Shown here: one piece after another, positions 1 through 64,000 of the stretch
Numbering within the stretch: the stretch's first letter is position 1
Layout of the letters: every line of letters starts with the position of its first letter
Assembly: GCF_900110755.1 (NCBI RefSeq)
Contig: NZ_FOFF01000006.1
Span: 1 to 64,000, forward strand
Direction: 5' to 3'
Length of the DNA: 64,000 bases
From: Streptomyces sp. yr375
GTDB taxonomy: Bacteria; Actinomycetota; Actinomycetes; Streptomycetales; Streptomycetaceae
Translations under genes and position numbers: made by a program
The notes under the pieces: model-generated
Database searches by the model: none
The model's input: the letters and a program-made list of their open reading frames with translations, nothing else
What the model was told of the DNA's origin: nothing

Positions 1-269
1 CAGTCCTTGGCCGTGCGCTCGTTCACGCCGACCTGCCTGGCCGCCACCCGGCGTGCGACACCGGCGGCCCGAAGCCGCTCGTACTCGTCGCGCCCGGGAT
101 GCCGCCGCGACACGCGCACCGAGCTCCGTCCGGCCTTCCGAGCCCAGCCGAAGGCAGTGTTCCGGTTCACCCCCAGCTCGCGCGCCACCACGGTCACGTT
201 CCCCACAGCATCCAGCCGCGCAAGGAAACGCTCCCTCAACCCCGAAACATCATCGCGTCCAACGGCCAC
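1..269 (-). CDS. IS30-family transposase, N-terminal part (runs off left edge)
   Basis: Only the first 89 codons are present; the DDE catalytic part lies beyond the window. The visible part has two HTH-like stretches: one around VTVVARELGVNRNTAFGWARKAG (residues about 23-45, quoted here as VVARELGVNRNTAFGW) and a second with RLRAAGVARRVAARQVGVNE near residues 64-83. This double-HTH start followed by HPGRDEY is typical of the IS30-type transposases of Streptomyces, where it binds the element ends. Start is the GTG at 269; no clear Shine-Dalgarno is seen. A 14-bp perfect inverted repeat overlaps the start codon. Whether the element is intact cannot be judged from here. Confidence 0.75.
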   Translation of the reverse strand, partial: MAVGRDDVSGLRERFLARLDAVGNVTVVARELGVNRNTAFGWARKAGRSSVRVSRRHPGRDEYERLRAAGVARRVAARQVGVNERTAKD

Positions 270-312
270 GGTCCTCGCAACTCCCACAGATCGCGGGTGT
301 TGCGAGGACCGT
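268..312. repeat. 14-bp perfect inverted repeat at the transposase start
   Basis: Arms 268-281 and 299-312 (ACGGTCCTCGCAAC and its exact complement) flank a 17-bp loop. The left arm includes the transposase GTG start codon. It may be an operator or an mRNA hairpin that hides the start, or mark the element end. No partner end is visible in the window. Confidence 0.7.
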
Positions 313-517
313 CAGAACCCAAGGGGAGCGGCAGGGGCCCCTTCGCGTGTCTCGCCGTACCCCGAGAGGAGCCGCCCCGTCCGCCGCCCCTCCGCATGGC
401 GTTCCGCGGGGCTTTCCGCGTGCCCCTCCGTCACCCCCGGTCATCCCCCGAAGGGCCCTCACCCGCGTGGCCCCTAAGAACAGGCCTCCGCCCGGCCCCG
501 CCCGCCAGGATGCCGCC

Positions 518-970
518 ATGGGTATACGCATGCACCACCGCCGGACGGCCACCGCACGCGTTCACGCCACGGCGACCGCGCTCACGCACTTCGCCCCCGG
601 CACGGCTCCCTGGACGCGACCGCGCCCCGCCCTCGCACCCTCCGCCGACACTCCCCGCATCCCGCGAAGCCCCGCCACAGCCGTCCGTACGGCCCTCCGC
701 AGGGCCCTTCGCACGGTCGCCGCCCGACTGCGCCGCCTCGTCCCCCGGTTCGTTCTCCGGTTCGTGCCCCGGGGCGACATCTGGCGCCCGTGGACCGAGG
801 CGGTACGCGGCTACCTGGCCCTCGCCCTCGGCGCCCTCGACCGGCTCCCCCGACCCCGTATCCGTACGGCCCGCCGTATCCGCGTCCTCCCGGTCGTCCC
901 GGTCGTCCCCGTCTCCGTGGCGACCGTGACACCCCTCACCGGACGCCCGGACGGCTCCGCTCCCCGCTGA
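518..970 (+). CDS. hypothetical protein, Arg/Pro-rich, 150 aa
   Basis: I do not recognise a family. The frame shows the near-exclusive G/C third positions expected of a Streptomyces gene, and the stretch GDIWRPWTEAVRGYLALA near residue 88 looks like a genuine amphipathic or membrane-associated helix. The first half is rich in Arg, Thr and Pro and of low complexity. Start ATG 518 has AGGA seven bases upstream. Its last 35 bases overlap the 3' end of the DUF4184 gene on the other strand, which is tolerable for convergent genes but lowers confidence. It could be a spurious frame in GC-rich DNA. Confidence 0.4.
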   Translation: MGIRMHHRRTATARVHATATALTHFAPGTAPWTRPRPALAPSADTPRIPRSPATAVRTALRRALRTVAARLRRLVPRFVLRFVPRGDIWRPWTEAVRGYLALALGALDRLPRPRIRTARRIRVLPVVPVVPVSVATVTPLTGRPDGSAPR

Positions 971-1808
971 CCTCCGCCGTCCTCGGCCGCCCGGCGGACG
1001 TACCCCGGGCGGCCGGACGCCACAGCCGTACGCCGACGGCGTACAGCAGCACCCCGAGCACCAGCCCCGCGCCCGCCCCGAAGCACAGCGTCGGGACGAG
1101 CTCCCACGGCTTCGCGTCCCGCGCGCCCCAGTAGTCCCACCACCGTGTCGCCCGCCGCACCGCCGCGACCAGCGCACAGCCGCCGATCACGGCACACGCC
1201 CACCACCGGTCCCGCACCGACAGCACGGGGACCCCCAGCGGCGCACCGGCGGGCGCCCGGCGCAGCGCGTACGCCAGGAACGCGGCGATCACGACCGCGG
1301 CCACGGCCGAACCCCCGTACTGCAGGTACCAGTACAGCGGTGAGCCGGCGATCCGCTCGCCGAGGACGGGGAACAGCCGCATGCCCCAGCGGTCGAGGTG
1401 CGTGAACGCGTCCCACACCACGTGCGTCAGCGCGCCGAGCGCGGCGGAGACGTACCACCACAGGACGACGGACGGCCGTACACGCGCGCGTGGCGCTCCG
1501 CAGCGGGTCAGGGCGGCCGTCCGGCCCTGCCGGGTCCGTGGCAGCAGCGCCACCAGCGGCTCGCGCACCAGCAGCCAGAGGCCCACCAGCGCCCAGGCGA
1601 CGAGCACGTCGACCGTGAACACCCCGGCGAAGGAGTGTGTGACGTCGCCGAACTCCATGGCCCCGGACAGGACGCTCGCCGCGTAATACGTCATGTCGGG
1701 TGCGAACGAACCCGCCACGAGGACGGCCGGCACCAGCGGTCCGCGGCCGGTTCCGTCGGCGCGCACGGCGGGCAGCACGGCCGCTGCGTGACTCAGGGTG
1801 AACGGCAA
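936..1808 (-). CDS. DUF4184 family integral membrane protein
   Basis: 290 aa. The start MPFTLSHAAAVLP is the hallmark of DUF4184; the conserved His and later Asp/His-rich loops (THVVWDAFTH near residue 128) resemble membrane-bound metal-dependent hydrolase folds of the YdjM/phospholipase C-like group. About six hydrophobic segments are visible (roughly residues 25-47, 62-81, 113-137, 158-183, 203-222 and 240-262), so it sits in the cytoplasmic membrane. The start is a TTG at 1808 with GGGAG five bases upstream. It is monocistronic, divergent from the lytic transglycosylase. Biochemical role unknown. Confidence 0.8.
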   Translation of the reverse strand: MPFTLSHAAAVLPAVRADGTGRGPLVPAVLVAGSFAPDMTYYAASVLSGAMEFGDVTHSFAGVFTVDVLVAWALVGLWLLVREPLVALLPRTRQGRTAALTRCGAPRARVRPSVVLWWYVSAALGALTHVVWDAFTHLDRWGMRLFPVLGERIAGSPLYWYLQYGGSAVAAVVIAAFLAYALRRAPAGAPLGVPVLSVRDRWWACAVIGGCALVAAVRRATRWWDYWGARDAKPWELVPTLCFGAGAGLVLGVLLYAVGVRLWRPAARGTSAGRPRTAEVSGERSRPGVR

Positions 1809-2135
1809 CGGGACTCCCGGGGGCGGATGTTGGCGGGCCGGCCGGCCCGGTGATCAACGACGTCCAGTGTGCCGGGCCTGGTTCCCGGCCGAACGGCACA
1901 TGGCCGGCCCGTGAAAACGACGCCCGAACGGGTGCCGGTGCAAAAGAAGTTGTCGTAGGGTCGCCTGGGCCGCCGTGCCCGGAAAGCGCTTGGCACAAGG
2001 TGACGGAACGGCGCAAACCGCCCATGAGTGCAACCCTCGGGGCGGGTTGACCGTCACACCAGTGGCAACGGTCGCAACGGTGACAGCAGTCGCAGCAGTG
2101 ACAACGACATCAGCGGTAGCGGAGGATTTCACTTC
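1809..2135. other. 327-bp divergent intergenic region
   Basis: Separates the DUF4184 gene and the transglycosylase gene and must hold both promoters, although no consensus -35/-10 pair stands out. Visible items are a direct repeat of GGCCGGCCCG (near 1840 and 1902), a GC hairpin near 1870-1888, and imperfect short repeats of the type GTCGCARCRGTGACA between 2065 and 2110. GGAGG at 2121-2125 is the transglycosylase ribosome-binding site. I looked for a ydaO-type c-di-AMP riboswitch, common before Streptomyces wall hydrolases, and did not see its conserved blocks. Confidence 0.5.
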
Positions 2136-3914
2136 ATGTCGGCGCATTTCGGTACGAGACTGCGCAAGGGAGCGGTCAACACGACCGTGGCCGCACTGGC
2201 GGTCGCGGCTCTCGCCGCGTCCCAGGCACCGGACGTCACGGCCGACGGCCACGGCAGACAGACCGCCGCCGACACCCCGTCCGCCGACGCGAGCACGGGA
2301 ACGGGTGACAGCGCCACCGGCAACTCGCCGTACTACACGGACCTGCCGCCGCTGAACAGCCCGAACCCCGCCCCGAGCGAGAGCTCCGCCACCACCCCGG
2401 TCGCCACCGGCACCGCCGAGGCCGGCATACCCGCGACCGTCCTGGACGCCTACAAGAAGGCCGAGACGGAACTCGCGCGGTCCAAGCCGGGCTGCAACCT
2501 GCCCTGGCAACTCCTCGCCGCCATCGGCAAGGTCGAGTCGGGCCAGGCCCGCGGCGGCGACGTCACCGCGGACGGCACGACCGTCACGCCGATCCTCGGG
2601 CCGGTCCTCAACGGCGTGGGCTTCGCCAACATCAGCGACACCGACAACGGCGCCTACGACGGCGACACCACCCACGACCGCGCCGTCGGCCCCATGCAGT
2701 TCATCCCGTCGACCTGGGCCTGGGCGGGCCGCGACGGCAACGCCGACGGCAAGAAGGACCCCAACAACATCTACGACGCCGCGCTCGCCGCCGGCCACTA
2801 CCTGTGCCGCTACGACTGGGACATGGCCACCACGTCCGGGATGCGCAGAGCGATCCTCAGCTACAACAACTCGACGGACTACCTCAACACCGTCCTGTCG
2901 TGGCTGGAGTACTACCGCAAGGGCACGCACGAGGTCGCCGACGGCACCGGCACCGTGCCGGGCAACCGCAGCGACGACGGCACGAGCACCATGCCCACCA
3001 CGCCGTCCACGCCCTCCGTTCCGTCGACGCCCGGCACCCCGAGCACTCCCAGCACCCCCGAGAAGCCCACCAAGCCGTCGGTGCCGAGCACGCCGGCCCC
3101 GCCCAACAAGCCGACCCCTCCGACGCCGGCCCCCACGCCGACCCAGACGGTCGACCACCTGGAGGCCGCGGGCGCGGTGACCGTCACCGCCATGGCGGGC
3201 GACACGTACACCGACCGGATCAGCGCCCGCGCGGAGACCGCGGCCGGCAAGACCGTCGCCAAGGTCAGGATCCGCTTCAGCATCGTCGGCGACACCGACG
3301 CCACCTTCACCGGCGGCGAGAGCGTCGCCACGATCGCCACCGACACCAAGGGCGTCGCGCTCGCGCCCGCACTCGTGGCGGGCGAGAAGACCGGCGCGTT
3401 CACCGTCCGCGCCACGGTCCTCGGCCGCACGCTCACCCCCCTCGACTACGCGGCCACCGTCACCGCCCGCGCCGCCGACACCCTCGCCCGCACCAGCCAG
3501 ACCGCGCTGACCTGCACCGTCGGCGGCGAGTTCGCCGACCAGGTCGAGCTGAAGGCCACGTACAAGGGCGCCGTCGCGGACAAGGTCGCGGCCACCGCCA
3601 CCCTGATCAAGTCGGCCGACGACTCGACCGAGAACGACAAGGGCCCCTACTTCAAGGACGCGATCACCGGCGCCCCGGTCCGCACCCTGGCTCTGCAGAC
3701 GGACGCGAACGGCCTGCTGCAACTGCCCAAGCTGTACGCGGACGACACCGCCGGCACCTACCTGCTCCGCGTCACCACCACGGGCGGCGCGACCCTGACG
3801 CTCGAACTGACCGTCACGGCGGCCGCCTCGGACCCCGGCACCGGCTCCGGCTCGGCGTCCTCGTCGCCGAGCCCGACGCCCACCGCGTCGGAGTCGACGA
3901 CGCCCACCGCGTAA
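2136..3914 (+). CDS. secreted lytic murein transglycosylase with Ig-like C-terminal region
   Basis: 592 aa. Residues 1 to about 30 form a signal peptide (basic start, Ala/Val/Leu core, AASQA). An SLT/MltB-type transglycosylase domain follows at about residues 105-265: NLPWQLLAAIGKVESG contains the catalytic Glu, AVGPMQFIPSTW is the conserved fold motif, and AILSYNNSTDYLNTVLSWLEYY ends the domain (key residues YNNS and Y). It should cleave the MurNAc-GlcNAc bond of peptidoglycan to a 1,6-anhydro product. A Pro/Thr/Ser linker (about 295-340) leads to two beta-rich repeats resembling bacterial Ig-like domains and a Ser/Pro/Thr tail. ATG 2136 was chosen because GGAGG lies 10 bases upstream and it begins the signal peptide. 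A strong terminator follows. Confidence 0.88.
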   Translation: MSAHFGTRLRKGAVNTTVAALAVAALAASQAPDVTADGHGRQTAADTPSADASTGTGDSATGNSPYYTDLPPLNSPNPAPSESSATTPVATGTAEAGIPATVLDAYKKAETELARSKPGCNLPWQLLAAIGKVESGQARGGDVTADGTTVTPILGPVLNGVGFANISDTDNGAYDGDTTHDRAVGPMQFIPSTWAWAGRDGNADGKKDPNNIYDAALAAGHYLCRYDWDMATTSGMRRAILSYNNSTDYLNTVLSWLEYYRKGTHEVADGTGTVPGNRSDDGTSTMPTTPSTPSVPSTPGTPSTPSTPEKPTKPSVPSTPAPPNKPTPPTPAPTPTQTVDHLEAAGAVTVTAMAGDTYTDRISARAETAAGKTVAKVRIRFSIVGDTDATFTGGESVATIATDTKGVALAPALVAGEKTGAFTVRATVLGRTLTPLDYAATVTARAADTLARTSQTALTCTVGGEFADQVELKATYKGAVADKVAATATLIKSADDSTENDKGPYFKDAITGAPVRTLALQTDANGLLQLPKLYADDTAGTYLLRVTTTGGATLTLELTVTAAASDPGTGSGSASSSPSPTPTASESTTPTA

Positions 3915-3936
3915 CCCGCAATCCGTAACCCGTACG

Positions 3937-3979
3937 ACGACGGCGGCGCCCCTTCCTCGCGAAGGGGCGCCGCCGTCGT
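3937..3979 (+). terminator. terminator after transglycosylase
   Basis: Perfect 19-bp stem, arms 3937-3955 and 3961-3979, with a five-base loop. There is no T-run, as is usual in Streptomyces. Confidence 0.85.
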
Positions 3980-4055
3980 GTGCGACGTGTTCTCATCTCG
4001 CCCACCCGTTGCTACCGTGCCGCACCTGACGACCTGTCAGCTCCGGGAGGCCCGT

Positions 4056-4190
4056 ATGCGTGCCCTGATCGCCGCCGCGACCGGCCTCGCCGTCGCGCTC
4101 GCCCTGGTCCTCACGCTCACCGCGGTGGGCACGCCCACCGGCAGGACCTCCCCGAAGCCCCTGCTGACGACGGTCCCCGCGCACCCGTGA
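4056..4190 (+). CDS. SPW_0924 family small membrane peptide
   Basis: 44 aa, beginning MRALIAAATGLAVALALVL: a single hydrophobic helix (residues about 3-25) followed by a conserved polar tail with TSPKPLLTTVP. This matches the short SPW_0924 family found throughout Streptomyces; function unknown. Start ATG 4056 has GGGAGG six bases upstream. It ends 49 bp before the DUF3068 gene and may be co-transcribed with it. Probably membrane anchored, with the tail outside. Confidence 0.75.
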   Translation: MRALIAAATGLAVALALVLTLTAVGTPTGRTSPKPLLTTVPAHP

Positions 4191-4239
4191 CGGTTCCGGT
4201 CCGCCCGCCTCGGACGAACAAGGAGAAGAGGAGGCCGAG

Positions 4240-5235
4240 ATGCGCCGCAAGGCCGGCCTGATCCTGCTCGCCCTCGCCGTGTGCTGCGCGGCGCTGTCCC
4301 CGCTGCTGCGCTGGTACGCCTTCCCGCGCCTGGCCAAGATCCCCGCGAACGAGTACCAGACCATGGTCCTGGAGGCGAAGAACGCCACCCTCCTCGACTA
4401 CGGCACCATGACCGCCCGCACGGTCCCCGAGGTCACCATCGTGCAGACCCTCAAGGGGGACGTGGCAGCCTCCGAGAAGATCGAGAAGACGGCCGGCCGG
4501 GACGTCGTCGTCTGGGACGGCCTGTCCTACGTCCAGGGGCCCGACGGCAAGATGGTCTCCAAGGTGCCCGAGCGCTACATCTTCGACGCCCACACCCAGG
4601 AACCCGTGCACGCCACTGGCGAGACGGTCGACGGCGACCCGGTCCGCCGGACGGGCATCGAGTTCAAGTGGCCGTTCCTGACGCAGAAACGGGACTACGA
4701 GTACTTCGACGCGCAGACCCGCACCAGCGCCCCCATCCACTACCAGGGCACCCGGACCTTCCGCGGCCTGACGGTCTACTACTTCGAGCAGACCGTCCCC
4801 TGGACCGAGGTCGCCCTGCCCAGGACGATGCCCGTCGCCGGCATCACCCCCGAGACCGTCGCCAGGACCGGCACCACCCGCTGGTACACCACGGTCCGCA
4901 GGTTCTGGGTCGAACCGGTCACCGGAGCGCCCGTCTACGGCGAGGAGATCCACCGGGAGGAACTGCGCGGCGGCTCCCTGCTCGGCGGCCGCGCCAAGGT
5001 CACCGCGTTCGCCGGGCACGTGAAGATGCGCGAGGACTACATCGAGCACACCCTGTCCGTCGTCAAGTCCAACCGCACCCTGGTCCTGCTCCTGACGTCC
5101 TACCTCCCCTGGGGCCTCCTCCTGCTGAGCGCCCTGCTGCTGGCCCTCTCCCTCGGCCTGGAGGCCCGCGCCCGCCGCCCCGCGCGCCCGGACGCCCCCA
5201 CCGAACCCGCCCGACCACAGCCGGTCAGCGCCTGA
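4240..5235 (+). CDS. DUF3068 (PorA-like) family membrane protein
   Basis: 331 aa. A hydrophobic segment at residues about 5-25 and another at about 287-312 (LVLLLTSYLPWGLLLLSALL) bracket a large extracytoplasmic domain. Features of DUF3068/PorA-family proteins are visible: the early YQTMVLEAKNATLLDYGTM region, VVWDGLSYVQGPDG, and a C-terminal helix followed by a short basic tail. The family occurs in mycolate and non-mycolate actinobacteria; a true porin role in Streptomyces is unproven. ATG 4240 is preceded by GGAG motifs at 4221-4236. It ends 20 bp from the 3' end of the convergent hrpB gene. Confidence 0.82.
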   Translation: MRRKAGLILLALAVCCAALSPLLRWYAFPRLAKIPANEYQTMVLEAKNATLLDYGTMTARTVPEVTIVQTLKGDVAASEKIEKTAGRDVVVWDGLSYVQGPDGKMVSKVPERYIFDAHTQEPVHATGETVDGDPVRRTGIEFKWPFLTQKRDYEYFDAQTRTSAPIHYQGTRTFRGLTVYYFEQTVPWTEVALPRTMPVAGITPETVARTGTTRWYTTVRRFWVEPVTGAPVYGEEIHREELRGGSLLGGRAKVTAFAGHVKMREDYIEHTLSVVKSNRTLVLLLTSYLPWGLLLLSALLLALSLGLEARARRPARPDAPTEPARPQPVSA

Positions 5236-5254
5236 ACCCGTGCCGTTTGAACCG

Positions 5255-7780
5255 TCAGCGCCTGAGGCGCGCGTTGGTGTACCGGGTGGGCTCGGCGCCG
5301 GCCGGATCCTCGGGCCAGGGATGCTTCGGATACCGGCCGCGCAACTCCGCCCGCACCCCCTGGTAGCCGTCCCTCCAGAAGGAGGCGAGGTCGGCGGTGA
5401 CGGCCGCGGGTCGCCCGGCGGGCGAGAGCAGATGCACGAGCAGCGGCACCCCCGCCACCCGCGGCGACTCCTGCAACCCGAACATCTCCTGCAACTTCAC
5501 CGCGAGCACCGGCTGCTGCGGGTCGGCGTAGTCGATCCGGATCCTGGACCCACTGGGGACGGCGATCCGCTCCGGCGCCAGCTCGTCCAGCCGGCCCGCC
5601 TCCCCGGAGGCCCACGGCAGCAGCCGCGTCAGCGCCTGCCCGGCGTCGATCCGCCCCAGGTCGCTCCGCCGCCGCGCGCGGCTCAGCTCGGGCTCCAGCC
5701 ATTCGTCCACGCGCGCGTGCAGCGACGCGTCACCGACGTCGGGCCACGGCTCCCCGAGCCGCAGCCGCAGAAAAGCCAGCCGCTGCCGCAGCCCGCCCGC
5801 CTCGGCCGACCACCGCAGCAACCCCAGCCCGTCCTTCGCCAGCCCTTCGAGCAACGCCCCGCGTACGAGTACGGCGTCGGCGTCCCGCAGCGGCCGCACC
5901 GCCAACTCCACGGCCCCCAGCCGCTCGACCCGCCGCGCGACGACGTCCCCGTCGGCCCAGTGCACCTCGTCCCGCTCGTCGTGCAGCACACCGGCGGCCA
6001 GCCGGGCGACCTCCTCGTCCACGACCGCCGCGAGCTGCACGCGCGCGTGCCCCTTCCCGACGGGCCGGTCGGCGACGGCGACGGCGAGCCAGGGCGCACC
6101 GCGCAGCCCGGTGCCGTCCCGGACCTCGGCCCGGGTCCCGGAGACCATGAGATAGGAACCACCGTCGAGCCTGGCGATCCGCTCCGGGAAGGCCAGGGCG
6201 ACGACGAGACCCACGAGACCGTCACCGTCCACGCCCACCGGCACGGACCCACCAGAGGGAGGGCCGGACACGTCCCCGGAGACGACGGCCCGCAGCCGCC
6301 GAACCTCCGCCCGCCACCGCGCGCCATAGGCGTCACCCCCGCGCCGGGCCATGCGCAGAGCGGCGGCCAGATCGTCGCCGTACTCCCGCGGAGCCTCCTC
6401 GCTGAGCAGCGCGACCACCTCGACGGCCCGCTCCGCCCCCACCAGCGCGGCCCCGTCCAGCAACGCCCGCCCCAGCCGCGGGTGCAGGCCCAGCCTCGCC
6501 AGCCGCGCCCCCCGTCCGGTGGCCCGCCCGGCGGAGTCCACCGCGCCGATCGCCGTCAGCAGCGACCGCGCCGCCGCCATCGCCCCGCCCGGCGGCGGAT
6601 CCAGCAACGCCAGCCCGGAGGCGTCCGGATCGCCCCAGCAGGCCGCCTGGAGGGCGAACGCGGTCAGGTCGGCCACCTTGATCTCCGGAGCCGGGAACGG
6701 CGCCAGACGGGCGTCCTCGGCCTCCGCCCAGCACCGGTACACCGCCCCCGGCGCCTCCCGCCCGGCCCGCCCCGCCCGCTGTCGCCCCGCCGCCTGCGAG
6801 GCCCGCACCGTCGCCAGCGCGCTCAACCCGCGCGCGTGATCCACCCGCGGCTCCCGGGCCAGCCCCGAGTCGACGACCACCCGCACCCCGGGCACGGTCA
6901 GCGAGGACTCCGCCACCGACGTCGCGAGCACCACCCGGCGCCGCGCGGCCGGCGCCAGCACCGCGTCCTGCACGGCCGCCGGCGCCCGCCCGTGCACCTG
7001 GAGCACATCCACCCCGCGCAGGTCCCCGAGCTGCCCCGCGACCCGCGCGATCTCCCCGACCCCCGGCAGGAAACACAACACGTCCCCCGCCCGCTCGGCC
7101 AGCGCCCGCCGCACCACCGCCGCCACATGCGTCAGCAGTACGGGATCCACCCGCATCCCGTGCGGCGGCCGTACGGCACGGGCCGGCGGCGCCCAGACCA
7201 CCTCGACGTCGAAGGCGGTACCCCGGGCCGCCACCACCGGCGCCCCGCCCAGCAGCCGCGCCCACCCCGCCGTGTCCGTCGTCGCCGACGCGGCCACCAG
7301 TCGCAGCTCGGGCCGCAGCGTCGCGCGCACGTCCCACAGGAAGGCGGCCGAGGTGTCCGCGTCGAGATGCCGCTCATGGCACTCGTCCAGCACCACCACG
7401 TCGACGCCCGCCAGCTCCTGGTCGCGCTGGAGCCGCTGCAACAGCACACCGGTCGTGACGACCTCCACGCGCGTGTGGCGCCCCACCACCCGCTCCCCGC
7501 GCACGGTGTACCCGACGCTCTCCCCGGCCTTCTCGCCCAGCAGCCACGCCATCCGCCGGGCCGCCGCCCGCGCCGCGATCCGCCGCGGCTCCGCCACCAC
7601 CACCCGCCGCGCGGGCCCCTCGCCCAGCAGCCCGGCCAGCGCGAGCGGCACCAGCGTCGTCTTGCCGGTGCCGGGCGGCGCGGCCAGGACGGCGGCGCCG
7701 TGCCCCTCCAGCGCGTCGTGCAGAGCGGGCAGGGCGGCCCGCACGGGCAGCACGTCGAGAGCGTCGTAACGGGGGATCAC
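5255..7780 (-). CDS. hrpB: ATP-dependent helicase HrpB
   Basis: 841 aa, the usual HrpB length. DEAH/RHA-type RNA helicase: Walker A PPGTGKTT at residues 35-42, motif II as DECHERHLD near residue 132, SATTDT motif III near 166, then a helicase C domain with QAAGRQRAGRAGR (motif VI), a winged-helix/ratchet region and the HrpB C-terminal domain ending in SFWRDGYQGVRAELRGRYPKHPWPEDP (key residues W, YPKHPWPEDP). The physiological RNA substrate in bacteria is not settled. The start is a GTG at 7780 (MIPRYDALDVLPVR), with AGGGG just upstream. Monocistronic, tail to tail with the DUF3068 gene. Confidence 0.92.
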   Translation of the reverse strand: MIPRYDALDVLPVRAALPALHDALEGHGAAVLAAPPGTGKTTLVPLALAGLLGEGPARRVVVAEPRRIAARAAARRMAWLLGEKAGESVGYTVRGERVVGRHTRVEVVTTGVLLQRLQRDQELAGVDVVVLDECHERHLDADTSAAFLWDVRATLRPELRLVAASATTDTAGWARLLGGAPVVAARGTAFDVEVVWAPPARAVRPPHGMRVDPVLLTHVAAVVRRALAERAGDVLCFLPGVGEIARVAGQLGDLRGVDVLQVHGRAPAAVQDAVLAPAARRRVVLATSVAESSLTVPGVRVVVDSGLAREPRVDHARGLSALATVRASQAAGRQRAGRAGREAPGAVYRCWAEAEDARLAPFPAPEIKVADLTAFALQAACWGDPDASGLALLDPPPGGAMAAARSLLTAIGAVDSAGRATGRGARLARLGLHPRLGRALLDGAALVGAERAVEVVALLSEEAPREYGDDLAAALRMARRGGDAYGARWRAEVRRLRAVVSGDVSGPPSGGSVPVGVDGDGLVGLVVALAFPERIARLDGGSYLMVSGTRAEVRDGTGLRGAPWLAVAVADRPVGKGHARVQLAAVVDEEVARLAAGVLHDERDEVHWADGDVVARRVERLGAVELAVRPLRDADAVLVRGALLEGLAKDGLGLLRWSAEAGGLRQRLAFLRLRLGEPWPDVGDASLHARVDEWLEPELSRARRRSDLGRIDAGQALTRLLPWASGEAGRLDELAPERIAVPSGSRIRIDYADPQQPVLAVKLQEMFGLQESPRVAGVPLLVHLLSPAGRPAAVTADLASFWRDGYQGVRAELRGRYPKHPWPEDPAGAEPTRYTNARLRR

Positions 7781-7841
7781 GCCCCTAGTGTCGTACGCCC
7801 CCGAAAACCCGCCCCACGCGCGCGTGCGCGAGAACTACGGA

Positions 7842-8678
7842 CTAGTCCCGCTCGCAGACGAAGACGGCCGTCCCCGGGATCAGGTTCCCGCGCAGGGGGG
7901 ACCAGCCGCCCCACTCCGAGGAGTTCCAGGCCGGCCACTCCGGCTCGACCAGGTCCACCAGCCGGAAACCGCCCGCCACGATGTCGCGGACCCGGTCGCC
8001 GAGCGTCCGGTGGTGCTCCACGTACACCGCGCGGCCCTCGTCGTCCTGCTCGACATAAGGGGTGCGGTCGAAGTACGACGAGGACACCGACAGACCCTCG
8101 GGACCCGGCTCGTCCGGGAACGCCCAACGGATCGGGTGGGTCACCGAGAACACGAACCGGCCGCCCGGGCGCAGCACCCGCCGCACCTCCTTCAGGACCA
8201 GCACCGGATCGGCGACGAAGGGCAGCGCCCCGTACGCCGAGCAGGCCAGGTCGAAGGAGCCGTCCGCGAAGGGCAGCGCGCCCGCGTCGGCGCACACCAG
8301 GGGGAACGCGCCGCCGATCCGCAGCGCGTGCTGGAGCTGGCGGTGGGAGAGGTCCAGGGCGACCGGACGCGCGCCCTGCGCGGCCAGCCAGCGCGCGCAC
8401 TGGGCCGCGCCGGCGCCGATCTCCAGGACCGCCCTGCCCTTCAGGTCCTCCGGCGGGCCGAGCAGCTCGGCCTCCACCTCGTCCAGGCCCTCGGGACCCC
8501 ACACGAAGCGGTCGTCGCCGAGGAAGGTGCCGTGCTCGATCTGGTATTCGTCCGCGTTGCGGTCCCACCAGCCCCGGTTGGCCCGGGAACTCTCGGCGAC
8601 GTCGGCCTCACGTCGGGTGGCCTCCGGCTCGAGGGCCGGCTCGGGGACCTGCTCGGACGATGCGGGCTCTTGGATGAT
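7842..8678 (-). CDS. class I SAM-dependent methyltransferase (start uncertain)
   Basis: About 278 aa if translation begins near 8678. The Rossmann core shows AVLEIGAGAAQCARWLA (motif I), VALDLSHRQL (acidic loop), FDLACSAYGALPFV and LRPGGRFVFSVTHPI. Upstream of the first in-frame GTG (8504) the frame stays open and encodes ANRGWWDRNADEYQIEHG, the conserved amino-terminal cap of this family, so a start at 8504 would delete it. Yet no ATG, GTG, TTG or CTG occurs in frame between the upstream stop and 8504. The likeliest start is the ATCATC at 8678-8673, preceded by GAGGGAG. Substrate unknown. Divergent from rpsA. Confidence 0.8.
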   Translation of the reverse strand: MIQEPASSEQVPEPALEPEATRREADVAESSRANRGWWDRNADEYQIEHGTFLGDDRFVWGPEGLDEVEAELLGPPEDLKGRAVLEIGAGAAQCARWLAAQGARPVALDLSHRQLQHALRIGGAFPLVCADAGALPFADGSFDLACSAYGALPFVADPVLVLKEVRRVLRPGGRFVFSVTHPIRWAFPDEPGPEGLSVSSSYFDRTPYVEQDDEGRAVYVEHHRTLGDRVRDIVAGGFRLVDLVEPEWPAWNSSEWGGWSPLRGNLIPGTAVFVCERD

Positions 8679-8688
8679 CGGCTCCCTC

Positions 8689-8715
8689 GTATTAGTCTGC
8701 GGCTCTTCCGTCCAA
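8689..8715 (-). promoter_or_regulatory. possible promoter of the methyltransferase
   Basis: Reading the minus strand, TTGGAC (8715-8710) and TAATAC (8694-8689) are separated by 15 bp. Transcription would begin within about ten bases of the putative ATC start, giving a very short or absent leader. Confidence 0.4.
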
Positions 8716-8843
8716 CCCCGCCCGACGGTGCCACCGAGGTGTCACCGGAGTTTCGGAGGGGCTTCCTGCGGCCTTTGCGGCCCCGGGAGAAAGGTTGTGT
8801 GCCGGGTATGCGGTGATCCGCCCCGGGTGTGCGCCTTCGCGCA

Positions 8844-8872
8844 TTGACCCTGCCCGGCTGCCCCCGTATGCT
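8844..8872 (+). promoter_or_regulatory. rpsA promoter (HrdB-type)
   Basis: TTGACC at 8844-8849 and TATGCT at 8867-8872 are separated by exactly 17 bp, a good match to the principal sigma factor consensus. Transcription would start near 8879, giving an rpsA leader of about 190 nt. Confidence 0.75.
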
Positions 8873-8878
8873 ACAAGT

Positions 8879-9069
8879 TGCGCTGCGGGCCTGCGCACCT
8901 CAGACCTAGCAGGCTGCGCTCGCATCTGTTGTTTGTCCCCTCGGTTCTCGAGGTGCCACACCATCCCGGTGGGGTACTTCCTAAGCTGTCCGGCCTTCTT
9001 CAGAGCGACACGGGCTCCCGGCGTAGCAGTACCTACGACTTTCTGTCCGTAACCGGAGCCCTTTCCCAC
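8879..9069 (+). promoter_or_regulatory. long 5' leader of rpsA
   Basis: Untranslated leader of about 190 nt with lower G+C than the surroundings and several short self-complementary blocks (for example CCTCGGTTCTCGAGG near 8939-8953). The Shine-Dalgarno is weak: GGAG at 9055-9058 lies 11 bases before the ATG and the bases next to it are pyrimidine rich. This fits the known pattern in which S1 feeds back on its own structured leader in proteobacteria; such control is only inferred here. Confidence 0.5.
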
Positions 9070-10575
9070 ATGACGAGCAGCACCGAGACCACCTCTACCA
9101 CGCCGCAGGTAGCGGTCAACGACATCGGTAACGAGGAAGCTTTCCTCGCCGCGATCGACGAGACGATCAAGTACTTCAACGACGGCGACATCGTCGACGG
9201 CGTCATCGTGAAGGTCGACCGGGACGAGGTCCTGCTCGACATCGGTTACAAGACCGAAGGCGTCATCCCGAGCCGCGAGCTCTCCATCAAGCACGACGTC
9301 GACCCCAACGAGGTCGTCGCCGTGGGCGATGAGATCGAGGCCCTTGTCCTCCAGAAGGAGGACAAGGAAGGCCGTCTCATCCTGTCCAAGAAGCGCGCTC
9401 AGTACGAGCGTGCCTGGGGCACGATCGAGAAGATCAAGGAAGAAGACGGCATCGTCACCGGTACCGTCATCGAGGTCGTCAAGGGTGGACTCATCCTCGA
9501 CATCGGCCTCCGAGGCTTCCTGCCGGCTTCTCTCGTCGAGATGCGCCGTGTCCGCGACCTCCAGCCCTACGTGGGCAAGGAGCTCGAGGCCAAGATCATC
9601 GAGCTGGACAAGAACCGCAACAACGTGGTCCTGTCCCGCCGTGCCTGGCTGGAGCAGACCCAGTCCGAGGTCCGCCAGACGTTCCTCACGACCCTCCAGA
9701 AGGGTCAGGTCCGCTCCGGCGTCGTCTCCTCGATCGTCAACTTCGGTGCCTTCGTGGACCTGGGTGGCGTCGACGGTCTGGTCCACGTCTCCGAGCTGTC
9801 CTGGAAGCACATCGACCACCCCTCCGAGGTCGTCGAGGTCGGCCAGGAGGTCACGGTCGAGGTCCTCGACGTCGACATGGACCGCGAGCGCGTCTCCCTG
9901 TCGCTGAAGGCGACCCAGGAAGACCCGTGGCAGCAGTTCGCCCGCACCCACCAGATCGGCCAGGTCGTGCCCGGCAAGGTCACGAAGCTGGTCCCGTTCG
10001 GTGCGTTCGTCCGCGTGGACGAGGGCATCGAGGGTCTGGTCCACATCTCCGAGCTGGCCGAGCGCCACGTGGAGATCCCGGAGCAGGTCGTCCAGGTCAA
10101 CGACGAGATCTTCGTCAAGGTCATCGACATCGACCTCGAGCGCCGCCGCATCAGCCTCTCGCTGAAGCAGGCCAACGAGTCCTTCGGTGCCGACCCGGCC
10201 TCGGTCGAGTTCGACCCAACCCTGTACGGCATGGCCGCGTCCTACGACGACCAGGGCAACTACATCTACCCCGAGGGCTTCGACCCCGAGACCAACGACT
10301 GGCTCGAGGGCTACGAGACCCAGCGCGAGGCGTGGGAGGGCCAGTACGCCGAGGCGCAGACGCGCTTCGAGCAGCACCAGGCCCAGGTCATCAAGTCCCG
10401 CGAGGCGGACGAGGCCGCTGCCGCCGAAGGCGGCGACGCCGCGGGTGCGGCTCCGGCCGCGTCCACCGGCGGTGGCGGTTCGTACTCCTCCGAGGGCGCG
10501 GACACCTCCGGTGCCCTGGCTTCGGACGAGGCGCTTGCCGCGCTGCGCGAGAAGCTGGCCGGGGGCCAGAGCTGA
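9070..10575 (+). CDS. rpsA: 30S ribosomal protein S1
   Basis: 501 aa. Four S1 RNA-binding domains are visible at about residues 35-105, 122-188, 208-277 and 293-364; the third and fourth have the classic VNFGAFVDLGGVDGLVHVSELSW and LVPFGAFVRVDEGIEGLVHISEL cores (key blocks FGAFV and GLVH.SEL). The actinobacterial form has four domains rather than six and ends in an acidic/Gly-Ser tail with the conserved SDEALAALREKLAGG. It helps unwind and hold mRNA on the 30S subunit, though Gram-positive S1 is less tightly bound. ATG 9070 begins the conserved MTSSTET. Third positions here include more T than in neighbours, as expected for highly expressed genes. Confidence 0.97.
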   Translation: MTSSTETTSTTPQVAVNDIGNEEAFLAAIDETIKYFNDGDIVDGVIVKVDRDEVLLDIGYKTEGVIPSRELSIKHDVDPNEVVAVGDEIEALVLQKEDKEGRLILSKKRAQYERAWGTIEKIKEEDGIVTGTVIEVVKGGLILDIGLRGFLPASLVEMRRVRDLQPYVGKELEAKIIELDKNRNNVVLSRRAWLEQTQSEVRQTFLTTLQKGQVRSGVVSSIVNFGAFVDLGGVDGLVHVSELSWKHIDHPSEVVEVGQEVTVEVLDVDMDRERVSLSLKATQEDPWQQFARTHQIGQVVPGKVTKLVPFGAFVRVDEGIEGLVHISELAERHVEIPEQVVQVNDEIFVKVIDIDLERRRISLSLKQANESFGADPASVEFDPTLYGMAASYDDQGNYIYPEGFDPETNDWLEGYETQREAWEGQYAEAQTRFEQHQAQVIKSREADEAAAAEGGDAAGAAPAASTGGGGSYSSEGADTSGALASDEALAALREKLAGGQS

Positions 10576-10603
10576 ACGCTGCCGCTGAGGCTTAGCCGGT
10601 AGT

Positions 10604-10636
10604 TGAGGGCCCGCACCTTTTAGGTGCGGGCCCTCA
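10604..10636 (+). terminator. rpsA terminator
   Basis: Perfect 15-bp stem (10604-10618 with 10622-10636) and a TTT loop, ending in GTGTTGT. Confidence 0.9.
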
Positions 10637-10669
10637 GTGTTGTCCGGGGGTTGGGTTGTCGGTCGGCTG

Positions 10670-10713
10670 CGGGTGAGTGGGGCTGGTCGCGCAGTTCCCC
10701 GCGCCCCTTAGGG
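10670..10713. repeat. Streptomyces-type intergenic repeat (GGTCGCGCAGTTCCCCGCGCCCC)
   Basis: Contains GGCTGGTCGCGCAGTTCCCC followed by GCGCCCCTTAGGG, a sequence I recognise as widely scattered between genes in Streptomyces genomes. Only this copy was noticed in the window. It can fold with GGGG pairing to CCCC arms. Function unknown; possibly a REP-like or transcript-end element. Confidence 0.6.
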
Positions 10714-10834
10714 AGTTGGGCCTGACGTTCCTTGAGCAGGCGCCCCGGTTGGTTGGGTGATCTTGGGGGGTGGAGTGGGAATGCCTACGTCCCCGGGTGC
10801 GTTGTGCAGTAGGAAGACGAGGGGAGCGGTCCAA

Positions 10835-11773
10835 GTGCTTGATCCGCAGGGTTTGTACGCATGGGAGCCGAAAGGCCTGGCAGTCGTCGACATGGCGCTC
10901 GCGCAGGAGTCGGCCGGACTTGTCATGCTCTACCACTTCGACGGATACATCGACGCGGGCGAGACAGGTGAGCAGATCGTCGACCGGCTCCTCGACTCGC
11001 TGCCCCACCAACTCGTCGCCCGCTTCGACCACGACCGGCTCGTGGACTACCGCGCCCGCCGCCCGCTGCTGACCTTCAAGCGCGACCGGTGGACCGAGTA
11101 CGAGGAGCCGGCCATCGAGGTGCGGCTCGTGCAGGACACCACCGGCGCGCCGTTCCTGCTGCTGTCCGGCCCCGAGCCGGACGTCGAATGGGAGCGCTTC
11201 GCCGTCGCCGTCAAGCAGATCGTGGAGCGGCTCGGCGTCCGGCTCTCGGTGAACTTCCACGGCATCCCCATGGGCGTCCCGCACACCCGCCCCGTCGGCC
11301 TCACCCCGCACGGCAACCGCACCGACCTCATGCCGGGCCACCGCAGCCCCTTCGACGAGGCACAGGTCCCCGGCAGCGCCGAGTCGCTCGTGGAGTACCG
11401 CCTCATGGAGGCCGGCCACGACATCCTGGGCGTCGCCGCGCACGTCCCGCACTACATCGCCCGCTCGACGTACCCGGACGCCGCGCTGACCGTCCTGGAG
11501 GCGATCACGGCGGCGACCGGCCTGGTCCTGCCGGGCATCGCCCACGCCCTGCGCACGGACGCACACCGTACGCAGACCGAGATCGAGCGCCAGATCCAGG
11601 AAGGCGACGACGAGCTCACCTCCCTCGTCCAGGGCCTGGAGCACCAGTACGACGCCGCCGCCGGCGCCGAGACCCGCGGCAACATGCTCGCCGAACCCGT
11701 CGACATCCCGTCGGCCGACGAGATCGGGCTGGAATTCGAGCGGTTCCTCGCGGAGCGCGAGGGCGAGGGCTGA
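10835..11773 (+). CDS. PAC2 family protein
   Basis: 312 aa. PAC2 (proteasome-assembly-chaperone-2-like) fold proteins are widespread in actinobacteria; their bacterial role is unclear. Conserved stretches include [16 protein letters not shown] near residue 28, a region around [13 protein letters not shown], and [19 protein letters not shown] near residue 146. The C-terminal part is charged with [15 protein letters not shown]. The GTG at 10835 starts the conserved [15 protein letters not shown] and has GGGGAG eight bases upstream. Followed by a hairpin terminator that overlaps the coaE promoter region. Confidence 0.88.
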
Positions 11774-11795
11774 GCAGCCCGAAGGCACAGTCCAC

Positions 11796-11830
11796 AGGGC
11801 CTGCCGGGTGCATTGTCACCGGCAGGCCCT
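11796..11830 (+). terminator. terminator after PAC2 gene
   Basis: 12-bp perfect stem, arms 11796-11807 and 11819-11830, with an 11-base loop. The loop and right arm also carry the TTGTCA and the first base of TAAGCT that may serve as the coaE promoter. Confidence 0.75.
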
Positions 11831-11842
11831 AAGCTTCCGCTC

Positions 11843-12463
11843 ATGCTGAAGGTGGGCCTGACCGGCGGGATCGGCGCCGGCAAGAGCGAGGTGTCGCGGC
11901 TGCTCGTCGAGTGCGGAGCCGTACTCATCGACGCGGACCGCATCGCGCGTGAGGTCGTCGCGCCCGGAACCCCCGGGCTCGCGGCGGTCGTCGACGCCTT
12001 CGGCGAGGACGTGCTCGCCCCGGACGGCAGCCTCGACCGCCCCCGGCTGGGCTCGATCGTCTTCGCCGACCCCGGGAAACTGGCGCTCCTCAACTCGATC
12101 GTGCACCCCCTCGTCGGCGCCCGCTCCCGCGCCCTGGAGGCCGCCGCCCCCGAGGACGCCGTCGTCGTCCACGACGTCCCCCTCCTCACCGAGAACGGCC
12201 TCGCCGCCCTGTACGACGTCGTGATCGTCGTCGACGCCGCCCCCGACACCCAACTCGACCGGCTCGTCCGGCTGCGCGGCATGACCGAGGACGACGCACG
12301 CGCGCGTATGGCCGCCCAGGCGACCCGCGAGCAGCGCCGGGAGATCGCGGACATCGTGATCGACAACGACGTACCGCTGGCAGAGCTGCGACAGCGCGTG
12401 CGGGACGTATGGGCCGGCCTCGTGCGCGAGGGGCGCGCGCCGGGCGAGAGCTCCCCGGAATAG
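11843..12463 (+). CDS. coaE: dephospho-CoA kinase
   Basis: 206 aa, the single-domain length. It phosphorylates the 3' hydroxyl of dephospho-CoA in the last step of coenzyme A synthesis. The P-loop [17 protein letters not shown] is at residues 5-21, followed by the conserved [10 protein letters not shown] (32-41), the [12 protein letters not shown] region and [23 protein letters not shown] (key residues DVPLL.E). LID residues are seen in [17 protein letters not shown] 11843 was chosen over an upstream TTG because MLKVGLTGG is the conserved start; TAAGCT seven bases upstream suggests a leaderless mRNA. Some actinobacterial CoaE proteins carry an extra C-terminal domain; this one does not. Confidence 0.95.
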
Positions 12464-12513
12464 CGGCCCGCGCCCCGTGCGTTGAACCGTCCGAGCAAGG
12501 GAAGGATTTTTCC

Positions 12514-12894
12514 GTGCCCGATACCGCAGGTTCCACCGGACGTACTCCGGAGACACATGTCATCGACTTCCGTGCCGCCGAGCAACTGCTCGCCGCACGG
12601 GACCCGCGGGGCGCGGTGAAGCTGCTCGACGGAGTCATCGCCGCGCACCCCGAGAACACCGCCGCCCGGCTGCTGCGCGCCCGTGCCTTCTTCGCCGCCG
12701 CGCAACTACGGCCTGCCGAGCTGGAGTTCACCATCGTCCTGGAGCGGGAGCCGGACAACGCGTTCGCGCACTTCGCGCTCGCCCGCACCTACGAGCGGCA
12801 GGGCCGCGGCGACCAGGCCAAACGCCACTTCCGGCTGGCCGCGGCACTGGACCCCAACCCGGAGTACCTGAAGGCCGCCCGCTTCGAGACCTGA
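12514..12894 (+). CDS. tetratricopeptide repeat protein
   Basis: 126 aa. About two and a half TPR units: DFRAAEQLLAARDPRGAVKLLDGVIAAHPENTAARLLRARAFF (about residues 17-58), LRPAELEFTIVLEREPDNAFAHFALARTYERQG (63-95) and a last helix ending in LDPNPEYLKAARF; the key TPR positions (A, L, A.A, P) are in place. A cytoplasmic scaffold for protein contacts is likely; the partner is unknown. GTG 12514 has AAGGGAAGGA eight bases upstream. It lies 50 bp after coaE and is probably in the same transcript. Confidence 0.85.
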   Translation: MPDTAGSTGRTPETHVIDFRAAEQLLAARDPRGAVKLLDGVIAAHPENTAARLLRARAFFAAAQLRPAELEFTIVLEREPDNAFAHFALARTYERQGRGDQAKRHFRLAAALDPNPEYLKAARFET

Positions 12895-12967
12895 GGACGC
12901 CGCGCGGGCGGTGACGGACGGCACTCGCCAGGGGCTGACCGGCAGGGTTGGTTGCCAGGGCTGATCG

Positions 12968-13243
12968 TCACGGGGGACGGTGCTCAGGCGGCAGATACGG
13001 TGGGATGTCGGGGCCCGGCTGATAGTGGGGGCCCTGCCGGATGTGCTTGAGGATCATCATCAGATCGACGGTGGCCACCAGCCACAGCACCCCGCACGCC
13101 ACCGCCCACCCCGGGCGGCCCACCAGGGCGAACACGGCCGTCCCGAAGATCGCCCAGGCCAGTCCCCACAGGGTCAGCCACAGACGCAGCCTCAGCGCGC
13201 TGCGCGCTGTCGTCGGCTCACTGCCCGTACGCATCCCGATCAC
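12968..13243 (-). CDS. small two-helix membrane protein
   Basis: 91 aa from the GTG at 13243, or 88 aa from the ATG at 13234. Two hydrophobic segments, LWLTLWGLAWAIFGTAVFALVG and WAVACGVLWLVATVDLMMIL, are separated by a short GRPG turn, and a proline-rich tail ends PPYLPPEHRPP. The family is conserved in Streptomyces without a known role. AAGGAGG sits four bases from the GTG and 13 from the ATG, so the GTG is preferred. Its 3' end faces the TPR gene. Confidence 0.7.
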   Translation of the reverse strand: MIGMRTGSEPTTARSALRLRLWLTLWGLAWAIFGTAVFALVGRPGWAVACGVLWLVATVDLMMILKHIRQGPHYQPGPDIPPYLPPEHRPP

Positions 13244-13429
13244 CGCTCCTCCTTGCAACGTACTCCTCGGTCCGGACCTTCTCCAGAGGCGTTCCGACAG
13301 GCTCCGCGACGCCGTCCGCCCGGCGACTCCGACAGCGTCCGCACCTGCTCGAACACAGCGGCGATCCCTCGAACGAGTGAACCGATGGAGATGCGGAACT
13401 GCCGGACACGGGCGGGCCGTTGAACGGGC

Positions 13430-14125
13430 ATGCGACCAGAAATGCGAGAGGGATACGAGGGAACGGGCCCCGGTGCGATCACTCCGGACGGCTGCGCGGT
13501 CGAGTTCTACTCCCGCCTGCCAGTGGGGGACGAACCGGACGTCATCTCCGCGGCGGTGCCCGCCGGCGCGCACATCCTGGAGCTTGGCAGCGGAGTCGGG
13601 CGAGTCACCCACGCCCTGCTGGAACGGGGGTTCACGGTCACAGCGGTGGACGAGTCCGCCGACATGCTGGAGCGCGTCCGTGGGGCGCGCACGATATGCA
13701 GCCCGGTCGAGGATCTCGACCTGGGAGAGACATTCGACGTGGTCATGCTCGCGTCCTTCCTCGTGCACAACGCGGACATCGAGCTACGGCGAAGAATGCT
13801 GCGCGCCTGCGCACGACACCTCGTGAAGGGCGGGTGCGTCCTGATCCAACGAGAGGGCGAGAACTACCACTCCGACCTGCCACGCGAACGCATCGACCCC
13901 AGCGGCTTCACCGTACGGATAGTCTCCGCCGGTCCCGTCCAGAACGGCGTCCACTCGGTGCGCGCGGAGTACGAATTCCCGGACGCCGTCTGGACCCAGA
14001 CATTCCGCTCCCGCCCGCTGACCAAGCACCAGTTCGAGGAGGCACTGAAGGAGGCCGGCCTGAGGGTCGACCGGTATCTGACGGAGGACCGGATCTGGGT
14101 GAGGGCGGTGCCGGGGGAGGAGTAG
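13430..14125 (+). CDS. class I SAM-dependent methyltransferase
   Basis: 231 aa. Motif I is HILELGSGVGRVTHALLERG (about residues 48-67), followed by VTAVDESADMLERVR (motif II acidic Asp), CSPVEDLDLGETFDVVMLASFLVH and LVKGGCVLIQREG. The C-terminal SRPLTKHQFEEALKEAGL is the usual lid region. The substrate cannot be told from sequence. The ATG at 13430 is used; a second ATG at 13442 is possible, and neither has a strong ribosome-binding site. It stands alone between a divergent membrane-protein gene and the uracil-DNA glycosylase. Confidence 0.85.
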   Translation: MRPEMREGYEGTGPGAITPDGCAVEFYSRLPVGDEPDVISAAVPAGAHILELGSGVGRVTHALLERGFTVTAVDESADMLERVRGARTICSPVEDLDLGETFDVVMLASFLVHNADIELRRRMLRACARHLVKGGCVLIQREGENYHSDLPRERIDPSGFTVRIVSAGPVQNGVHSVRAEYEFPDAVWTQTFRSRPLTKHQFEEALKEAGLRVDRYLTEDRIWVRAVPGEE

Positions 14126-14130
14126 GCGGA

Positions 14131-14151
14131 GGGAGGGGGAGGGGGGGAGGG
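14131..14151 (+). other. G-quadruplex-forming tract
   Basis: Four G-runs of 3, 5, 7 and 3 separated by single A bases, directly after a methyltransferase gene. The last run overlaps a GGGGGAGGG/CCCCTCCCCC hairpin ending near 14161. A single-nucleotide-loop arrangement is the most stable quadruplex class. Confidence 0.7.
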
Positions 14152-14195
14152 CCCCTCCCCCGGGGATTCGTCTGGCTCGGTCTTACGCTGGAGGA

Positions 14196-15002
14196 ATGGC
14201 CGTCCCCGACGTTCCTGCTGTTCCCGACGCCTCCTCCGGGGCCGCCCCCGCGCTCGCCCGCGCTGTCGCCCTCGCCGAGCTGGATCGGCAGGTCGCGGGG
14301 TGTGGGGCTTGTCCTCGGTTGGTGGACTGGCGTGAAAAGGTGGCTCGTACCAAGCGGGCGGCCTTTGCCGACTGGACGTACTGGGGGCGGCCCGTGCCCG
14401 GGTTCGGGCCGCCCGATGCCCGGCTGCTGATCGTCGGGCTCGCACCGGCCGCGCACGGTGGGAACCGTACGGGGCGTATGTTCACCGGAGACCGTTCCGG
14501 GGACGTGCTGTACCAGGCCATGTACGACGTGGGGCTCGCCTCGCACCCCACCTCCGTCTCCGCCGACGACGGGCTGGAACTGTACGGCGTGCGCATCACC
14601 TCGCCCGTGCACTGCGCGCCGCCCGCCAACAAACCCACCCCCGGCGAGCGGGACGCCTGTCGGCCCTGGCTCGTGCGGGAGTTGCGGCTGCTGCGGCCGA
14701 CGCTGCGCGCGGTCGTCGTGCTCGGCGCGTTCGGCTGGCAGGCCGCGCTGCCCGCGTTCGCCGAGGCGGGCTGGACGGTGCCCCGGCCGCGGCCCGCCTT
14801 CGCGCACGGGGCGCGGGTGCGGCTCGCGGGTCCGGACGCCGGCCAGGGACAGGGGCAGGGACAGAGACAGAGGCAGGGGCGCGGCCTTGACGTCTTCGGC
14901 TGTTTTCATGTCAGCCAGCGCAACACCTTCACCGGCCGCCTCACCCCCGAGATGCTGCGGGATGTGCTGCGTACGGCTGCGGGGGCGGCGGGGCTGCTGT
15001 GA
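14196..15002 (+). CDS. uracil-DNA glycosylase, family 5 (UdgB-like)
   Basis: 268 aa. Removes uracil and other deaminated bases from DNA. Motif A reads GLAPAAHGGNRTGRMFTGD (about residues 81-99), matching family 5 and lacking the catalytic Asp/Asn of family 1; the C-terminal HVSQRNTFTGRL is the H-x-S-x-x-N-like motif B. Cys36 and Cys39 (CGACPRLV), with later Cys residues around APPANKP and DACRPW, fit the 4Fe-4S cluster. An unusual Gly/Gln/Arg insert near residues 213-228 comes from a GGGACA-type nucleotide repeat at 14842-14880. TACGCT lies six bases before the ATG, so the mRNA may be leaderless. Confidence 0.9.
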   Translation: MAVPDVPAVPDASSGAAPALARAVALAELDRQVAGCGACPRLVDWREKVARTKRAAFADWTYWGRPVPGFGPPDARLLIVGLAPAAHGGNRTGRMFTGDRSGDVLYQAMYDVGLASHPTSVSADDGLELYGVRITSPVHCAPPANKPTPGERDACRPWLVRELRLLRPTLRAVVVLGAFGWQAALPAFAEAGWTVPRPRPAFAHGARVRLAGPDAGQGQGQGQRQRQGRGLDVFGCFHVSQRNTFTGRLTPEMLRDVLRTAAGAAGLL

Positions 15003-15067
15003 GCCGGTGAGCCTGTGAGCCGGGAATCGACGTGGTGACGGCGGGGCGGGGGTCGTACGGTGCCGGG

Positions 15068-16015
15068 ATGAGCCTGTATCCGGAGATCGAACCGTACGAC
15101 CACGGCATGCTTGATGTCGGGGACGGTAATCGCGTGTATTGGGAGACCTGCGGGAACCCGCGGGGCAAGCCCGCGCTGGTGTTGCACGGGGGGCCGGGCT
15201 CCGGGTGCACACCGTATTTCCGGCGGTTGTTCGACCCCGCCGCGTACCGGATCGTGCTGCTCGACCAGCGCGGGTGTGGGCGGTCCACCCCGCACGCGAG
15301 TGCGTACGGCACTGACATGAGCGTCAACACGACGGCGCGGCTGCTGGCCGATCTGGAGTCGTTGCGGCGGCGGTTGGGGATCGGGCGGTGGCTGGTGTGG
15401 GGCGTGTCGTGGGGGTCGGTGCTGGGGTTGCGGTACGCGCAGACGTATCCCGGGGTGGTGAGCGAGCTGGTGCTGACCGGGGTCGCGACGGGGTCCGAGG
15501 CCGAAGTCGAGCTGTTGACCAGGGGGTTGGGGAAGGTGTTCCCGGAGGCGTTCGAGCGGTTTTTGGCGGGGTTGCCGGAGGGCGCGGCGCGGGACGGCAA
15601 CCTGGCCGCCGCGTACAACAGGCTGCTCGAGTCGCCCGATCCCGGGGTGCGGGCGCGGGCGTGGACCGACTGGGAGACGGCGATCATTCCGGCACCGCCG
15701 CGGTCCGTCCAGCGGTTCGAGGACCCGGAGTTCCGGATGGGCTTCGCCCGTACGGTCACCCACTACTGGGGCAACGGCCAATTCCTGGACGGGGAGGGCG
15801 CGGTGCTGCGCGACGCGCACCTCCTCAAGGGCGTCCCCGGCACCCTCGTGCAGGGCAGCCTCGACTTCGGCAACCTCCTCGGCACCGTCTGGCAGCTCCA
15901 ACACGCCTGGCCCGACTGTGAGTTGGTGGTCGTGAGCGAGGCCGGGCACGACGCGGGGGCACCGGGTGTGAGGGAGGCGCTGGTCGCGGCCACCGACGGG
16001 TACGCCCGGCGCTGA
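15068..16015 (+). CDS. pip: prolyl aminopeptidase (proline iminopeptidase)
   Basis: 315 aa alpha/beta hydrolase of peptidase family S33; releases N-terminal proline from peptides in the cytoplasm. Key blocks: LVLHGGPGSGCTPYFRRLFDP (oxyanion HGGPG), LLDQRGCGRSTPH (the DQRGCGRS signature), and nucleophile elbow GVSWGSVLGLRYAQ. The distal acid and His fall in GSLDFGNLLGT and SEAGHDAG; the family normally has GRYD at the first place, and here the motif is GSLD. The start ATG 15068 begins MSLYPEIEPYDHG; TACGGT lies seven bases before it, a leaderless arrangement. The gene has slightly lower third-position GC than its neighbours in its first half. Confidence 0.92.
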   Translation: MSLYPEIEPYDHGMLDVGDGNRVYWETCGNPRGKPALVLHGGPGSGCTPYFRRLFDPAAYRIVLLDQRGCGRSTPHASAYGTDMSVNTTARLLADLESLRRRLGIGRWLVWGVSWGSVLGLRYAQTYPGVVSELVLTGVATGSEAEVELLTRGLGKVFPEAFERFLAGLPEGAARDGNLAAAYNRLLESPDPGVRARAWTDWETAIIPAPPRSVQRFEDPEFRMGFARTVTHYWGNGQFLDGEGAVLRDAHLLKGVPGTLVQGSLDFGNLLGTVWQLQHAWPDCELVVVSEAGHDAGAPGVREALVAATDGYARR

Positions 16016-16258
16016 CACCGGCGCTGACATGGCGCTGACACCGGCTCGGTCAGGCGGTGCGGGCCGCGGTGATCGGTTGGGACGAGACCTGGTGGGCGGT
16101 GTTGACGTCCCGGCGAGTCCGGGGGCGTGCGGTGCGTCGGTGGCGGCGCCCGCCGGCACCGACGCCGAGCCCGCCCGGGTTCGTTCGCTCCGTCCCGTAT
16201 CCGTCGTCCAGCCGGTGTCGGACGTCTGCCGAGCGTCTGTCCGAAAGGTCGGCGGAGT
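16016..16258. other. 243-bp intergenic region
   Basis: Lies between the convergent pip and GntR genes. Open frames exist on both strands but none shows a start signal or conserved protein features. No clear hairpin was seen. Confidence 0.4.
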
Positions 16259-16993
16259 CTAGGCGGACGGCTGTGCAGATGCCGGTGCGGATGCCTGTGT
16301 GGCCGGGGCTTCGGAGAGTGACTCGGGCGAGGCTTCGGACGGGGGCTCGAAAAGGTGCCGCACCGTGGAGCGGTAGTTGGCCTGTACGTGGCTCAGGGCG
16401 TGGGCGCGGGCGCGCTCGGGGTCGCCGGAGGCGATGGCGTCGTAGAGGTCCTGGTGTTCGGTGAGGAGTTGGGGCCATTCCTCGTTGCGTCGGGTGAGCC
16501 ATTGCAGGCGGCCGCCGACCGGTTCCATGACGGAGATCAGCAGGGTGTTGCCGGCCATGGCGAGGAGGCGGTCGTGGAAGCGGGTGTTGACGGCGGTGAT
16601 CGCCTCGGCGTCCCCGGCTTCGGTGGCGCTCGTCGCGCTCGCCAGCAGTTCCCGTAGTTCCGCGAGGTCCTCCGGGGTCGCGCGGGTGGCGGCCAGTCCG
16701 GCCGCGTACACCTCCAACGCCTCGCGCAGCTCGAAGAGTTCCTTCACGTCGGTGGGGCTCAGCCGCCGCACGACCGTACGGCGCGGGGTCTCGAACAGGA
16801 CGAAGCCCTCGGCGACCAGGGCCCGGATGGCCTCCCGGACCGGAACCCGGGAGACGTCGAAGCGGTCGGCCAGCTCGCGTTCGACGAGCCGGTCGCCGGG
16901 GCGCAGCCGGCCCGAGATGATCTCCTGCCGCAGGGTCCCGAGGACGCGTTCGCGCACCGCTCCGATCGGCTCGATCGGTTCGATCTTCGTCAT
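16259..16993 (-). CDS. GntR-family (FadR/FCD subfamily) transcriptional regulator
   Basis: 244 aa. The N-terminal winged helix is seen at about residues 10-75 (LRQEIISGRLRPGDRLVEREL and FDVSRVPVREAIRALVAEG), followed by an all-helical FCD ligand domain with the metal-binding pattern: an Asp in the ELREALEVYAAGLAA helix region, FHDRLLAMAGN, and a later His in HALSHVQANY. Ser/Ala/Pro-rich tail. It is divergent from the NCS1 permease and racemase genes, and a perfect palindrome of FadR type lies between them, so it very likely represses that operon until a hydantoin- or purine-related ligand binds. Start ATG 16993. Confidence 0.9.
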   Translation of the reverse strand: MTKIEPIEPIGAVRERVLGTLRQEIISGRLRPGDRLVERELADRFDVSRVPVREAIRALVAEGFVLFETPRRTVVRRLSPTDVKELFELREALEVYAAGLAATRATPEDLAELRELLASATSATEAGDAEAITAVNTRFHDRLLAMAGNTLLISVMEPVGGRLQWLTRRNEEWPQLLTEHQDLYDAIASGDPERARAHALSHVQANYRSTVRHLFEPPSEASPESLSEAPATQASAPASAQPSA

Positions 16994-17084
16994 AGGGCCA
17001 TCCTCGCCGATGCGAGGGTGCTTTTACGGAGCCGTAACGGGATGGACATTGGTCAGGATGCTTGACGGCGAGACCATGTCGGGA

Positions 17085-17100
17085 GTTTGGTATACCAAAC
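17085..17100. promoter_or_regulatory. GntR/FadR-type operator
   Basis: Perfect 16-bp palindrome GTTTGGTATACCAAAC, matching the FadR-subfamily pattern TGGTNNNACCA in its core. It lies 92 bp before the regulator and 47 bp before the permease, downstream of a TTGACG at 17062. Confidence 0.8.
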
Positions 17101-17146
17101 GATCGGCCTAGTAGTCCTCCTCCGTCCCCTTGCCCATGGAGGCCCC

Positions 17147-18625
17147 GTGTCCCTCGCCGACAGAGCCGAAGTCACCGAAGCACCGCCGTTCGTCCCCGAT
17201 CCCCGGCTCACCAACGAAGACCTCGCGCCCGCCGAGAAGCGGAACTGGAAGGTCTTCGACCTCTTCGCCATGTGGATGTCGGACGTCCACAACCTCGGCA
17301 ACTACACCTTCGCCGCCGGCCTGCTGGTCCTCGGCATGAACGTGTGGCAGATCTTCACCTCCCTCCTCGTCGGCTTCATGCTCATCTACATCGGCATGAA
17401 CTGGATGGGGAAGATCGGCCAGCGCCACGGTGTCCCCTTCCCGGTGGTCAGCCGCATCAGCTTCGGCGTCTGGGGCGCCAACATCCCGGCCCTCATCCGC
17501 GCCGTGATCGCCATCATGTGGTACGGCATCCAGACCTACCTGGCCTCCGTCGCCGTCAACGTGATGCTGCTGGCGGCCTGGCCGGGCCTGGAATCCTGGA
17601 CGCACAGTTCCTTCCTGGGCCTCGACGCGCTCGGCTGGATCTCCTTCCTGTCGCTCTGGCTGGTCCAGGCGCTGATCATCAGCCAGGGCATGGAGTCGGT
17701 GCGCAAGTTCCAGGACTTCTGCGGCCCGGCGATCTGGCTGGTGATGATCGCACTGGCGATCTGGGTCCTGTCCAAGGCCGGCTGGACGATCTCGCTCACC
17801 TCCACCCCGCACCCCGTCTCCGTCGGCGAGCAGTGGCGCCAGTGGTTCGGCGCGATCGGCCTGATCCTCGCCACCTACGGCACGCTGATGCTGAACTTCT
17901 GCGATTTCTCCCGCTTCGCCCCCGACTACAAGACGGTCCGCCGCGGCAACTTCTGGGGCCTGCCGCTCAACTCGACGGCGTTCGTGGTCGTCTCCGTGAT
18001 CGTCACCGCCGGCTCGCTCGAGGTGTTCGGCGAGGCCATCACCGACCCGGCGGAGCTGGTCGCCAAGGTCGGCAACACCTGGGTGCTGGTCCTGGGCGCG
18101 CTCACCTTCGCCATCGCCACCATGGGCGTCAACATCGTCGCCAACTTCGTATCGCCGGCGTACGACCTCGCCAACGTCTGGCCGCAGAAGATCAGCTTCA
18201 AGATCGGCGGCATGATCAGCACGGTGGCCGCCCTGGTCGTCACCCCCTGGAACCTCTTCTCCAACCCGACCGTCGTCAACTACTTCCTCGGCGGTCTCGG
18301 TGCCTTCCTCGGCCCCCTGTTCGGCGTGATCATGGTCGACTACTACTGGGTCAAGCGCGGCCGCGTCGACGTGAACGAGCTGTTCGACGCCACCCCCGGC
18401 TCCCGCTACTACTACCGCAAGGGCGTCAACCCCAAGGCCCTGTGGGCGTTCCTCCCCTCCGCGGGGGTCGCGGCGGTGCTCGCGCTGGTGAAGACGTTCA
18501 GCGACGTCGCCCCGTACTCCTGGTTCATCGGGACGGCCCTCGGCGCCGGCCTGTACGTACTGCTGTGCCGCAACGAGCGGACCGCAGAGTCCGAGGTCGC
18601 CGCCGAAAAGCCCGTGGAGGTCTGA
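17147..18625 (+). CDS. NCS1-family nucleobase/hydantoin:cation symporter
   Basis: 492 aa, about 12 membrane segments. NCS1 signatures: NEDLAPAEKRNWKVFDLFAMWM (key residues N.DL.P...R.W), the HNLGNYTFAAG helix, GVPFPVVSRISFGVWGANIPA, and LNFCDFSRFAPDYKTVRRGNFWGLP (key DFSR and GNFWGLP). Such proteins import uracil, cytosine, allantoin or hydantoins with Na+ or H+. The downstream hydantoin/allantoin-racemase-like gene points to an allantoin or hydantoin. GTG 17147 has GGAGG four bases upstream and gives the usual N-terminal length. Likely repressed by the divergent GntR protein. Confidence 0.92.
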   Translation: MSLADRAEVTEAPPFVPDPRLTNEDLAPAEKRNWKVFDLFAMWMSDVHNLGNYTFAAGLLVLGMNVWQIFTSLLVGFMLIYIGMNWMGKIGQRHGVPFPVVSRISFGVWGANIPALIRAVIAIMWYGIQTYLASVAVNVMLLAAWPGLESWTHSSFLGLDALGWISFLSLWLVQALIISQGMESVRKFQDFCGPAIWLVMIALAIWVLSKAGWTISLTSTPHPVSVGEQWRQWFGAIGLILATYGTLMLNFCDFSRFAPDYKTVRRGNFWGLPLNSTAFVVVSVIVTAGSLEVFGEAITDPAELVAKVGNTWVLVLGALTFAIATMGVNIVANFVSPAYDLANVWPQKISFKIGGMISTVAALVVTPWNLFSNPTVVNYFLGGLGAFLGPLFGVIMVDYYWVKRGRVDVNELFDATPGSRYYYRKGVNPKALWAFLPSAGVAAVLALVKTFSDVAPYSWFIGTALGAGLYVLLCRNERTAESEVAAEKPVEV

Positions 18626-18630
18626 GAAGC

Positions 18631-19362
18631 GTGCGGAACGCGCGGGACGTACGGATCGTCGTCACCAACTGCAACACCACGCGGGAGATGACCGAGGAGA
18701 TCGTGCGAGGTGCCCGGGCTGCGGCAGGCCCGGGCACCGCCGTGACCGGTCTGACCCCCGACTGGGGACCCGAGTCGGCGGAGGGCTGGCTCGACAGCTA
18801 TCTCTCCGCCGCCGCGGTCATCGACACGCTGCGCACCTACGACGGCCCGCCCTACGACGCCGTCGTCATGGCCGGCTTCGGCGAGCACGGCCGAGAGGGC
18901 GTACGGGAGCTGGTCGACGTGCCCGTCGTCGACATCACCGAGGCCGCGGCCCACCTGGCCTGCCTGCTGGGCCGCCGCTACGGCGTCGTCACCACCCTGG
19001 AACGCTCCTGCGGCCAGATCGAGGACAGCCTGGAACTGGCCGGGGTGGGCCGCAACTGCGCCGCCGTCGTCGGCACCGGACTCGGCGTCCTCGACCTCGG
19101 CGACACCGACCGCACGGAGGAGGCCTTCCTCGCCGCCGCCGAGCGGGCCCGGGACGCGGGAGCCGAGGTCCTGGTCCTGGGGTGCGCCGGGATGACGGGA
19201 CTGCAGCGGACGGTGGGGGAGAAGCTCGGCCTTCCGGTCGTAGACGGGGTCGGGGCAGCGGTGAAACTGGCGGAGGCCCTGGTGGGACTGGACCTGACGA
19301 CCAGCCGCGCGGGGAGCTACGCGAAGCCGGTCCCGAAGCGGAGGCTCTGGCGCGCCGAGTAA
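18631..19362 (+). CDS. Asp/Glu/hydantoin racemase family protein
   Basis: 243 aa. Fold signatures: DVRIVVTNCNTTREMTEEI at the start, YDAVVMAGFGEHGREGVREL, RYGVVTTLERS, and VLVLGCAGMTGLQRTV with the second catalytic Cys. In characterised hydantoin and allantoin racemases the first catalytic Cys lies in an A-C-F-G-D type motif; here that position is Gly (MAGFGEHG), while a Cys appears instead in the N-terminal TNCNTT. So it may be a variant racemase or a related isomerase. GTG 18631 begins five bases after the permease stop with GGAGG upstream, so the two form an operon. Confidence 0.82.
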   Translation: MRNARDVRIVVTNCNTTREMTEEIVRGARAAAGPGTAVTGLTPDWGPESAEGWLDSYLSAAAVIDTLRTYDGPPYDAVVMAGFGEHGREGVRELVDVPVVDITEAAAHLACLLGRRYGVVTTLERSCGQIEDSLELAGVGRNCAAVVGTGLGVLDLGDTDRTEEAFLAAAERARDAGAEVLVLGCAGMTGLQRTVGEKLGLPVVDGVGAAVKLAEALVGLDLTTSRAGSYAKPVPKRRLWRAE

Positions 19363-19938
19363 GCGAAGTCCCTGGTGGGCCGGCAGTGGAGTGCACGGCG
19401 GATGTGCGGCGGGCTGAGCATCGGAGTCTCCGGCGGGGAGGAGGGGCCGGGCGGCCCAGGCGGATCGGCGGGCCGGGCGGATCGGCGGGCCGGGCGGATC
19501 GGCGGGCCGGGCGGATCGGCGGGCCGGGCGGATCGGCGGGCCGGGCAGATCGGGCGGGCAGGACGGGCTGAGCTGGGCGGACCAAGCGGACCAAGCGGAC
19601 CAAGCGGACCGAGCGGAAGCGGGTGGACCAGGTTGCCAGGGTGGGCTTGGGCGGGCAGGGCCAGGCAGGCTCGGCTGACCGAGCTGACCGAGCTGACCGA
19701 GCTGACCGAGCTGACCGGGCTGACCGGGCTGACCGGGCTGACCGGGCTGACCGGGCTGGCAGGGCCAGGCAGGCGGACCGGGCGGGCGGCCCAGGCTGCC
19801 AAGAGTGGGCTTGGGCGGCCCGAGCCAGGCAGGCTGGGCTGACCGAGCCGACCGGGCTGTCCGAGCGGATCGGGTTGGCAGAGTGGGCCTGGGTGGACAA
19901 GCGGCCCGCGTACGGCTCCCGGACGGCGACGGCCTTGT
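19363..19938. repeat. tandem-repeat intergenic block
   Basis: 576 bp between the racemase gene and the convergent small gene. It contains five perfect copies of a 17-bp unit (GGATCGGCGGGCCGGGC, 19462-19546), three copies plus one variant of the 9-bp GCGGACCAA (19578-19613), and nine copies of a 9-bp unit, four GCTGACCGA then five GCTGACCGG (19674-19754). A roughly 45-bp segment rich in CCAGGCAGG is duplicated imperfectly (about 19634-19680 and 19799-19845). Open frames through it are by-products of the repeats; on the minus strand a GTG at 19942, overlapping the stop of the next gene, opens one such frame. Confidence 0.85.
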
Positions 19939-20232
19939 TCACGGTGACTCCTCCCGTCCGCCGGCCCGTGGGGCGCGCCTTTTCAGGAACTCATCGCCGC
20001 GCTCGGCCGCCTCGACCCGCTCGACGCGGTAGAGGCGCACTTGTGGTGCGGCCCGCGCGCGTGGGTCGAGGCTGAGTCGGTCCGGTGGCCCGAGTAGTTG
20101 GTGCACCAGCGCGCCCGTCCATCCCCGCATCCGCAGTCCGGCCAGCGATACGTACCGCCGTCCGTCCTCCACGTACCTCTCCAAGACCCGCTCCCCCCGC
20201 CGCACTCCTGTCGTGACGCTCTGTGACGACAT
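19939..20232 (-). CDS. conserved hypothetical protein, 97 aa
   Basis: Begins MSSQSVTTGVRRGERVLERY and contains DGRRYVSLAGLRMRGWTGALVHQLLGPPDRL, a small basic domain with a possible helix-turn-helix-like character; the rest is Arg-rich and ends REESP. I recall similar starts in other Streptomyces but cannot assign a function. ATG 20232 has GGGGAG just upstream (GGGGAGT then ATG, spacing short). Thirty bases further up is TTGTCAGTG on the same strand, the half-site of the damage-inducible promoter. A GTG overlapping its TGA stop (19942) with GGAGG upstream hints at a second, decayed gene running into the repeat block. Confidence 0.6.
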   Translation of the reverse strand: MSSQSVTTGVRRGERVLERYVEDGRRYVSLAGLRMRGWTGALVHQLLGPPDRLSLDPRARAAPQVRLYRVERVEAAERGDEFLKRRAPRAGGREESP

Positions 20233-20239
20233 ACTCCCC

Positions 20240-20262
20240 ATTGAAGCGCGCCCCACTGACAA
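20240..20262 (-). promoter_or_regulatory. imperfect PafBC/RecA-NDp-type promoter
   Basis: On the minus strand TTGTCAGTG (20262-20254) is followed by 8 bases and then TTCAAT (20245-20240), which deviates from TAnnnT at one of the three fixed bases. It lies directly upstream of the 97-aa gene, with a start seven bases beyond. Confidence 0.5.
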
Positions 20263-20443
20263 TCGCCTCGCGGCGGATAACCGTTGGACAACCCCGCGCG
20301 CCCCTCGCCACGCTTCCTCCCATGCGGAGCATGCGAACCATGACGAGTGTGCGGACCGTGCGCGGCAAGCGCGCGGGTCGTTTCACGGCGGCGGACTTCT
20401 TACGGCCACGCCGGAAGTCCCGGCGGGCCCCCGGAGGTCTGCC

Positions 20444-20830
20444 ATGTCCCGTACCGTCCACCACATCCGCCCCCGGCACCGCGTCCACCCCGCGCACGGG
20501 GTGCCGTCCGAGCGCCTGCTGGCGGACAGCGGCCACGCTCTCGGCGAACTCCGTTACAGCGCCGAGGAGTTGACCCGCGCCCGCCGCGAGCGGCGACGCC
20601 CGCTCCCCGTTCCGCTGGTGCGCGCGTTTCGCGCCTACACCTACCCCCGGTCCCTGAACGCGCACATCGACGGCCCGTACGAGTCCCGTGCGCGCGCCGC
20701 CCTCTCCGTGTTCCGTTCGACTGCCCGCAACCACCTCCGCGCCGCCCCACCCGGCACCCTCCTCACCGCGGCCGTGGACCTGGACCACCCACCGACCCGA
20801 CACCGCCACCGCAACCTGTGGGAGTGCTGA
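20444..20830 (+). CDS. conserved hypothetical protein, 128 aa
   Basis: Begins MSRTVHHIRPRHRVHPAHG and contains LGELRYSAEELTRARRERRRP, then AYTYPRSLNAHIDGPYESRARAALSVF and ends DHPPTRHRHRNLW. These blocks recur in a Streptomyces-restricted family I recognise only as hypothetical. It is very basic with many His residues, so nucleic-acid or metal binding is possible but unproven. ATG 20444 has GGAGG six bases upstream. It is divergent from the 97-aa gene and lies about 300 bp upstream of the FUSC gene. Confidence 0.7.
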   Translation: MSRTVHHIRPRHRVHPAHGVPSERLLADSGHALGELRYSAEELTRARRERRRPLPVPLVRAFRAYTYPRSLNAHIDGPYESRARAALSVFRSTARNHLRAAPPGTLLTAAVDLDHPPTRHRHRNLWEC

Positions 20831-21125
20831 CCCGGCTGTCCCGGGCCAACCGCCCCGACCCGCAGCGCCGGTGTGCGACCCGGCCCCCGCTCCCCGTTTC
20901 CGGCCTTGCGTTCATAAAGAACTCGGGATTCCGGCCGGGCGACACCTCACGGAGACGCAACCGGCCCGACCTCGCCAGGTTCGCCCCGTACCGTGGACAC
21001 CACAGTTCGCCAGTTCGCCGCCGACCTGATCCGCCGACTCGACTCGACTCGACTCGGCCTGACTCGACCGCCCCGGCCACCGTCGCCCGAAGGCACGCCC
21101 CCGCCCTCGTCACGACAGGAGCTTC

Positions 21126-23042
21126 GTGTCCCCGCGCTCGTCCGTACCCGTTTACTCCCGTCACTCCCGCGCGTTCGCCGCTCTCCCGCCCTGGCTCGCC
21201 CACCCGCTGCGCGCCCAGCGCGGGCCGGTGCCCTGGAGCGCGGTCACGCGCGGGGCGCTCGCGGCGGGACCCCTGCTGCTCGTCGGCATCCTCGTCGACC
21301 GCACGTCCCTCGGGGTCGTCGCCGCCATCGCCGCCATGCTCGCCGGGATCAACGACCGGCCGGGCAGCCGGCGGGTCTCCGTCCGGAGGCTCGGGGAACC
21401 GGCGCTCGCGGGAGCGGGCGGGCTGCTCGTCGGGACGTACGCCGGGGATCACGTCGGGGCGGTCGCGCTGACGGCCGTCCTCACCGGCCTCGGGCTCCTC
21501 GCCGGCGGGATGAGCGCCATCGGGCCCGTCGCCTCCGGGGCGGGCACGCAGTTGCTGGTCGGCGCGGCGATCGGCGCCGGGATGCCGGTGCCGGAGCCGG
21601 GCTGGACACTCGCCCTCGCCTTCCTCGCCGGGGCGGTGTGGCTGCTCGCACTGCGCCTCGCGCTGCCCACGCCGGGGGCGATGACCGGCGACTTCCGTTT
21701 CGACGGGGAACGGGACGCGGTGGCCCGGGTGTACGACGCCGTCGCGGAACTGCTCGCCGCCGCCGGCACCGAGCACGCCACCGCCCGCCGCTCCGCCCTC
21801 ACCGCCGCCCTCGACCACGCCCAGGACGCCCTCGCCGGGCCCCGGCTGCGGCGCTACGCCAGCTCCTCGGCCGAACGGCGGCTGCACGCCCAGTACGCCG
21901 CCGCGCTGCCCCTCGCCGAGGCCGCGACCGCGCTCGCCTGGGCCGGGGAGCCCGTCTCCGAACGGGCCCTGGCCGGACCCCGACGGCTCGCCGCCGCCGT
22001 ACGCGAGGACACGCGCACCGGGCCGTTGCCCGCGCCCTCCCGGTCCGCGCCCGCGCTGCGCGCCCTCGACGACGCGCTGCTGCACGCCGCCGACGCCTTC
22101 GACGACGGCGGCGGGGGCGACCTGCACACCCGCCGGCGCGGCGCCCGAGCCCTGCTGCGCGCCGCGTTCGGGGCGGGCGGGCGCGAGTACGGGCTGCGGG
22201 TCGGCCTCTCCTTCGGGGCGAGCGCCGCCATCGCGCAGGCCCTGCACCACTCCCACTGGTACGGGCAGCACACGCACTGGTACTGGCTGCCCGCCACCGC
22301 CGTCTTCCTGGTCAAGCCCGACCTCGGGCCCCTGGTGTCCCGGGTGCTGTCCCGGGCGGCGGGGACCATGCTCGGGGCGCTGCTCTTCGCCGGGTTCGCC
22401 GCCGTACTGCCCCGCCCGGAGGGGCTCGTGGCGCTGGTCGCCCTCTGCGGTGCGCTGATACCGGTCTCCACCCGGCACTTCGCCGCCCAGACCGCCGTCG
22501 CCACCGTGCTCGTGCTGTCCCTGGTGATGGTCGGCGGGGAGCCGCAGGCCTCCGTCAGCCGGATCGCGGAAACGCTGCTGGCCTGCGCGATTGTGTTGAT
22601 CGTCGGGCATCTGCCGATGGCGGGGAAGCGGGGCGGCCAGGTCCGCGCCCAACTGGCCGTGGCGGTCGGCGCAGCGCACGCCTACCTCACCCACGTCCTC
22701 GTCGGACCCGACGGCTCGGACGACGGCTCCGACGACCGCGCCGTCCGCTGGACCCTGCGCCGTGAGGCCTACCGCACCCTCGCCGAGGCCCGCACCGCCA
22801 GCGCCCTCGCCGCCCACGAACTCCCCGCCCTCGCCCGGCACACGGAGGGCACGGACGAGGTCGCCGCCCTCCTCGAACGCCTCGTCGACACCACCACCGC
22901 CTGCGCCGTCCACCTCGACGACACCGGCCACCTCACCCCCCACCACCGCCGCCAACTCACCGAACTCCTCACCGAACTCGCCGCACGACGAGAACAGACA
23001 GGCCTCCCGGCCACCGCCCCGACCCTGCCGACAGCGGTATAG
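21126..23042 (+). CDS. FUSC family membrane protein
   Basis: 638 aa. Two membrane blocks, residues about 40-180 and 375-510, each with five or six helices, are separated by a soluble helical segment; this is the layout of FUSC/aromatic-acid exporter-like proteins. The second block contains WYWLPATAVFLVKPDLGPLVSRVLSRAAGTMLGALL, whose KPD...RV..R..GT core is the FUSC signature. It probably exports an amphipathic or aromatic compound through the inner membrane; the substrate is unknown. GTG 21126 has AGGAG five bases upstream. A GACTC-type microrepeat lies at 21034-21066 in its leader. Confidence 0.85.
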   Translation: MSPRSSVPVYSRHSRAFAALPPWLAHPLRAQRGPVPWSAVTRGALAAGPLLLVGILVDRTSLGVVAAIAAMLAGINDRPGSRRVSVRRLGEPALAGAGGLLVGTYAGDHVGAVALTAVLTGLGLLAGGMSAIGPVASGAGTQLLVGAAIGAGMPVPEPGWTLALAFLAGAVWLLALRLALPTPGAMTGDFRFDGERDAVARVYDAVAELLAAAGTEHATARRSALTAALDHAQDALAGPRLRRYASSSAERRLHAQYAAALPLAEAATALAWAGEPVSERALAGPRRLAAAVREDTRTGPLPAPSRSAPALRALDDALLHAADAFDDGGGGDLHTRRRGARALLRAAFGAGGREYGLRVGLSFGASAAIAQALHHSHWYGQHTHWYWLPATAVFLVKPDLGPLVSRVLSRAAGTMLGALLFAGFAAVLPRPEGLVALVALCGALIPVSTRHFAAQTAVATVLVLSLVMVGGEPQASVSRIAETLLACAIVLIVGHLPMAGKRGGQVRAQLAVAVGAAHAYLTHVLVGPDGSDDGSDDRAVRWTLRREAYRTLAEARTASALAAHELPALARHTEGTDEVAALLERLVDTTTACAVHLDDTGHLTPHHRRQLTELLTELAARREQTGLPATAPTLPTAV

Positions 23043-23170
23043 CCGTTCCTGCCGGTCGGATGCGGGTCACGGAAAATCACCGCACGCGAAAAACGCCCGG
23101 CGGCGGCGATGAGTTCCGCGCCGCCCGGAAGTCACCCCCTCCAAGGGACCGTTGCACAGGAGGGGCAGCC

Positions 23171-23818
23171 ATGGCGCATCCGGAGCTCCCGGAGATCGTC
23201 TCGCGCGCGCAGTGGCGCGCCGCGCGCGAAGAACTGCTGGCCAAGGAGCACGCGGTGGCACGCGCGCGTGACGCGCTGAACGCCGAGCGCCGCAGACTGC
23301 CCAGGGTCGAGGTCGACGAGGAGTACGTCTTCGAAGGCGGCAACGGCAAGGCCGGGCTCCTCGACCTCTTCGACGGCCGTCACCAACTCGTCGTCCACCA
23401 CTTCATGTTCGCCCCCGAGTGGGAGACCGGCTGCCGCTGCTGCGCGGCCTTCCTCGACCAGGTCGGCCACCTCGCGCACCTGCACGCGCGCGGCACGTCG
23501 TTCGCCGCCGTGTCCCGGGCGCCGTTCACGAGGATCCTGCCGTTCAAGGCGCGGATGGGCTGGACGCTGCCCTGGTACTCCTCGTACGACGACGACTTCA
23601 ACCGTGACTTCGAGGCAACGGTGGAGCAGGACGACGGCGGCCTGGTCGAGCGGCCCGGAGTCAGTTGCTTCCTGCGCGAGGGCGACCGCGTCTTCCATAC
23701 GTATACGACGTTCGAGCGCGGGCTCGACCGGCTCGGCCCGGCGACCAGCTTCCTGGACCTCACGGCGCTGGGATCCGAGGGCCCCGCACGCGTCCGATAC
23801 CACGACGAGTACGAGTGA
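23171..23818 (+). CDS. DUF899 family thioredoxin-like protein
   Basis: 215 aa. DUF899 signatures: LPEIVSRAQWRAAREELLAKE, LPRVEVDEEYVFEG, LFDGRHQLVVHHFMFAPEWE (key residues DG...L..YHFMF-like) and GCRCCAAFLDQVGHL, where the Cys pair sits at the thioredoxin-like active-site position. Then PFKARMGWTLPWYSS and the late SCFLREGDRVFHTYTTFERG. The family has a thioredoxin fold and unknown substrate. ATG 23171 is preceded by CAGGAGGGG. Monocistronic. Confidence 0.88.
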   Translation: MAHPELPEIVSRAQWRAAREELLAKEHAVARARDALNAERRRLPRVEVDEEYVFEGGNGKAGLLDLFDGRHQLVVHHFMFAPEWETGCRCCAAFLDQVGHLAHLHARGTSFAAVSRAPFTRILPFKARMGWTLPWYSSYDDDFNRDFEATVEQDDGGLVERPGVSCFLREGDRVFHTYTTFERGLDRLGPATSFLDLTALGSEGPARVRYHDEYE

Positions 23819-23997
23819 CGTGTATGAGCGACGTGTACAACGACCCGTACGAGTGATGTGCACGTTCTGAACACGACAAGTGCGGAGGTTGACACAGAAG
23901 GTGTCCGAGATGTTCGAAAAGTGACCGGATCCTCACAGTCCGCGCCGAAGCCGTGTCAACTACGTCTCAGTCCCGCAATCGGGCGAGGCATTCGACG

Positions 23998-24038
23998 TCC
24001 GATGAGCGTTAACTCCTACAAGCATGACGCTCATCGGA
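23998..24038 (+). promoter_or_regulatory. 12-bp perfect hairpin in leader of a small gene
   Basis: TCCGATGAGCGT (23998-24009) pairs exactly with ACGCTCATCGGA (24027-24038) around a 17-base loop. The loop contains AACTCC, complementary to the GGAG of the ribosome-binding site at 24043-24047, five bases beyond the stem. Confidence 0.7.
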
Positions 24039-24053
24039 GGTCGGAGGTGCGAG

Positions 24054-24230
24054 ATGGTGAACGGGCGGACCGTGCTCGAACGCTTTCCCGCGGGTGGACC
24101 GCGCGGGTCGTGGCCGGCGGAGGAGTTCGCGCACGCGCGGCGCATGGAGGGGCTGCCCGCCGAGGTCGTCATGGACCTCGCCACGGACACGTTCCTGGTG
24201 ATCGTCCAGGGCGGCGACGCCACACAGTGA
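24054..24230 (+). CDS. conserved small hypothetical protein, 58 aa
   Basis: Begins MVNGRTVLERFPAGGPRGSW and ends VMDLATDTFLVIVQGGDA. I recognise this as a short Streptomyces family without a known function: a compact alpha/beta protein with an acidic VMDLATD motif. ATG 24054 with GGAGG six bases upstream is preferred to ATG 24024, which lies inside the hairpin. Monocistronic, tail to tail with the ABC transporter gene. Confidence 0.7.
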   Translation: MVNGRTVLERFPAGGPRGSWPAEEFAHARRMEGLPAEVVMDLATDTFLVIVQGGDATQ

Positions 24231-24277
24231 GCCGTCGGCCGGCCCGATGGGCGGCCGGACAGCCCGCCTGCGTCGGA

Positions 24278-26368
24278 TCAGCCCGCCTGTGACGGGGCGG
24301 GCACCCGGGTCGTGAACTGATCGGCCTGGAGTGCGTACAGCTCGGCGTAGACGCCACCGCCCGCCAGCAGCTCGTCCGGAGTCCCGGACTCCACCAGCCG
24401 GCCCTGGTCGAGGACGTGCACCAGATCCGCGTGCCGGACCGACGCCAGCCGATGCGTGATCAGGACGACCGTCTGTCCGCTGTCGGCCAGCGCGCGGATC
24501 TTCTCGAAGACCTCCAGCTCGGCCCGGGCGTCCAGCGCCGCCGTCGGCTCGTCCACGATCAGGATGCGCCCGCGCCGGTAGGCCGCCCGCGCGATGCCGA
24601 GGCGCTGCCACTGACCGCCGGACAGCTCGTGACCGCCGCTGAAGTGCCGGGCCAGCAGGGTGTCCAGACCGCGCGGCAGATCCGCGACCACGTCCTCCGC
24701 GCCCGCCTCCGCCACCGACGCGGCCAGCCGCTCCTCGGTGAGCGGCGCGGCGCTGCGGCCGATGGCGACGTTGACGCGGGCCGTGAACGGCCACCGCTTG
24801 AAGTCCTGCGCCACCATGGCCACCCGCTCGGCCAGTTGGTGCCGGTCCGCGCCCGCCGCGTCCACGTCGTCCCACAGGATCCGCCCCCGGTCCGGCTTGT
24901 ACAGCCCGGCCAGCAGCTTCACCAGGGTCGTCTTGCCGGAGCCGTTCTCGCCGACGAGCGCGATGATCCGGCCGAGGGGGAGCGCGAGGCTGATGTCGTC
25001 GAGGGCGGGGCGCGCCGCCTCGCCCGGGTAGCCGAACGTGACGTTCTCGAAGCGGATTTCGCGCGGATCCTCCGGCAGGGCCGTACCGCCCACCGGGATC
25101 GCCCGTTCGGCCGCCTCGACGTACAGGCGTTGCAGGTCGCCCACGAACAGGGCTTCCTCGTGCAGTTGGTTGACCTCCAGGACGAGGGTGTTCAGGCTCG
25201 CCGAGCCGCTGCGGATCGCGATCACGGCCGTGCCGGCCACCGCCAGCGCCATCGTCTTGGTGAGCAGCAGGGCGCCGAGCGTGGCGTAGGTCGCCAGGGT
25301 CGCGAGGCCCGTCCAGGTCGCCGCGATCAGGCCGGTGCGGGCGGCGAGCCGGGCCAGCCGGGCCTGCTCCGCCTCCGCGGTCTCCGACATCGCGCGGAAG
25401 TGCCGCAGCAGGAAGGGCCCGACGTCGTGGACGCGGATCTCGGGCGCGGCCTCCGGCTCGGTGAGGAGACCGGCGATCAGATGACCCGCGCGCGCGTGCT
25501 GCACCCAGGTGTGGAACGACTCGTAGCGGCGCCGGGCGTTCGTCAGGGCGCTCCAGGCACTGGGCAGCGTCATCGTCACCAGCAGCGGCAGCAGGAACGG
25601 GTGCAGCACGGTCAGCACGCCGGCCGCCGCGGCCAGCGAGATCATCGCGTTCACCACGCGCGTGCCGTGGCTGATCATGTAACGGCTGGACCGGGCGCCG
25701 TACTGCGCGGTGTCCAGCAGCTTGTGGAAGGCGTGGTCCTCGATCGCGGCGAGCTCCACGGCGGCCGCCCGCTCCAGATACAGCTCGGTCGCCACCCGCT
25801 CCACCTTGGGCTCCAGCCGCCCGGTGGCGTACGTCGACGCGGCCCGCAGCACCACTCCGACGAGCAGGACGACGGCCACGGCGGCCAGCGCGGGGGCGGC
25901 GCCGTGCAACCGGTCCTCGATCGGGCCGCCGGTGATCAACCGGCCCAGCACGCTGTTCACCGCGAGCAGACTCACCGCCTGCGTCACGCCCCGGCCCACC
26001 TCCGCGACCAGCACGATCCGGGCGGCGCGCGGGTCGGCCTGGTGGGCCAGCCGGAAACTGGCGGCGAGGAGGGAGGGCAACTCGGTGATCATGGCGCGGA
26101 AGTTCAGTTCCAGGAAGGCGTCCGTGTGCTGGTTCCAGCCCATGTCGTAGCGGAGCGGGCCGCCGAACAGCAGCCGCTCCGACTCGGACACGTCCCGCTC
26201 GTCGGAACCCTGCGCCTTCCGCGCCCCCTCCGCCCCCGCCGCCCTCTCCGACGGCTGTGACCGCGCCGCCTTCTCCGACTTTCCCGTCCTTCTCGTCTTC
26301 TTCGGCTGCTGCGCTTCCTCCGCCTGTTCCACCGTCGGCCTCCCCATGCGCTCGTGGACGACGGCCAC
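24278..26368 (-). CDS. ABC transporter, fused permease and ATPase
   Basis: 696 aa half-transporter. A charged N-terminal extension (1 to about 60) precedes six membrane helices (about 110-390) and a nucleotide-binding domain (about 430-680): Walker A VGENGSGKTTL, Q-loop VAQDFKRWPF, signature LSGGQWQRL, Walker B RILIVDEPTAALD and H-loop ITHR. The overall build resembles exporters of peptides or lipids, often found with lantibiotic or siderophore genes; none are nearby, so the substrate is unknown. The GTG at 26368 is used; an ATG seven codons on (26347) is also possible. It would work as a homodimer. Confidence 0.88.
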   Translation of the reverse strand: MAVVHERMGRPTVEQAEEAQQPKKTRRTGKSEKAARSQPSERAAGAEGARKAQGSDERDVSESERLLFGGPLRYDMGWNQHTDAFLELNFRAMITELPSLLAASFRLAHQADPRAARIVLVAEVGRGVTQAVSLLAVNSVLGRLITGGPIEDRLHGAAPALAAVAVVLLVGVVLRAASTYATGRLEPKVERVATELYLERAAAVELAAIEDHAFHKLLDTAQYGARSSRYMISHGTRVVNAMISLAAAAGVLTVLHPFLLPLLVTMTLPSAWSALTNARRRYESFHTWVQHARAGHLIAGLLTEPEAAPEIRVHDVGPFLLRHFRAMSETAEAEQARLARLAARTGLIAATWTGLATLATYATLGALLLTKTMALAVAGTAVIAIRSGSASLNTLVLEVNQLHEEALFVGDLQRLYVEAAERAIPVGGTALPEDPREIRFENVTFGYPGEAARPALDDISLALPLGRIIALVGENGSGKTTLVKLLAGLYKPDRGRILWDDVDAAGADRHQLAERVAMVAQDFKRWPFTARVNVAIGRSAAPLTEERLAASVAEAGAEDVVADLPRGLDTLLARHFSGGHELSGGQWQRLGIARAAYRRGRILIVDEPTAALDARAELEVFEKIRALADSGQTVVLITHRLASVRHADLVHVLDQGRLVESGTPDELLAGGGVYAELYALQADQFTTRVPAPSQAG

Positions 26369-26498
26369 TATCGCGGGACGAGACGGGTGAGGGCAGGGCG
26401 CAGGACGGGGGAGCCGGGACGCGCGGGCGTGCGCTGGGCAGGGCGTCGCGGACGGTGCCTGGACGGCCTGGCGGAAGGCAGGGCGCGGAAGGCAGGGG

Positions 26499-26951
26499 CT
26501 ACGCGCTGATCGGCCGCGACCAGATGGGCGTCGTGCCCGTGAGGCGGCACAGGGCCAGGTAGAGAGGGATCGGCGGGGTGTACGGAAGGGTGCCGTCCGG
26601 TCGGTGGATGAGGCCGGGGAGGCGCGTCGAGTCCGGGACGGTCGCGCCCATCGAGTACTGGGCCGGGGCGGGCCATTCCAGGGCGTAGTCGGAGTCGGCG
26701 GGGACCAGCCACCACCAGCGCGCCGCGTCGGCGAAGACGCAGCCCACGCGCGGCAGGCGCGGCATGAGCAGCGGGCCGAGATGGGCCGGGACGGACACGG
26801 CGTCGCAGCCCAGGGGGGCCGTCATGCCGTCGGGCACGGTCAGCCGGTGCACAGGTTCGGCAGCGGGCGCGGATGCCCCGGCCGGCCCGCGCTTCAGGCG
26901 TACGAGCGTGTCCAGGGTCAGCACCGGAGCCCGACCGCGCCCGGTGTTCAT
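26499..26951 (-). CDS. conserved hypothetical protein of the RsbW-like cassette, 150 aa
   Basis: Begins MNTGRGRAPVLTLDTLVRL; has CDAVSVPAHLGPLLMPRLPRVGCVFADAARWWWLVP (key residues RVGCV..D..RWWW.VP) and ends PLYLALCRLTGTTP. This Streptomyces family is usually encoded immediately after an RsbW-like ATPase, as here: its ATG overlaps the ATPase TGA (ATGA at 26951-26948), implying translational coupling. No catalytic motif seen; the RWWW segment suggests a ligand or protein-binding surface. Function unknown. Confidence 0.8.
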   Translation of the reverse strand: MNTGRGRAPVLTLDTLVRLKRGPAGASAPAAEPVHRLTVPDGMTAPLGCDAVSVPAHLGPLLMPRLPRVGCVFADAARWWWLVPADSDYALEWPAPAQYSMGATVPDSTRLPGLIHRPDGTLPYTPPIPLYLALCRLTGTTPIWSRPISA

Positions 26952-27868
26952 ATCCTGCCCCGCTCACGCCCGTGTTCGAACGGGCGAGGGGACGGCAGCG
27001 GGTGGGCGCCGGCGGAGTGGCCGGGTATCCGCGTGTCGCGCTCGGGGGTGCGGTGCCGCTGTGCCGGCGTCACGTGGCGAGCCGGACCGTCGGCGGCCGG
27101 GGAGGGCACTCCCTGGCCGTGCTGCTCGGCGGGCCGGTGGTGCTGCTCCGCGGGCTGGTCCTCGTCGCCGGGGCCGTCGGACGGTTCCGGCTTCGGACGG
27201 GCGCCCCAGCCGAGGTCGTTGCGGGGCCCGGCGGGACCGGTGCGCGGTGCGTCGGGGAAGTCGGGGACGTCGGGGAACTCGTCCAGCGTGTCGAGGAGCT
27301 CGCCGAGGTCGGCGTGGCGCTGCTCGGCGGGGTCGACACCCAGGCTGTTGCGGGGCTCGGCGGGGTCGCGGGGCGCGTCGGCCTTGCGCGGCAGGTCGGC
27401 CCAGACCAGCAGGCCGGGCCCGTGCTCATGGGCGCCCCAGGCGTGACAGAGGGCCTCGACGAGGAGCAGTCCCCGCCCGTGCTCCGCCTCGGGACGCTGC
27501 GGGGAGGGGTGGGGCTCACTCGGCGCGCACCCCTCGTCACGCACGGCTATGCGCACCAGGTGGCCGCTGTCGTGCAGCTCGCAGACGACCACGTCGCTCG
27601 CGGTGTGCACGATCGCGTTGGTGACCAGCTCGGTGATGACCAGGGCGGCGCTGTCGCAGGTGTCCGCGCACACCGACCAGCCCGTCAGCCGGGCCCTCGT
27701 CAGGCGTCTGGCCTGGGCGGGGGAACCCGGATGGGCGGCCAGTTCGAATCGGAACCGGCGCTCGGCAGCGGCCTGGTCGGGGCCTGCTCCCGCGCCGGCA
27801 CCGAGACCCTGGGGGCGGCCTGCGGCGGCGTCTGTTCCTAAGGGCGCGGACGGAATCACGCTTGCCAC
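26948..27868 (-). CDS. RsbW-like ATP-binding protein (anti-sigma/serine kinase type)
   Basis: 306 aa. A GHKL ATPase domain occupies about residues 30-155: N-box ALVITELVTNAIVHT, G1-like AVRDEG and G2 EHGRGLLLVEALC. The remaining half is a long Asp/Glu/Pro/His-rich, probably disordered tail. Such proteins bind and inhibit sigma factors or phosphorylate anti-anti-sigma factors; here it sits divergent from a WhiJ-like HTH gene and DUF397 gene, the arrangement of developmental cassettes in Streptomyces. GTG 27868 follows AGGGAG; a GTG a few codons later is also possible. Confidence 0.85.
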   Translation of the reverse strand: MASVIPSAPLGTDAAAGRPQGLGAGAGAGPDQAAAERRFRFELAAHPGSPAQARRLTRARLTGWSVCADTCDSAALVITELVTNAIVHTASDVVVCELHDSGHLVRIAVRDEGCAPSEPHPSPQRPEAEHGRGLLLVEALCHAWGAHEHGPGLLVWADLPRKADAPRDPAEPRNSLGVDPAEQRHADLGELLDTLDEFPDVPDFPDAPRTGPAGPRNDLGWGARPKPEPSDGPGDEDQPAEQHHRPAEQHGQGVPSPAADGPARHVTPAQRHRTPERDTRIPGHSAGAHPLPSPRPFEHGRERGRI

Positions 27869-27996
27869 TATCTCCCTGCCGTGAACACTTGGCAAGTGTC
27901 ACTCTGAAAATTGCGGAGTGCCATATGACGTGGTGGAAGGCCGTGGCACACTGCTCGCAACAGCACGTCGAACGGCGCCAATTGGGACCATTGGAG

Positions 27997-28037
27997 ATCC
28001 GTACGCAGTCGTACAGATCTTCGAATCGGATCTTCGA
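27997..28037. promoter_or_regulatory. direct repeats in the divergent promoter region
   Basis: GATCTTCGA occurs at 28016-28024 and 28029-28037, 13 bp apart centre to centre, in a relatively AT-rich stretch between the divergent ATPase and HTH genes. This could be an operator for the HTH protein. Confidence 0.4.
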
Positions 28038-28137
28038 GTGGCGCCGTAAGGCTGTCGGGATTCTTTTCGTGACCGGCCGGGGTCGGGGCCCGCGCAAGCG
28101 CCCGCGCGGCCGACCGGGCTCTTCGTGGAGGTGGAGC

Positions 28138-28998
28138 GTGAGCGAACCGCGGTCCGCGCCGACGGTCGGACAGGTCGTCCTCGGTCGACGCCTGCTGGAC
28201 CTGCGGGAACGCGCCGGGCTCAAGCGCGAGGAAGCCGCCCGCATCCTGCGCGTCGCGCCCGCCACCGTCCGCCGTATGGAGATGGCCGAGGTCGGCCTCA
28301 AGATCCCGTACATGCAACTGCTGCTCAAGGCCTACGGCGTCACCGACGAGGAGGCCGAGGGCTTCGTCCAACTGGCCGAGGACGCCAACAGACCGGGCTG
28401 GTGGCAGCGGTTCCACGACGTCCTGCCGGGCTGGTTCTCGATGCACGTCAGCCTGGAGGGGGCCGCCTCCCTCATCCGCCAGTACGAGCCCCACTTCGTC
28501 CCCGGCCTGCTCCAGACCGTGGACTACGCGCGTGGCGTCCTGACGTCCGGCGCCATCGGCCAGACCCGGCCGGAGGACATCGAGCGCCTCGTCGACCTGC
28601 GCATGCAGCGTCAGGATCTGCTCACCCGGCAGGACGCGCCCCGGTTGTGGGTGGTGATGGACGAGACGGTGCTGCGCCGTCCGGTCGGCGGCCCGGAGGT
28701 GATGCGCGCGCAGTTCGACAAACTGCTCGACGCCGCGGAACTGCCCCACGTGACGCTCCAGCTCGCCCCCTTCGCGAACGGGCCGCACCCGGGCACCTAC
28801 GGGCCCTTCGTGCTGTTCCGGTTCGCCATGCCGGAGCTTCCGGACATGGTCTACAGCGAGTACCTGACCGGCGCGGTCTACCTCGACGCGCGCACCGAGG
28901 TGGCGACCCACCTCGAGGTCATGGACCGCATGGCGGCCCAGGCCGCCACAGCACATCGCACGAAGGAGATCCTCCGGGATCTCCGCAAGGAGTTGTGA
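28138..28998 (+). CDS. WhiJ-like helix-turn-helix regulator (XRE HTH + DUF5753)
   Basis: 286 aa. The XRE-type HTH lies at about residues 12-65 (LGRRLLDLRERAGLKREEAARILRVAPATVRRME, key residues LR...G.....A......V..ME), followed by a DUF5753 domain beginning GWWQRFHDVLPGWFSMHVSLE and including IRQYEPHFVPGLLQTVDYAR and LWVVMDETVLRR. These proteins act with DUF397 partners in development and antibiotic control. GTG 28138 is preceded by GGAGG and GGAG. Its TGA is followed immediately by the ATG of the DUF397 gene. Confidence 0.9.
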   Translation: MSEPRSAPTVGQVVLGRRLLDLRERAGLKREEAARILRVAPATVRRMEMAEVGLKIPYMQLLLKAYGVTDEEAEGFVQLAEDANRPGWWQRFHDVLPGWFSMHVSLEGAASLIRQYEPHFVPGLLQTVDYARGVLTSGAIGQTRPEDIERLVDLRMQRQDLLTRQDAPRLWVVMDETVLRRPVGGPEVMRAQFDKLLDAAELPHVTLQLAPFANGPHPGTYGPFVLFRFAMPELPDMVYSEYLTGAVYLDARTEVATHLEVMDRMAAQAATAHRTKEILRDLRKEL

Positions 28999-29274
28999 AT
29001 GGATCGCATCAAGACTTCGTCCAGGCCGCGGATCCGCGCTCAGCGGATCTACAACGGCATGCCCGCCCGGGAACTGGGCAACGAGGGCTGGCACAAGCCG
29101 TGGAGCGGCGGCAACGGCGGCAACTGCCTGGAGGCGATGAAGCTCGCCGACGGCCGCATCGCCGTCCGGCAGTCCACCGACCCCGACGGTCCGGCGCTGA
29201 TCTACACCTCCGACGAGATGACGGCCTTCATCGAGGGAGCCAAGGCGGGAGAGGCGGACTTCCTGCTCTCCTGA
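28999..29274 (+). CDS. DUF397 domain-containing protein
   Basis: 91 aa. Contains WHKPWSGGNGGNCLEAMKLADGRIAVRQSTDPDGPALIYTSDEMTAFIEGAK, where the GGNCLEA, VR.S.DP.GP and FI.GAK blocks are the DUF397 signature. In Streptomyces, DUF397 proteins antagonise or modulate the neighbouring WhiJ-like regulator. The ATG directly abuts the stop of that gene, so the two are translated together. Confidence 0.9.
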   Translation: MDRIKTSSRPRIRAQRIYNGMPARELGNEGWHKPWSGGNGGNCLEAMKLADGRIAVRQSTDPDGPALIYTSDEMTAFIEGAKAGEADFLLS

Positions 29275-29420
29275 CCCGCCCCGCCGATCGACTGAACCGT
29301 GCGTGGTGGCACGAGTCACCCTAGGGAGAAGGGCGCACACGCCGCAGGGCCTCATCGCGCCGCAGAGGGCCTCCATAGGCCTCCTTCGGGCCTCACGGCG
29401 GCTCAGGGGCCGGCCCGGCC

Positions 29421-30929
29421 TCATCCGTAGGCCGGAGACCCCGCTGCGTGTTCGGTGGCAGGCAGCGCCCGGCACAGTGCGTCCAGCGCCGCCCCGTACG
29501 CGTGCTCCGACGGGGTCGCGTATCCGACGACGAGGCCGTCCTGCGGTGCCATGTCCGTCGCCGGATGCCGGAACGCGGCCAGCCCGTCCAGGGCCACACC
29601 CTGCCGGGCGGCCGCCCGCACCGTGGACCGCTCGGTGCCGGGCGGCAGCCGCAGCACCGCGTGGAGGCCGGCCGCGACCCCGGTGACCTCCACGTGCGGC
29701 GCGTGCGCGGCGAGCGCCTCGACCAGCCGGTCCCGACGGCCGCGGTAACGCTGCCGCATACGCCGTACGTGACGGTCGTACGCCCCGGACGCGATGAGGT
29801 CGGCCAGGGCCAACTGGTCCGGGACGCTCGCCCAGGCCTCCCGTTCGCCCTTGGCGGCCAGCACGCCGCCGACATACCGCTCGGGCAGCACCAGCCACCC
29901 CAGACGCAGCGCGGGCGACAGGCTCTTGCTGACCGAGCCGACGTAGATCACCCGCTCCGGATCGAGCCCCTGGACCGCGCCGACGGGCTTGCGGTCGTAA
30001 CGGAACTCGCCGTCGTAGTCGTCCTCGACGAGCACCCCGCCACGCGCGCGTGCCCAGTCGATCACGGCGGTCCGGCGGCTCGCGTGCAGGGGGCCGCCGG
30101 TCGGGAACTGGTGCGCGGGCGTGAGGAGGACGGCCCGCTCGCGCCCCAACTGCTCGACGCGCGCCCCGTCGGCGTCCAGGGGGAGCGGAGTCGTCCGCAC
30201 GCCCGCCGCCGCCAGCAACTCCCGGTGAAAGTCCAGCCCGTACGCCTCCACGGCCAGCGGTCCGCGCAACACTCCGCTGCCGGGGGCGGACGTCGGAACG
30301 GACGTGGGAACGGACGTCGAGGTGAAGGCCGGGGTGAACGCCGGGGTGAACAGGAGCCGCAGCGCGTGGGCGAAACCCGAACAGATCACGATGCGGTCGG
30401 GCTCGGTGCGCACACCACGCGCGCGTGCCAGGTACTCGGTGAGGGCCTCGCGCAGTTCCCGGCGTCCGGTGGGATCGCCCGGCCCGAACACCTCGTTGGG
30501 CGCCTGCTGGATCGCCCGCCGGTAGGAGGCCAGCCAGGCCGCGCGCGGGAACGACGACGCGTCCGGGGTGCCCTGCCGAAGGTCGTGCCGGGGGCCACGC
30601 GCGCGTGGAGGTGCCTCAACGGGCGTGCGCTCGGCGTGTCGCAGGGGCTCGGCCCGTTCGGCGACCCGGGTGCCGGACCCCTGACGGGCGGTCAGCCAGC
30701 CCTCGGCGACGAGTTCCGCGTACGCGTCGGCCACCGTGTTGCGGGCGACACCGAGGTCGGCGGCGAGCGAACGGTACGGCGGTAGCCGGGTTCCCGGAGC
30801 GAGCCGCCCGCTGCGCACGGCCTCACGCAGCGCGCGGATGAGAGCGGCCCGCCGCCCGCCCGGCCCTTCCACCGCGAGGTGCAGGTCGGCACCGATCCGC
30901 TCCGCGGAATTGACCCACGAAGTCGCCAT
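29421..30929 (-). CDS. MocR/PdxR-like regulator (GntR HTH + aminotransferase domain)
   Basis: 502 aa. A GntR winged helix lies at residues about 25-92 ([40 protein letters not shown], key LP..R.LA..LGV.R.T...AY), a linker, then a fold-type I aminotransferase domain with [15 protein letters not shown] holding the PLP-binding Lys and [14 protein letters not shown]. Normally such proteins sense PLP-linked metabolites and control a divergent gene, here the AhpD-like gene 47 bp away. Residues around 197-220 ([20 protein letters not shown]) are an in-frame low-complexity insertion arising from short nucleotide repeats, unusual inside the catalytic domain. Confidence 0.9.
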
Positions 30930-30976
30930 GAAAATGCACCCTACAGGGGGTCTTTTCGGCCCGTAGGTTGAGACAC

Positions 30977-31534
30977 ATGACGACGAACACGACGACGAAG
31001 AACACGGCGACGAAGAACACGGCGACGGACACGGCGACGAAGAACACGGCGACGGACACGACGATGACGAACACGACGACGGACAAGGCCCGCCTCGACT
31101 TCGGGAAGAGCGCCCCCAAGGCGTTCCGCGCCCTCATCGGCTTCGACGCCGCCGCCCGCGAGGGCCTCGACCCGGCGCTCGTCGAACTGATCCAGATCCG
31201 CGCCTCGCACCTCAACCACTGCGCGTACTGCCTCCACATGCACACGAACGACGCCCGCAAGGCCGGCGAGAGCGAGGACCGGCTGCACACGGTCGCGGTC
31301 TGGCGCGAGGCCCGGCACTTCTTCACCGAGAAGGAACAGGCGGCCCTGGCCCTCACGGAAGCGGTCACGCTGGTGGCCGACGGCGGCATCCCGGACGACG
31401 TCTACGCCGAGGCCGCCGCCCGCTTCGACGAGCGGGAACTGGCCCAGGTGCTGGCCCTGATCTGCACGATCAACACCTGGAACCGGGTGGCCCTGGCGAC
31501 GGGGAAGGTAGCGGGAACGGACGAGCGCCGCTGA
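30977..31534 (+). CDS. AhpD-like / carboxymuconolactone decarboxylase family protein
   Basis: 185 aa. The core (about residues 40-150) has ELIQIRASHLNHCAYCLHMHTNDARKAGE with the redox CxxC and downstream His of the AhpD peroxidase-like group, then WREARHFFTEKEQAALALTEAVT. It may reduce peroxides or act as a protein disulfide component. The first 37 residues are a Thr/Asn/Lys repeat (TKNTATKNTATDTATKNTA) encoded by an ACGAAGAACACGGCG-type nucleotide repeat. TAGGTT lies eight bases before the ATG, consistent with a leaderless mRNA. Probably regulated by the divergent MocR protein. Confidence 0.88.
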   Translation: MTTNTTTKNTATKNTATDTATKNTATDTTMTNTTTDKARLDFGKSAPKAFRALIGFDAAAREGLDPALVELIQIRASHLNHCAYCLHMHTNDARKAGESEDRLHTVAVWREARHFFTEKEQAALALTEAVTLVADGGIPDDVYAEAAARFDERELAQVLALICTINTWNRVALATGKVAGTDERR

Positions 31535-31554
31535 AACGATCCGTTTCGGCGGCG
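31526..31554 (+). terminator. terminator overlapping the stop of the AhpD-like gene
   Basis: 13-bp stem with one G-T pair, arms 31526-31538 and 31542-31554, three-base loop. Confidence 0.7.
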
Positions 31555-31643
31555 TGCCCAGGCATACCGAGGCGTACCGAGGCGTACCGAGGCGTGCCCA
31601 GCCCCGTAACGACCTGTAGACCTGTTAACGACCTGTAGACCTG
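31551..31643. repeat. short tandem and direct repeats between convergent genes
   Basis: Five 10-bp units of the type GGCGTACCGA (31551-31600, with small changes), then an 18-bp direct repeat TAACGACCTGTAGACCTG at 31607-31624 and 31626-31643. Confidence 0.85.
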
Positions 31644-31683
31644 GTCCGGGACGTGGGGCTGAGCCGAGGCCCAGGCGGTGGCC

Positions 31684-33171
31684 CTAGACGCTCATCGGCC
31701 GGTCGTACGGCCCGATCGGCGTCGGCAGTCGTGAACTCCCCGTCAGATGGCGGTCGACGGCCGCCGCCACCGCCCGCCCCTCCGCGATGGCCCACACGAT
31801 CAGCGACTGGCCGCGCGCCGCGTCACCCGCGGCGAACACGCCGGGGACGTTCGTCGCGAAGCCGCCGTCCCGCGCGATCGTGCCCCGTGGGTCCAGCGTC
31901 AGCCCGAGCTGCTCGACGAGCCCGTCCTCCCGGTCGGGCCCGGAGAAGCCGAGGGCGAGCAGCACGAGGTCGGCGGGGAGCGCCCGCGCGGTGCCGTCCA
32001 CCGGCCTGCGCCGCTCGTCGACCTCGACGAGGTGCAGCGACCGTACGTGCCCGGTCTCGTCGCCTGCGAAGCGGAGCGTGGACGCCGCGAAGAGCCGCGC
32101 GTCCGCGTCCGCCGCCGGCGCGGACTCCAGGTCGCGCGCCTCCTCGTGCGCCGCCGAGAGCCGGTAGATCTTCGGATACGTCGGCCAGGGGTCGGCGTCC
32201 TCGTCGCGATCCGCGCCGGGCTGCGCGTAGATGTCCAACTGCGTCACGGACGCGGCACCCTCGCGCACCGCCGTGCCCAGACAGTCGGCCCCGGTGTCGC
32301 CGCCGCCGACGATCACGACATGCTTTCCGGCGGCGGACATCGGGGACGTCTCCAGGTCGCCCTCTCCCACCCGGTTGGCCAGCGGCAGGTACTCCATGGC
32401 CTGCTGGATGCCGGTCAACTCCCGCCCCGGAACATGCAGTTCCCGCCACTCGGTCGCTCCGGTGGCGATCACCACGGCGTCGTAGCGCGACCGCAGATCC
32501 GCGGCCATGACGTCCCGCCCGATGGTGGTCGACGTACGGAACTTCGTGCCCTCCGCCCGCATCTGCTCGATCCGCCGCTCAAGATGGTGCTTCTCCATCT
32601 TGAACGAGGGAATGCCGTACCGCATCAGCCCGCCGGGCCGGTCGTCCTTCTCGTAGACGGCGACCGTGTGCCCGGCCCGGGTCAACTGCTGCGCCGCGGC
32701 CAGCCCGGTGGGCCCGGAACCGATCACCGCCACCGTCTTCCCCGACAGCCGGTCCGGCGGCCTCGGCGGTGTGAAACCGTCCGCCCAGGCCCGGTCGGCG
32801 ATCGCGGCCTCGACGTTCTTGATCGTGACGGCCGGCTGGTTGATGGCGAGGACGCACCCGGCCTCGCACGGCGCCGGACACAACCGGCCGGTGAACTCGG
32901 GGAAGTTGTTCGTCGCGTGCAGCCGGTCGCTCGCCGCCCGCCAGTCCTCCCGCGACACCAGGTCGTTCCACTCGGGGATCAGGTTGCCGAGCGGACAGGC
33001 GTCGTGGCAGAACGGTATGCCGCAGTCCATGCAGCGGTCGGCCTGCTTGCTGACGATGGGCAGCAGCGCCCCGGGGACGTACACCTCGTCCCAGTCCCGG
33101 ACCCGCTCCTCGACCGGCCGGCGCGGCCAGTCCTGGCGGGGTGTGGTCATGAATCCCTTGGGATCGGCCAT
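31684..33171 (-). CDS. gltD: glutamate synthase small-subunit (GltD) homologue
   Basis: 495 aa. The N-terminal 4Fe-4S region has DRCMDCGIPFCHDACPLGNLIPEWNDLV and GRLCPAPCEAGCVL (two Cys clusters), then FAD site VAVIGSGPTGLAAAQQL, VYEKDDRPGGLMRYGIP and NADPH site VVIVGGGDTGADC, ending VPGVFAAGDAARGQSLIVWAI. In glutamate synthase it passes electrons from NADPH to the large subunit. No gltB is next to it; the neighbours are DUF1772 and an AhpD-like gene. So it may serve a distant GltB or act as a stand-alone NADPH-dependent oxidoreductase. ATG 33171 follows GAGGAAG. Confidence 0.88.
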   Translation of the reverse strand: MADPKGFMTTPRQDWPRRPVEERVRDWDEVYVPGALLPIVSKQADRCMDCGIPFCHDACPLGNLIPEWNDLVSREDWRAASDRLHATNNFPEFTGRLCPAPCEAGCVLAINQPAVTIKNVEAAIADRAWADGFTPPRPPDRLSGKTVAVIGSGPTGLAAAQQLTRAGHTVAVYEKDDRPGGLMRYGIPSFKMEKHHLERRIEQMRAEGTKFRTSTTIGRDVMAADLRSRYDAVVIATGATEWRELHVPGRELTGIQQAMEYLPLANRVGEGDLETSPMSAAGKHVVIVGGGDTGADCLGTAVREGAASVTQLDIYAQPGADRDEDADPWPTYPKIYRLSAAHEEARDLESAPAADADARLFAASTLRFAGDETGHVRSLHLVEVDERRRPVDGTARALPADLVLLALGFSGPDREDGLVEQLGLTLDPRGTIARDGGFATNVPGVFAAGDAARGQSLIVWAIAEGRAVAAAVDRHLTGSSRLPTPIGPYDRPMSV

Positions 33172-33275
33172 GGACGTCTTCCTCGCGTACGCGTGCGACA
33201 GGCCGAGCGTCATCGGGCGGCACTCTTTCGGCCACGATACGTCCCGTCGGCCACCCGCGCAGGGGGGCAGCGCCG

Positions 33276-33755
33276 TCAGACCAGGGCCAGCACGTACACG
33301 ACCGCCGAGGCCGCGGACGCGACCACGCGCACGTGGTTCCACCTCGTCCACTCACGCACATACGTCGGCCAGTACGCGACGGCCTCCGCCGTACCCGGCT
33401 CCAACCGCGCCAGCGCCTCGTTGCGCGGCACGTTCGCCATCACGGTCACCCCGAACGTGCCGCACAGATACAGCCCGCTGCCCAGCAGCAGATGAACGGT
33501 CCCGTGGTCCGGCCACAACACGAACGTCACCACGGCGATCACCGCGCACAGCGCCGCGGCACCGAGGAACAGGACCATGAACGCCGGTGTCATCGCCGAG
33601 GAGTTGATCGCGTTCATCGCCGCGACGCCCTGCGCGGGTGGCAACGCGGCGAGCCCCCGCATCACCAGGACCGAGAAGGCACAGAAGACCCCGGCCATCA
33701 GCCCCGTCACCAGAGCCCCCAGCACCGCGAGCACCAGATACGGCCCACCGATCAT
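33276..33755 (-). CDS. DUF1772 (anthrone-oxygenase-like) membrane protein
   Basis: 159 aa, four hydrophobic helices (about residues 5-30, 53-75, 82-102 and 135-158). The pattern GVFCAFSVLVMRGLAALPPAQGVAAMNAIN and FGVTVMANVPRNEALA (key residues F...V..GL, N.I...., NVP.N) is that of DUF1772. Some fungal members oxidise anthrones; bacterial ones are uncharacterised. ATG 33755 is used; GGGAG lies 11 bases upstream, and an earlier GTG is possible. Separated from gltD by about 100 bp, same strand. Confidence 0.8.
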   Translation of the reverse strand: MIGGPYLVLAVLGALVTGLMAGVFCAFSVLVMRGLAALPPAQGVAAMNAINSSAMTPAFMVLFLGAAALCAVIAVVTFVLWPDHGTVHLLLGSGLYLCGTFGVTVMANVPRNEALARLEPGTAEAVAYWPTYVREWTRWNHVRVVASAASAVVYVLALV

Positions 33756-33989
33756 GACAACGTCAACTCCCACCCGTCGACCACAGATCCCACCGAGTAC
33801 CGCCCACCACCTCAAGTACAACCCCGCCCATGATCGATGACCATCCCCAAATCAGGCGACGACATGCAAGGACATACGACGACACACGTCATCTAGCTGT
33901 GGCCACGCGCTGCGACAAGCTCGCAGTTCGCCATGAGGCCACTGTCCTCGTAGCGGCTGTCAACGAGTGGTTGTGATCAGCACGCGTCG
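33756..33989. other. 234-bp intergenic region of lower G+C
   Basis: Upstream of the DUF1772 gene and downstream of the 143-aa gene. It is richer in A and T than the surrounding DNA, with several GACGACA-like words, but I see no gene, hairpin or consensus promoter. Confidence 0.4.
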
Positions 33990-34421
33990 CTACAGCTCAT
34001 AGTCCTTGGCCAGCTCCTCCCAGCGAATGCTGCGAAGTGCAAGATCAGCATCCTCGCCGGACGGAACATCCGCGGTGGCCTGGAACCAGGCCACGACGAG
34101 AGCGGAACGATGCAGCACGGGGTCGAGTTCAGGATCGACCGCTGTCGAGCCGAAGACACCGATGCAAACCACGGAAGGCAGCACCTCGACGGGCCCGAAG
34201 GCGCCGACGGTCTGGTCCGGGTACTCACGGGAGGGCGGAACGAGATGGACCGGCGTGTAAGAAAACGCGTGCTCGGCTTGCCGCTGGAGGCTGCCGACCT
34301 TCATGTCGTTGATGCGCTTGCACGGATAGCCCTCCAGCATCCCCCCATAGGTCGAAGACATCCGCAGCTCGGTGAGCGCGATCGAGCGACCGGACGAGAG
34401 GACTAGGTGGCTCAGCGACAT
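33990..34421 (-). CDS. hypothetical protein, 143 aa, lower G+C
   Basis: Begins MSLSHLVLSSGRSIALTEL and contains STYGGMLEGYPCKRINDMKV, VHLVPPSREYPDQTVGAFGPVEVLPSVVCIGVFGS (key YP....GAFGPVEVLP) and ends WEELAKDYEL. I recognise it as a family scattered in Streptomyces but know no function. The small acidic alpha/beta build and patchy occurrence would suit an immunity or antitoxin protein, though no toxin gene is adjacent. Third codon positions use more A and T than neighbours, a sign of later acquisition. The gene starts 22 bp from the DUF2293 stop. Confidence 0.65.
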   Translation of the reverse strand: MSLSHLVLSSGRSIALTELRMSSTYGGMLEGYPCKRINDMKVGSLQRQAEHAFSYTPVHLVPPSREYPDQTVGAFGPVEVLPSVVCIGVFGSTAVDPELDPVLHRSALVVAWFQATADVPSGEDADLALRSIRWEELAKDYEL

Positions 34422-34443
34422 GCCGACACCCTATGCGCACGGT

Positions 34444-35181
34444 TCACTTCCGATACATGCCCTGGCTAGGGGGTGGGGCCCCTCCCCTCGCCCCACCCTC
34501 CCCGCCCCACTCCCGCAGCCGTCCCTCCACCTCCGTCGCGATCCGGCGGCGCGCCTCGTGGCGTGGCACGCCGCTCATCAGCAGCCGGTCGTACGGCGTG
34601 TCCAGGTGCCGTACGGACGCCACGACCGCCGAGACGACCGCGCCCTCGGACAACGCCCGCCCGGCGGCGCTACGCCCCACCCGGCCGCTGCCCCGCAGCG
34701 AGGCGTGCGCCGCTATCCCACGTGCCCGGTCTCCCGGGCAGCCCGGGAACAGCCGCAGGATCTCCGCCGCGAACGCCTCCGCGAACCGCTCGTCCTGCGC
34801 GGCCCGCCGCCGCGCGTCCCGCACCCGGCGCCGCCGCCGCGCCTCGGCGTCCGCCAGGCACCGTTCCTCGGCCCGCGCGAGCGCTGCCTCCTCGACGAGG
34901 ACGCCCTGCCGCTCGTAACGCCCCTTGCGCCGGTTGAACCGGACCACCACCGCCGACAGCCCGCTCTCCTCCCGCGACCTGCGCGTCAACGCCGTGTCAC
35001 CGCGCGGCAGGAACACCAGGTGCCCCAGATCGGCGCAGTCGAGGCAGCGCGGCGCGGTGTCCTCCAGGACCACCATCGGCACCGGTCCGCGACGACACCC
35101 GGCGCAGTGCTTCCGCCGAAACGGCTGGACGACGACAAGCCCGGTACGGGGCGCGGTAGTTGTGAGCGATGCGCGTGCCAT
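34444..35181 (-). CDS. DUF2293 domain-containing protein
   Basis: 245 aa. The N-terminal half has a CxxC...CxxC pair (KHCAGCRRGP and PRCLDCADLGHLVFLPRGD), likely a zinc ribbon. The second half is the helical DUF2293 region: AEEILRLFPGCPGDRARGIAAHASLRGSGRVGR-like text (here FAAEILRLFPGC and HASLRGSGRVGRS) and HLDTPYDRLLMSGVPRHEARRRI, where TPYD.LL..G..R..AR is the signature. Probably nucleic-acid binding; function unknown. Start ATG 35181 lacks a clear ribosome-binding site. Confidence 0.85.
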   Translation of the reverse strand: MARASLTTTAPRTGLVVVQPFRRKHCAGCRRGPVPMVVLEDTAPRCLDCADLGHLVFLPRGDTALTRRSREESGLSAVVVRFNRRKGRYERQGVLVEEAALARAEERCLADAEARRRRRVRDARRRAAQDERFAEAFAAEILRLFPGCPGDRARGIAAHASLRGSGRVGRSAAGRALSEGAVVSAVVASVRHLDTPYDRLLMSGVPRHEARRRIATEVEGRLREWGGEGGARGGAPPPSQGMYRK

Positions 35182-35461
35182 GGGGGCTTCATTCCCCCTG
35201 GTGGGCGCGGTGGCACCTGGTCAGCGGCCCATGTCCTCCTTCCTGTTCGCCGGGATGTGCCCCGACACGCTTGCACCCTCGCCCCGTCGGGCGCCTGCCC
35301 GCCCCCGAGACGGTGGATTCCGGCGCACGGACGGTCCGGTTCCGGCCCGCCGTCCGAGGTGAGCATCACCAGTCCGCCCTTCCGGGTCCGGGGCGGGGAC
35401 AAGCGGACGGGCATGCTCAGTGCCAGGATCTCGAGGCGTCCGGGCCGGTGACTGACGCATC
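35182..35461. other. 280-bp divergent intergenic region
   Basis: Lies between the divergent DUF2293 and kinase-like genes. Several open frames cross it but none has a start signal or recognisable protein. No consensus promoter or strong hairpin was seen. Confidence 0.4.
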
Positions 35462-36103
35462 ATGGGCCGTGTGCGACTCGAAGCGATCACTTGGGAACGG
35501 CTCGGCGACCTCCTTGCCGAGCGGCTGCTCGACCTGAAGCCGGACGACGGCGGCCCCTGGCCGCGCATCGCCTTCGACGGCGCCCCGGCGGCCCGCCCCG
35601 GTGACCTCGCCGAGCGCGTCGCCGAGGCCCTGCGCACCCGTGGACGCCCCTCCCGTGTCGTGGACACGCACGGCTTCCTGCGCCCCGCCTCCCTCCGCCT
35701 CGAGTACGGCCATCACGACGTGGAGGCCTATTACGACGGCTGGTTCGACACCGGCGCCCTGTGGCGCGAGGTGTTCAACCCCCTCGAACCCGACGGTGAC
35801 GGACGGATCCTGCCCGATCTCCGGGACCCGGCCACCGACCGCGCCACCCGCAGCTCCTACGTCCAACTTCCGCCCGGCGGCTTCCTGTTGCTGCATGGCC
35901 CCCTCCTGTTGCGGCACTGGTTCCCCTTCGATCTGACCGTCCACGTGCTGCTCTCTTCGGCGGCCCTGCGCCGGCGCACCCCCGAGGCCGACCACTGGAC
36001 GCTGCCCGCCTTCGAGCGCTACGCCCAGGAGACCGATCCGGCCGCCGCGGCCGACGTCCTCGTCCGCGCGGACGACCCGCGCCATCCGGCGTGGGGTGGC
36101 TGA
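35462..36103 (+). CDS. uridine-kinase-like protein lacking a canonical P-loop
   Basis: 213 aa. Overall sequence matches the family annotated as uridine kinase in Streptomyces: RIAFDGAPAARPGDLAERVAEAL at about residues 36-58, FLRPASLRLEYGHHDVEAYYDGWFDTGALWREVFNPL (key residues YYD.WFD), VLLSSAALRRR and a final DVLVRADDPRHP. However, the Walker A position reads GAPAARPGD with no GKS/GKT, so ATP phosphotransfer is doubtful. ATG 35462 is used; a GTG three codons on is possible. Confidence 0.7.
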   Translation: MGRVRLEAITWERLGDLLAERLLDLKPDDGGPWPRIAFDGAPAARPGDLAERVAEALRTRGRPSRVVDTHGFLRPASLRLEYGHHDVEAYYDGWFDTGALWREVFNPLEPDGDGRILPDLRDPATDRATRSSYVQLPPGGFLLLHGPLLLRHWFPFDLTVHVLLSSAALRRRTPEADHWTLPAFERYAQETDPAAAADVLVRADDPRHPAWGG

Positions 36104-36364
36104 ATCCCACATCGGTAGACCGCCTTTCACCGCACGCGCATAGAGCCGGCCCGGCGTCGTGTCGATCTCAGTGACTGGACAAACTCGGTGGTCGGGACAG
36201 ACACGAGGGCGACACGGTCCTCGCCGCCCCGCACACCGCGGGCAAGCGGCTCCCGGGGGCCGGGTTCCGGGTGCGGGCGTCCGGTGGCGCGGCGAGAATG
36301 TAGGGTGCCGGGACTAGCGGTGCCCCCTGCGCCGCGCCGGCCGCCCGGCACCGGGAGGTACTCC

Positions 36365-36799
36365 ATGACCACCGCCGCAGACATCATGCACCGGGGCGCC
36401 CAGTGGATCCCCGCACACGAGACCCTCGACCGCGCCGCCCAGCTCATGCGCGACCTGAACGTCGGAGCGCTGCCCATCAGCGACGAGAACGAGCGACTCT
36501 GCGGCATCCTCACCGACCGGGACATCGTCGTCGGCTGCGTGGCCATCGGACACGATCCCGCCAAGATCACCGCCGGGGAGATGGCCCACGGCACCCCGCG
36601 CTGGATCGACGCGGGCGCCGACGTCGGCGAGGTGCTCCAGGAGATGCAGGACCACCAGATCCGCCGGCTGCCCGTCATCGAGAACAAGCGCCTGGTGGGC
36701 ATGATCAGCGAGGCCGACCTCGCCCGGCACCTGACCGAGGAGCAGATCGCCACCTGGGCCGAGAGCGTCTACGCCAGGACCGGCCCCGCCCGACACTGA
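36365..36799 (+). CDS. CBS-domain-pair protein
   Basis: 144 aa, two tandem CBS motifs: TTAADIMHRGAQWIPAHETLDRAAQLMRDLNVGALPISDENERLCGILTDRDIV (about 2-55; key ALP..D....GI.TDRD) and a second at about 72-125 ending RRLPVIENKRLVGMISEADLAR. Stand-alone CBS pairs bind adenine nucleotides and act as sensors; the target is unknown. ATG 36365 has GGAGG seven bases upstream. A TAGGGT hexamer at 36301-36306 is a possible -10. Convergent with corA. Confidence 0.9.
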   Translation: MTTAADIMHRGAQWIPAHETLDRAAQLMRDLNVGALPISDENERLCGILTDRDIVVGCVAIGHDPAKITAGEMAHGTPRWIDAGADVGEVLQEMQDHQIRRLPVIENKRLVGMISEADLARHLTEEQIATWAESVYARTGPARH

Positions 36800-36884
36800 C
36801 AGCGCAGACGGCGGTCGCCCTGACGGGACCCGGACCACCCGTCCGCGGACCACCCAGCCCCATCCCCGTGCCCGTGCCCGTCGC

Positions 36885-38012
36885 TCAGAGCCAGCCGTTG
36901 CGTCGGAAGCCCCGGTACAGGATCCAGCAGGCGACGGATATCACGCCGATGACCAGCGGGTAGCCGAACTTCCAGTGCAGTTCCGGCATGTGGTCGAAGT
37001 TCATGCCGTACACCCCGCAGACCATCGTCGGCACGGCGATCACCGCGGCCCAGGCCGTGATCTTGCGCATGTCCTCGTTCTGCGCGACCGTGACCTGCGC
37101 CAGGTGTGCCTGGAGGATCGAGTTGAGCAGTTCGTCGAAGGCGGCGATCTGCTCCGTGGCCCGCAGCAGATGGTCGGAGACATCCCGGAAGTAGGCCTGT
37201 ATCTCCGGATCGACCACCCGGACCGGCCGGTCCGCGAGGTCCAGCAGCGGGCGCCCGAGCGGCACCACCGCCCGCTTCAGTTCCAGGAGTTCACGCTTGA
37301 GCTGGTAGATGCGCCCCGGGTCCGCCCGCGCGCCGTTCTCCGCGAACACGTCCGTCTCGACCTGGTCGATGTCCGCCTGTACGGCGTCGATGACGTTGAG
37401 GTAGTCGTCGACGACGTGGTCCGCGATCGCGTGCAGTACCGCCGACGGCCCCTTGCCGAGCTGGCCAGGATCGGACTCCAGCTCCTCGCGCAGCGGACCG
37501 AGCGAGCCGTGCCGTCCGTGCCGCACCGTGATCACGAAGTCCGGGCCGACGAACACCATGATCTCGCCGGTGTTGACCACCTCGCTCGTCGCCGTGAGCT
37601 CCTCGTGCTCGACGTAGCAGACCGTCTTGAACACCGCGAACAACGTCTCGCCGTACCGCTCGACCTTCGGCCGCTGATGCGCCTCCACGGCGTCCTCGAC
37701 CGCCAGCGGATGCAGGTCGAACAGGTCGGCGATGCCCGCGAACTCCTCGTTCGTCGGCTCGTGCAGGCCGAGCCACACGAAACCCTGACCGCTCTTGCGC
37801 ACCCGCTCCACCGTGTCGACCAGATCGCCGCCGCGCGGGGCCCGGACGCCGTCCCGGTACGTCACACAGTTCACCACCGACGTACCCAGAGGGGAGCGCG
37901 CGGGGTGACTCAGGTCGACCCGCGGGAGCCGCCGGGCCAACCGCGCCACCCTGCGCAGGCCGCCGACCCTTCCGAGGTCGGTGACCTTCCGCAGATTCCC
38001 TGCCATGGTCAT
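36885..38012 (-). CDS. corA: CorA family magnesium/cobalt transporter
   Basis: 375 aa. A large cytoplasmic alpha/beta domain (EPTNEEFAGIADLFDLHPLAVEDAVEAHQRPKVERYG, key HPLA.ED....QRPK.E.Y) is followed by a long helix and two C-terminal membrane segments. The pore signature is present as GVYGMNFDHMPEL (GMN), and the chain ends with the positively charged RGFRRNGWL. It forms a pentamer in the cytoplasmic membrane and takes up Mg2+. ATG 38012 has AAGGAG six bases upstream. Confidence 0.93.
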   Translation of the reverse strand: MTMAGNLRKVTDLGRVGGLRRVARLARRLPRVDLSHPARSPLGTSVVNCVTYRDGVRAPRGGDLVDTVERVRKSGQGFVWLGLHEPTNEEFAGIADLFDLHPLAVEDAVEAHQRPKVERYGETLFAVFKTVCYVEHEELTATSEVVNTGEIMVFVGPDFVITVRHGRHGSLGPLREELESDPGQLGKGPSAVLHAIADHVVDDYLNVIDAVQADIDQVETDVFAENGARADPGRIYQLKRELLELKRAVVPLGRPLLDLADRPVRVVDPEIQAYFRDVSDHLLRATEQIAAFDELLNSILQAHLAQVTVAQNEDMRKITAWAAVIAVPTMVCGVYGMNFDHMPELHWKFGYPLVIGVISVACWILYRGFRRNGWL

Positions 38013-38268
38013 CTGGGACTCCTTGCGTGAAACTCCTCGCGCCGTACTCCTGCGCCCTGGCCAGCCAGTCTGCCAGGCCCGCGTATGTCGTGGGTAAGCC
38101 TGTGGAAAGGGCACATTCCGCTTTGTTCCCGCCTGTGGACAACGGGACTTTCGACTGCTCACGCGACCGGCGGCCGGCCATTTCCGCCCCGGCTTCCCGG
38201 CTTCAGCGCTCCTGATACCGGCCGCGTCGACCCCCTCCGGCACGCGGCACAACTGGGATGATCGCCGC

Positions 38269-39063
38269 ATGACGCGATCCGACGGGTACCTCCTCGACAA
38301 CCGGCAGCCCGAGGCGGGGGAACGCTTCGACGCCTTCGCCGCCCTCTTCGACGCCACGACGTTCCGCCACCTCGAAGGGCTGGGGATCGGACCAGGCTGG
38401 CGCTGCTGGGAGGCCGGCGCCGGCGGCACCTCCGTCGTGTCCTGGCTGGCGAAGAAGGTCGGCCCGACGGGCAAGGTCCTCGCGACCGACATCGACACCT
38501 CCCGGCTGGCGTCGGTCGCCCGCCCGCCGGTCGAGGTGCGCGTCCACGACCTCGGCGCCGAGGAGCCGCCGATGGAGGGCTTCGACCTGGTGCACGCCCG
38601 GCTCGTCCTGGTCCATGTGCCGGACCGGGAGCGGGCCATGCGCTCGATGGTCAAGGCCCTGCGCCCCGGCGGACGGCTCCTCATCGAGGACGCCGACCCG
38701 GCGCTGCAACCCCTGCTCTGCCCCGACGAGTACGGGCCCGAACAGCAACTGGCGAACCGTCTGCGGCACGGCTTCCGCCAACTCCTCGCCAGCCGGGGCG
38801 CCGACCTCTCCTACGGTCGCAAGCTCCCGCGTCTGCTCCGCGAGGCCGGGCTGCGCCGAGTCGAGGCCGACGCCTACTTCCCCGTCACCTCACCCGCCTG
38901 CGCCGCCCTGGAGTCAGCGACGGTCCGGCAGATCCGCGACGAACTCGTCCGCGCGGGCCTCGCGACCGACGAGGACATCGACCGCCACCTGACGAACGTC
39001 GCCGCCGGCGGCATGGACCTCGCCACAGCACCGATGATCTCCGCGTGGGGCCGAAAGAACTAG
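38269..39063 (+). CDS. class I SAM-dependent methyltransferase
   Basis: 264 aa. Begins MTRSDGYLLDNRQPEAGERFDAFAALFD, the typical start of a Streptomyces family in which the first 30 residues cap the active site; motif I CWEAGAGGTSVVSWLA, then VLATDIDTSRL, FDLVHARLVLVHVPDRERAMRSM and LRPGGRLLIEDADP. The family is often annotated as ubiquinone/menaquinone-type or small-molecule methyltransferase; the substrate is not known. Divergent from corA; convergent with the pseudouridine kinase gene. Confidence 0.88.
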   Translation: MTRSDGYLLDNRQPEAGERFDAFAALFDATTFRHLEGLGIGPGWRCWEAGAGGTSVVSWLAKKVGPTGKVLATDIDTSRLASVARPPVEVRVHDLGAEEPPMEGFDLVHARLVLVHVPDRERAMRSMVKALRPGGRLLIEDADPALQPLLCPDEYGPEQQLANRLRHGFRQLLASRGADLSYGRKLPRLLREAGLRRVEADAYFPVTSPACAALESATVRQIRDELVRAGLATDEDIDRHLTNVAAGGMDLATAPMISAWGRKN

Positions 39064-39222
39064 GCACCCGGCCGACAGACACCCACCTCGGGACCCCCGC
39101 CGGGACCCGCCGTAGGGCCTCAGGCACGGAGCCCCCGCCGACCCCGCCACCCCCGACGGCCCGCCGGACCCGGGCCCCGCCCCAAACTCCCGCCGCCCCC
39201 CCACCGAGAAGCCCCGGCACCC

Positions 39223-40293
39223 TCAGCCGGTGCAGGCCGGGTCGGTCGGTGACGTCGTCCGGTCGTCCGGTGTCGGTGGTCTGGCGCCCACCCGTTGCAC
39301 TGCCCGGGCGCCCGCTCGGCACCCCTCTGCCGCCGCGGCACCGGCATCGGCGCCCGCCAGGAGCGCGGCGAGGAACGCTCCCGTGAAGGCGTCGCCCGCG
39401 CCCGTGGTGTCGCAGGGGACAGCCGGAGCGGCGGGGACCTCGGCGAGCACCGTGCCGTTCCGGACCACCAGCGCACCGTCCGCACCCTGCTTCGACACCA
39501 CCAGCGGGACATGGCGGCTCAGCTCCGCCGCAGCGGCCGCCCCGTCGAGCAGCCCGGTGAGCAGACAGGCCTCGTCACGGCTGGGCAGCAGGACGTCCAC
39601 CCCCTCGACGAGGGACAGGAAGCGGTCGACGCCCAGTTCCACCAGGAAGCCCGCCGACGCCGGATCGAGGCTCACCGGCACCCCACGCGCGCGTGCCGAC
39701 GCCAACGCCGTACGCACCAGGGCCCGTCCGGACTCCGAGAACAGCAGGTATCCCGACAGATGCAGGCGACCGACCCCCTCCAGGAGGGCGTCCGACCAGT
39801 CCTCGGGGGCCAGCCGCAGGGACGCGCCGCTGTCGGTGAGGAACGTCCGCTCCGCCGCGGCACCCGTGTCGACCAGGCAGATCACCGTCCCCGTGGACGC
39901 CTGCGGATCGACGACGAGCCGGGGCCGCACCCCACAGGCGGTCAGCTCCCGTTCGTGCCAGGCCACCGACTCCGCGCCCACCCGGCCGAGAAGCCGTACG
40001 TCCGCACACCCCCAGCACGCGGCCCAGCACGCCACGTTGGCGCCCGCGCCGCCCGGCAGGGTCCGGATCACCGAGACCGTGTCCGTCCCCGAGGCCAGCG
40101 GCCCGCGATGCCGGGCGACGACGTCCGTCACGACGTCCCCGACGACCAGCAGCGCCCCACTGGATCCAGCCCCGGACTCGGGCCCTAGAACCGGGCCGTC
40201 GCGACCACCGTCCGCCCCCTCCGGTCCGTCTGCCCCGTGCGGTCCCTCCGCCCCGTCCGCTCCCTCCGGCCTGTCCGGTCGCCCGCCGGTCAC
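39223..40293 (-). CDS. psuK: PfkB-family kinase, probable pseudouridine kinase
   Basis: 356 aa. An acidic Gly/Pro-rich extension (about 1-45) precedes a ribokinase fold: VVGDVVTDVVARHRG, TLPGGAGANVACWAA (substrate GGAGAN motif) and the anion hole DTTGAGDAFTGAFLAAL with the catalytic Asp. Its GTG overlaps the TGA of the pseudouridine-5'-phosphate glycosidase gene (GTGA at 40293-40290), so they are coupled. The kinase makes pseudouridine 5'-phosphate for the glycosidase. The repetitive extension (EGADGAEGPHGADGPEGADG) looks like expansion of a short repeat. Confidence 0.88.
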   Translation of the reverse strand: MTGGRPDRPEGADGAEGPHGADGPEGADGGRDGPVLGPESGAGSSGALLVVGDVVTDVVARHRGPLASGTDTVSVIRTLPGGAGANVACWAACWGCADVRLLGRVGAESVAWHERELTACGVRPRLVVDPQASTGTVICLVDTGAAAERTFLTDSGASLRLAPEDWSDALLEGVGRLHLSGYLLFSESGRALVRTALASARARGVPVSLDPASAGFLVELGVDRFLSLVEGVDVLLPSRDEACLLTGLLDGAAAAAELSRHVPLVVSKQGADGALVVRNGTVLAEVPAAPAVPCDTTGAGDAFTGAFLAALLAGADAGAAAAEGCRAGARAVQRVGARPPTPDDRTTSPTDPACTG

Positions 40294-41198
40294 GCCTCGG
40301 CCCACGCCGCCGCGATCCGCGCGGCCAGCCGCACATTGCCGCGCACCGCCGCCAGATTGGCGTCGAGGGACGCCCCGTCCGTGTGCCGGACCAGGTAGTC
40401 GAGCAGGAACGGCGTGACGCCCTGGCCGGTGACGCCCGCCTCCTCGCACGCGTGCAGCGCGTCGGCGAGCACGCGCGCGTGCAGCTCGGGATCCAGTTGC
40501 TCCTGCTCCGGCACTGGGTTGGCGACGATGAGCGCCGACTCCGGCCCCCCGAGCGCGTCCTGAGCCCGCATCACCTCGGACACCTGCTGCGGGGTCTCCA
40601 GCGTCCAGTCCACCGGATGGCCCGAGTCGGACAGGTAGAACCCGGGGAAGCGGTCGGTGCCGTACCCGGCGACGGCGACGCCCAGCGTCTCCAGCCGCTG
40701 CAGGGTCGCCGGCACGTCCAGGATCGACTTCACCCCCGCGCACACCACCGTGATCCGGGTGCTCGCCAGCAGCCCCAGGTCGGCCGACTCGTCCTGGGTG
40801 AGCGTCCACTCCCGGTGCACCCCGCCCAGTCCGCCCGTCGCGAACACCCGCACGCCCGCCAGCGTCGCCAGCAGCGCCGTCGCCGACACCGTGGTCGCCC
40901 CGCTCGCCCCGGAGGCCACCGCGAGCGGCAGGTCGCGATGGCCCAGCTTGCGGAACCCGTCCTCGTTGGCGACCCGCTCCAGTTGCTCCTTGTCCAGGCC
41001 CACGTGCGGCCGCCCGTCCAGCACCGCGATCGTCGCCGGTACGGCGCCCTCCGCGCGTACGGCCGCCTCCAGCTCCAGCGCCACCTGCAGATTGCGCGGG
41101 CGGGGCAGCCCGTGCGAGATGATCGTGGTCTCCAGGGCCACCACGGGTCGACGCGCGTCGATCGCGTCCCGCACCTCATCCGACACCATCAGCACCAC
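40290..41198 (-). CDS. psuG: pseudouridine-5'-phosphate glycosidase
   Basis: 302 aa. Splits pseudouridine 5'-phosphate to uracil and ribose 5-phosphate. Signatures of the PsuG fold: RPVVALETTIISHGLPRP (catalytic Glu), PATIAVLDGRPHVGL, KLGHRDLPLAVASGASGATTVSAT (key K..RRD-like, with catalytic Lys region), GVRVFATGGLGGVHR, VVCAGVKSILD and GYGTDRFPGFY. GTG 41198 has GGAGG six bases upstream; an ATG at 41189 is an alternative. First gene of the psuG-psuK operon. Confidence 0.93.
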   Translation of the reverse strand: MVLMVSDEVRDAIDARRPVVALETTIISHGLPRPRNLQVALELEAAVRAEGAVPATIAVLDGRPHVGLDKEQLERVANEDGFRKLGHRDLPLAVASGASGATTVSATALLATLAGVRVFATGGLGGVHREWTLTQDESADLGLLASTRITVVCAGVKSILDVPATLQRLETLGVAVAGYGTDRFPGFYLSDSGHPVDWTLETPQQVSEVMRAQDALGGPESALIVANPVPEQEQLDPELHARVLADALHACEEAGVTGQGVTPFLLDYLVRHTDGASLDANLAAVRGNVRLAARIAAAWAEA

Positions 41199-41398
41199 GC
41201 GCCCGCCTCCTGTCCGTCGTCTCTCCCCTTCATCTCTGGCGGTCGGCACGTCCGGTCAAACCCTCGCTTTCTGTGGGGGACGACACCGGCCTGGGACGCA
41301 TGACGGACCACTCGACCCGTCTCGACCACACCGTTGCCGACGGCGGCGCGTGGCGTCCCCGTCTCGGATGCACGCACAGCTCGGCACTACGACTACGA

Positions 41399-42730
41399 CT
41401 ACGACTGAGCCAGCCCCGTCGCGCTCCCGCCCGCCGTATCGGCCCCGTCCCCGTCCCCGTTCCTGCCCCTGTTCCTGCTCCAGGTGAACAGCACCAGGGC
41501 GGCCAGCGGGACGAGCAGAGTCGCCGCGGCGGCGTTGAGCCACGCGTAGCTCGCCCGCGCGACCACGAGCCCGGCGATCGCTCCGCCGACCCCCGCCGAG
41601 GTGTTCATGGTGAGGTCCGAGAGCCCCTGGGCGGCGGCCCGCGCGGACTGCGGCACCGCGTCCGTGAGCAGCGCCGAACCCGATACGAGCCCGGCCGACC
41701 AGCCCAGGCCGAGCACGAAGAGCCCGGCGGCGGTCTGCCCGTGGCTGTCGCCGGCCGTCCCCGCCAGGAACAGGGCGAGGGCGATCAGCCCGGCCGCGAG
41801 CCCCGTCACCGAGAGCCGCCCCACCCGGTCCGCGAGCCGGCCCATCAGCGGCGCGAACGCGTACATGCCCGCGATGTGCCCGCTGATGACCAGCCCGATC
41901 AGATCGATGCCCGCGCCGTGGCGGGTGAGGGCGAGCGGGGTCATCGACATGACCGAGACCATCGCCGTGTGCGACACGGCCACCGTCACGAGCGCGAGCC
42001 GCGCGCGGGGCGAGGCGGCAACGGCCGTCAGACCGGCCCGCAGGGAACGCGCTGCGGGGGACCGCTCCTCCTCCGGTGCGAGAGCTCGGGCCGTCAGCAG
42101 CGGGTCGGGGCGCAGTAGTACGGCCACCACGACCGCCGCTATGACGAAGATCCCGGCCGCCCACAGGAAGGGCCCCGCGGCCTCGGGTATCCCGAGCCCG
42201 GCGACGCTCCGGCCGGCGGGCGCGGCGATGTTCGGGCCGAGGACCGCGCCGATGGTGGTCGCCCATACGACGTGGGAGATGGCCCGGGCCCGGCGGTGCG
42301 GCTCGGCCAGGTCGGCGGCGGCGAACCGTGCCTGAAGGTTCGCCGAGGAGGCCGCGCCGAAAGCGGCCATGCCGCACAGCAGCAACGGGAAGCTCCCGGC
42401 GCGCGCCGCCACCACGACGACCCCGGCGCCCAGCGCGCCCACCAGATAGGCCAGCACCAGCCCGGGCCGACGCCCGCGCGCGGTCATCAGCGCCGCCATC
42501 GGTATCGACAGCACGGCGGTCCCGGCGACGGTCGCGGTGGGCGCGAGCCCGGACAGTGCCTCGCTGCCGCTGACCTGCCGGGCCAGTACGGCGGCCAGCG
42601 CGATGCCGGTGGCGACACCGAGCCCGCCGAGGATCTGGCTCGCCACCAGCACCGCGGTCGTACGGCGCCGCAGCGCGGGCAGCGACTCGGTGTCGAAGGG
42701 CGCCATGGCGGCGCGCTCCACGGCGGTCAC
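41399..42730 (-). CDS. major facilitator superfamily transporter
   Basis: 443 aa, 12 predicted helices. MFS loop motifs are present: MTARGRRPGLVLAYLVGALG after helix 2 and GRLADRVGRLSVTGLAAGL in the second half. LVASQILGGLGVATGIALAAVLARQ and SQLGP-like later segments resemble drug-exporting MFS proteins of Streptomyces. Substrate unknown. The C-terminal end has a short nucleotide repeat (ACTACG type, 41387-41404) overlapping its stop. GTG start at 42730; a later ATG (MAPFDTES) is an alternative. Confidence 0.88.
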   Translation of the reverse strand: MTAVERAAMAPFDTESLPALRRRTTAVLVASQILGGLGVATGIALAAVLARQVSGSEALSGLAPTATVAGTAVLSIPMAALMTARGRRPGLVLAYLVGALGAGVVVVAARAGSFPLLLCGMAAFGAASSANLQARFAAADLAEPHRRARAISHVVWATTIGAVLGPNIAAPAGRSVAGLGIPEAAGPFLWAAGIFVIAAVVVAVLLRPDPLLTARALAPEEERSPAARSLRAGLTAVAASPRARLALVTVAVSHTAMVSVMSMTPLALTRHGAGIDLIGLVISGHIAGMYAFAPLMGRLADRVGRLSVTGLAAGLIALALFLAGTAGDSHGQTAAGLFVLGLGWSAGLVSGSALLTDAVPQSARAAAQGLSDLTMNTSAGVGGAIAGLVVARASYAWLNAAAATLLVPLAALVLFTWSRNRGRNGDGDGADTAGGSATGLAQS

Positions 42731-42896
42731 AGCTCGCGCCTGATCACGGCGCGGCCGTACTGATGTGTGAGAAGTGTGGTCACCGGCGCAGTCTCCCCCC
42801 TGCTGTCAGCCCAGCCCAGACCTCGGAACGCCTTGGAAGGCCTGGTAACGCCTCGCAGCGCCGTGGAAGGCCTCGTAACGGCCCTTGGGGCGGCCC

Positions 42897-43451
42897 TCAG
42901 AACAGCGGCTCGGGCAGGACTCCCTCCAGCGCCAGCAGCTTCCGCTTGGTCTCCAGACCGCCGCCGAAGCCGCCGATGCCGCCGTCCCTCTCCACGACCC
43001 GGTGGCAGGGCACCACGACCGGCAGGGGATTGGAACCCATCGCCACCCCCACCGCCTGCGCCGCCCCCGGCTGCCCCACCCGCCTGGCCAGATCGCCGTA
43101 GCCGACGACCGCCCCGTACGGGACGCCCGAGGCGAGTTCGCGCAGCACCTGCCGGTTGAAGCCCGCGATCAGGGACCAGTCCAACGGCAGCTCGAAGGCG
43201 CGCCGCTCACCCGCGAAGTAGGCCTCGACCTGCCGTATCGCCTCGGCCAGCAGCGGCGAGTCGGGCGCCTCGACGGGCTCCGTGCCCAGCCGGCCCGCCA
43301 GCCGGTCGAGTGCCTTGTCCCGCACCGCGTCGGTGGCGTGGAACACGACGTTGAGCAGACCCTCGCGGGTCGCGGCCAGCAACAACGGACCGATGTCGGT
43401 ACCGACGACGGTCCACACGACCTGCTGCTCGTACTGCCCATGGCTGTCCAT
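42897..43451 (-). CDS. ogt: methylated-DNA-[protein]-cysteine S-methyltransferase
   Basis: 184 aa. Repairs O6-alkylguanine by transferring the alkyl group to Cys149 in the PCHRVV active site, with the downstream GGIGGFGGGLETKRKLL region of the family; the Asn hinge is in GVAMGSNPLPVVVPCH. It acts once and is not regenerated. The ATG at 43451 lies seven bases after TACGGT, so the mRNA is probably leaderless. That TACGGT is the -10 of an exact PafBC-type DNA-damage promoter. Confidence 0.95.
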   Translation of the reverse strand: MDSHGQYEQQVVWTVVGTDIGPLLLAATREGLLNVVFHATDAVRDKALDRLAGRLGTEPVEAPDSPLLAEAIRQVEAYFAGERRAFELPLDWSLIAGFNRQVLRELASGVPYGAVVGYGDLARRVGQPGAAQAVGVAMGSNPLPVVVPCHRVVERDGGIGGFGGGLETKRKLLALEGVLPEPLF

Positions 43452-43457
43452 GCGCCC

Positions 43458-43480
43458 ACCGTACGACCTGCCACTGACAA
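43458..43480 (-). promoter_or_regulatory. PafBC/RecA-NDp DNA-damage promoter of ogt
   Basis: Minus strand: TTGTCAGTG (43480-43472), 8-bp spacer, TACGGT (43463-43458). It matches TTGTCRGTG-N8-TAnnnT at every fixed position. Confidence 0.9.
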
Positions 43481-43523
43481 CGCCCCGGGACCGCCGGACG
43501 ACGGACGGGACGACGGGATGACG

Positions 43524-44399
43524 TCAATACCAGTACAAGGCCCGGCGCACCACGTCGGGCTTGTTGGAGATGACGCCGTCGACGCCGTATCCGGCGACGG
43601 TCCGGGCGGTCGCGGCGTCGTCGACGGTCCAGGCGAAGACCCCGATCGGCCTGCCGTGCGGTCCGGTCAGCGCGTGCACGGCGGAGACGTACCTCTGGGA
43701 GAGCGAGGCGCGCGACGGGTTGATCAGGTCGGCGAAACCCGCGTACCGGGGCAGGTCCGCGACGGCCGGCATACCGAGCAGGCCGGTCCGCACCGCCGGC
43801 CTCAGCTCGTGGACGGTGCGCAGACTGTCGGCGCTGAAGCTCTGCACGATCAGCCGGTTGGCAAGGTGCCGCTGGTCGAGCCAGCCCTCGTTGCCCAGCA
43901 GTTTGAGGGTCTGCTGCTCGATCCCCGGATACAGCTCGGGGTTCTTGACCTCCAGGAGCAGCTTCTGGTGGTTGTGCTCGACCCGGTCGACGTACTGCTT
44001 CAGCGTCGGCACGCGCGCGCCCGCGTGCGCGGTGTGAAACCAGCTCCCCGCGTCGAGCCGTGCGATCTCGGCCGCGGTGAAGTCCTTCACCTTCCAGGGC
44101 GCGCGGCCGGGAAACACCTTCTCGGCGTCGGTCGTGCGCCGGAGACTGTCGTCGTGGATCACCACCAGCTCGCCGTCCTTGGTGCGCTGCACGTCGTTCT
44201 CCACCCAGAGGATCCCCAGCGATGCGGCCTCGTCGACGGCGTCCAGGGTGTTCTCGGGGGCGTAGGCGGAGGCGCCCCGGTGGGCGATCACCGAGGGCCG
44301 GGAGGCGATGCCCGCCCGGGCGTCGTGGACGGGGAGCAGAAGGGCGACGGCGCCCAGGACCGCGGCGGCGGTCGTGGCGGCAACTACGCGCGCGTGCAT
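43524..44399 (-). CDS. secreted glycerophosphodiester phosphodiesterase
   Basis: 291 aa. Signal peptide at residues 1 to about 29 (MHARVVAATTAAAVLGAVAL, cut near ARA). The GDPD domain starts VIAHRGASAYAPENTL (catalytic His and Arg, Glu) and continues WVENDVQRTKDGELVVIHDDSLRRTT with the metal ligands; later LLLEVKNPELYP and a C-terminal WTVDDAATARTVAGYGVDGVISNKPD. It hydrolyses glycerophosphodiesters outside the cell to release glycerol 3-phosphate for phosphate or carbon. ATG 44399 has GAGGAG five bases upstream. Confidence 0.93.
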   Translation of the reverse strand: MHARVVAATTAAAVLGAVALLLPVHDARAGIASRPSVIAHRGASAYAPENTLDAVDEAASLGILWVENDVQRTKDGELVVIHDDSLRRTTDAEKVFPGRAPWKVKDFTAAEIARLDAGSWFHTAHAGARVPTLKQYVDRVEHNHQKLLLEVKNPELYPGIEQQTLKLLGNEGWLDQRHLANRLIVQSFSADSLRTVHELRPAVRTGLLGMPAVADLPRYAGFADLINPSRASLSQRYVSAVHALTGPHGRPIGVFAWTVDDAATARTVAGYGVDGVISNKPDVVRRALYWY

Positions 44400-44670
44400 A
44401 CGCACTCCTCGCATCGGGCGATCACGTACAGCTCAACTCTGACAGCAGAAGAGTGACGGCGGGGGAGTGTGGGACGGCCGTAGCCGGAAAGGAGACGCCC
44501 GAGGCCGCTCACGGATGCCGCACATGTGGGTCAAGGGCGTGTTTCTTTGCCGGAAAATCGTTCGACCATTCCGGTGGGGTCCATACTCTCTCTCAGCCTT
44601 GACCGCGCTCAGCGGTCCCGGGAGGGGCGTGTTCAGGGAAATTCAGCAACAGGGCGAAGGGCAACCGCGC

Positions 44671-45537
44671 ATGCACGGCACGGTCGACGGTTTCAGCTAC
44701 GGACTCGTCACCCCGCTGGTGGCCTACTTCATGGCCTGCCTCGGCGGTGCCCTAGGTCTGCGCTGCACCACCAGAGCGCTGCTGGTCGCCCACTCCTGGC
44801 GCCCCGGATGGCTCGCCCTCGGCTCGGCGGCGATCGGCTCGGGCATCTGGACCATGCACTTCATCGCGATGATCGGCTTCACGGTCAAGGGCGCCCCGAT
44901 CCACTACGACAAGGCGACCACCTTCGCCAGCCTCGGCATCGCCATCGTCATGGTGGGCGTCGGGATCTTCATAGTCGGTTACAAGGGCGCGACCGGGACC
45001 GCCCTGTTCACCGGGGGCACCCTCACCGGCCTGGGCATCGCGTCGATGCACTACCTGGGCATGGCCGGGATGCGCTTCAACGGCAACCTCGAGTACAACA
45101 CGCTCACCGTGGCCACCTCCGTCGCCATCGCGATGGCCGCCGCCACCGCCGCCCTGTGGGCCGCGGGGCAGGTCAGGGGCTTCCTGTGGAGCGTGGGCGC
45201 CAGCCTCGTCATGGGACTGGCCGTCACCGGCATGCACTACACCGGCATGGCCGCCCTCAGCGTCCATCTGCACGGCGCCGGGGCCCCGGCCACGGGCGAC
45301 TCGGCCACCTCCCTCCTCGCGCCGATGCTCATCGGGCCCCTGGCCTTCCTCTGCCTCGCGGGCGCCGTCGTGGTGTTCGACCCGCTCATGGTCATGGGCA
45401 AGCCCGACTGGACCCCCGCCGAGCACAAACCCGGCGTCCCGGCCCATCCGCCGGTCCCGCACCCCTCGCGCCGCGCCCAGCTCCGCGGCCGCCGGAAGGT
45501 GGCCCACCGCGAGTCCCGCACCCCGCAGAACCGCTGA
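44671..45537 (+). CDS. MHYT-domain integral membrane sensor protein
   Basis: 288 aa, seven membrane helices. Three MHYT-type motifs are seen: [23 protein letters not shown] and [13 protein letters not shown], proposed to bind metal (perhaps copper) and sense a diatomic gas. The tail is Arg/Pro-rich and no output domain (GGDEF, EAL, kinase) follows, so it may act through a partner. ATG 44671 has GAAGG ten bases upstream. It lies 86 bp before uvrB. Confidence 0.88.
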
Positions 45538-45593
45538 GTCCTCCGGCCGCGAACCCCCGGGCCCGCGGCCGCGAAACGCCTGATCGGACCCCG

Positions 45594-45616
45594 TTGTCAG
45601 TGGGGGGTCGTACGGT
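45594..45616 (+). promoter_or_regulatory. PafBC/RecA-NDp DNA-damage promoter of uvrB
   Basis: TTGTCAGTG (45594-45602), 8-bp spacer, TACGGT (45611-45616): an exact match to TTGTCRGTG-N8-TAnnnT. The uvrB ATG begins seven bases after the -10, implying a leaderless transcript. Confidence 0.92.
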
Positions 45617-45623
45617 GGATGGC

Positions 45624-47768
45624 ATGCGGCCCGTTTCCCACATCGAACGCACGGTGGCGCCTTTCGAGGTCGTCAGCCCCTACCAGCCCAGCGGCGACCA
45701 GCCTGCGGCCATCGCCGAGCTGTCCCGGCGCATCGAGGCCGGCGAGAAGGACGTCGTCCTGCTCGGCGCGACCGGCACCGGAAAGTCCGCGACCACCGCG
45801 TGGATGATCGAGAAGCTCCAGCGCCCCACCCTGGTGATGGCGCCGAACAAGACCCTGGCCGCCCAACTGGCGAACGAGTTCCGCGAACTGCTGCCGAACA
45901 ACGCGGTCGAATACTTCGTCTCCTACTACGACTACTACCAGCCCGAGGCGTACGTCCCGCAGTCGGACACCTACATCGAGAAGGACTCCTCGATCAACGA
46001 GGAGGTCGAGCGCCTGCGCCACTCCGCGACCAACTCGCTGCTCACCCGCCGGGACGTCATCGTGGTCGCCTCGGTCTCCTGCATCTACGGCCTCGGTACT
46101 CCACAGGAGTACGTGGACCGGATGGTCCCCCTCAGAGTCGGCGACGAACTCGACCGGGACCAGTTGCTGCGCCGCTTCGTCGACATCCAGTACACGCGCA
46201 ACGACCTGGCGTTCACCCGCGGCACCTTCCGGGTGCGCGGCGACACCATCGAGATCTTCCCGGTCTACGAGGAACTCGCCGTCCGCATCGAGATGTTCGG
46301 CGACGAGATCGAGGCCCTGTCCACACTCCACCCGCTGACCGGCGAGATCATCAGCGACGACGAGCACCTGTACGTCTTCCCGGCCACCCACTACGTCGCG
46401 GGCCCCGAGCGCCTGGAGCGGGCGGCCAACGACATCGAGAAGGAGCTCGGCGAGCGGCTGGCCGAGCTGGAGAAGCAGAGCAAGCTCCTGGAGGCCCAGC
46501 GGCTGCGGATGCGGACCACGTACGACCTGGAGATGCTCCGCCAGATCGGCTCCTGCTCCGGTGTGGAGAACTACTCGATGCACTTCGACGGCCGCCTGCC
46601 CGGCTCCCCGCCGAACACCCTGCTCGACTACTTCCCGGACGACTTCCTGCTCGTCATCGACGAGTCCCACAACACCGTCCCGCAGATCGGCGCCATGTAC
46701 GAGGGCGACGCCTCCCGCAAGCGCACCCTCGTCGACCACGGCTTCCGGCTGCCCTCCGCGCTCGACAACCGGCCCCTGAAGTGGGAGGAGTTCCAGGAGC
46801 GCGTCGGACAGACCGTCTACCTGTCGGCGACGCCCGGCAAGTACGAACTCTCGCGCGGGGACGGCGTCGTGGAGCAGATCATCCGCCCCACCGGCCTCAT
46901 CGACCCGGAGGTCGTCGTCAAGCCCACCGAGGGGCAGATCGACGACCTGGTGCACGAGATCCGGGAGCGCGTCGAGAAGGACGAACGCGTCCTGGTCACC
47001 ACACTCACCAAGAAGATGGCCGAGGACCTCACCGACTACTTCCTGGAACTCGGCATCCAGGTGCGCTACCTGCACAGCGACGTCGACACGCTGCGCCGTA
47101 TCGAGCTGCTGCGCGAGCTGCGCTCCGGCGAGTTCGACGTCCTGGTCGGCATCAACCTGCTGCGTGAGGGCCTCGACCTGCCCGAAGTGTCCCTGGTGGC
47201 GATCCTCGACGCCGACAAGGAGGGCTTCCTGCGCTCCGGCACCTCGCTGATCCAGACCATCGGCCGCGCGGCGCGCAACGTCTCCGGCCAGGTCCACATG
47301 TACGCCGACAAGATCACCCCGGCGATGGAGCGGGCCATCGAGGAGACCAACCGCCGCCGGGAGAAGCAGGTCGCCTACAACACGGCGAAAGGCCTCGACC
47401 CGCAGCCGCTCCGCAAGAAGATCAACGACATCGTCGCGCAGATCGCCCGCGAGGAGGTCGACACGGAGCAGTTGCTCGGCTCCGGCTACCGCGCGAAGAA
47501 GGACGGGCGGGGCACCAAGGCCCCGGTGCCCTCCCTCGGCGACAAGGCGGCCAAGGGCGCGAAGTCCAAGACGGCCAAGGGCAGGGCCAAGGAGACGGTG
47601 CCGACCGACCGTCCCGCGGCCGAACTCGCCGGACAGATCGAGGAGATGACGGAACGCATGCGGGCCGCCGCGGCGGACCTCCAGTTCGAGGTCGCCGCCC
47701 GGATCCGCGACGAGGTCTCCGAGATGAAGAAGGAACTGCGCCAGATGAGGGAGGCGGGTCTGGCCTGA
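45624..47768 (+). CDS. uvrB: UvrABC system protein B
   Basis: 714 aa. DNA-damage verification helicase of nucleotide-excision repair: loaded by UvrA and then binds UvrC. Walker [19 protein letters not shown] (about residues 38-55), beta-hairpin [20 protein letters not shown], motif [15 protein letters not shown], helicase C motifs with [29 protein letters not shown] and QTIGRAARN, and a C-terminal UVR domain ([27 protein letters not shown]) that contacts UvrC. A Lys/Ala/Gly-rich segment (about 625-660) is an actinobacterial insertion before the UVR domain. Confidence 0.97.
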
Positions 47769-47849
47769 CGGACCCGTGTGGCCGCTGTGCCCGGGCCGCG
47801 CACATGCTGTGTTGCAAGACCGACACAAAGTGCGGGCCTGGGTGGGGCA

Positions 47850-47872
47850 TTGTCAGTGGCTTTGCGTAGGGT
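47850..47872 (+). promoter_or_regulatory. PafBC/RecA-NDp-type promoter of the terD operon
   Basis: TTGTCAGTG (47850-47858), 8-bp spacer, TAGGGT (47867-47872): an exact match to the DNA-damage motif. It leaves a leader of about 50 nt before the GTG at 47930. Confidence 0.9.
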
Positions 47873-47929
47873 TTCCGTCAACCGCGGGGTCCGCGGCAAC
47901 AGGGGACAGTCCGAGAGAGGAATCAGCGC

Positions 47930-48508
47930 GTGACCGTCAACATGACCAAGGGTCAGGCCATCAGTCTGCAGAAGCACGACGGGGGCAGTCTGACCGCGGT
48001 GCGCATGGGCCTCGGCTGGCAGGCGGCCCCGCGGCGCGGCCTGTTCGGCTCCCGGACCCGGGAGATCGACCTCGACGCCTCCGCCGTCCTGTTCGCGGAC
48101 AAGCAGCCGGTCGACGTCGTCTTCTTCCGCCACCTGGTGAGCGACGACGGCTCGGTCCGCCACACCGGTGACAACCTCGTCGGCGGTGTCGGCCAGGGCG
48201 GCGACGACGAGGCGATCCTCGTCGACCTCGCGCGCGTGCCGGTGCACATCGACCAGATCATCTTCACCGTGAACTCCTTCACCGGCCAGACGTTCCAGGA
48301 AGTGCAGAACGCGTTCTGCCGTCTGGTCGACGAGACCAACGGCCAGGAGCTCGCGCGCTACACGCTCGCCGGCGGCGGCGCGTACACGGCGCAGATCATG
48401 GCGAAGGTGCACCGCGTGGGCGCGGGCTGGAACATGACGGCCCTGGGCTCGCCGGCCAACGGCCGCACCTTCCAGGACCTGATGCCCGCCATCCTGCCCG
48501 CGCTGTAG
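47930..48508 (+). CDS. terD: TerD family protein
   Basis: 192 aa, a single TerD domain: QAISLQKHDGGSLTAVRMGLGW at the start, IDLDASAVLFADKQPVDVVFFRHL with the Ca2+-binding acidic residues, GDNLVGGVGQGGDDEAILVDLARVPVHIDQIIFTVNSF (key GDN..G.G.GDDE), and a conserved Met/Trp end. TerD proteins bind Ca2+ and belong to tellurite, phage and chemical-stress systems. GTG 47930 follows GAGAGAGG at nine bases; an ATG at 47942 is an alternative. First gene of an operon with the TerD-FtsK-like gene. Confidence 0.93.
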   Translation: MTVNMTKGQAISLQKHDGGSLTAVRMGLGWQAAPRRGLFGSRTREIDLDASAVLFADKQPVDVVFFRHLVSDDGSVRHTGDNLVGGVGQGGDDEAILVDLARVPVHIDQIIFTVNSFTGQTFQEVQNAFCRLVDETNGQELARYTLAGGGAYTAQIMAKVHRVGAGWNMTALGSPANGRTFQDLMPAILPAL

Positions 48509-48560
48509 ACGGCGAGCGGCACCCGACGACACCACACGCGACGCAGGGGGACGACAGGCG

Positions 48561-50606
48561 ATGACGGCCGAGCTGGTGCGGGGGCAGAACCACCCGCTCT
48601 CCCAGGTCCGGCTCGAGATCCGGGTCTCGGCCGGCCGACCAGTGGTGGCGGCGGCCACGCTCGGCGACGAGAACGGCAAGGTCCACGGCGTCGAATGGGT
48701 GGCCCACCCGGGCGTGCCCACGCTGCCCGGCCTGGAGGTCTCCCGGCAGGCCGCCGCCGACCACCGCCTCGCGGTGGACCTGGACGCCATGCCTGCTGCC
48801 GTGCACCGGATCGCCGTCCTGCTCGCACTGCCCACGGGCGCCGGGGGACCAAGCAGCTTCGGCTCCGTCGCGGCCCCCTTCGTCGCGGTCACCGGGCTCG
48901 ACGGCACCGAGGTCGCCACCTACACCCTCACCGGCCTGGACGCGGAGTCGGCGGTCGTCGCACTGGAGCTGTACCGGCGACAGGGCGCCTGGAAGGTGCG
49001 CGCCGTCGGCCAGGGCTACGCGGGCGGCCTCGCCGAACTCCTCACCGACCAGGGCCTGCCCCAGGCACACCGGCTCGCGGCCGGTATCCACGACGCCGTC
49101 GCCCAGGGCCTGGCCCGCTCGGTACCGGCGCCGCCGCCGCGTACGGCCGACGGCGACCGCTCCCGGCAGGCGGCCGCGTCCGCACTCGGCCCCGACCAGA
49201 GCGGCTCACCGTACGGCCCGCAGCAAGGCACCCAAGGCAGCACACAGGGTTCCACCGGCCCGTACGGGCCGTACGGCCCGGCCCAGGATCCGCAGGGCCC
49301 CTCGGGACCGGGAACCGGCCACCCGGCGGGGAGCACGCCGACGGAGCCCGCGGTCACCCACACGACGTCGCCCGCGGCACCCGCCACCGGCGGTCCGATC
49401 GACTACAGCCACCCGCGCCGGCAGAGCGCGCCGCCACCTCCGCCGCCCACCGCGCCCCCGGCCCAGCCCGGGCAGCCCGCCCGGCCGGTGGCGGGTGACG
49501 CGACCGGCTGGTCCATGGAGGAGCGGCTCTACAACCAGGTCTGGGGCATGTTCGAGGACCTGGCCCGCAGCACGGCCGCGTTCCGCAGCGCCGTCGACTT
49601 CGCCGACGCGCGGCTGGACAAGGAACTCGACCAGGCCCTGTCCGACCCGCGCAGCAGGATCGGCGGCCAGGGCGACGCCGCCCGCGAGGCGGCGCAGGCC
49701 AAACACGCCCAGCTCGTCGACCGGGCCCGGGAGGCCCTGGACCGGGATCTCGGCCAGCTCGGCGCCGAGGCCGACGTCGTCGAACCGGCGCTGCCCGCCG
49801 CGTACGCGCGCTGGGACAACCCCGTCTGGCATGCCTACCGCGTCCCCATGGAGATGCCCATGGCGGTGCGCCTGGGCGACCTCCACCTGCCCGAGAGCGA
49901 CCCGCTGCGCATCCCGATGCTGGTGCGCCTCCCGCTCGAGCGCGGCCTGTGGATCGACAGCGGGACGACGGCCTCGTCCGGGTCGTTCGCCGACTCCCGC
50001 GAACTGCGGCGCCTGGCCATGGAGTCGGCCGTGGCGCACATCGCCCGGCTGCTGGCGGTGCACCCGGCGGGCGAGTTCACCGTGCACGTCGTCGACCCGG
50101 CCGGTTCGGGCGCCCGGGAACTGACGCCGCTGGTGCGGACCGGGGTGCTCGCGGCCCCGCCCGCCGCCGGCGCGGCAGGCGTCGCGGCGCTCCTGGGCCG
50201 GCTCACCGAGCGCGTCGACCTGGTGCACATGGCGGTGCGCGGCGGCGCGGCCGACTCGCTCCCGCCCGGCTTCGACACCGCCCAGCAGCTCCTGGTCGTC
50301 AACGACTTCCCGCACGGCTTCGACGACCGTGCCGTGACCCAACTGCGCTACCTCGCGGACGAAGGCCCCGCCGTCGGCGTCCACCTGATGATGGTCGCCG
50401 ACCGGGAGGACGCCGACGACTACGGTCCGTTGCTGGACCCGCTGTGGCGGGGGCTGCTGCGGCTGACGCCGGTGCCCGAGGACCACCTCGCCGACCCCTG
50501 GGTGGGACACGCCTGGACGTACGAACCGGCCCTCGTGCCGCCCGGCAGCCAGGTGCTCCAGCAGGTCCTCGCCCAAGTGGCGACGGCTCGCACCAAGTAC
50601 ACGTAA
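48561..50606 (+). CDS. large TerD-related protein with FtsK/SpoIIIE-like C-terminal region
   Basis: 681 aa in three parts. Residues about 1-190 are a TerD-like beta domain (ELVRGQNHPLSQVRLEIRVS, VALELYRRQGAWKVRAVGQGYAGGLAELL). A Gly/Pro/Gln-rich linker follows (about 195-310). The C-terminal half (about 320-680) begins EERLYNQVWGMFEDLARSTAAF, a helical coiled segment with RARE..LDRDLGQL, and then an FtsK-like alpha/beta region with VRLPLERGLWIDSG, LVVNDFPHGFDDRAVTQLRYLADEGPAVGVHLMMVADRED. It lacks a recognisable Walker A, so it is probably a non-catalytic FtsK relative. It lies 52 bp after terD. Confidence 0.8.
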   Translation: MTAELVRGQNHPLSQVRLEIRVSAGRPVVAAATLGDENGKVHGVEWVAHPGVPTLPGLEVSRQAAADHRLAVDLDAMPAAVHRIAVLLALPTGAGGPSSFGSVAAPFVAVTGLDGTEVATYTLTGLDAESAVVALELYRRQGAWKVRAVGQGYAGGLAELLTDQGLPQAHRLAAGIHDAVAQGLARSVPAPPPRTADGDRSRQAAASALGPDQSGSPYGPQQGTQGSTQGSTGPYGPYGPAQDPQGPSGPGTGHPAGSTPTEPAVTHTTSPAAPATGGPIDYSHPRRQSAPPPPPPTAPPAQPGQPARPVAGDATGWSMEERLYNQVWGMFEDLARSTAAFRSAVDFADARLDKELDQALSDPRSRIGGQGDAAREAAQAKHAQLVDRAREALDRDLGQLGAEADVVEPALPAAYARWDNPVWHAYRVPMEMPMAVRLGDLHLPESDPLRIPMLVRLPLERGLWIDSGTTASSGSFADSRELRRLAMESAVAHIARLLAVHPAGEFTVHVVDPAGSGARELTPLVRTGVLAAPPAAGAAGVAALLGRLTERVDLVHMAVRGGAADSLPPGFDTAQQLLVVNDFPHGFDDRAVTQLRYLADEGPAVGVHLMMVADREDADDYGPLLDPLWRGLLRLTPVPEDHLADPWVGHAWTYEPALVPPGSQVLQQVLAQVATARTKYT

Positions 50607-50640
50607 AGAAGCCCCGACCTGGGGACTTGGTACTTCTTTT
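50605..50640 (+). terminator. terminator after the terD operon
   Basis: Interrupted hairpin: AAAGAAG (50605-50611) with CTTCTTT (50633-50639) and inner CCCC/GGGG, ending in TTTT. It overlaps the stop codon. Confidence 0.7.
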
Positions 50641-50649
50641 GCCTATCGC

Positions 50650-50679
50650 TTTACCTTTTCTTGGTGATTGAGGTACTGT
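50650..50679 (+). promoter_or_regulatory. probable terC promoter
   Basis: TTTACC (50650-50655) and TACTGT (50674-50679) are 18 bp apart in an AT-rich stretch between the upstream terminator and the riboswitch. Confidence 0.5.
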
Positions 50680-50790
50680 TTTCCCTACGGAGGGGAGTAC
50701 TCCCTACTGCGGTGTACCCGTCAATACGGATCAGACATGATCCCGGGGCGCCGGCCCGTTCTGGGTGGAAGAGACCTCCGGCAGCGCGAC
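50680..50790 (+). ncRNA. yybP-ykoY-type Mn2+ riboswitch upstream of terC
   Basis: The leader contains the conserved blocks in order: GGGGAGTA (50692-50699) with a following CCCTACTG complement, GTCAATACGGATCAGACATG near 50720-50740, a GC-rich hairpin, and CTGGGTGGAAGAGACCTCC (50761-50779) before GGC. These match the three-way-junction yybP-ykoY class, which binds Mn2+ and controls MntP and TerC/Alx-type exporters. The riboswitch ends about 40 nt before the GTG at 50830. A switch acting on ribosome-site access (GGAGG 50821) is likely; no terminator stem is obvious. Confidence 0.8.
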
Positions 50791-50829
50791 GACGCTGATT
50801 ACCTGCCGTTACGTACTGCTGGAGGCGCA

Positions 50830-51831
50830 GTGGATGTTTCCGTGACCCTATGGGTCCTGACCATCGTGGGCCTGGCGGCCCTCATCGGGGTCGACTTCTT
50901 CATCGGCCGCAAGCCGCACGACGTGTCGATCAAGGAAGCCGGGATCTGGACCGTCGTATGGATCGCCCTGGCCGGGCTCTTCGGGCTCGGCCTGCTGCTC
51001 TTCAGCGGCGGTGCGCCCGCCGGCGAGTTCTTCGCGGGCTTCATCACCGAGAAGTCGCTGAGCGTCGACAACCTGTTCGTCTTCGTCCTGATCATGGCGA
51101 AGTTCGCGGTCCCGTCGCAGTACCAGCAGCGGGTCCTGCTCGTCGGCGTCCTCATAGCCCTGGTGCTGCGGGCGATCTTCATCGCCGCGGGCGCCGCGAT
51201 CCTCGCCAGCTTCGCCTGGGTGTTCTACATCTTCGGCGCCTTCCTGATCTGGACCGCCTGGAAGCTCATCCAGGAGGCCCGGGCCGACGAGGAGGACGAG
51301 GAGTTCGAGGAGAACAAGCTGCTCCAGGCGGTGGAGAAGCGCTTCGGCGTCGCCGACCGCTACCACGGCACGAAGCTGTGGATCGAGCAGAACGGCAAGC
51401 GGGTCATGACCCCGATGCTGGTCGTGATGCTCGCGATCGGTACGACCGACGTGCTCTTCGCGCTCGACTCGATCCCCGCGATCTTCGGTCTGACGCAGGA
51501 CCCGTACATCGTCTTCACCGCCAACGCGTTCGCGCTGATGGGCCTCAGGCAGCTCTACTTCCTCATCGGCGGCCTGCTGAAGAAGCTGGTCCACCTCAGC
51601 TACGGCCTGTCGGTCATCCTCGGCTTCATCGGCGTGAAGCTGGTGCTGCACGCGCTGCACGAGTCCGGGGTCCACGTCCCCGAGATCAGCATCCCGGTCT
51701 CGCTCGGCGTCATCTGCTCCGTCCTGATCATCACCACGATCACCAGCCTGCGCGCCTCCAAGAAGCAGGCGGCGGCCGAAGCGGCACAGCCGGCGAGCGA
51801 AAGCGCTCCGAAGGACAGCATCGGCGCCTGA
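50830..51831 (+). CDS. terC: TerC family membrane protein (probable Mn2+ exporter)
   Basis: 333 aa, about eight or nine helices. TerC signatures: ALIGVDFFIGRKPHDVSIKEA, FITEKSLSVDNLFVFVLIM (the EKSLSVDN metal-site motif), MLVVMLAIGTTDVLFALDSIPAIFGLTQDPYIVFTANAFALMGLRQLYFL (key D..FA.DSIPA). Homologues (Alx/TerC) export Mn2+ and may metallate secreted enzymes. The GTG at 50830 has GGAGG four bases upstream. The riboswitch leader and position after terD indicate Mn-responsive expression. Confidence 0.93.
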   Translation: MDVSVTLWVLTIVGLAALIGVDFFIGRKPHDVSIKEAGIWTVVWIALAGLFGLGLLLFSGGAPAGEFFAGFITEKSLSVDNLFVFVLIMAKFAVPSQYQQRVLLVGVLIALVLRAIFIAAGAAILASFAWVFYIFGAFLIWTAWKLIQEARADEEDEEFEENKLLQAVEKRFGVADRYHGTKLWIEQNGKRVMTPMLVVMLAIGTTDVLFALDSIPAIFGLTQDPYIVFTANAFALMGLRQLYFLIGGLLKKLVHLSYGLSVILGFIGVKLVLHALHESGVHVPEISIPVSLGVICSVLIITTITSLRASKKQAAAEAAQPASESAPKDSIGA

Positions 51832-51865
51832 CCACCGACGACCACGCACGACGTAGGAACCACCA

Positions 51866-51910
51866 CACCGGGAGCGGTGCACGGCGCATCGCCGGGCACC
51901 GCTCCCGGTG
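51866..51910 (+). terminator. terC terminator
   Basis: Perfect 15-bp stem, arms 51866-51880 and 51896-51910, with a 15-base loop, 35 bp after the terC stop. Confidence 0.85.
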
Positions 51911-51993
51911 CCTCCTCACCCCGTCGTCGCGCGGGCCGTCCGGGCCCTCCGAGCCGGAGTGCGAAGGCCCTACGGCTCTGCGACGATCGCTGC

Positions 51994-53094
51994 ATGATCG
52001 CTCGGCTCAGGTCGGTCACGACCCGGTGGACGTCCCTCGTGCCGGCGCTGGCGATCGTCCTGCTGGCCCTGACCTGGGGGCGCGATCTGCCCGGCGCGGG
52101 CGTCGCGCTGGTGACCCTGGTCCTCGCCGGAGCCGTCCTGGCCGCCGTTCACCACGCGGAGGTCGTCGCCCACCGGGTCGGCGAACCCTTCGGCTCCCTC
52201 GTCCTCGCCGTCGCCGTGACGATCATCGAGGTCGCCCTCATCGTCACGCTGATGGTGGACGGCGGCGACAAGAGCTCGACGCTCGCCAGGGACACGGTCT
52301 TCGCGGCCGTGATGATCACCTGCAACGGCATCCTCGGCCTGTGCCTCCTGGTCGCCTCCCTGCGCCACGGCACGGCGGTCTTCAACCCGGAGGGCACCGG
52401 CGCCGCCCTGGCCACCGTCGCGACCCTGGCCACCCTCAGCCTCGTCCTGCCGACGTTCACCACCAGCAAACCGGGCCCGGAGTTCTCCGGCGTCCAGCTC
52501 ACCTTCGCCGCCCTGTCCTCGCTGGTCCTCTACGGCCTGTTCGTGGCCACCCAGACCATCCGGCACCGCGACTACTTCCTGCCCGTCACCCGGCAGGGAG
52601 ACGTGATCACCGCCGCCGACCACGCCGGCGCCCCCACCTCCCGGACCGCCCTGATCAGCCTCGGGCTGCTCGGCCTGGCCCTGATCGGCGTGGTGGGCCT
52701 CGCCAAAGGGGTCTCGCCCACCATCGAGTCCGCGGTCGAGGCCGCCGGACTGCCGCACGCCGTCGTCGGTGTGATCATCGCCCTGCTCGTGCTGCTCCCC
52801 GAGACCATTGCCGCACTGCGCTCCGCCCGCCGCGACCGGGTGCAGACCAGCCTCAACCTCGCGCTCGGCTCCGCGATGGCCAGCATCGGCCTCACCATCC
52901 CCGCGGTCGCCCTGGCCTCCATCTGGCTCTCCGGGCCGCTCGTCCTCGGCCTCGGCGCCACCCACATGGTGCTGCTCGCGCTGACCGTCGTGGTCGGCTC
53001 GCTGACGGTGGTCCCGGGCCGCGCCACCCCCCTCCAGGGCGGCGTCCACCTCGTCCTGTTCGCGGCGTACCTGGAACTGGCGATCAATCCGTAG
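51994..53094 (+). CDS. chaA: calcium/sodium-proton antiporter (ChaA-like)
   Basis: 366 aa, about 11 helices, the cation:proton antiporter (CaCA) fold. Two alpha repeats are visible: HRVGEPFGSLVLAVAVTIIEVALIVTLM and VVGVIIALLVLLPETIAALRSARRDRVQTSLNLALGSAMASIGLTIPAVA (key GEP.G...L...VT.IE and LLPE). It would expel Ca2+ or Na+ in exchange for protons. ATG 51994 gives the usual N-terminus; no ribosome site is seen, and GACGAT eight bases upstream could be a leaderless -10. Its end overlaps the MHS transporter gene by 11 bp. Confidence 0.9.
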   Translation: MIARLRSVTTRWTSLVPALAIVLLALTWGRDLPGAGVALVTLVLAGAVLAAVHHAEVVAHRVGEPFGSLVLAVAVTIIEVALIVTLMVDGGDKSSTLARDTVFAAVMITCNGILGLCLLVASLRHGTAVFNPEGTGAALATVATLATLSLVLPTFTTSKPGPEFSGVQLTFAALSSLVLYGLFVATQTIRHRDYFLPVTRQGDVITAADHAGAPTSRTALISLGLLGLALIGVVGLAKGVSPTIESAVEAAGLPHAVVGVIIALLVLLPETIAALRSARRDRVQTSLNLALGSAMASIGLTIPAVALASIWLSGPLVLGLGATHMVLLALTVVVGSLTVVPGRATPLQGGVHLVLFAAYLELAINP

Positions 53095-54391
53095 CCGGCC
53101 GCAGCGCGGACGACACCGGCACCGGCCGGGTCTCCGGCAGCAGGGCGAAACAGCCCAGGCTGAGCAGCGCGATCCCCGTCAGATACGCGCCCACACCCCA
53201 CGGCACCCGCCCCGAGTGCTCCGCGAGGGCCGTCGCCACGATCGGGGTGAGCGCGCCCCCGAGGACACCGCCGAGGTTGTAGCCGACCGCCGCACCTGTA
53301 CAGCGCACGCGCGGCGCGTACAGCTCCGGCAGATACGCCGCGATCACCGCGAACATCGTCACGAACGCGACCAGCGCCCCCAGGAAACCGACGAACATCG
53401 GCAGCGGCTCCCCGGTCGCGAGCAGCGCGACCATCGGGAACATCCACAGCGCGGCCGCCGCGCATCCGGCCAGGCACAACGGCCGCCGGCCGAAGCGGTC
53501 GCCGAGCAGCGCCATCACCGGCGTCAGCGCCCCCTTCACCACCACGGCGGCCATGATGCAGGTCAGCATGACGGTACGGCTCACCCCGAGCCGCTCCGTC
53601 GCGTACGCCAGGGACCACGTCGTCACGGCGTAGAAGATCGCGTACCCGACGGCGAGCGCACCCGCGGTCAGCAGGACGAGCCGCCAGTGGTCGCGTACGA
53701 CCTCGGCGAGCGGCACGCGCGCGTGGTCGTCGATCTCCAGGAACCGCGGGCTCTCGGGCAGCGACGACCTGAGCCACAACCCGAGCACGGCCAGCACCCC
53801 GGCCGCCCAGAACGGCACCCGCCACCCCCACTGCGCGAACTGCGCCTCGGTCAGCGTCGCCGACAGGGCCAGCACCACCCCGTTGGCGAGCACGAACCCC
53901 ACCGCGGGCCCGACCTGCGGAAAGCTCGACCACAGCGCGCGCCGCCCGGCGGGCGCGTGCTCCACGGTCAGCAGCACCGCCCCGCCCCACTCCCCGCCGA
54001 GCCCCAACCCTTGAAGAAAGCGCAGGACGAGCAGCAGCAGGGGCGCGGCCACCCCGATCGAGCCGTACGTCGGCACACAGCCGACCGCGACCGTGGAGGC
54101 GCCGGTCAGCAGCAGGGAGGCGACGAGGACGGGCCGGCGTCCGCGCCGGTCCCCGATGTGCCCGAACAGCACCGATCCCAGCGGCCGGGCCACGAACCCC
54201 ACGCCGAACGTCGCGAACGCGGCCAGGGTCCCCGCCAGCGGCGAGAACGTGGGGAAGAACAGCGGCCCCAGGACCAGCGCGGCGGCGGTCCCGTAGACGA
54301 AGAAGTCGTAGAACTCGATGGCCGTCCCGGCGAGCGAGGCGGCCGCGAGCCGGGGCATGGAGGGCGCCTTCACGGTGCGTACGTCGTACAT
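53084..54391 (-). CDS. MHS-family MFS transporter (possible shikimate/quinate carrier)
   Basis: 435 aa, 12 helices. Metabolite:H+ symporter signatures: ASLAGTAIEFYDFFVYGTAAALVLGPLFFP near the start, FGVGFVARPLGSVLFGHIGDRRGRRP (loop 2-3), LRFLQGLGLGGEWGGAVLL and ESPRFLE. Members carry shikimate, citrate, proline betaine or alpha-ketoglutarate. Divergence from aroQ suggests a shikimate-pathway acid such as quinate or shikimate, an inference only. ATG 54391 is used; GTG and ATG codons 8-12 residues on are alternatives. Confidence 0.9.
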   Translation of the reverse strand: MYDVRTVKAPSMPRLAAASLAGTAIEFYDFFVYGTAAALVLGPLFFPTFSPLAGTLAAFATFGVGFVARPLGSVLFGHIGDRRGRRPVLVASLLLTGASTVAVGCVPTYGSIGVAAPLLLLVLRFLQGLGLGGEWGGAVLLTVEHAPAGRRALWSSFPQVGPAVGFVLANGVVLALSATLTEAQFAQWGWRVPFWAAGVLAVLGLWLRSSLPESPRFLEIDDHARVPLAEVVRDHWRLVLLTAGALAVGYAIFYAVTTWSLAYATERLGVSRTVMLTCIMAAVVVKGALTPVMALLGDRFGRRPLCLAGCAAAALWMFPMVALLATGEPLPMFVGFLGALVAFVTMFAVIAAYLPELYAPRVRCTGAAVGYNLGGVLGGALTPIVATALAEHSGRVPWGVGAYLTGIALLSLGCFALLPETRPVPVSSALRPATD

Positions 54392-54534
54392 ACTGCGTCA
54401 ACTACCCACGGTGACCGCCGGTTACGGGGGCGTACGGGAGCGTGGACACGGCCTGCTGCCGTGCCGTTTCACCGTGATAGACCGGTCCGAGCAGCGGTCC
54501 TCGACGGACCGTTCCCGAACGGACCGGAGGAACC

Positions 54535-55008
54535 GTGCCCCGCACCCTGGCCAACGCCCCGATCATGATCCTGAACGGCCCCAACCTGAACCTCCTGGGC
54601 CAGCGTCAGCCGGAGATCTACGGTTCCGACACGCTCGCCGACGTCGAGGCGATGTGCGTCAAGGCGGCGGCCGCGCTCGGCGGCACGGTGGACTTCCGGC
54701 AGTCCAACCACGAGGGGCAACTCGTCGACTGGATCCAGGAAGCGCGGCTGAACCACTGCGGCATCGTGATCAACCCGGGCGCCTACTCGCACACCTCGGT
54801 CGCGATCCTGGACGCCCTCAACACCTGCGACGGCCTGCCGGTGCTGGAGGTCCACATCTCCAACATCCACCAGCGCGAGTCCTTCCGGCACCACTCGTAC
54901 GTCTCGCTGCGCGCGGACGGCGTCATCGCGGGATGCGGGGTGCAGGGGTACGTGTTCGGCGTGGAGCGCGTCGCCGCACTGGCGGGGGCGGGCAAGACCG
55001 ACGCGTAA
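54535..55008 (+). CDS. aroQ: 3-dehydroquinate dehydratase, type II
   Basis: 157 aa, the dodecameric type II enzyme; dehydrates 3-dehydroquinate to 3-dehydroshikimate in the shikimate pathway or in quinate breakdown. Signatures: [19 protein letters not shown] (catalytic Arg, Tyr), [35 protein letters not shown] (Asn, His) and [21 protein letters not shown] (second His, Arg). GTG 54535 has GGAGG four bases upstream. It is divergent from an MHS carrier. Confidence 0.96.
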
Positions 55009-55065
55009 GGGGCCGGCGCGTACGAGGCCGGCGCGTAAGCACCGGCCTCCAGGCGTACGCCCCTT
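55007..55065. terminator. bidirectional terminator between aroQ and the ABC operon
   Basis: Nested hairpin: outer AAGGGGC (55007-55013) with GCCCCTT (55059-55065), inner GAGGCCGG (55024-55031) with CCGGCCTC (55042-55049). It serves the convergent genes on each side. Confidence 0.65.
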
Positions 55066-55076
55066 ACAGGCGCTCC

Positions 55077-55829
55077 CTACAGTCGGCCCGCCTCCACGAT
55101 CCGCCGCAGGAAGCGCTGCGTGCGCTCCTGCTGCGGGTCGCCGAAGAGCTGCTCGGCGGTGCCGCGCTCCAGCACGACGCCTCCGTCCAGAAAACAGACC
55201 TGGTCGGCGACCTCGCGGGCGAAGCCCATCTCGTGGGTGGCCAGCACCATGGTCATGCCGTCGCCCTTCAGGTCGCGGACGACGTTCAGGACCTCGCCCA
55301 CCAGCTCCGGGTCGAGGGCCGCGGTGATCTCGTCGAGCAGCAGCAGCCGGGGACGTACGGCGAGGGCGCGCACGATCGCCACACGCTGCTGCTGACCGCC
55401 GCTGAGCCGGTCGGGGTACTCGTCCGCCTTGCCGGCCAGTCCGAGCCGCTCCAGGAGCCCCCTGGCGTGTTCCTCGGCCTCCGCACGGGCGACGCCGTGC
55501 ACGCGCCGCGGGGCGAGCGTGATGTTCTCCAGCACCGTCATGTGCGGGAACAGGTTGTACGCCTGGAAGACCACGCCGATCCGGCGCCGTACCGCGTCCT
55601 GGTCGGCGCGCGGGTCGGTGATCTCCTCGCCGTCCAGCCAGATCGCGCCGTCGTCGATGTCCTCCAGCAGGTTGGCGCAGCGCAGCAGCGTGGACTTGCC
55701 GGAGCCGGACGCGCCGATCAGGGCCGTCACCGTGTGCGGGGCGACCTCCAGGTCGACGTCCCGCAGGACGACGGAGTCGCCGAAGGTCTTGCGGACGGAC
55801 TCCATCCGCAGCACCGGAGCGTCACTCAT
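55077..55829 (-). CDS. polar amino-acid ABC transporter, ATPase
   Basis: 250 aa. Third gene of a substrate-binding-permease-ATPase operon. Walker [17 protein letters not shown] (about residues 36-51), Q-loop VVFQAYNLFPHMTVLENI, signature DRLSGGQQQRVAIVRAL, Walker B LLLLDEITAALDPELV and H-loop LATHEMGFAREVADQV, all of the PAAT (GlnQ-like) type. Its ATG overlaps the permease stop (ATGA). GGAGG six bases upstream. Confidence 0.95.
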   Translation of the reverse strand: MSDAPVLRMESVRKTFGDSVVLRDVDLEVAPHTVTALIGASGSGKSTLLRCANLLEDIDDGAIWLDGEEITDPRADQDAVRRRIGVVFQAYNLFPHMTVLENITLAPRRVHGVARAEAEEHARGLLERLGLAGKADEYPDRLSGGQQQRVAIVRALAVRPRLLLLDEITAALDPELVGEVLNVVRDLKGDGMTMVLATHEMGFAREVADQVCFLDGGVVLERGTAEQLFGDPQQERTQRFLRRIVEAGRL

Positions 55830-56773
55830 GTCGTTCCTCCCTGGGCCCGCTGACGGTCCATCCGGGCCGTCACCCAGTCCGTGAAACGGGTCATCGGGAT
55901 GGTCAGCGCCACGAAGACGAGCCCCGCGACGATGTACGGCGTGTAGTTGAGGCTGCGGCCCACGATGATGTCCGCCGCGCGGACGGCGTCGATCGCGCCG
56001 CCGATCGAGACGAGACCGGTGTCCTTCTGAAGGGACACCAGATCGTTCAACAGGGGCGGCACCTGGCGCCGCACCGCCTGGGGGAGCACCACATAGCGCA
56101 GCGCCTGCCGGTTGTTCAGGCCCAGCGAGCGGGCCGCGGCGCGCTGCGAGGGGTGCACGGACTCGATGCCCGCGCGGAACACCTCGGCGACGTACGCCGA
56201 GTACGTCAGCGTCAGGGCCGTACCGCCCAGCAGCACCGGGTCGACGGTGACGCCCTGGAGTCGCAGCGCGGGCACGCCCAGGACCACGATCATCAGGTTG
56301 ATGATCAGGGGGAGCCCGCGGAAGAAGTCCGTGTACGCCGCCGCCAGCACCCGCAGTGGGAAGAACACCGGGCCGCGCAGGGTCCGGGCGACGGCGATGA
56401 GCATGCCGAGGACCAGCACGGCGACGCCGCAGATCAGCAGCAGCCGGACGTTCAGCCACAGCCCTTCGAGGACCTTGGGGAACGCCTCGCGCGCGTACTG
56501 CCCGTTGAAGAAGGTCTCCTTGGTGCGCGGCCAGCCGGGCGCGCCGACGACGACCAGGTACAGCACGACACCCGTGACCAGGGTCGAGAGCGCCGCGATC
56601 GCCGTGGCGCGGCGGGCACGCGCGCGTTTGTGGCGCTCGCGCTCCAGCCGCCGCCGCGACGGGGTGTAGCCGTCCGCGGGAGCGCCCTTGTCGCCCTCGG
56701 CCAGGCCACCCCCGGTCATGTCGCCCTTGTCGTCCGCGTCTTCCCGGCCGGACTCGTCTTTCGTGACCGTCAC
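55826..56773 (-). CDS. polar amino-acid ABC transporter, permease
   Basis: 315 aa. A charged cytoplasmic N-terminus (about 1-60) precedes helices from LSTLVTGVVLYLVVVGAPG onward; the permease has LRGPVFFPLRVLAAAYTDFFRGLPLIINLMI (key Y.D.FRG.PLI), LTYSAYVAEVFRAGIESV (EAA-type loop: GLNNRQALRYVVLPQAVRRQVPPLLND). It makes the membrane channel with the ATPase. The GTG at 56773 overlaps the binding-protein stop (GTGA). Confidence 0.93.
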   Translation of the reverse strand: MTVTKDESGREDADDKGDMTGGGLAEGDKGAPADGYTPSRRRLERERHKRARARRATAIAALSTLVTGVVLYLVVVGAPGWPRTKETFFNGQYAREAFPKVLEGLWLNVRLLLICGVAVLVLGMLIAVARTLRGPVFFPLRVLAAAYTDFFRGLPLIINLMIVVLGVPALRLQGVTVDPVLLGGTALTLTYSAYVAEVFRAGIESVHPSQRAAARSLGLNNRQALRYVVLPQAVRRQVPPLLNDLVSLQKDTGLVSIGGAIDAVRAADIIVGRSLNYTPYIVAGLVFVALTIPMTRFTDWVTARMDRQRAQGGTT

Positions 56774-57654
56774 TTGAGCACAGGGGCGTCGACGGCGTCC
56801 GAGAGCCACTGCTGCTCGATCTTCGCCAGGGTGCCGTTCGCGCGGAGGGCGTCCACGGCGCCGCTGACGCAGGAGGTGAGCGCGCTGCCCTTGTCGAGCA
56901 CGAGGCCGAACTGCTCCGGCGCGGCGCCCTGGTTCTGGAACTGGCCGACGATCTCGGCGTCCGTCACCTCGGCGGCGGTGATGTAGAAGGCGGTGGGCAG
57001 GTCGACCACGATGGCGTCGACCTGGCCGTTCTTCAGCGCGGACTTGGCCTGGTCGTTCTTGGCGTAGACGGCGGCCTGCCGGGTCGGCTTCACCAGGTCG
57101 TCGATGTAGTCAAGGCTGGTCGTGCCGACCTGGGCGCCGAGCTTGAGGCCCTTGAGGTCCGCGACGGTCGTCGCCTTGGCGGCCTTCGTGCCCTTCAGGG
57201 CGATGACGGCCTGGCGCACGTCGTAGTAGCCGGACGAGAAGTCCACGGCCTTCTTGCGCTCGGCGCTGATCGACACCTGGTTGATGTCGAAGTCGAAGGT
57301 CTTCTCGCCCGGCGCGAAAGCCTTGTTGAACGGCACGCTCTGCCAGACCACGGCGCTCTTGTCGTAACCGAGCTGCTGCGCGACGGCGTACGCGATGGCC
57401 GACTCGAAGCCCTTGCCGTTGGCGGGCTTGTCGTCCTTGAACCACGGCTCGTACGCGGGCTCGTCGGTCGCGATCGTCAGCTTGCCGGAGGACTGGGTGG
57501 CGAGTTTGCCCTTGGCGCAGGTGTTCGCGCTCGAACCGGAAGGCATGGCAGCCGTTTTGTCCTCAGGCTGCGGAGCGCAGCCGACGGCGGTCGCGAGCAG
57601 GGCTACGGTGGCGCCGGCTACGGCGCGGCGCAGAACACGTGGGGCGAGGTGCAT
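56770..57654 (-). CDS. polar amino-acid ABC transporter, substrate-binding lipoprotein
   Basis: 294 aa. Lipobox LATAVGC with Cys26 as the lipid-attachment site after a signal peptide. Solute-binding family 3 core: LTIATDEPAYEPWF, GKGFESAIAYAVAQQLG, FDFDINQVSISAERKKAVDFSSGYYDVRQAVI (key FD.......R...DFS..Y) and LGAQVGTTSLDYID. It captures an amino acid outside the membrane for the adjacent permease/ATPase. The exact ligand is not evident. First gene of the operon; the promoter region holds an ACACC-N4-GGTGT palindrome. Confidence 0.93.
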   Translation of the reverse strand: MHLAPRVLRRAVAGATVALLATAVGCAPQPEDKTAAMPSGSSANTCAKGKLATQSSGKLTIATDEPAYEPWFKDDKPANGKGFESAIAYAVAQQLGYDKSAVVWQSVPFNKAFAPGEKTFDFDINQVSISAERKKAVDFSSGYYDVRQAVIALKGTKAAKATTVADLKGLKLGAQVGTTSLDYIDDLVKPTRQAAVYAKNDQAKSALKNGQVDAIVVDLPTAFYITAAEVTDAEIVGQFQNQGAAPEQFGLVLDKGSALTSCVSGAVDALRANGTLAKIEQQWLSDAVDAPVLK

Positions 57655-57693
57655 GGCGGGAGAGTGGCAGCGAAATCCCTGTTTGTCGAGGTC

Positions 57694-57707
57694 ACACCAT
57701 CAGGTGT
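57694..57707. promoter_or_regulatory. short palindrome upstream of the ABC operon
   Basis: ACACC-ATCA-GGTGT, 40 bp upstream of the substrate-binding protein start; a candidate operator in the promoter region. Confidence 0.35.
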
Positions 57708-57828
57708 CCGCATTCTGGGAACGGGTGTTGCGTTCTCGTGAACACGATGCACACGGGGCGCGCATTCGACGACACACGCCAACACGCGCCCCCTGTAGGG
57801 ACGGCGGGGAAGACCGCCGTCCGCGAAC

Positions 57829-58485
57829 TCACCACCCGCGCGCGTGCCACTCCGGAAGGTGCGGCCGCTCGGCGCCCAGCGTGGTGTCGTCGCCGTGTCC
57901 CGGATAGACCCAGGTCTCGTCCGGCAGCGCGTCGAAGATCTTCGTCTGGACGTCGTGGATCAGGCTGGCGAACGCCTTCGGATCCTTACGGGTGTTGCCC
58001 ACGCCGCCGGGGAACAGGCAGTCGCCGGTGAACACATGGGGGTGGCCGTGCGGGTCGTCGTAGACCAGGGCGATCGAACCGGGCGTGTGCCCGACCAGAT
58101 GGCGCGCGGTGAGTTCCACGTTCCCCACCCGGATGACGTCGCCGTCGTCGACCGGGACGTCGGTCGGTACGGGGATGCCGTCGGCGTCCTCCCGGCCGGC
58201 GTAGGTACGCGCGCGCGTGGCCGCCACGATCTCGGCGAGCGCCTGCCAGTGGTCGCCGTGCTGATGGGTGGTGACGACGGACGCGATGCCGTCGTCACCG
58301 ATCGTGCGGAGCAGGGCCTCCGCGTCGTTGGCCGCGTCGATCAGCAACTGCTCGTCCGTGGCCCGGCACCGCAGCAGATAGGCGTTGTTGTTCATCGGGC
58401 CGACCGCGATCTTGGTGATCATCAGGTCCTTGAGCTCGTGCACGTCCGCCGGTCCGCCGACCGTCACCTCTCCGCTGTACGTCAT
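57829..58485 (-). CDS. MBL-fold metallohydrolase (glyoxalase II-like)
   Basis: 218 aa. The metallo-beta-lactamase signature THQHGDH (about residues 73-79) supplies Zn ligands; further ligands are in HLVGHTPGSIALVY, VFTGDCLFPGGVG and YPGHGDD. The start ITKIAVGPMNNNAYLLRC is characteristic of single-domain hydroxyacylglutathione-hydrolase-like proteins, which in actinobacteria may act on mycothiol thioesters. It is followed on the same strand by a mycothiol-type enzyme gene upstream (10 bp apart), so the two form a likely operon. Confidence 0.9.
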   Translation of the reverse strand: MTYSGEVTVGGPADVHELKDLMITKIAVGPMNNNAYLLRCRATDEQLLIDAANDAEALLRTIGDDGIASVVTTHQHGDHWQALAEIVAATRARTYAGREDADGIPVPTDVPVDDGDVIRVGNVELTARHLVGHTPGSIALVYDDPHGHPHVFTGDCLFPGGVGNTRKDPKAFASLIHDVQTKIFDALPDETWVYPGHGDDTTLGAERPHLPEWHARGW

Positions 58486-58494
58486 GACGGCAGC

Positions 58495-59193
58495 CTATAG
58501 CGGAGGGAGGGCCGGCAGGGGCCCTCCTTCGACAGTCAGTGCGGATCCGTCGCGGCGCCCGGCGAGCCAGCCCAGGAGGTCCGCGGGGGAGCCGGTGACG
58601 GTCACCTCGGGATCGCCGTCGGGATCGCCGGCCTTCCGGCCCGTGTGCCACGCGCGCGTGCCGTCCGTCAGGCGCGTCGGCGGTACGTCGGAGTGCCCGG
58701 CGAACCGCTCTGCCAGGAACTCGGTCTCCCGCGCGGTGAACTTCTCGGGCAGGTCCTCCAGCTCGTAGCCGATGCCCAGGTCCACGTGGTGCAGCTCGAC
58801 CTCGACCCACCGCCGGAACGGCAGGCGGGCCGCCGAGTCGACGACCCCGTTGCGCAGCAGTACCGTGCGCGACCAGTCCGCGGGCGCCGCCCCCGCCGCC
58901 TGGAAACGGGCCCCGCTCTCCCGTACGTCCGCGAGCTGGACGTCCAGGGGGCGCGGGGCGTCCCGCTCGATGTCGGCGTCGCGGACCTGCGCGTCGGCGT
59001 ACATGGGGCGGCCCTCGAGGACGTTCACGAGAGCGTCCGCGTTTCGCGCGACATGGGCGAGGACGTGACCGCGGCTCCAGCCGGGCAGCCGTGACGGCTC
59101 GGCCACCGCCGCGTTGTCCAGTCCGGCGACCGCGGTGAGCAGCCGCTCGGTCGCGCCATGTACAGACTCCAGGTCATGAGCGTGATCAATCAT
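58495..59193 (-). CDS. maleylpyruvate isomerase family mycothiol-dependent enzyme
   Basis: 232 aa. DinB-like four-helix fold: GATERLLTAVAGLD, LPGWSRGHVLAHVARNADALVNVLEG (key LPGWS.GHV..H...NADA) with a metal His, PFRRWVEVELHHVDLGIGYELEDLP (key E.HHVDL) with the other ligands, and a C-terminal SCP2-like end TGSPADLLGWLAGR. Uses mycothiol as cofactor in isomerisation or conjugation. ATG 59193 was preferred: TAGGGT lies seven bases before it, a leaderless start. Divergent from uvrA. Confidence 0.9.
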   Translation of the reverse strand: MIDHAHDLESVHGATERLLTAVAGLDNAAVAEPSRLPGWSRGHVLAHVARNADALVNVLEGRPMYADAQVRDADIERDAPRPLDVQLADVRESGARFQAAGAAPADWSRTVLLRNGVVDSAARLPFRRWVEVELHHVDLGIGYELEDLPEKFTARETEFLAERFAGHSDVPPTRLTDGTRAWHTGRKAGDPDGDPEVTVTGSPADLLGWLAGRRDGSALTVEGGPLPALPPL

Positions 59194-59338
59194 GCTGCTG
59201 ACCCTAGCCCCGCCACCCCTTCGGGTGAAGGTGGCCGACCAGAGCCCAAAATCGAATGCACGTGCTATATGGTCGGTGGCGGCGTCGGGCATGCTGGAAG
59301 GCCGGGGATTGTTGTGAACCGGTGAATCCCGACCGGCG

Positions 59339-59361
59339 TTGTCAGTGGCTCCCCCTAGTCT
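59339..59361 (+). promoter_or_regulatory. PafBC/RecA-NDp DNA-damage promoter of uvrA
   Basis: TTGTCAGTG (59339-59347), 8-bp spacer, TAGTCT (59356-59361): an exact match to TTGTCRGTG-N8-TAnnnT, 55 bp upstream of the uvrA start. Confidence 0.92.
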
Positions 59362-59394
59362 GAGAAGGACGGGGGCCCTGCCCCTGTCCTTCTC
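59362..59394 (+). promoter_or_regulatory. hairpin in the uvrA leader
   Basis: GAGAAGGAC (59362-59370) pairs with GTCCTTCTC (59386-59394), with GGGG/CCCC extending it inside. It spans from just after the -10 to a few bases before the GAAAGG ribosome site, so it would form at the very start of the mRNA. Confidence 0.65.
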
Positions 59395-59415
59395 TCAAGA
59401 AAGGTGCGGACCGGC

Positions 59416-62430
<3,015 letters not shown>

Positions 62431-62467
62431 CGAGTACATGGGCCGCAAGGCCTGACGGGCTCGACAG

Positions 62468-62510
62468 ACGGACGGCGCCCTACGGGAACTCCCCGCAGGG
62501 CGCCGTCCGT
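62468..62510 (+). terminator. uvrA terminator
   Basis: 14-bp perfect stem, arms 62468-62481 and 62497-62510, 15-base loop, 37 bp after the uvrA stop. Confidence 0.85.
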
Positions 62511-62559
62511 TGTCCCAGCAGTCCGTTTGTCCCGGCAGCGCCAGTTGCCCCGACAGCCG

Positions 62560-63471
62560 CTAGAAGACGCCGAGTTCGTAGCCGTACGGCGGTTCCGCGC
62601 CCGCTCGGGAGCAGGTGATCGCCGCCGCGCGGGCCGCGTACCGCAGGAGGTGCCGCCAGCCGGCGGTGCCCATGAGCTGGAGCGCTGCCGGCGACAGCGC
62701 GTCGAGCACCGAGAGGCCGTGCAGCAGGGCCGCGTTCACGGTGTCCCCGGCCCCGATGGTGTCCACGACGTCCGCCTCCTCAGCCGGTACCGGGTGTACG
62801 ACGCCGTCCCGGGTGAAGGCGGTCAGTCCGTCGCCGCCCTGGGTGATCACGACGGCCGAGGGACCGGCGGACAGCCAGTCGCGCGGGTTCCCGCCCAGCC
62901 ACTCGGCGTCCTCCTCGGAGAGCTTGAGCAGGGACACCGAGGGCAGCCAGCTCTTGAAGCGGGCCCGGTAGGCGTCGGCGTCGCGGATCAGCCCGGGGCG
63001 GATGTTCGGGTCGAGCGTGGTGAACAGGCCTTGCGCCGCGGCGGACCGCAGCAACTCCTCGTACGCGCTCGCACCCGGCTCCAGGACGAGCGAGCAGGTG
63101 CCGAAGGACACCGCGCGGGTCCCCGTGGGCAGCGCTGCCGGGACCGTGAACAGGCGGTCGGCGGTGCCGTCGACGTAGAAGGAGTAGGCGGCCGAACCGT
63201 TCCCGTCGATCGTGGCGACCGCGAGGGTGGTCGGCTCCGGACCGCGCTGCACCGTGGACACGTCCACGCCCGACTCCCGCAGCCTGCCGAGCAGCGCCTC
63301 GCCGAAGGCGTCCCGCGAGGTGCGGGAGCAGAAGGCCGTGGGGGAGCCGAGGCGGCTCAGCGCGACGGCCGTGTTGTAGGGGCCGCCGCCGAGCGCCGGC
63401 TGTAATCCCGCGAGGGCACCCGTGCCCTGCGGTACCAGGTCGATCAGGGCCTCACCGGCGACGACGATCAC
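62560..63471 (-). CDS. PfkB-family carbohydrate kinase (fructokinase-like)
   Basis: 303 aa. Ribokinase fold: VIVVAGEALIDLVPQG at the start, GGGPYNTAVALSRLG (sugar-binding GG.P.N.A), SFYVDGTADRLF, LDPNIRPGLIRDAD (key DPN.R), KLSEEDAEWL and anion hole DTIGAGDTVNAALLHGL with the catalytic Asp. It phosphorylates fructose or a related sugar in the cytoplasm. GTG 63471 overlaps the TGA of the upstream LacI-family regulator gene, so expression is coupled. Confidence 0.9.
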   Translation of the reverse strand: MIVVAGEALIDLVPQGTGALAGLQPALGGGPYNTAVALSRLGSPTAFCSRTSRDAFGEALLGRLRESGVDVSTVQRGPEPTTLAVATIDGNGSAAYSFYVDGTADRLFTVPAALPTGTRAVSFGTCSLVLEPGASAYEELLRSAAAQGLFTTLDPNIRPGLIRDADAYRARFKSWLPSVSLLKLSEEDAEWLGGNPRDWLSAGPSAVVITQGGDGLTAFTRDGVVHPVPAEEADVVDTIGAGDTVNAALLHGLSVLDALSPAALQLMGTAGWRHLLRYAARAAAITCSRAGAEPPYGYELGVF

Positions 63472-64000
63472 AGGACGGTTCCTTTCGCATGCTTCTCGCG
63501 GTTCGCGTGCCGCCCGGACGGCGCGGGCCGCTCCTCGGCAGGGTCGTCCGGGCAGCCGCACGACGTGCGGTGGACGAAGGAGCAGGCGAGCCGCACGGTC
63601 CGCGCCGGGCGGGCGGGTGCGCCGAGGCGTTCGAGGAGCGTCCGGACGGCGAGGGCGCCCAGCTCCCTGCCGGGCCGGGCGATGGCGGTGAGCCGGGGGG
63701 AGAACAGGTCCGCCCAGGGGAAGTCGTCGAGGCAGCACAGCGCGATGTCCTCGGGCACGGACAGGCCGCGTTCGCGCAGGATGCGCAGGGCGCCGATGGT
63801 CATCGCGTGGTCGCCGGTGACGAGCGCGGTCGGCGGCGCGGCCAGGGCGAGCAGGGCCGCGGTGGCCCGTTCGGCGCCGGCCGGCTCGCCGTCGCCGTGG
63901 GCCACGAGGCGCTCGTCGTAGGGGAGCCCGGCGGTGGCGAGGCCGTGCCGGTAGCCGCTGATCCGTTCGCCGGTGGCGCCGAGGCCGGAACGGCCTGCGA
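63468..64000 (-). CDS. LacI-family transcriptional regulator, C-terminal part (runs off right edge)
   Basis: The last 177 codons or so are present; the DNA-binding head lies outside. The sensor domain shows SGYRHGLATAGLPYDERLVAHGDGEP, ALVTGDHAMTIGALRILRERGLSVPEDIALCCLDDFPWADLFSPRLTAIARP (key GD..A.GAL..L...G..VP.DIA..G.D) and ELGALAVRTLLERL. It likely represses the sugar-kinase operon and itself, with the kinase substrate or product as ligand. Translation is coupled to the kinase through GTGA at 63471-63468. Confidence 0.9.
   Translation of the reverse strand, partial: AGRSGLGATGERISGYRHGLATAGLPYDERLVAHGDGEPAGAERATAALLALAAPPTALVTGDHAMTIGALRILRERGLSVPEDIALCCLDDFPWADLFSPRLTAIARPGRELGALAVRTLLERLGAPARPARTVRLACSFVHRTSCGCPDDPAEERPAPSGRHANREKHAKGTVL

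Follow-up and report, generated by a model that had tools for sequence, protein, structure and literature searches.

A labile PafBC-type promoter element and a conserved putative operator upstream of terD in Streptomyces sp. yr375

Introduction

Just downstream of uvrB in Streptomyces sp. yr375, a terD gene is preceded by a promoter motif of the kind that accompanies DNA-repair genes. This arrangement raises the question of whether DNA damage is what switches on terD and the TerD-fusion gene that follows it. An initial annotation of this DNA had answered that it is, and had placed the two genes in the regulon served by PafBC. Single-stranded DNA activates this system, whereupon PafB engages the −26 motif and a contact forms between PafC and sigma domain 4 (PMC11804915). 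RecA-NDp promoters have already been published for Streptomyces (Ahel 2002 and Gamulin 2004, as cited in PMC5087735), and SCO6735 of S. coelicolor, a gene with a promoter of this type, is induced by UV (PMC5087735). An initial search for the M. smegmatis PafBC motif in S. venezuelae, part of a 2022 study of DNA damage, came back negative, and the study left open whether Streptomyces has a RecA/LexA-independent response (PMC9380542). The same annotation considered a connection between Ter functions and DNA damage to be not generally described. This statement was too strong, because an E. coli ter operon confers about 5-fold higher UVC survival and the TerB and TerD proteins of D. radiodurans rise after UVC/vacuum, so that Ter proteins of both organisms had been tied to UV/DNA-damage resistance before (PMC8123226).

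Results and Discussion

Genes of the locus

The window, that is, the whole stretch of DNA analysed, comprises 64,000 nucleotides (contig NZ_FOFF01000006.1, positions 1 to 64,000). In it, uvrB (45624..47768, plus strand; NCBIfam PRK05298/TIGR00631, E = 0) and terD (47930..48508, plus strand) lie in tandem, separated by a gap of 161 bp. The terD gene has a GTG start and encodes a 192-aa TerD-domain protein (PF02342, 1.6e-41). The TerD-fusion gene (48561..50606, plus strand) begins 52 nt after it, with no terminator-like site found between the two, and encodes a 681-aa protein with an N-terminal TerD domain (PF02342, 1.3e-20). Both TerD proteins score above the curated PF02342 cut-off. The window also includes ogt, coding for a methylated-DNA-protein-cysteine methyltransferase (42897..43451, minus strand; TIGR00589, 6.7e-27), and uvrA (59404..62430, plus strand), which was identified by reading the sequence and has in-frame GTG starts at 59404 and 59416. 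A gene of the TerC/Alx metal-homeostasis family (50830-51831; TIGR03718, 2.1e-114) was observed about 220 nt past the TerD-fusion gene. A search of the window with Rfam gave no match, and no riboswitch was detected at threshold before the TerC/Alx gene.

The promoter motif upstream of terD

The gap between the uvrB stop (47768) and the terD GTG (47930) contains an exact match to the PafBC-type −26 element, TTGTCAGTG (47850..47858, plus strand), followed by eight nucleotides and TAGGGT. The full site, TTGTCAGTGGCTTTGCGTAGGGT, occupies 47850-47872 of the plus strand and reads TTGTCAGTG-GCTTTGCG-TAGGGT, as initially annotated. The accompanying statement that an identical motif precedes three repair genes was equally accurate, since exact sites were read upstream of uvrB (45594..45616, plus strand), ogt (43458..43480, minus strand) and uvrA (59339..59361, plus strand). 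The terD promoter therefore has the combination that defines members of the regulon, a TTGTC(A/G)GTG element at −26 and 8 nt to TANNNT. The core pattern TGTCAGTG-N8-TANNNT occurs four times in the window and was absent from each of 100 dinucleotide-preserving shuffles. The −10 is of the extended type (TGCG-TAGGGT, TGCGTAGGGT; 47863..47872, plus strand) and is nearly invariant across Streptomyces. The terD gene begins 57 nt past this −10. With transcription predicted to start near 47879, the leader would be about 51 nt long; the predicted fold of the leader RNA was no better than that of shuffled sequences (z = −0.22).

A repair regulon in the genome

The core pattern was found 55 times in the 9.07-Mb genome and the reversed-pattern control once, and the stricter TTGTC(A/G)GTG form gave 36 matches compared to 2 for its control. 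The 54 sites outside the window were fetched together with the downstream reading frames where present, and most of these were scanned by Pfam. The genes that carry the motif include recA, xseA (exonuclease VII), two UvrD-type helicases, a DinG-like helicase and RecD2, a PD-(D/E)XK nuclease, endonuclease III (nth, HhH-GPD), an exonuclease III-like enzyme (xth) and uracil-DNA glycosylase (ung), as well as DNA polymerase III alpha (dnaE), a beta-clamp protein, dnaX, a DnaQ-like exonuclease and rpsF. The RecA-NDp-type motif is a real regulon signal that marks DNA-repair genes in this genome. At 20 of the 54 sites a start codon is located 6-7 nt past the −10, as expected for leaderless transcripts, and the start predicted for terD near 47879 fits this spacing. 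At 22 of 58 genome sites the element begins with a base other than T, among them those of the UvrD, Nth, ExoIII, DnaX and RecD2 genes. Two adjacent WYL-domain genes (C29:111921-113117) are most simply read as pafB and pafC, given their adjacency and their family; a DEAD-helicase gene bearing the motif (L086) is located 2-3 kb from this pair. Around the genome's remaining TerD loci, none of the fetched stretches contained the motif.

The number of sites and their repair-gene content indicate that a PafBC-type regulon exists in this Streptomyces, and the regulon gains named members that can be tested, including the terD operon and a Wadjet defence system. The latter is a complete type II cassette, JetA2-JetB2-JetC2-JetD2 (L216:1-9000; C34:160545 onward in the same genome), with an exact RecA-NDp motif (TTGTCAGTGGTGGCCTTTACGGT) 59 nt upstream, a placement that would tie this anti-plasmid defence to a promoter signal of DNA damage. 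The core motif was also observed before genes for a SUKH-4 protein, an HNH endonuclease, a leucine-rich-repeat protein and an ECF sigma factor (L111, L112, L116, L127), possible and unexpected members of the regulon.

A conserved putative operator specific to terD

The most strongly conserved feature of the terD promoter is a different site that the initial annotation, although right about the motif, had overlooked. It is a palindrome-like putative operator of 21 bp, GTGTTGCAAGACCGACACAAA (47809..47829, plus strand), which is only partly palindromic (GTGTnG-N6-CnACAC) and whose midpoint falls at −61.5 if transcription starts at 47879 as predicted. The operator shows hardly any variation across the 81 near relatives: 19 of its 21 columns are invariant, and the other two, 47818 and 47820, are conserved in 78/81 and 75/81 loci. 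The possibility that it forms part of the end of uvrB was rejected: the operator lies anywhere from 12 to 222 nt past the uvrB stop, whereas the gap between it and the −10 is 40 nt in 70 of 74 relatives and 39-41 nt in all of them. The near-constant gap indicates that the operator belongs to terD.

These distances also bear on a read-through explanation, in which most terD expression would originate at the uvrB promoter, under PafBC control, and the gap would hold accessory sites. The tandem order, the length of the gap and the failure to find a terminator-like site from 47700 on agree with read-through, but a conserved extended −10 just ahead of terD, together with an operator at a set distance from it, implies that the gene has its own promoter, and the variable distance between uvrB and the operator also argues against it. 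We regard this explanation as very improbable.

Class I activators, which touch RNA polymerase from the upstream side, classically bind at −61.5, and a protein that binds this operator would for this reason most likely be an activator. The CRP, Rex and WhiA GACAC motifs were considered, and none was assigned to this site. The genome contains the operator only once. No support was obtained for a wider regulon under this operator, since the degenerate palindrome was found in 4 places compared to 10 for the control, and a search allowing 3 mismatches returned 7 and 8, respectively. The near-invariant site is a direct handle for finding the regulator of a Ter gene, of which we found none described. 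Two variants of the region were observed. One locus (L150) has a second, partial copy of the operator (GTGTGTCGCAAGCC) directly before the conserved one, and the PafBC element is missing. One group of Streptomyces (L163, L170, L171, L173, L175, L178) has lost the operator, the spacer and most of the gap; in these loci GTCAGTAGGGT immediately follows the uvrB stop, and a GTCAG runs into the −10 without a spacer.

Conservation of the PafBC element

The near-relative set consisted of 80 Streptomyces loci with the neighbouring gene, 81 when the window is included. The uvrB site is exact in 79 of the 80 relatives and the terD site in 2 (3/81 with the window). In the relatives the −26 consensus of terD is CTGTC(A/G)GTG, found at the same position and usually with C as the first base, and 69 of the 81 loci have a correctly spaced core. 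Since the first base varies within the regulon, the CTGTCAGTG of the relatives can still work.

Substitutions were counted on a tree of terD coding sequences. In a comparison of 74 species, which took only loci where the uvrB motif was found (a rule that dropped one of the 80), the uvrB element had undergone no changes compared to a spacer mean of 7.0 (P = 2e-5), and the terD core 3.1 changes per column compared to 7.2 for the spacer (P = 0.02). When the tree was extended to 120 species the values for the terD core and the spacer were 14.4 and 17.4, and the slowdown was not significant (P = 0.16). The corresponding value for the −10 region was 2.7, and the core underwent about 16 gains or losses over the same 120 species. 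An even sample of the genus, 150 Streptomyces genomes, included 76 with both the operator and the −10; the PafBC core was found in 45 of these, with the exact form in 2, and was absent from 31. A terD-like match was present in 29 of 30 sampled genomes without the operator/−10 pattern, and where orthologous promoters were read among such genomes the core was found in 2/27 and absent in 25/27. By extrapolation from these sequences, about one third of Streptomyces species may carry the core.

The initial annotation had in effect considered the terD operon a full, conserved member of the PafBC/RecA-NDp regulon with damage as its main inducer. An exact motif in a verified regulon, located beside uvrB and with a core that evolves more slowly among near relatives, is what such a member would have. 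However, the element is patchy across the genus, as its repeated gain or loss indicates, the uvrB element is frozen in the same genomes, and the other operator is far more conserved, which together make full membership rather unlikely. At the other extreme, the TTGTCAGTG match could be a product of drift between −30 and −20 in a promoter of the extended −10 type, with the regulator at the operator acting alone and PafBC having no role. The non-significant constraint over 120 species, the C that is the consensus first base and the intact operator and −10 of lineages without the element are all consistent with drift. Against it, the 8-base core with an exact N8 recurs where the spacer is otherwise unalignable (G131, G153, G184, G198, L167, L174), and the genome-wide rate of false matches is about 1 in 55. 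We consider drift unlikely.

A proposed two-input promoter

The reading that we favour, with a probability of roughly 0.6, is that the terD operon is under a putative separate regulator, with a labile, secondary PafBC element superimposed. The claim that terD belongs to the DNA-damage regulon is upheld in part. The real motif, the repair regulon around it, the pafB-pafC-like genes, the lack of the motif in the stretches fetched around other TerD loci and the slower core in the 74 species speak for it, but the rarity of the exact form, the many Streptomyces that lack the core, the result over 120 species and the frozen uvrB site do not. A link to DNA damage is plausible, as is membership of terD in the damage regulon for this species and those closely related to it; judged from the promoter sequences, the main switch of the operon is probably not damage.

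According to this two-regulator reading, terD and the TerD-fusion gene would be transcribed together from one promoter just downstream of uvrB, with the basal machinery using the housekeeping-sigma extended −10. A putative regulator, most likely an activator, would bind the 21-bp operator, and the −26 element would let PafBC activated by single-stranded DNA recruit RNA polymerase after DNA damage. In this species and its near relatives, part of the operon's expression would then be inducible by damage, as with uvrB, uvrA, ogt and recA, through an input that appears secondary and evolutionarily labile. More tentatively, the terD promoter might integrate two inputs, one from a dedicated, undescribed regulator at a single-copy operator that stays nearly intact in much of the genus and the other from PafBC, added or removed by evolution, so that in some species the DNA-damage response could have taken on a TerD-FtsK/EccC-like protein.

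We take SCO1965 of S. coelicolor to be the probable terD orthologue, going by the gene order. This protein, annotated as a tellurium-resistance protein, has been detected in proteomes without DNA damage (PMC7244524, PMC3293853). If the orthology is correct, damage is not needed for its expression.

The terD site shares with known actinobacterial RecA-NDp/PafBC promoters (recA of S. rimosus and M. tuberculosis; SCO6735) the −26 TTGTCAGTG, the 8-nt spacer and the TANNNT −10, and in both cases the motif serves a repair-gene regulon in the same genome. Unlike those promoters, the terD orthologues usually have C in place of the first T, an extended −10 (TGCG) and a second operator at −61.5, together with a leader of about 51 nt and an element that was lost in many species.

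The TerD-fusion protein

In the 681-aa protein a proline-rich, variable linker connects the N-terminal TerD domain to a C-terminal domain of ATPase fold. The full-length model was poor (pLDDT 43) and its structure search was uninformative beyond TerD. A model of residues 311-681 reached a pLDDT of 85, and its best Foldseek matches were EccC and FtsK (to 1.4e-6), with the motor domains of EssC and TcpA also matched. Alignment of these C-terminal 371 residues to 4n1a, 5fv0, FtsK and TcpA gave VIA-align Z values of 16-19. The protein thus has its fold in common with the EccC/EssC and FtsK/HerA ATPases, but differs from them in being joined to TerD and in having no Walker A motif (GxxxxGK[ST]), which was absent from the aligned orthologues as read from the alignments. 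The "FtsK-like" label of the initial annotation is appropriate at the level of the fold and not at that of the motif. The model suggests a degenerate member of the EccC/FtsK/HerA-like ATPase fold and, as Walker A is missing, ATP-driven DNA translocation should not be assumed.

The Ter operons of Mycobacteriales carry genes for a phosphoribosyltransferase, the StiP protease, an aldolase and a HAD hydrolase, whereas the window has only terD and the TerD fusion, beside uvrB, and TerC/Alx after a further gap; TerD-domain proteins are common to both. The RecA-NDp motif was not seen in the three Mycobacteriales Ter loci examined. A related TerD-fusion gene was found in full Ter operons on plasmids of Mycolicibacterium and Prescottella.
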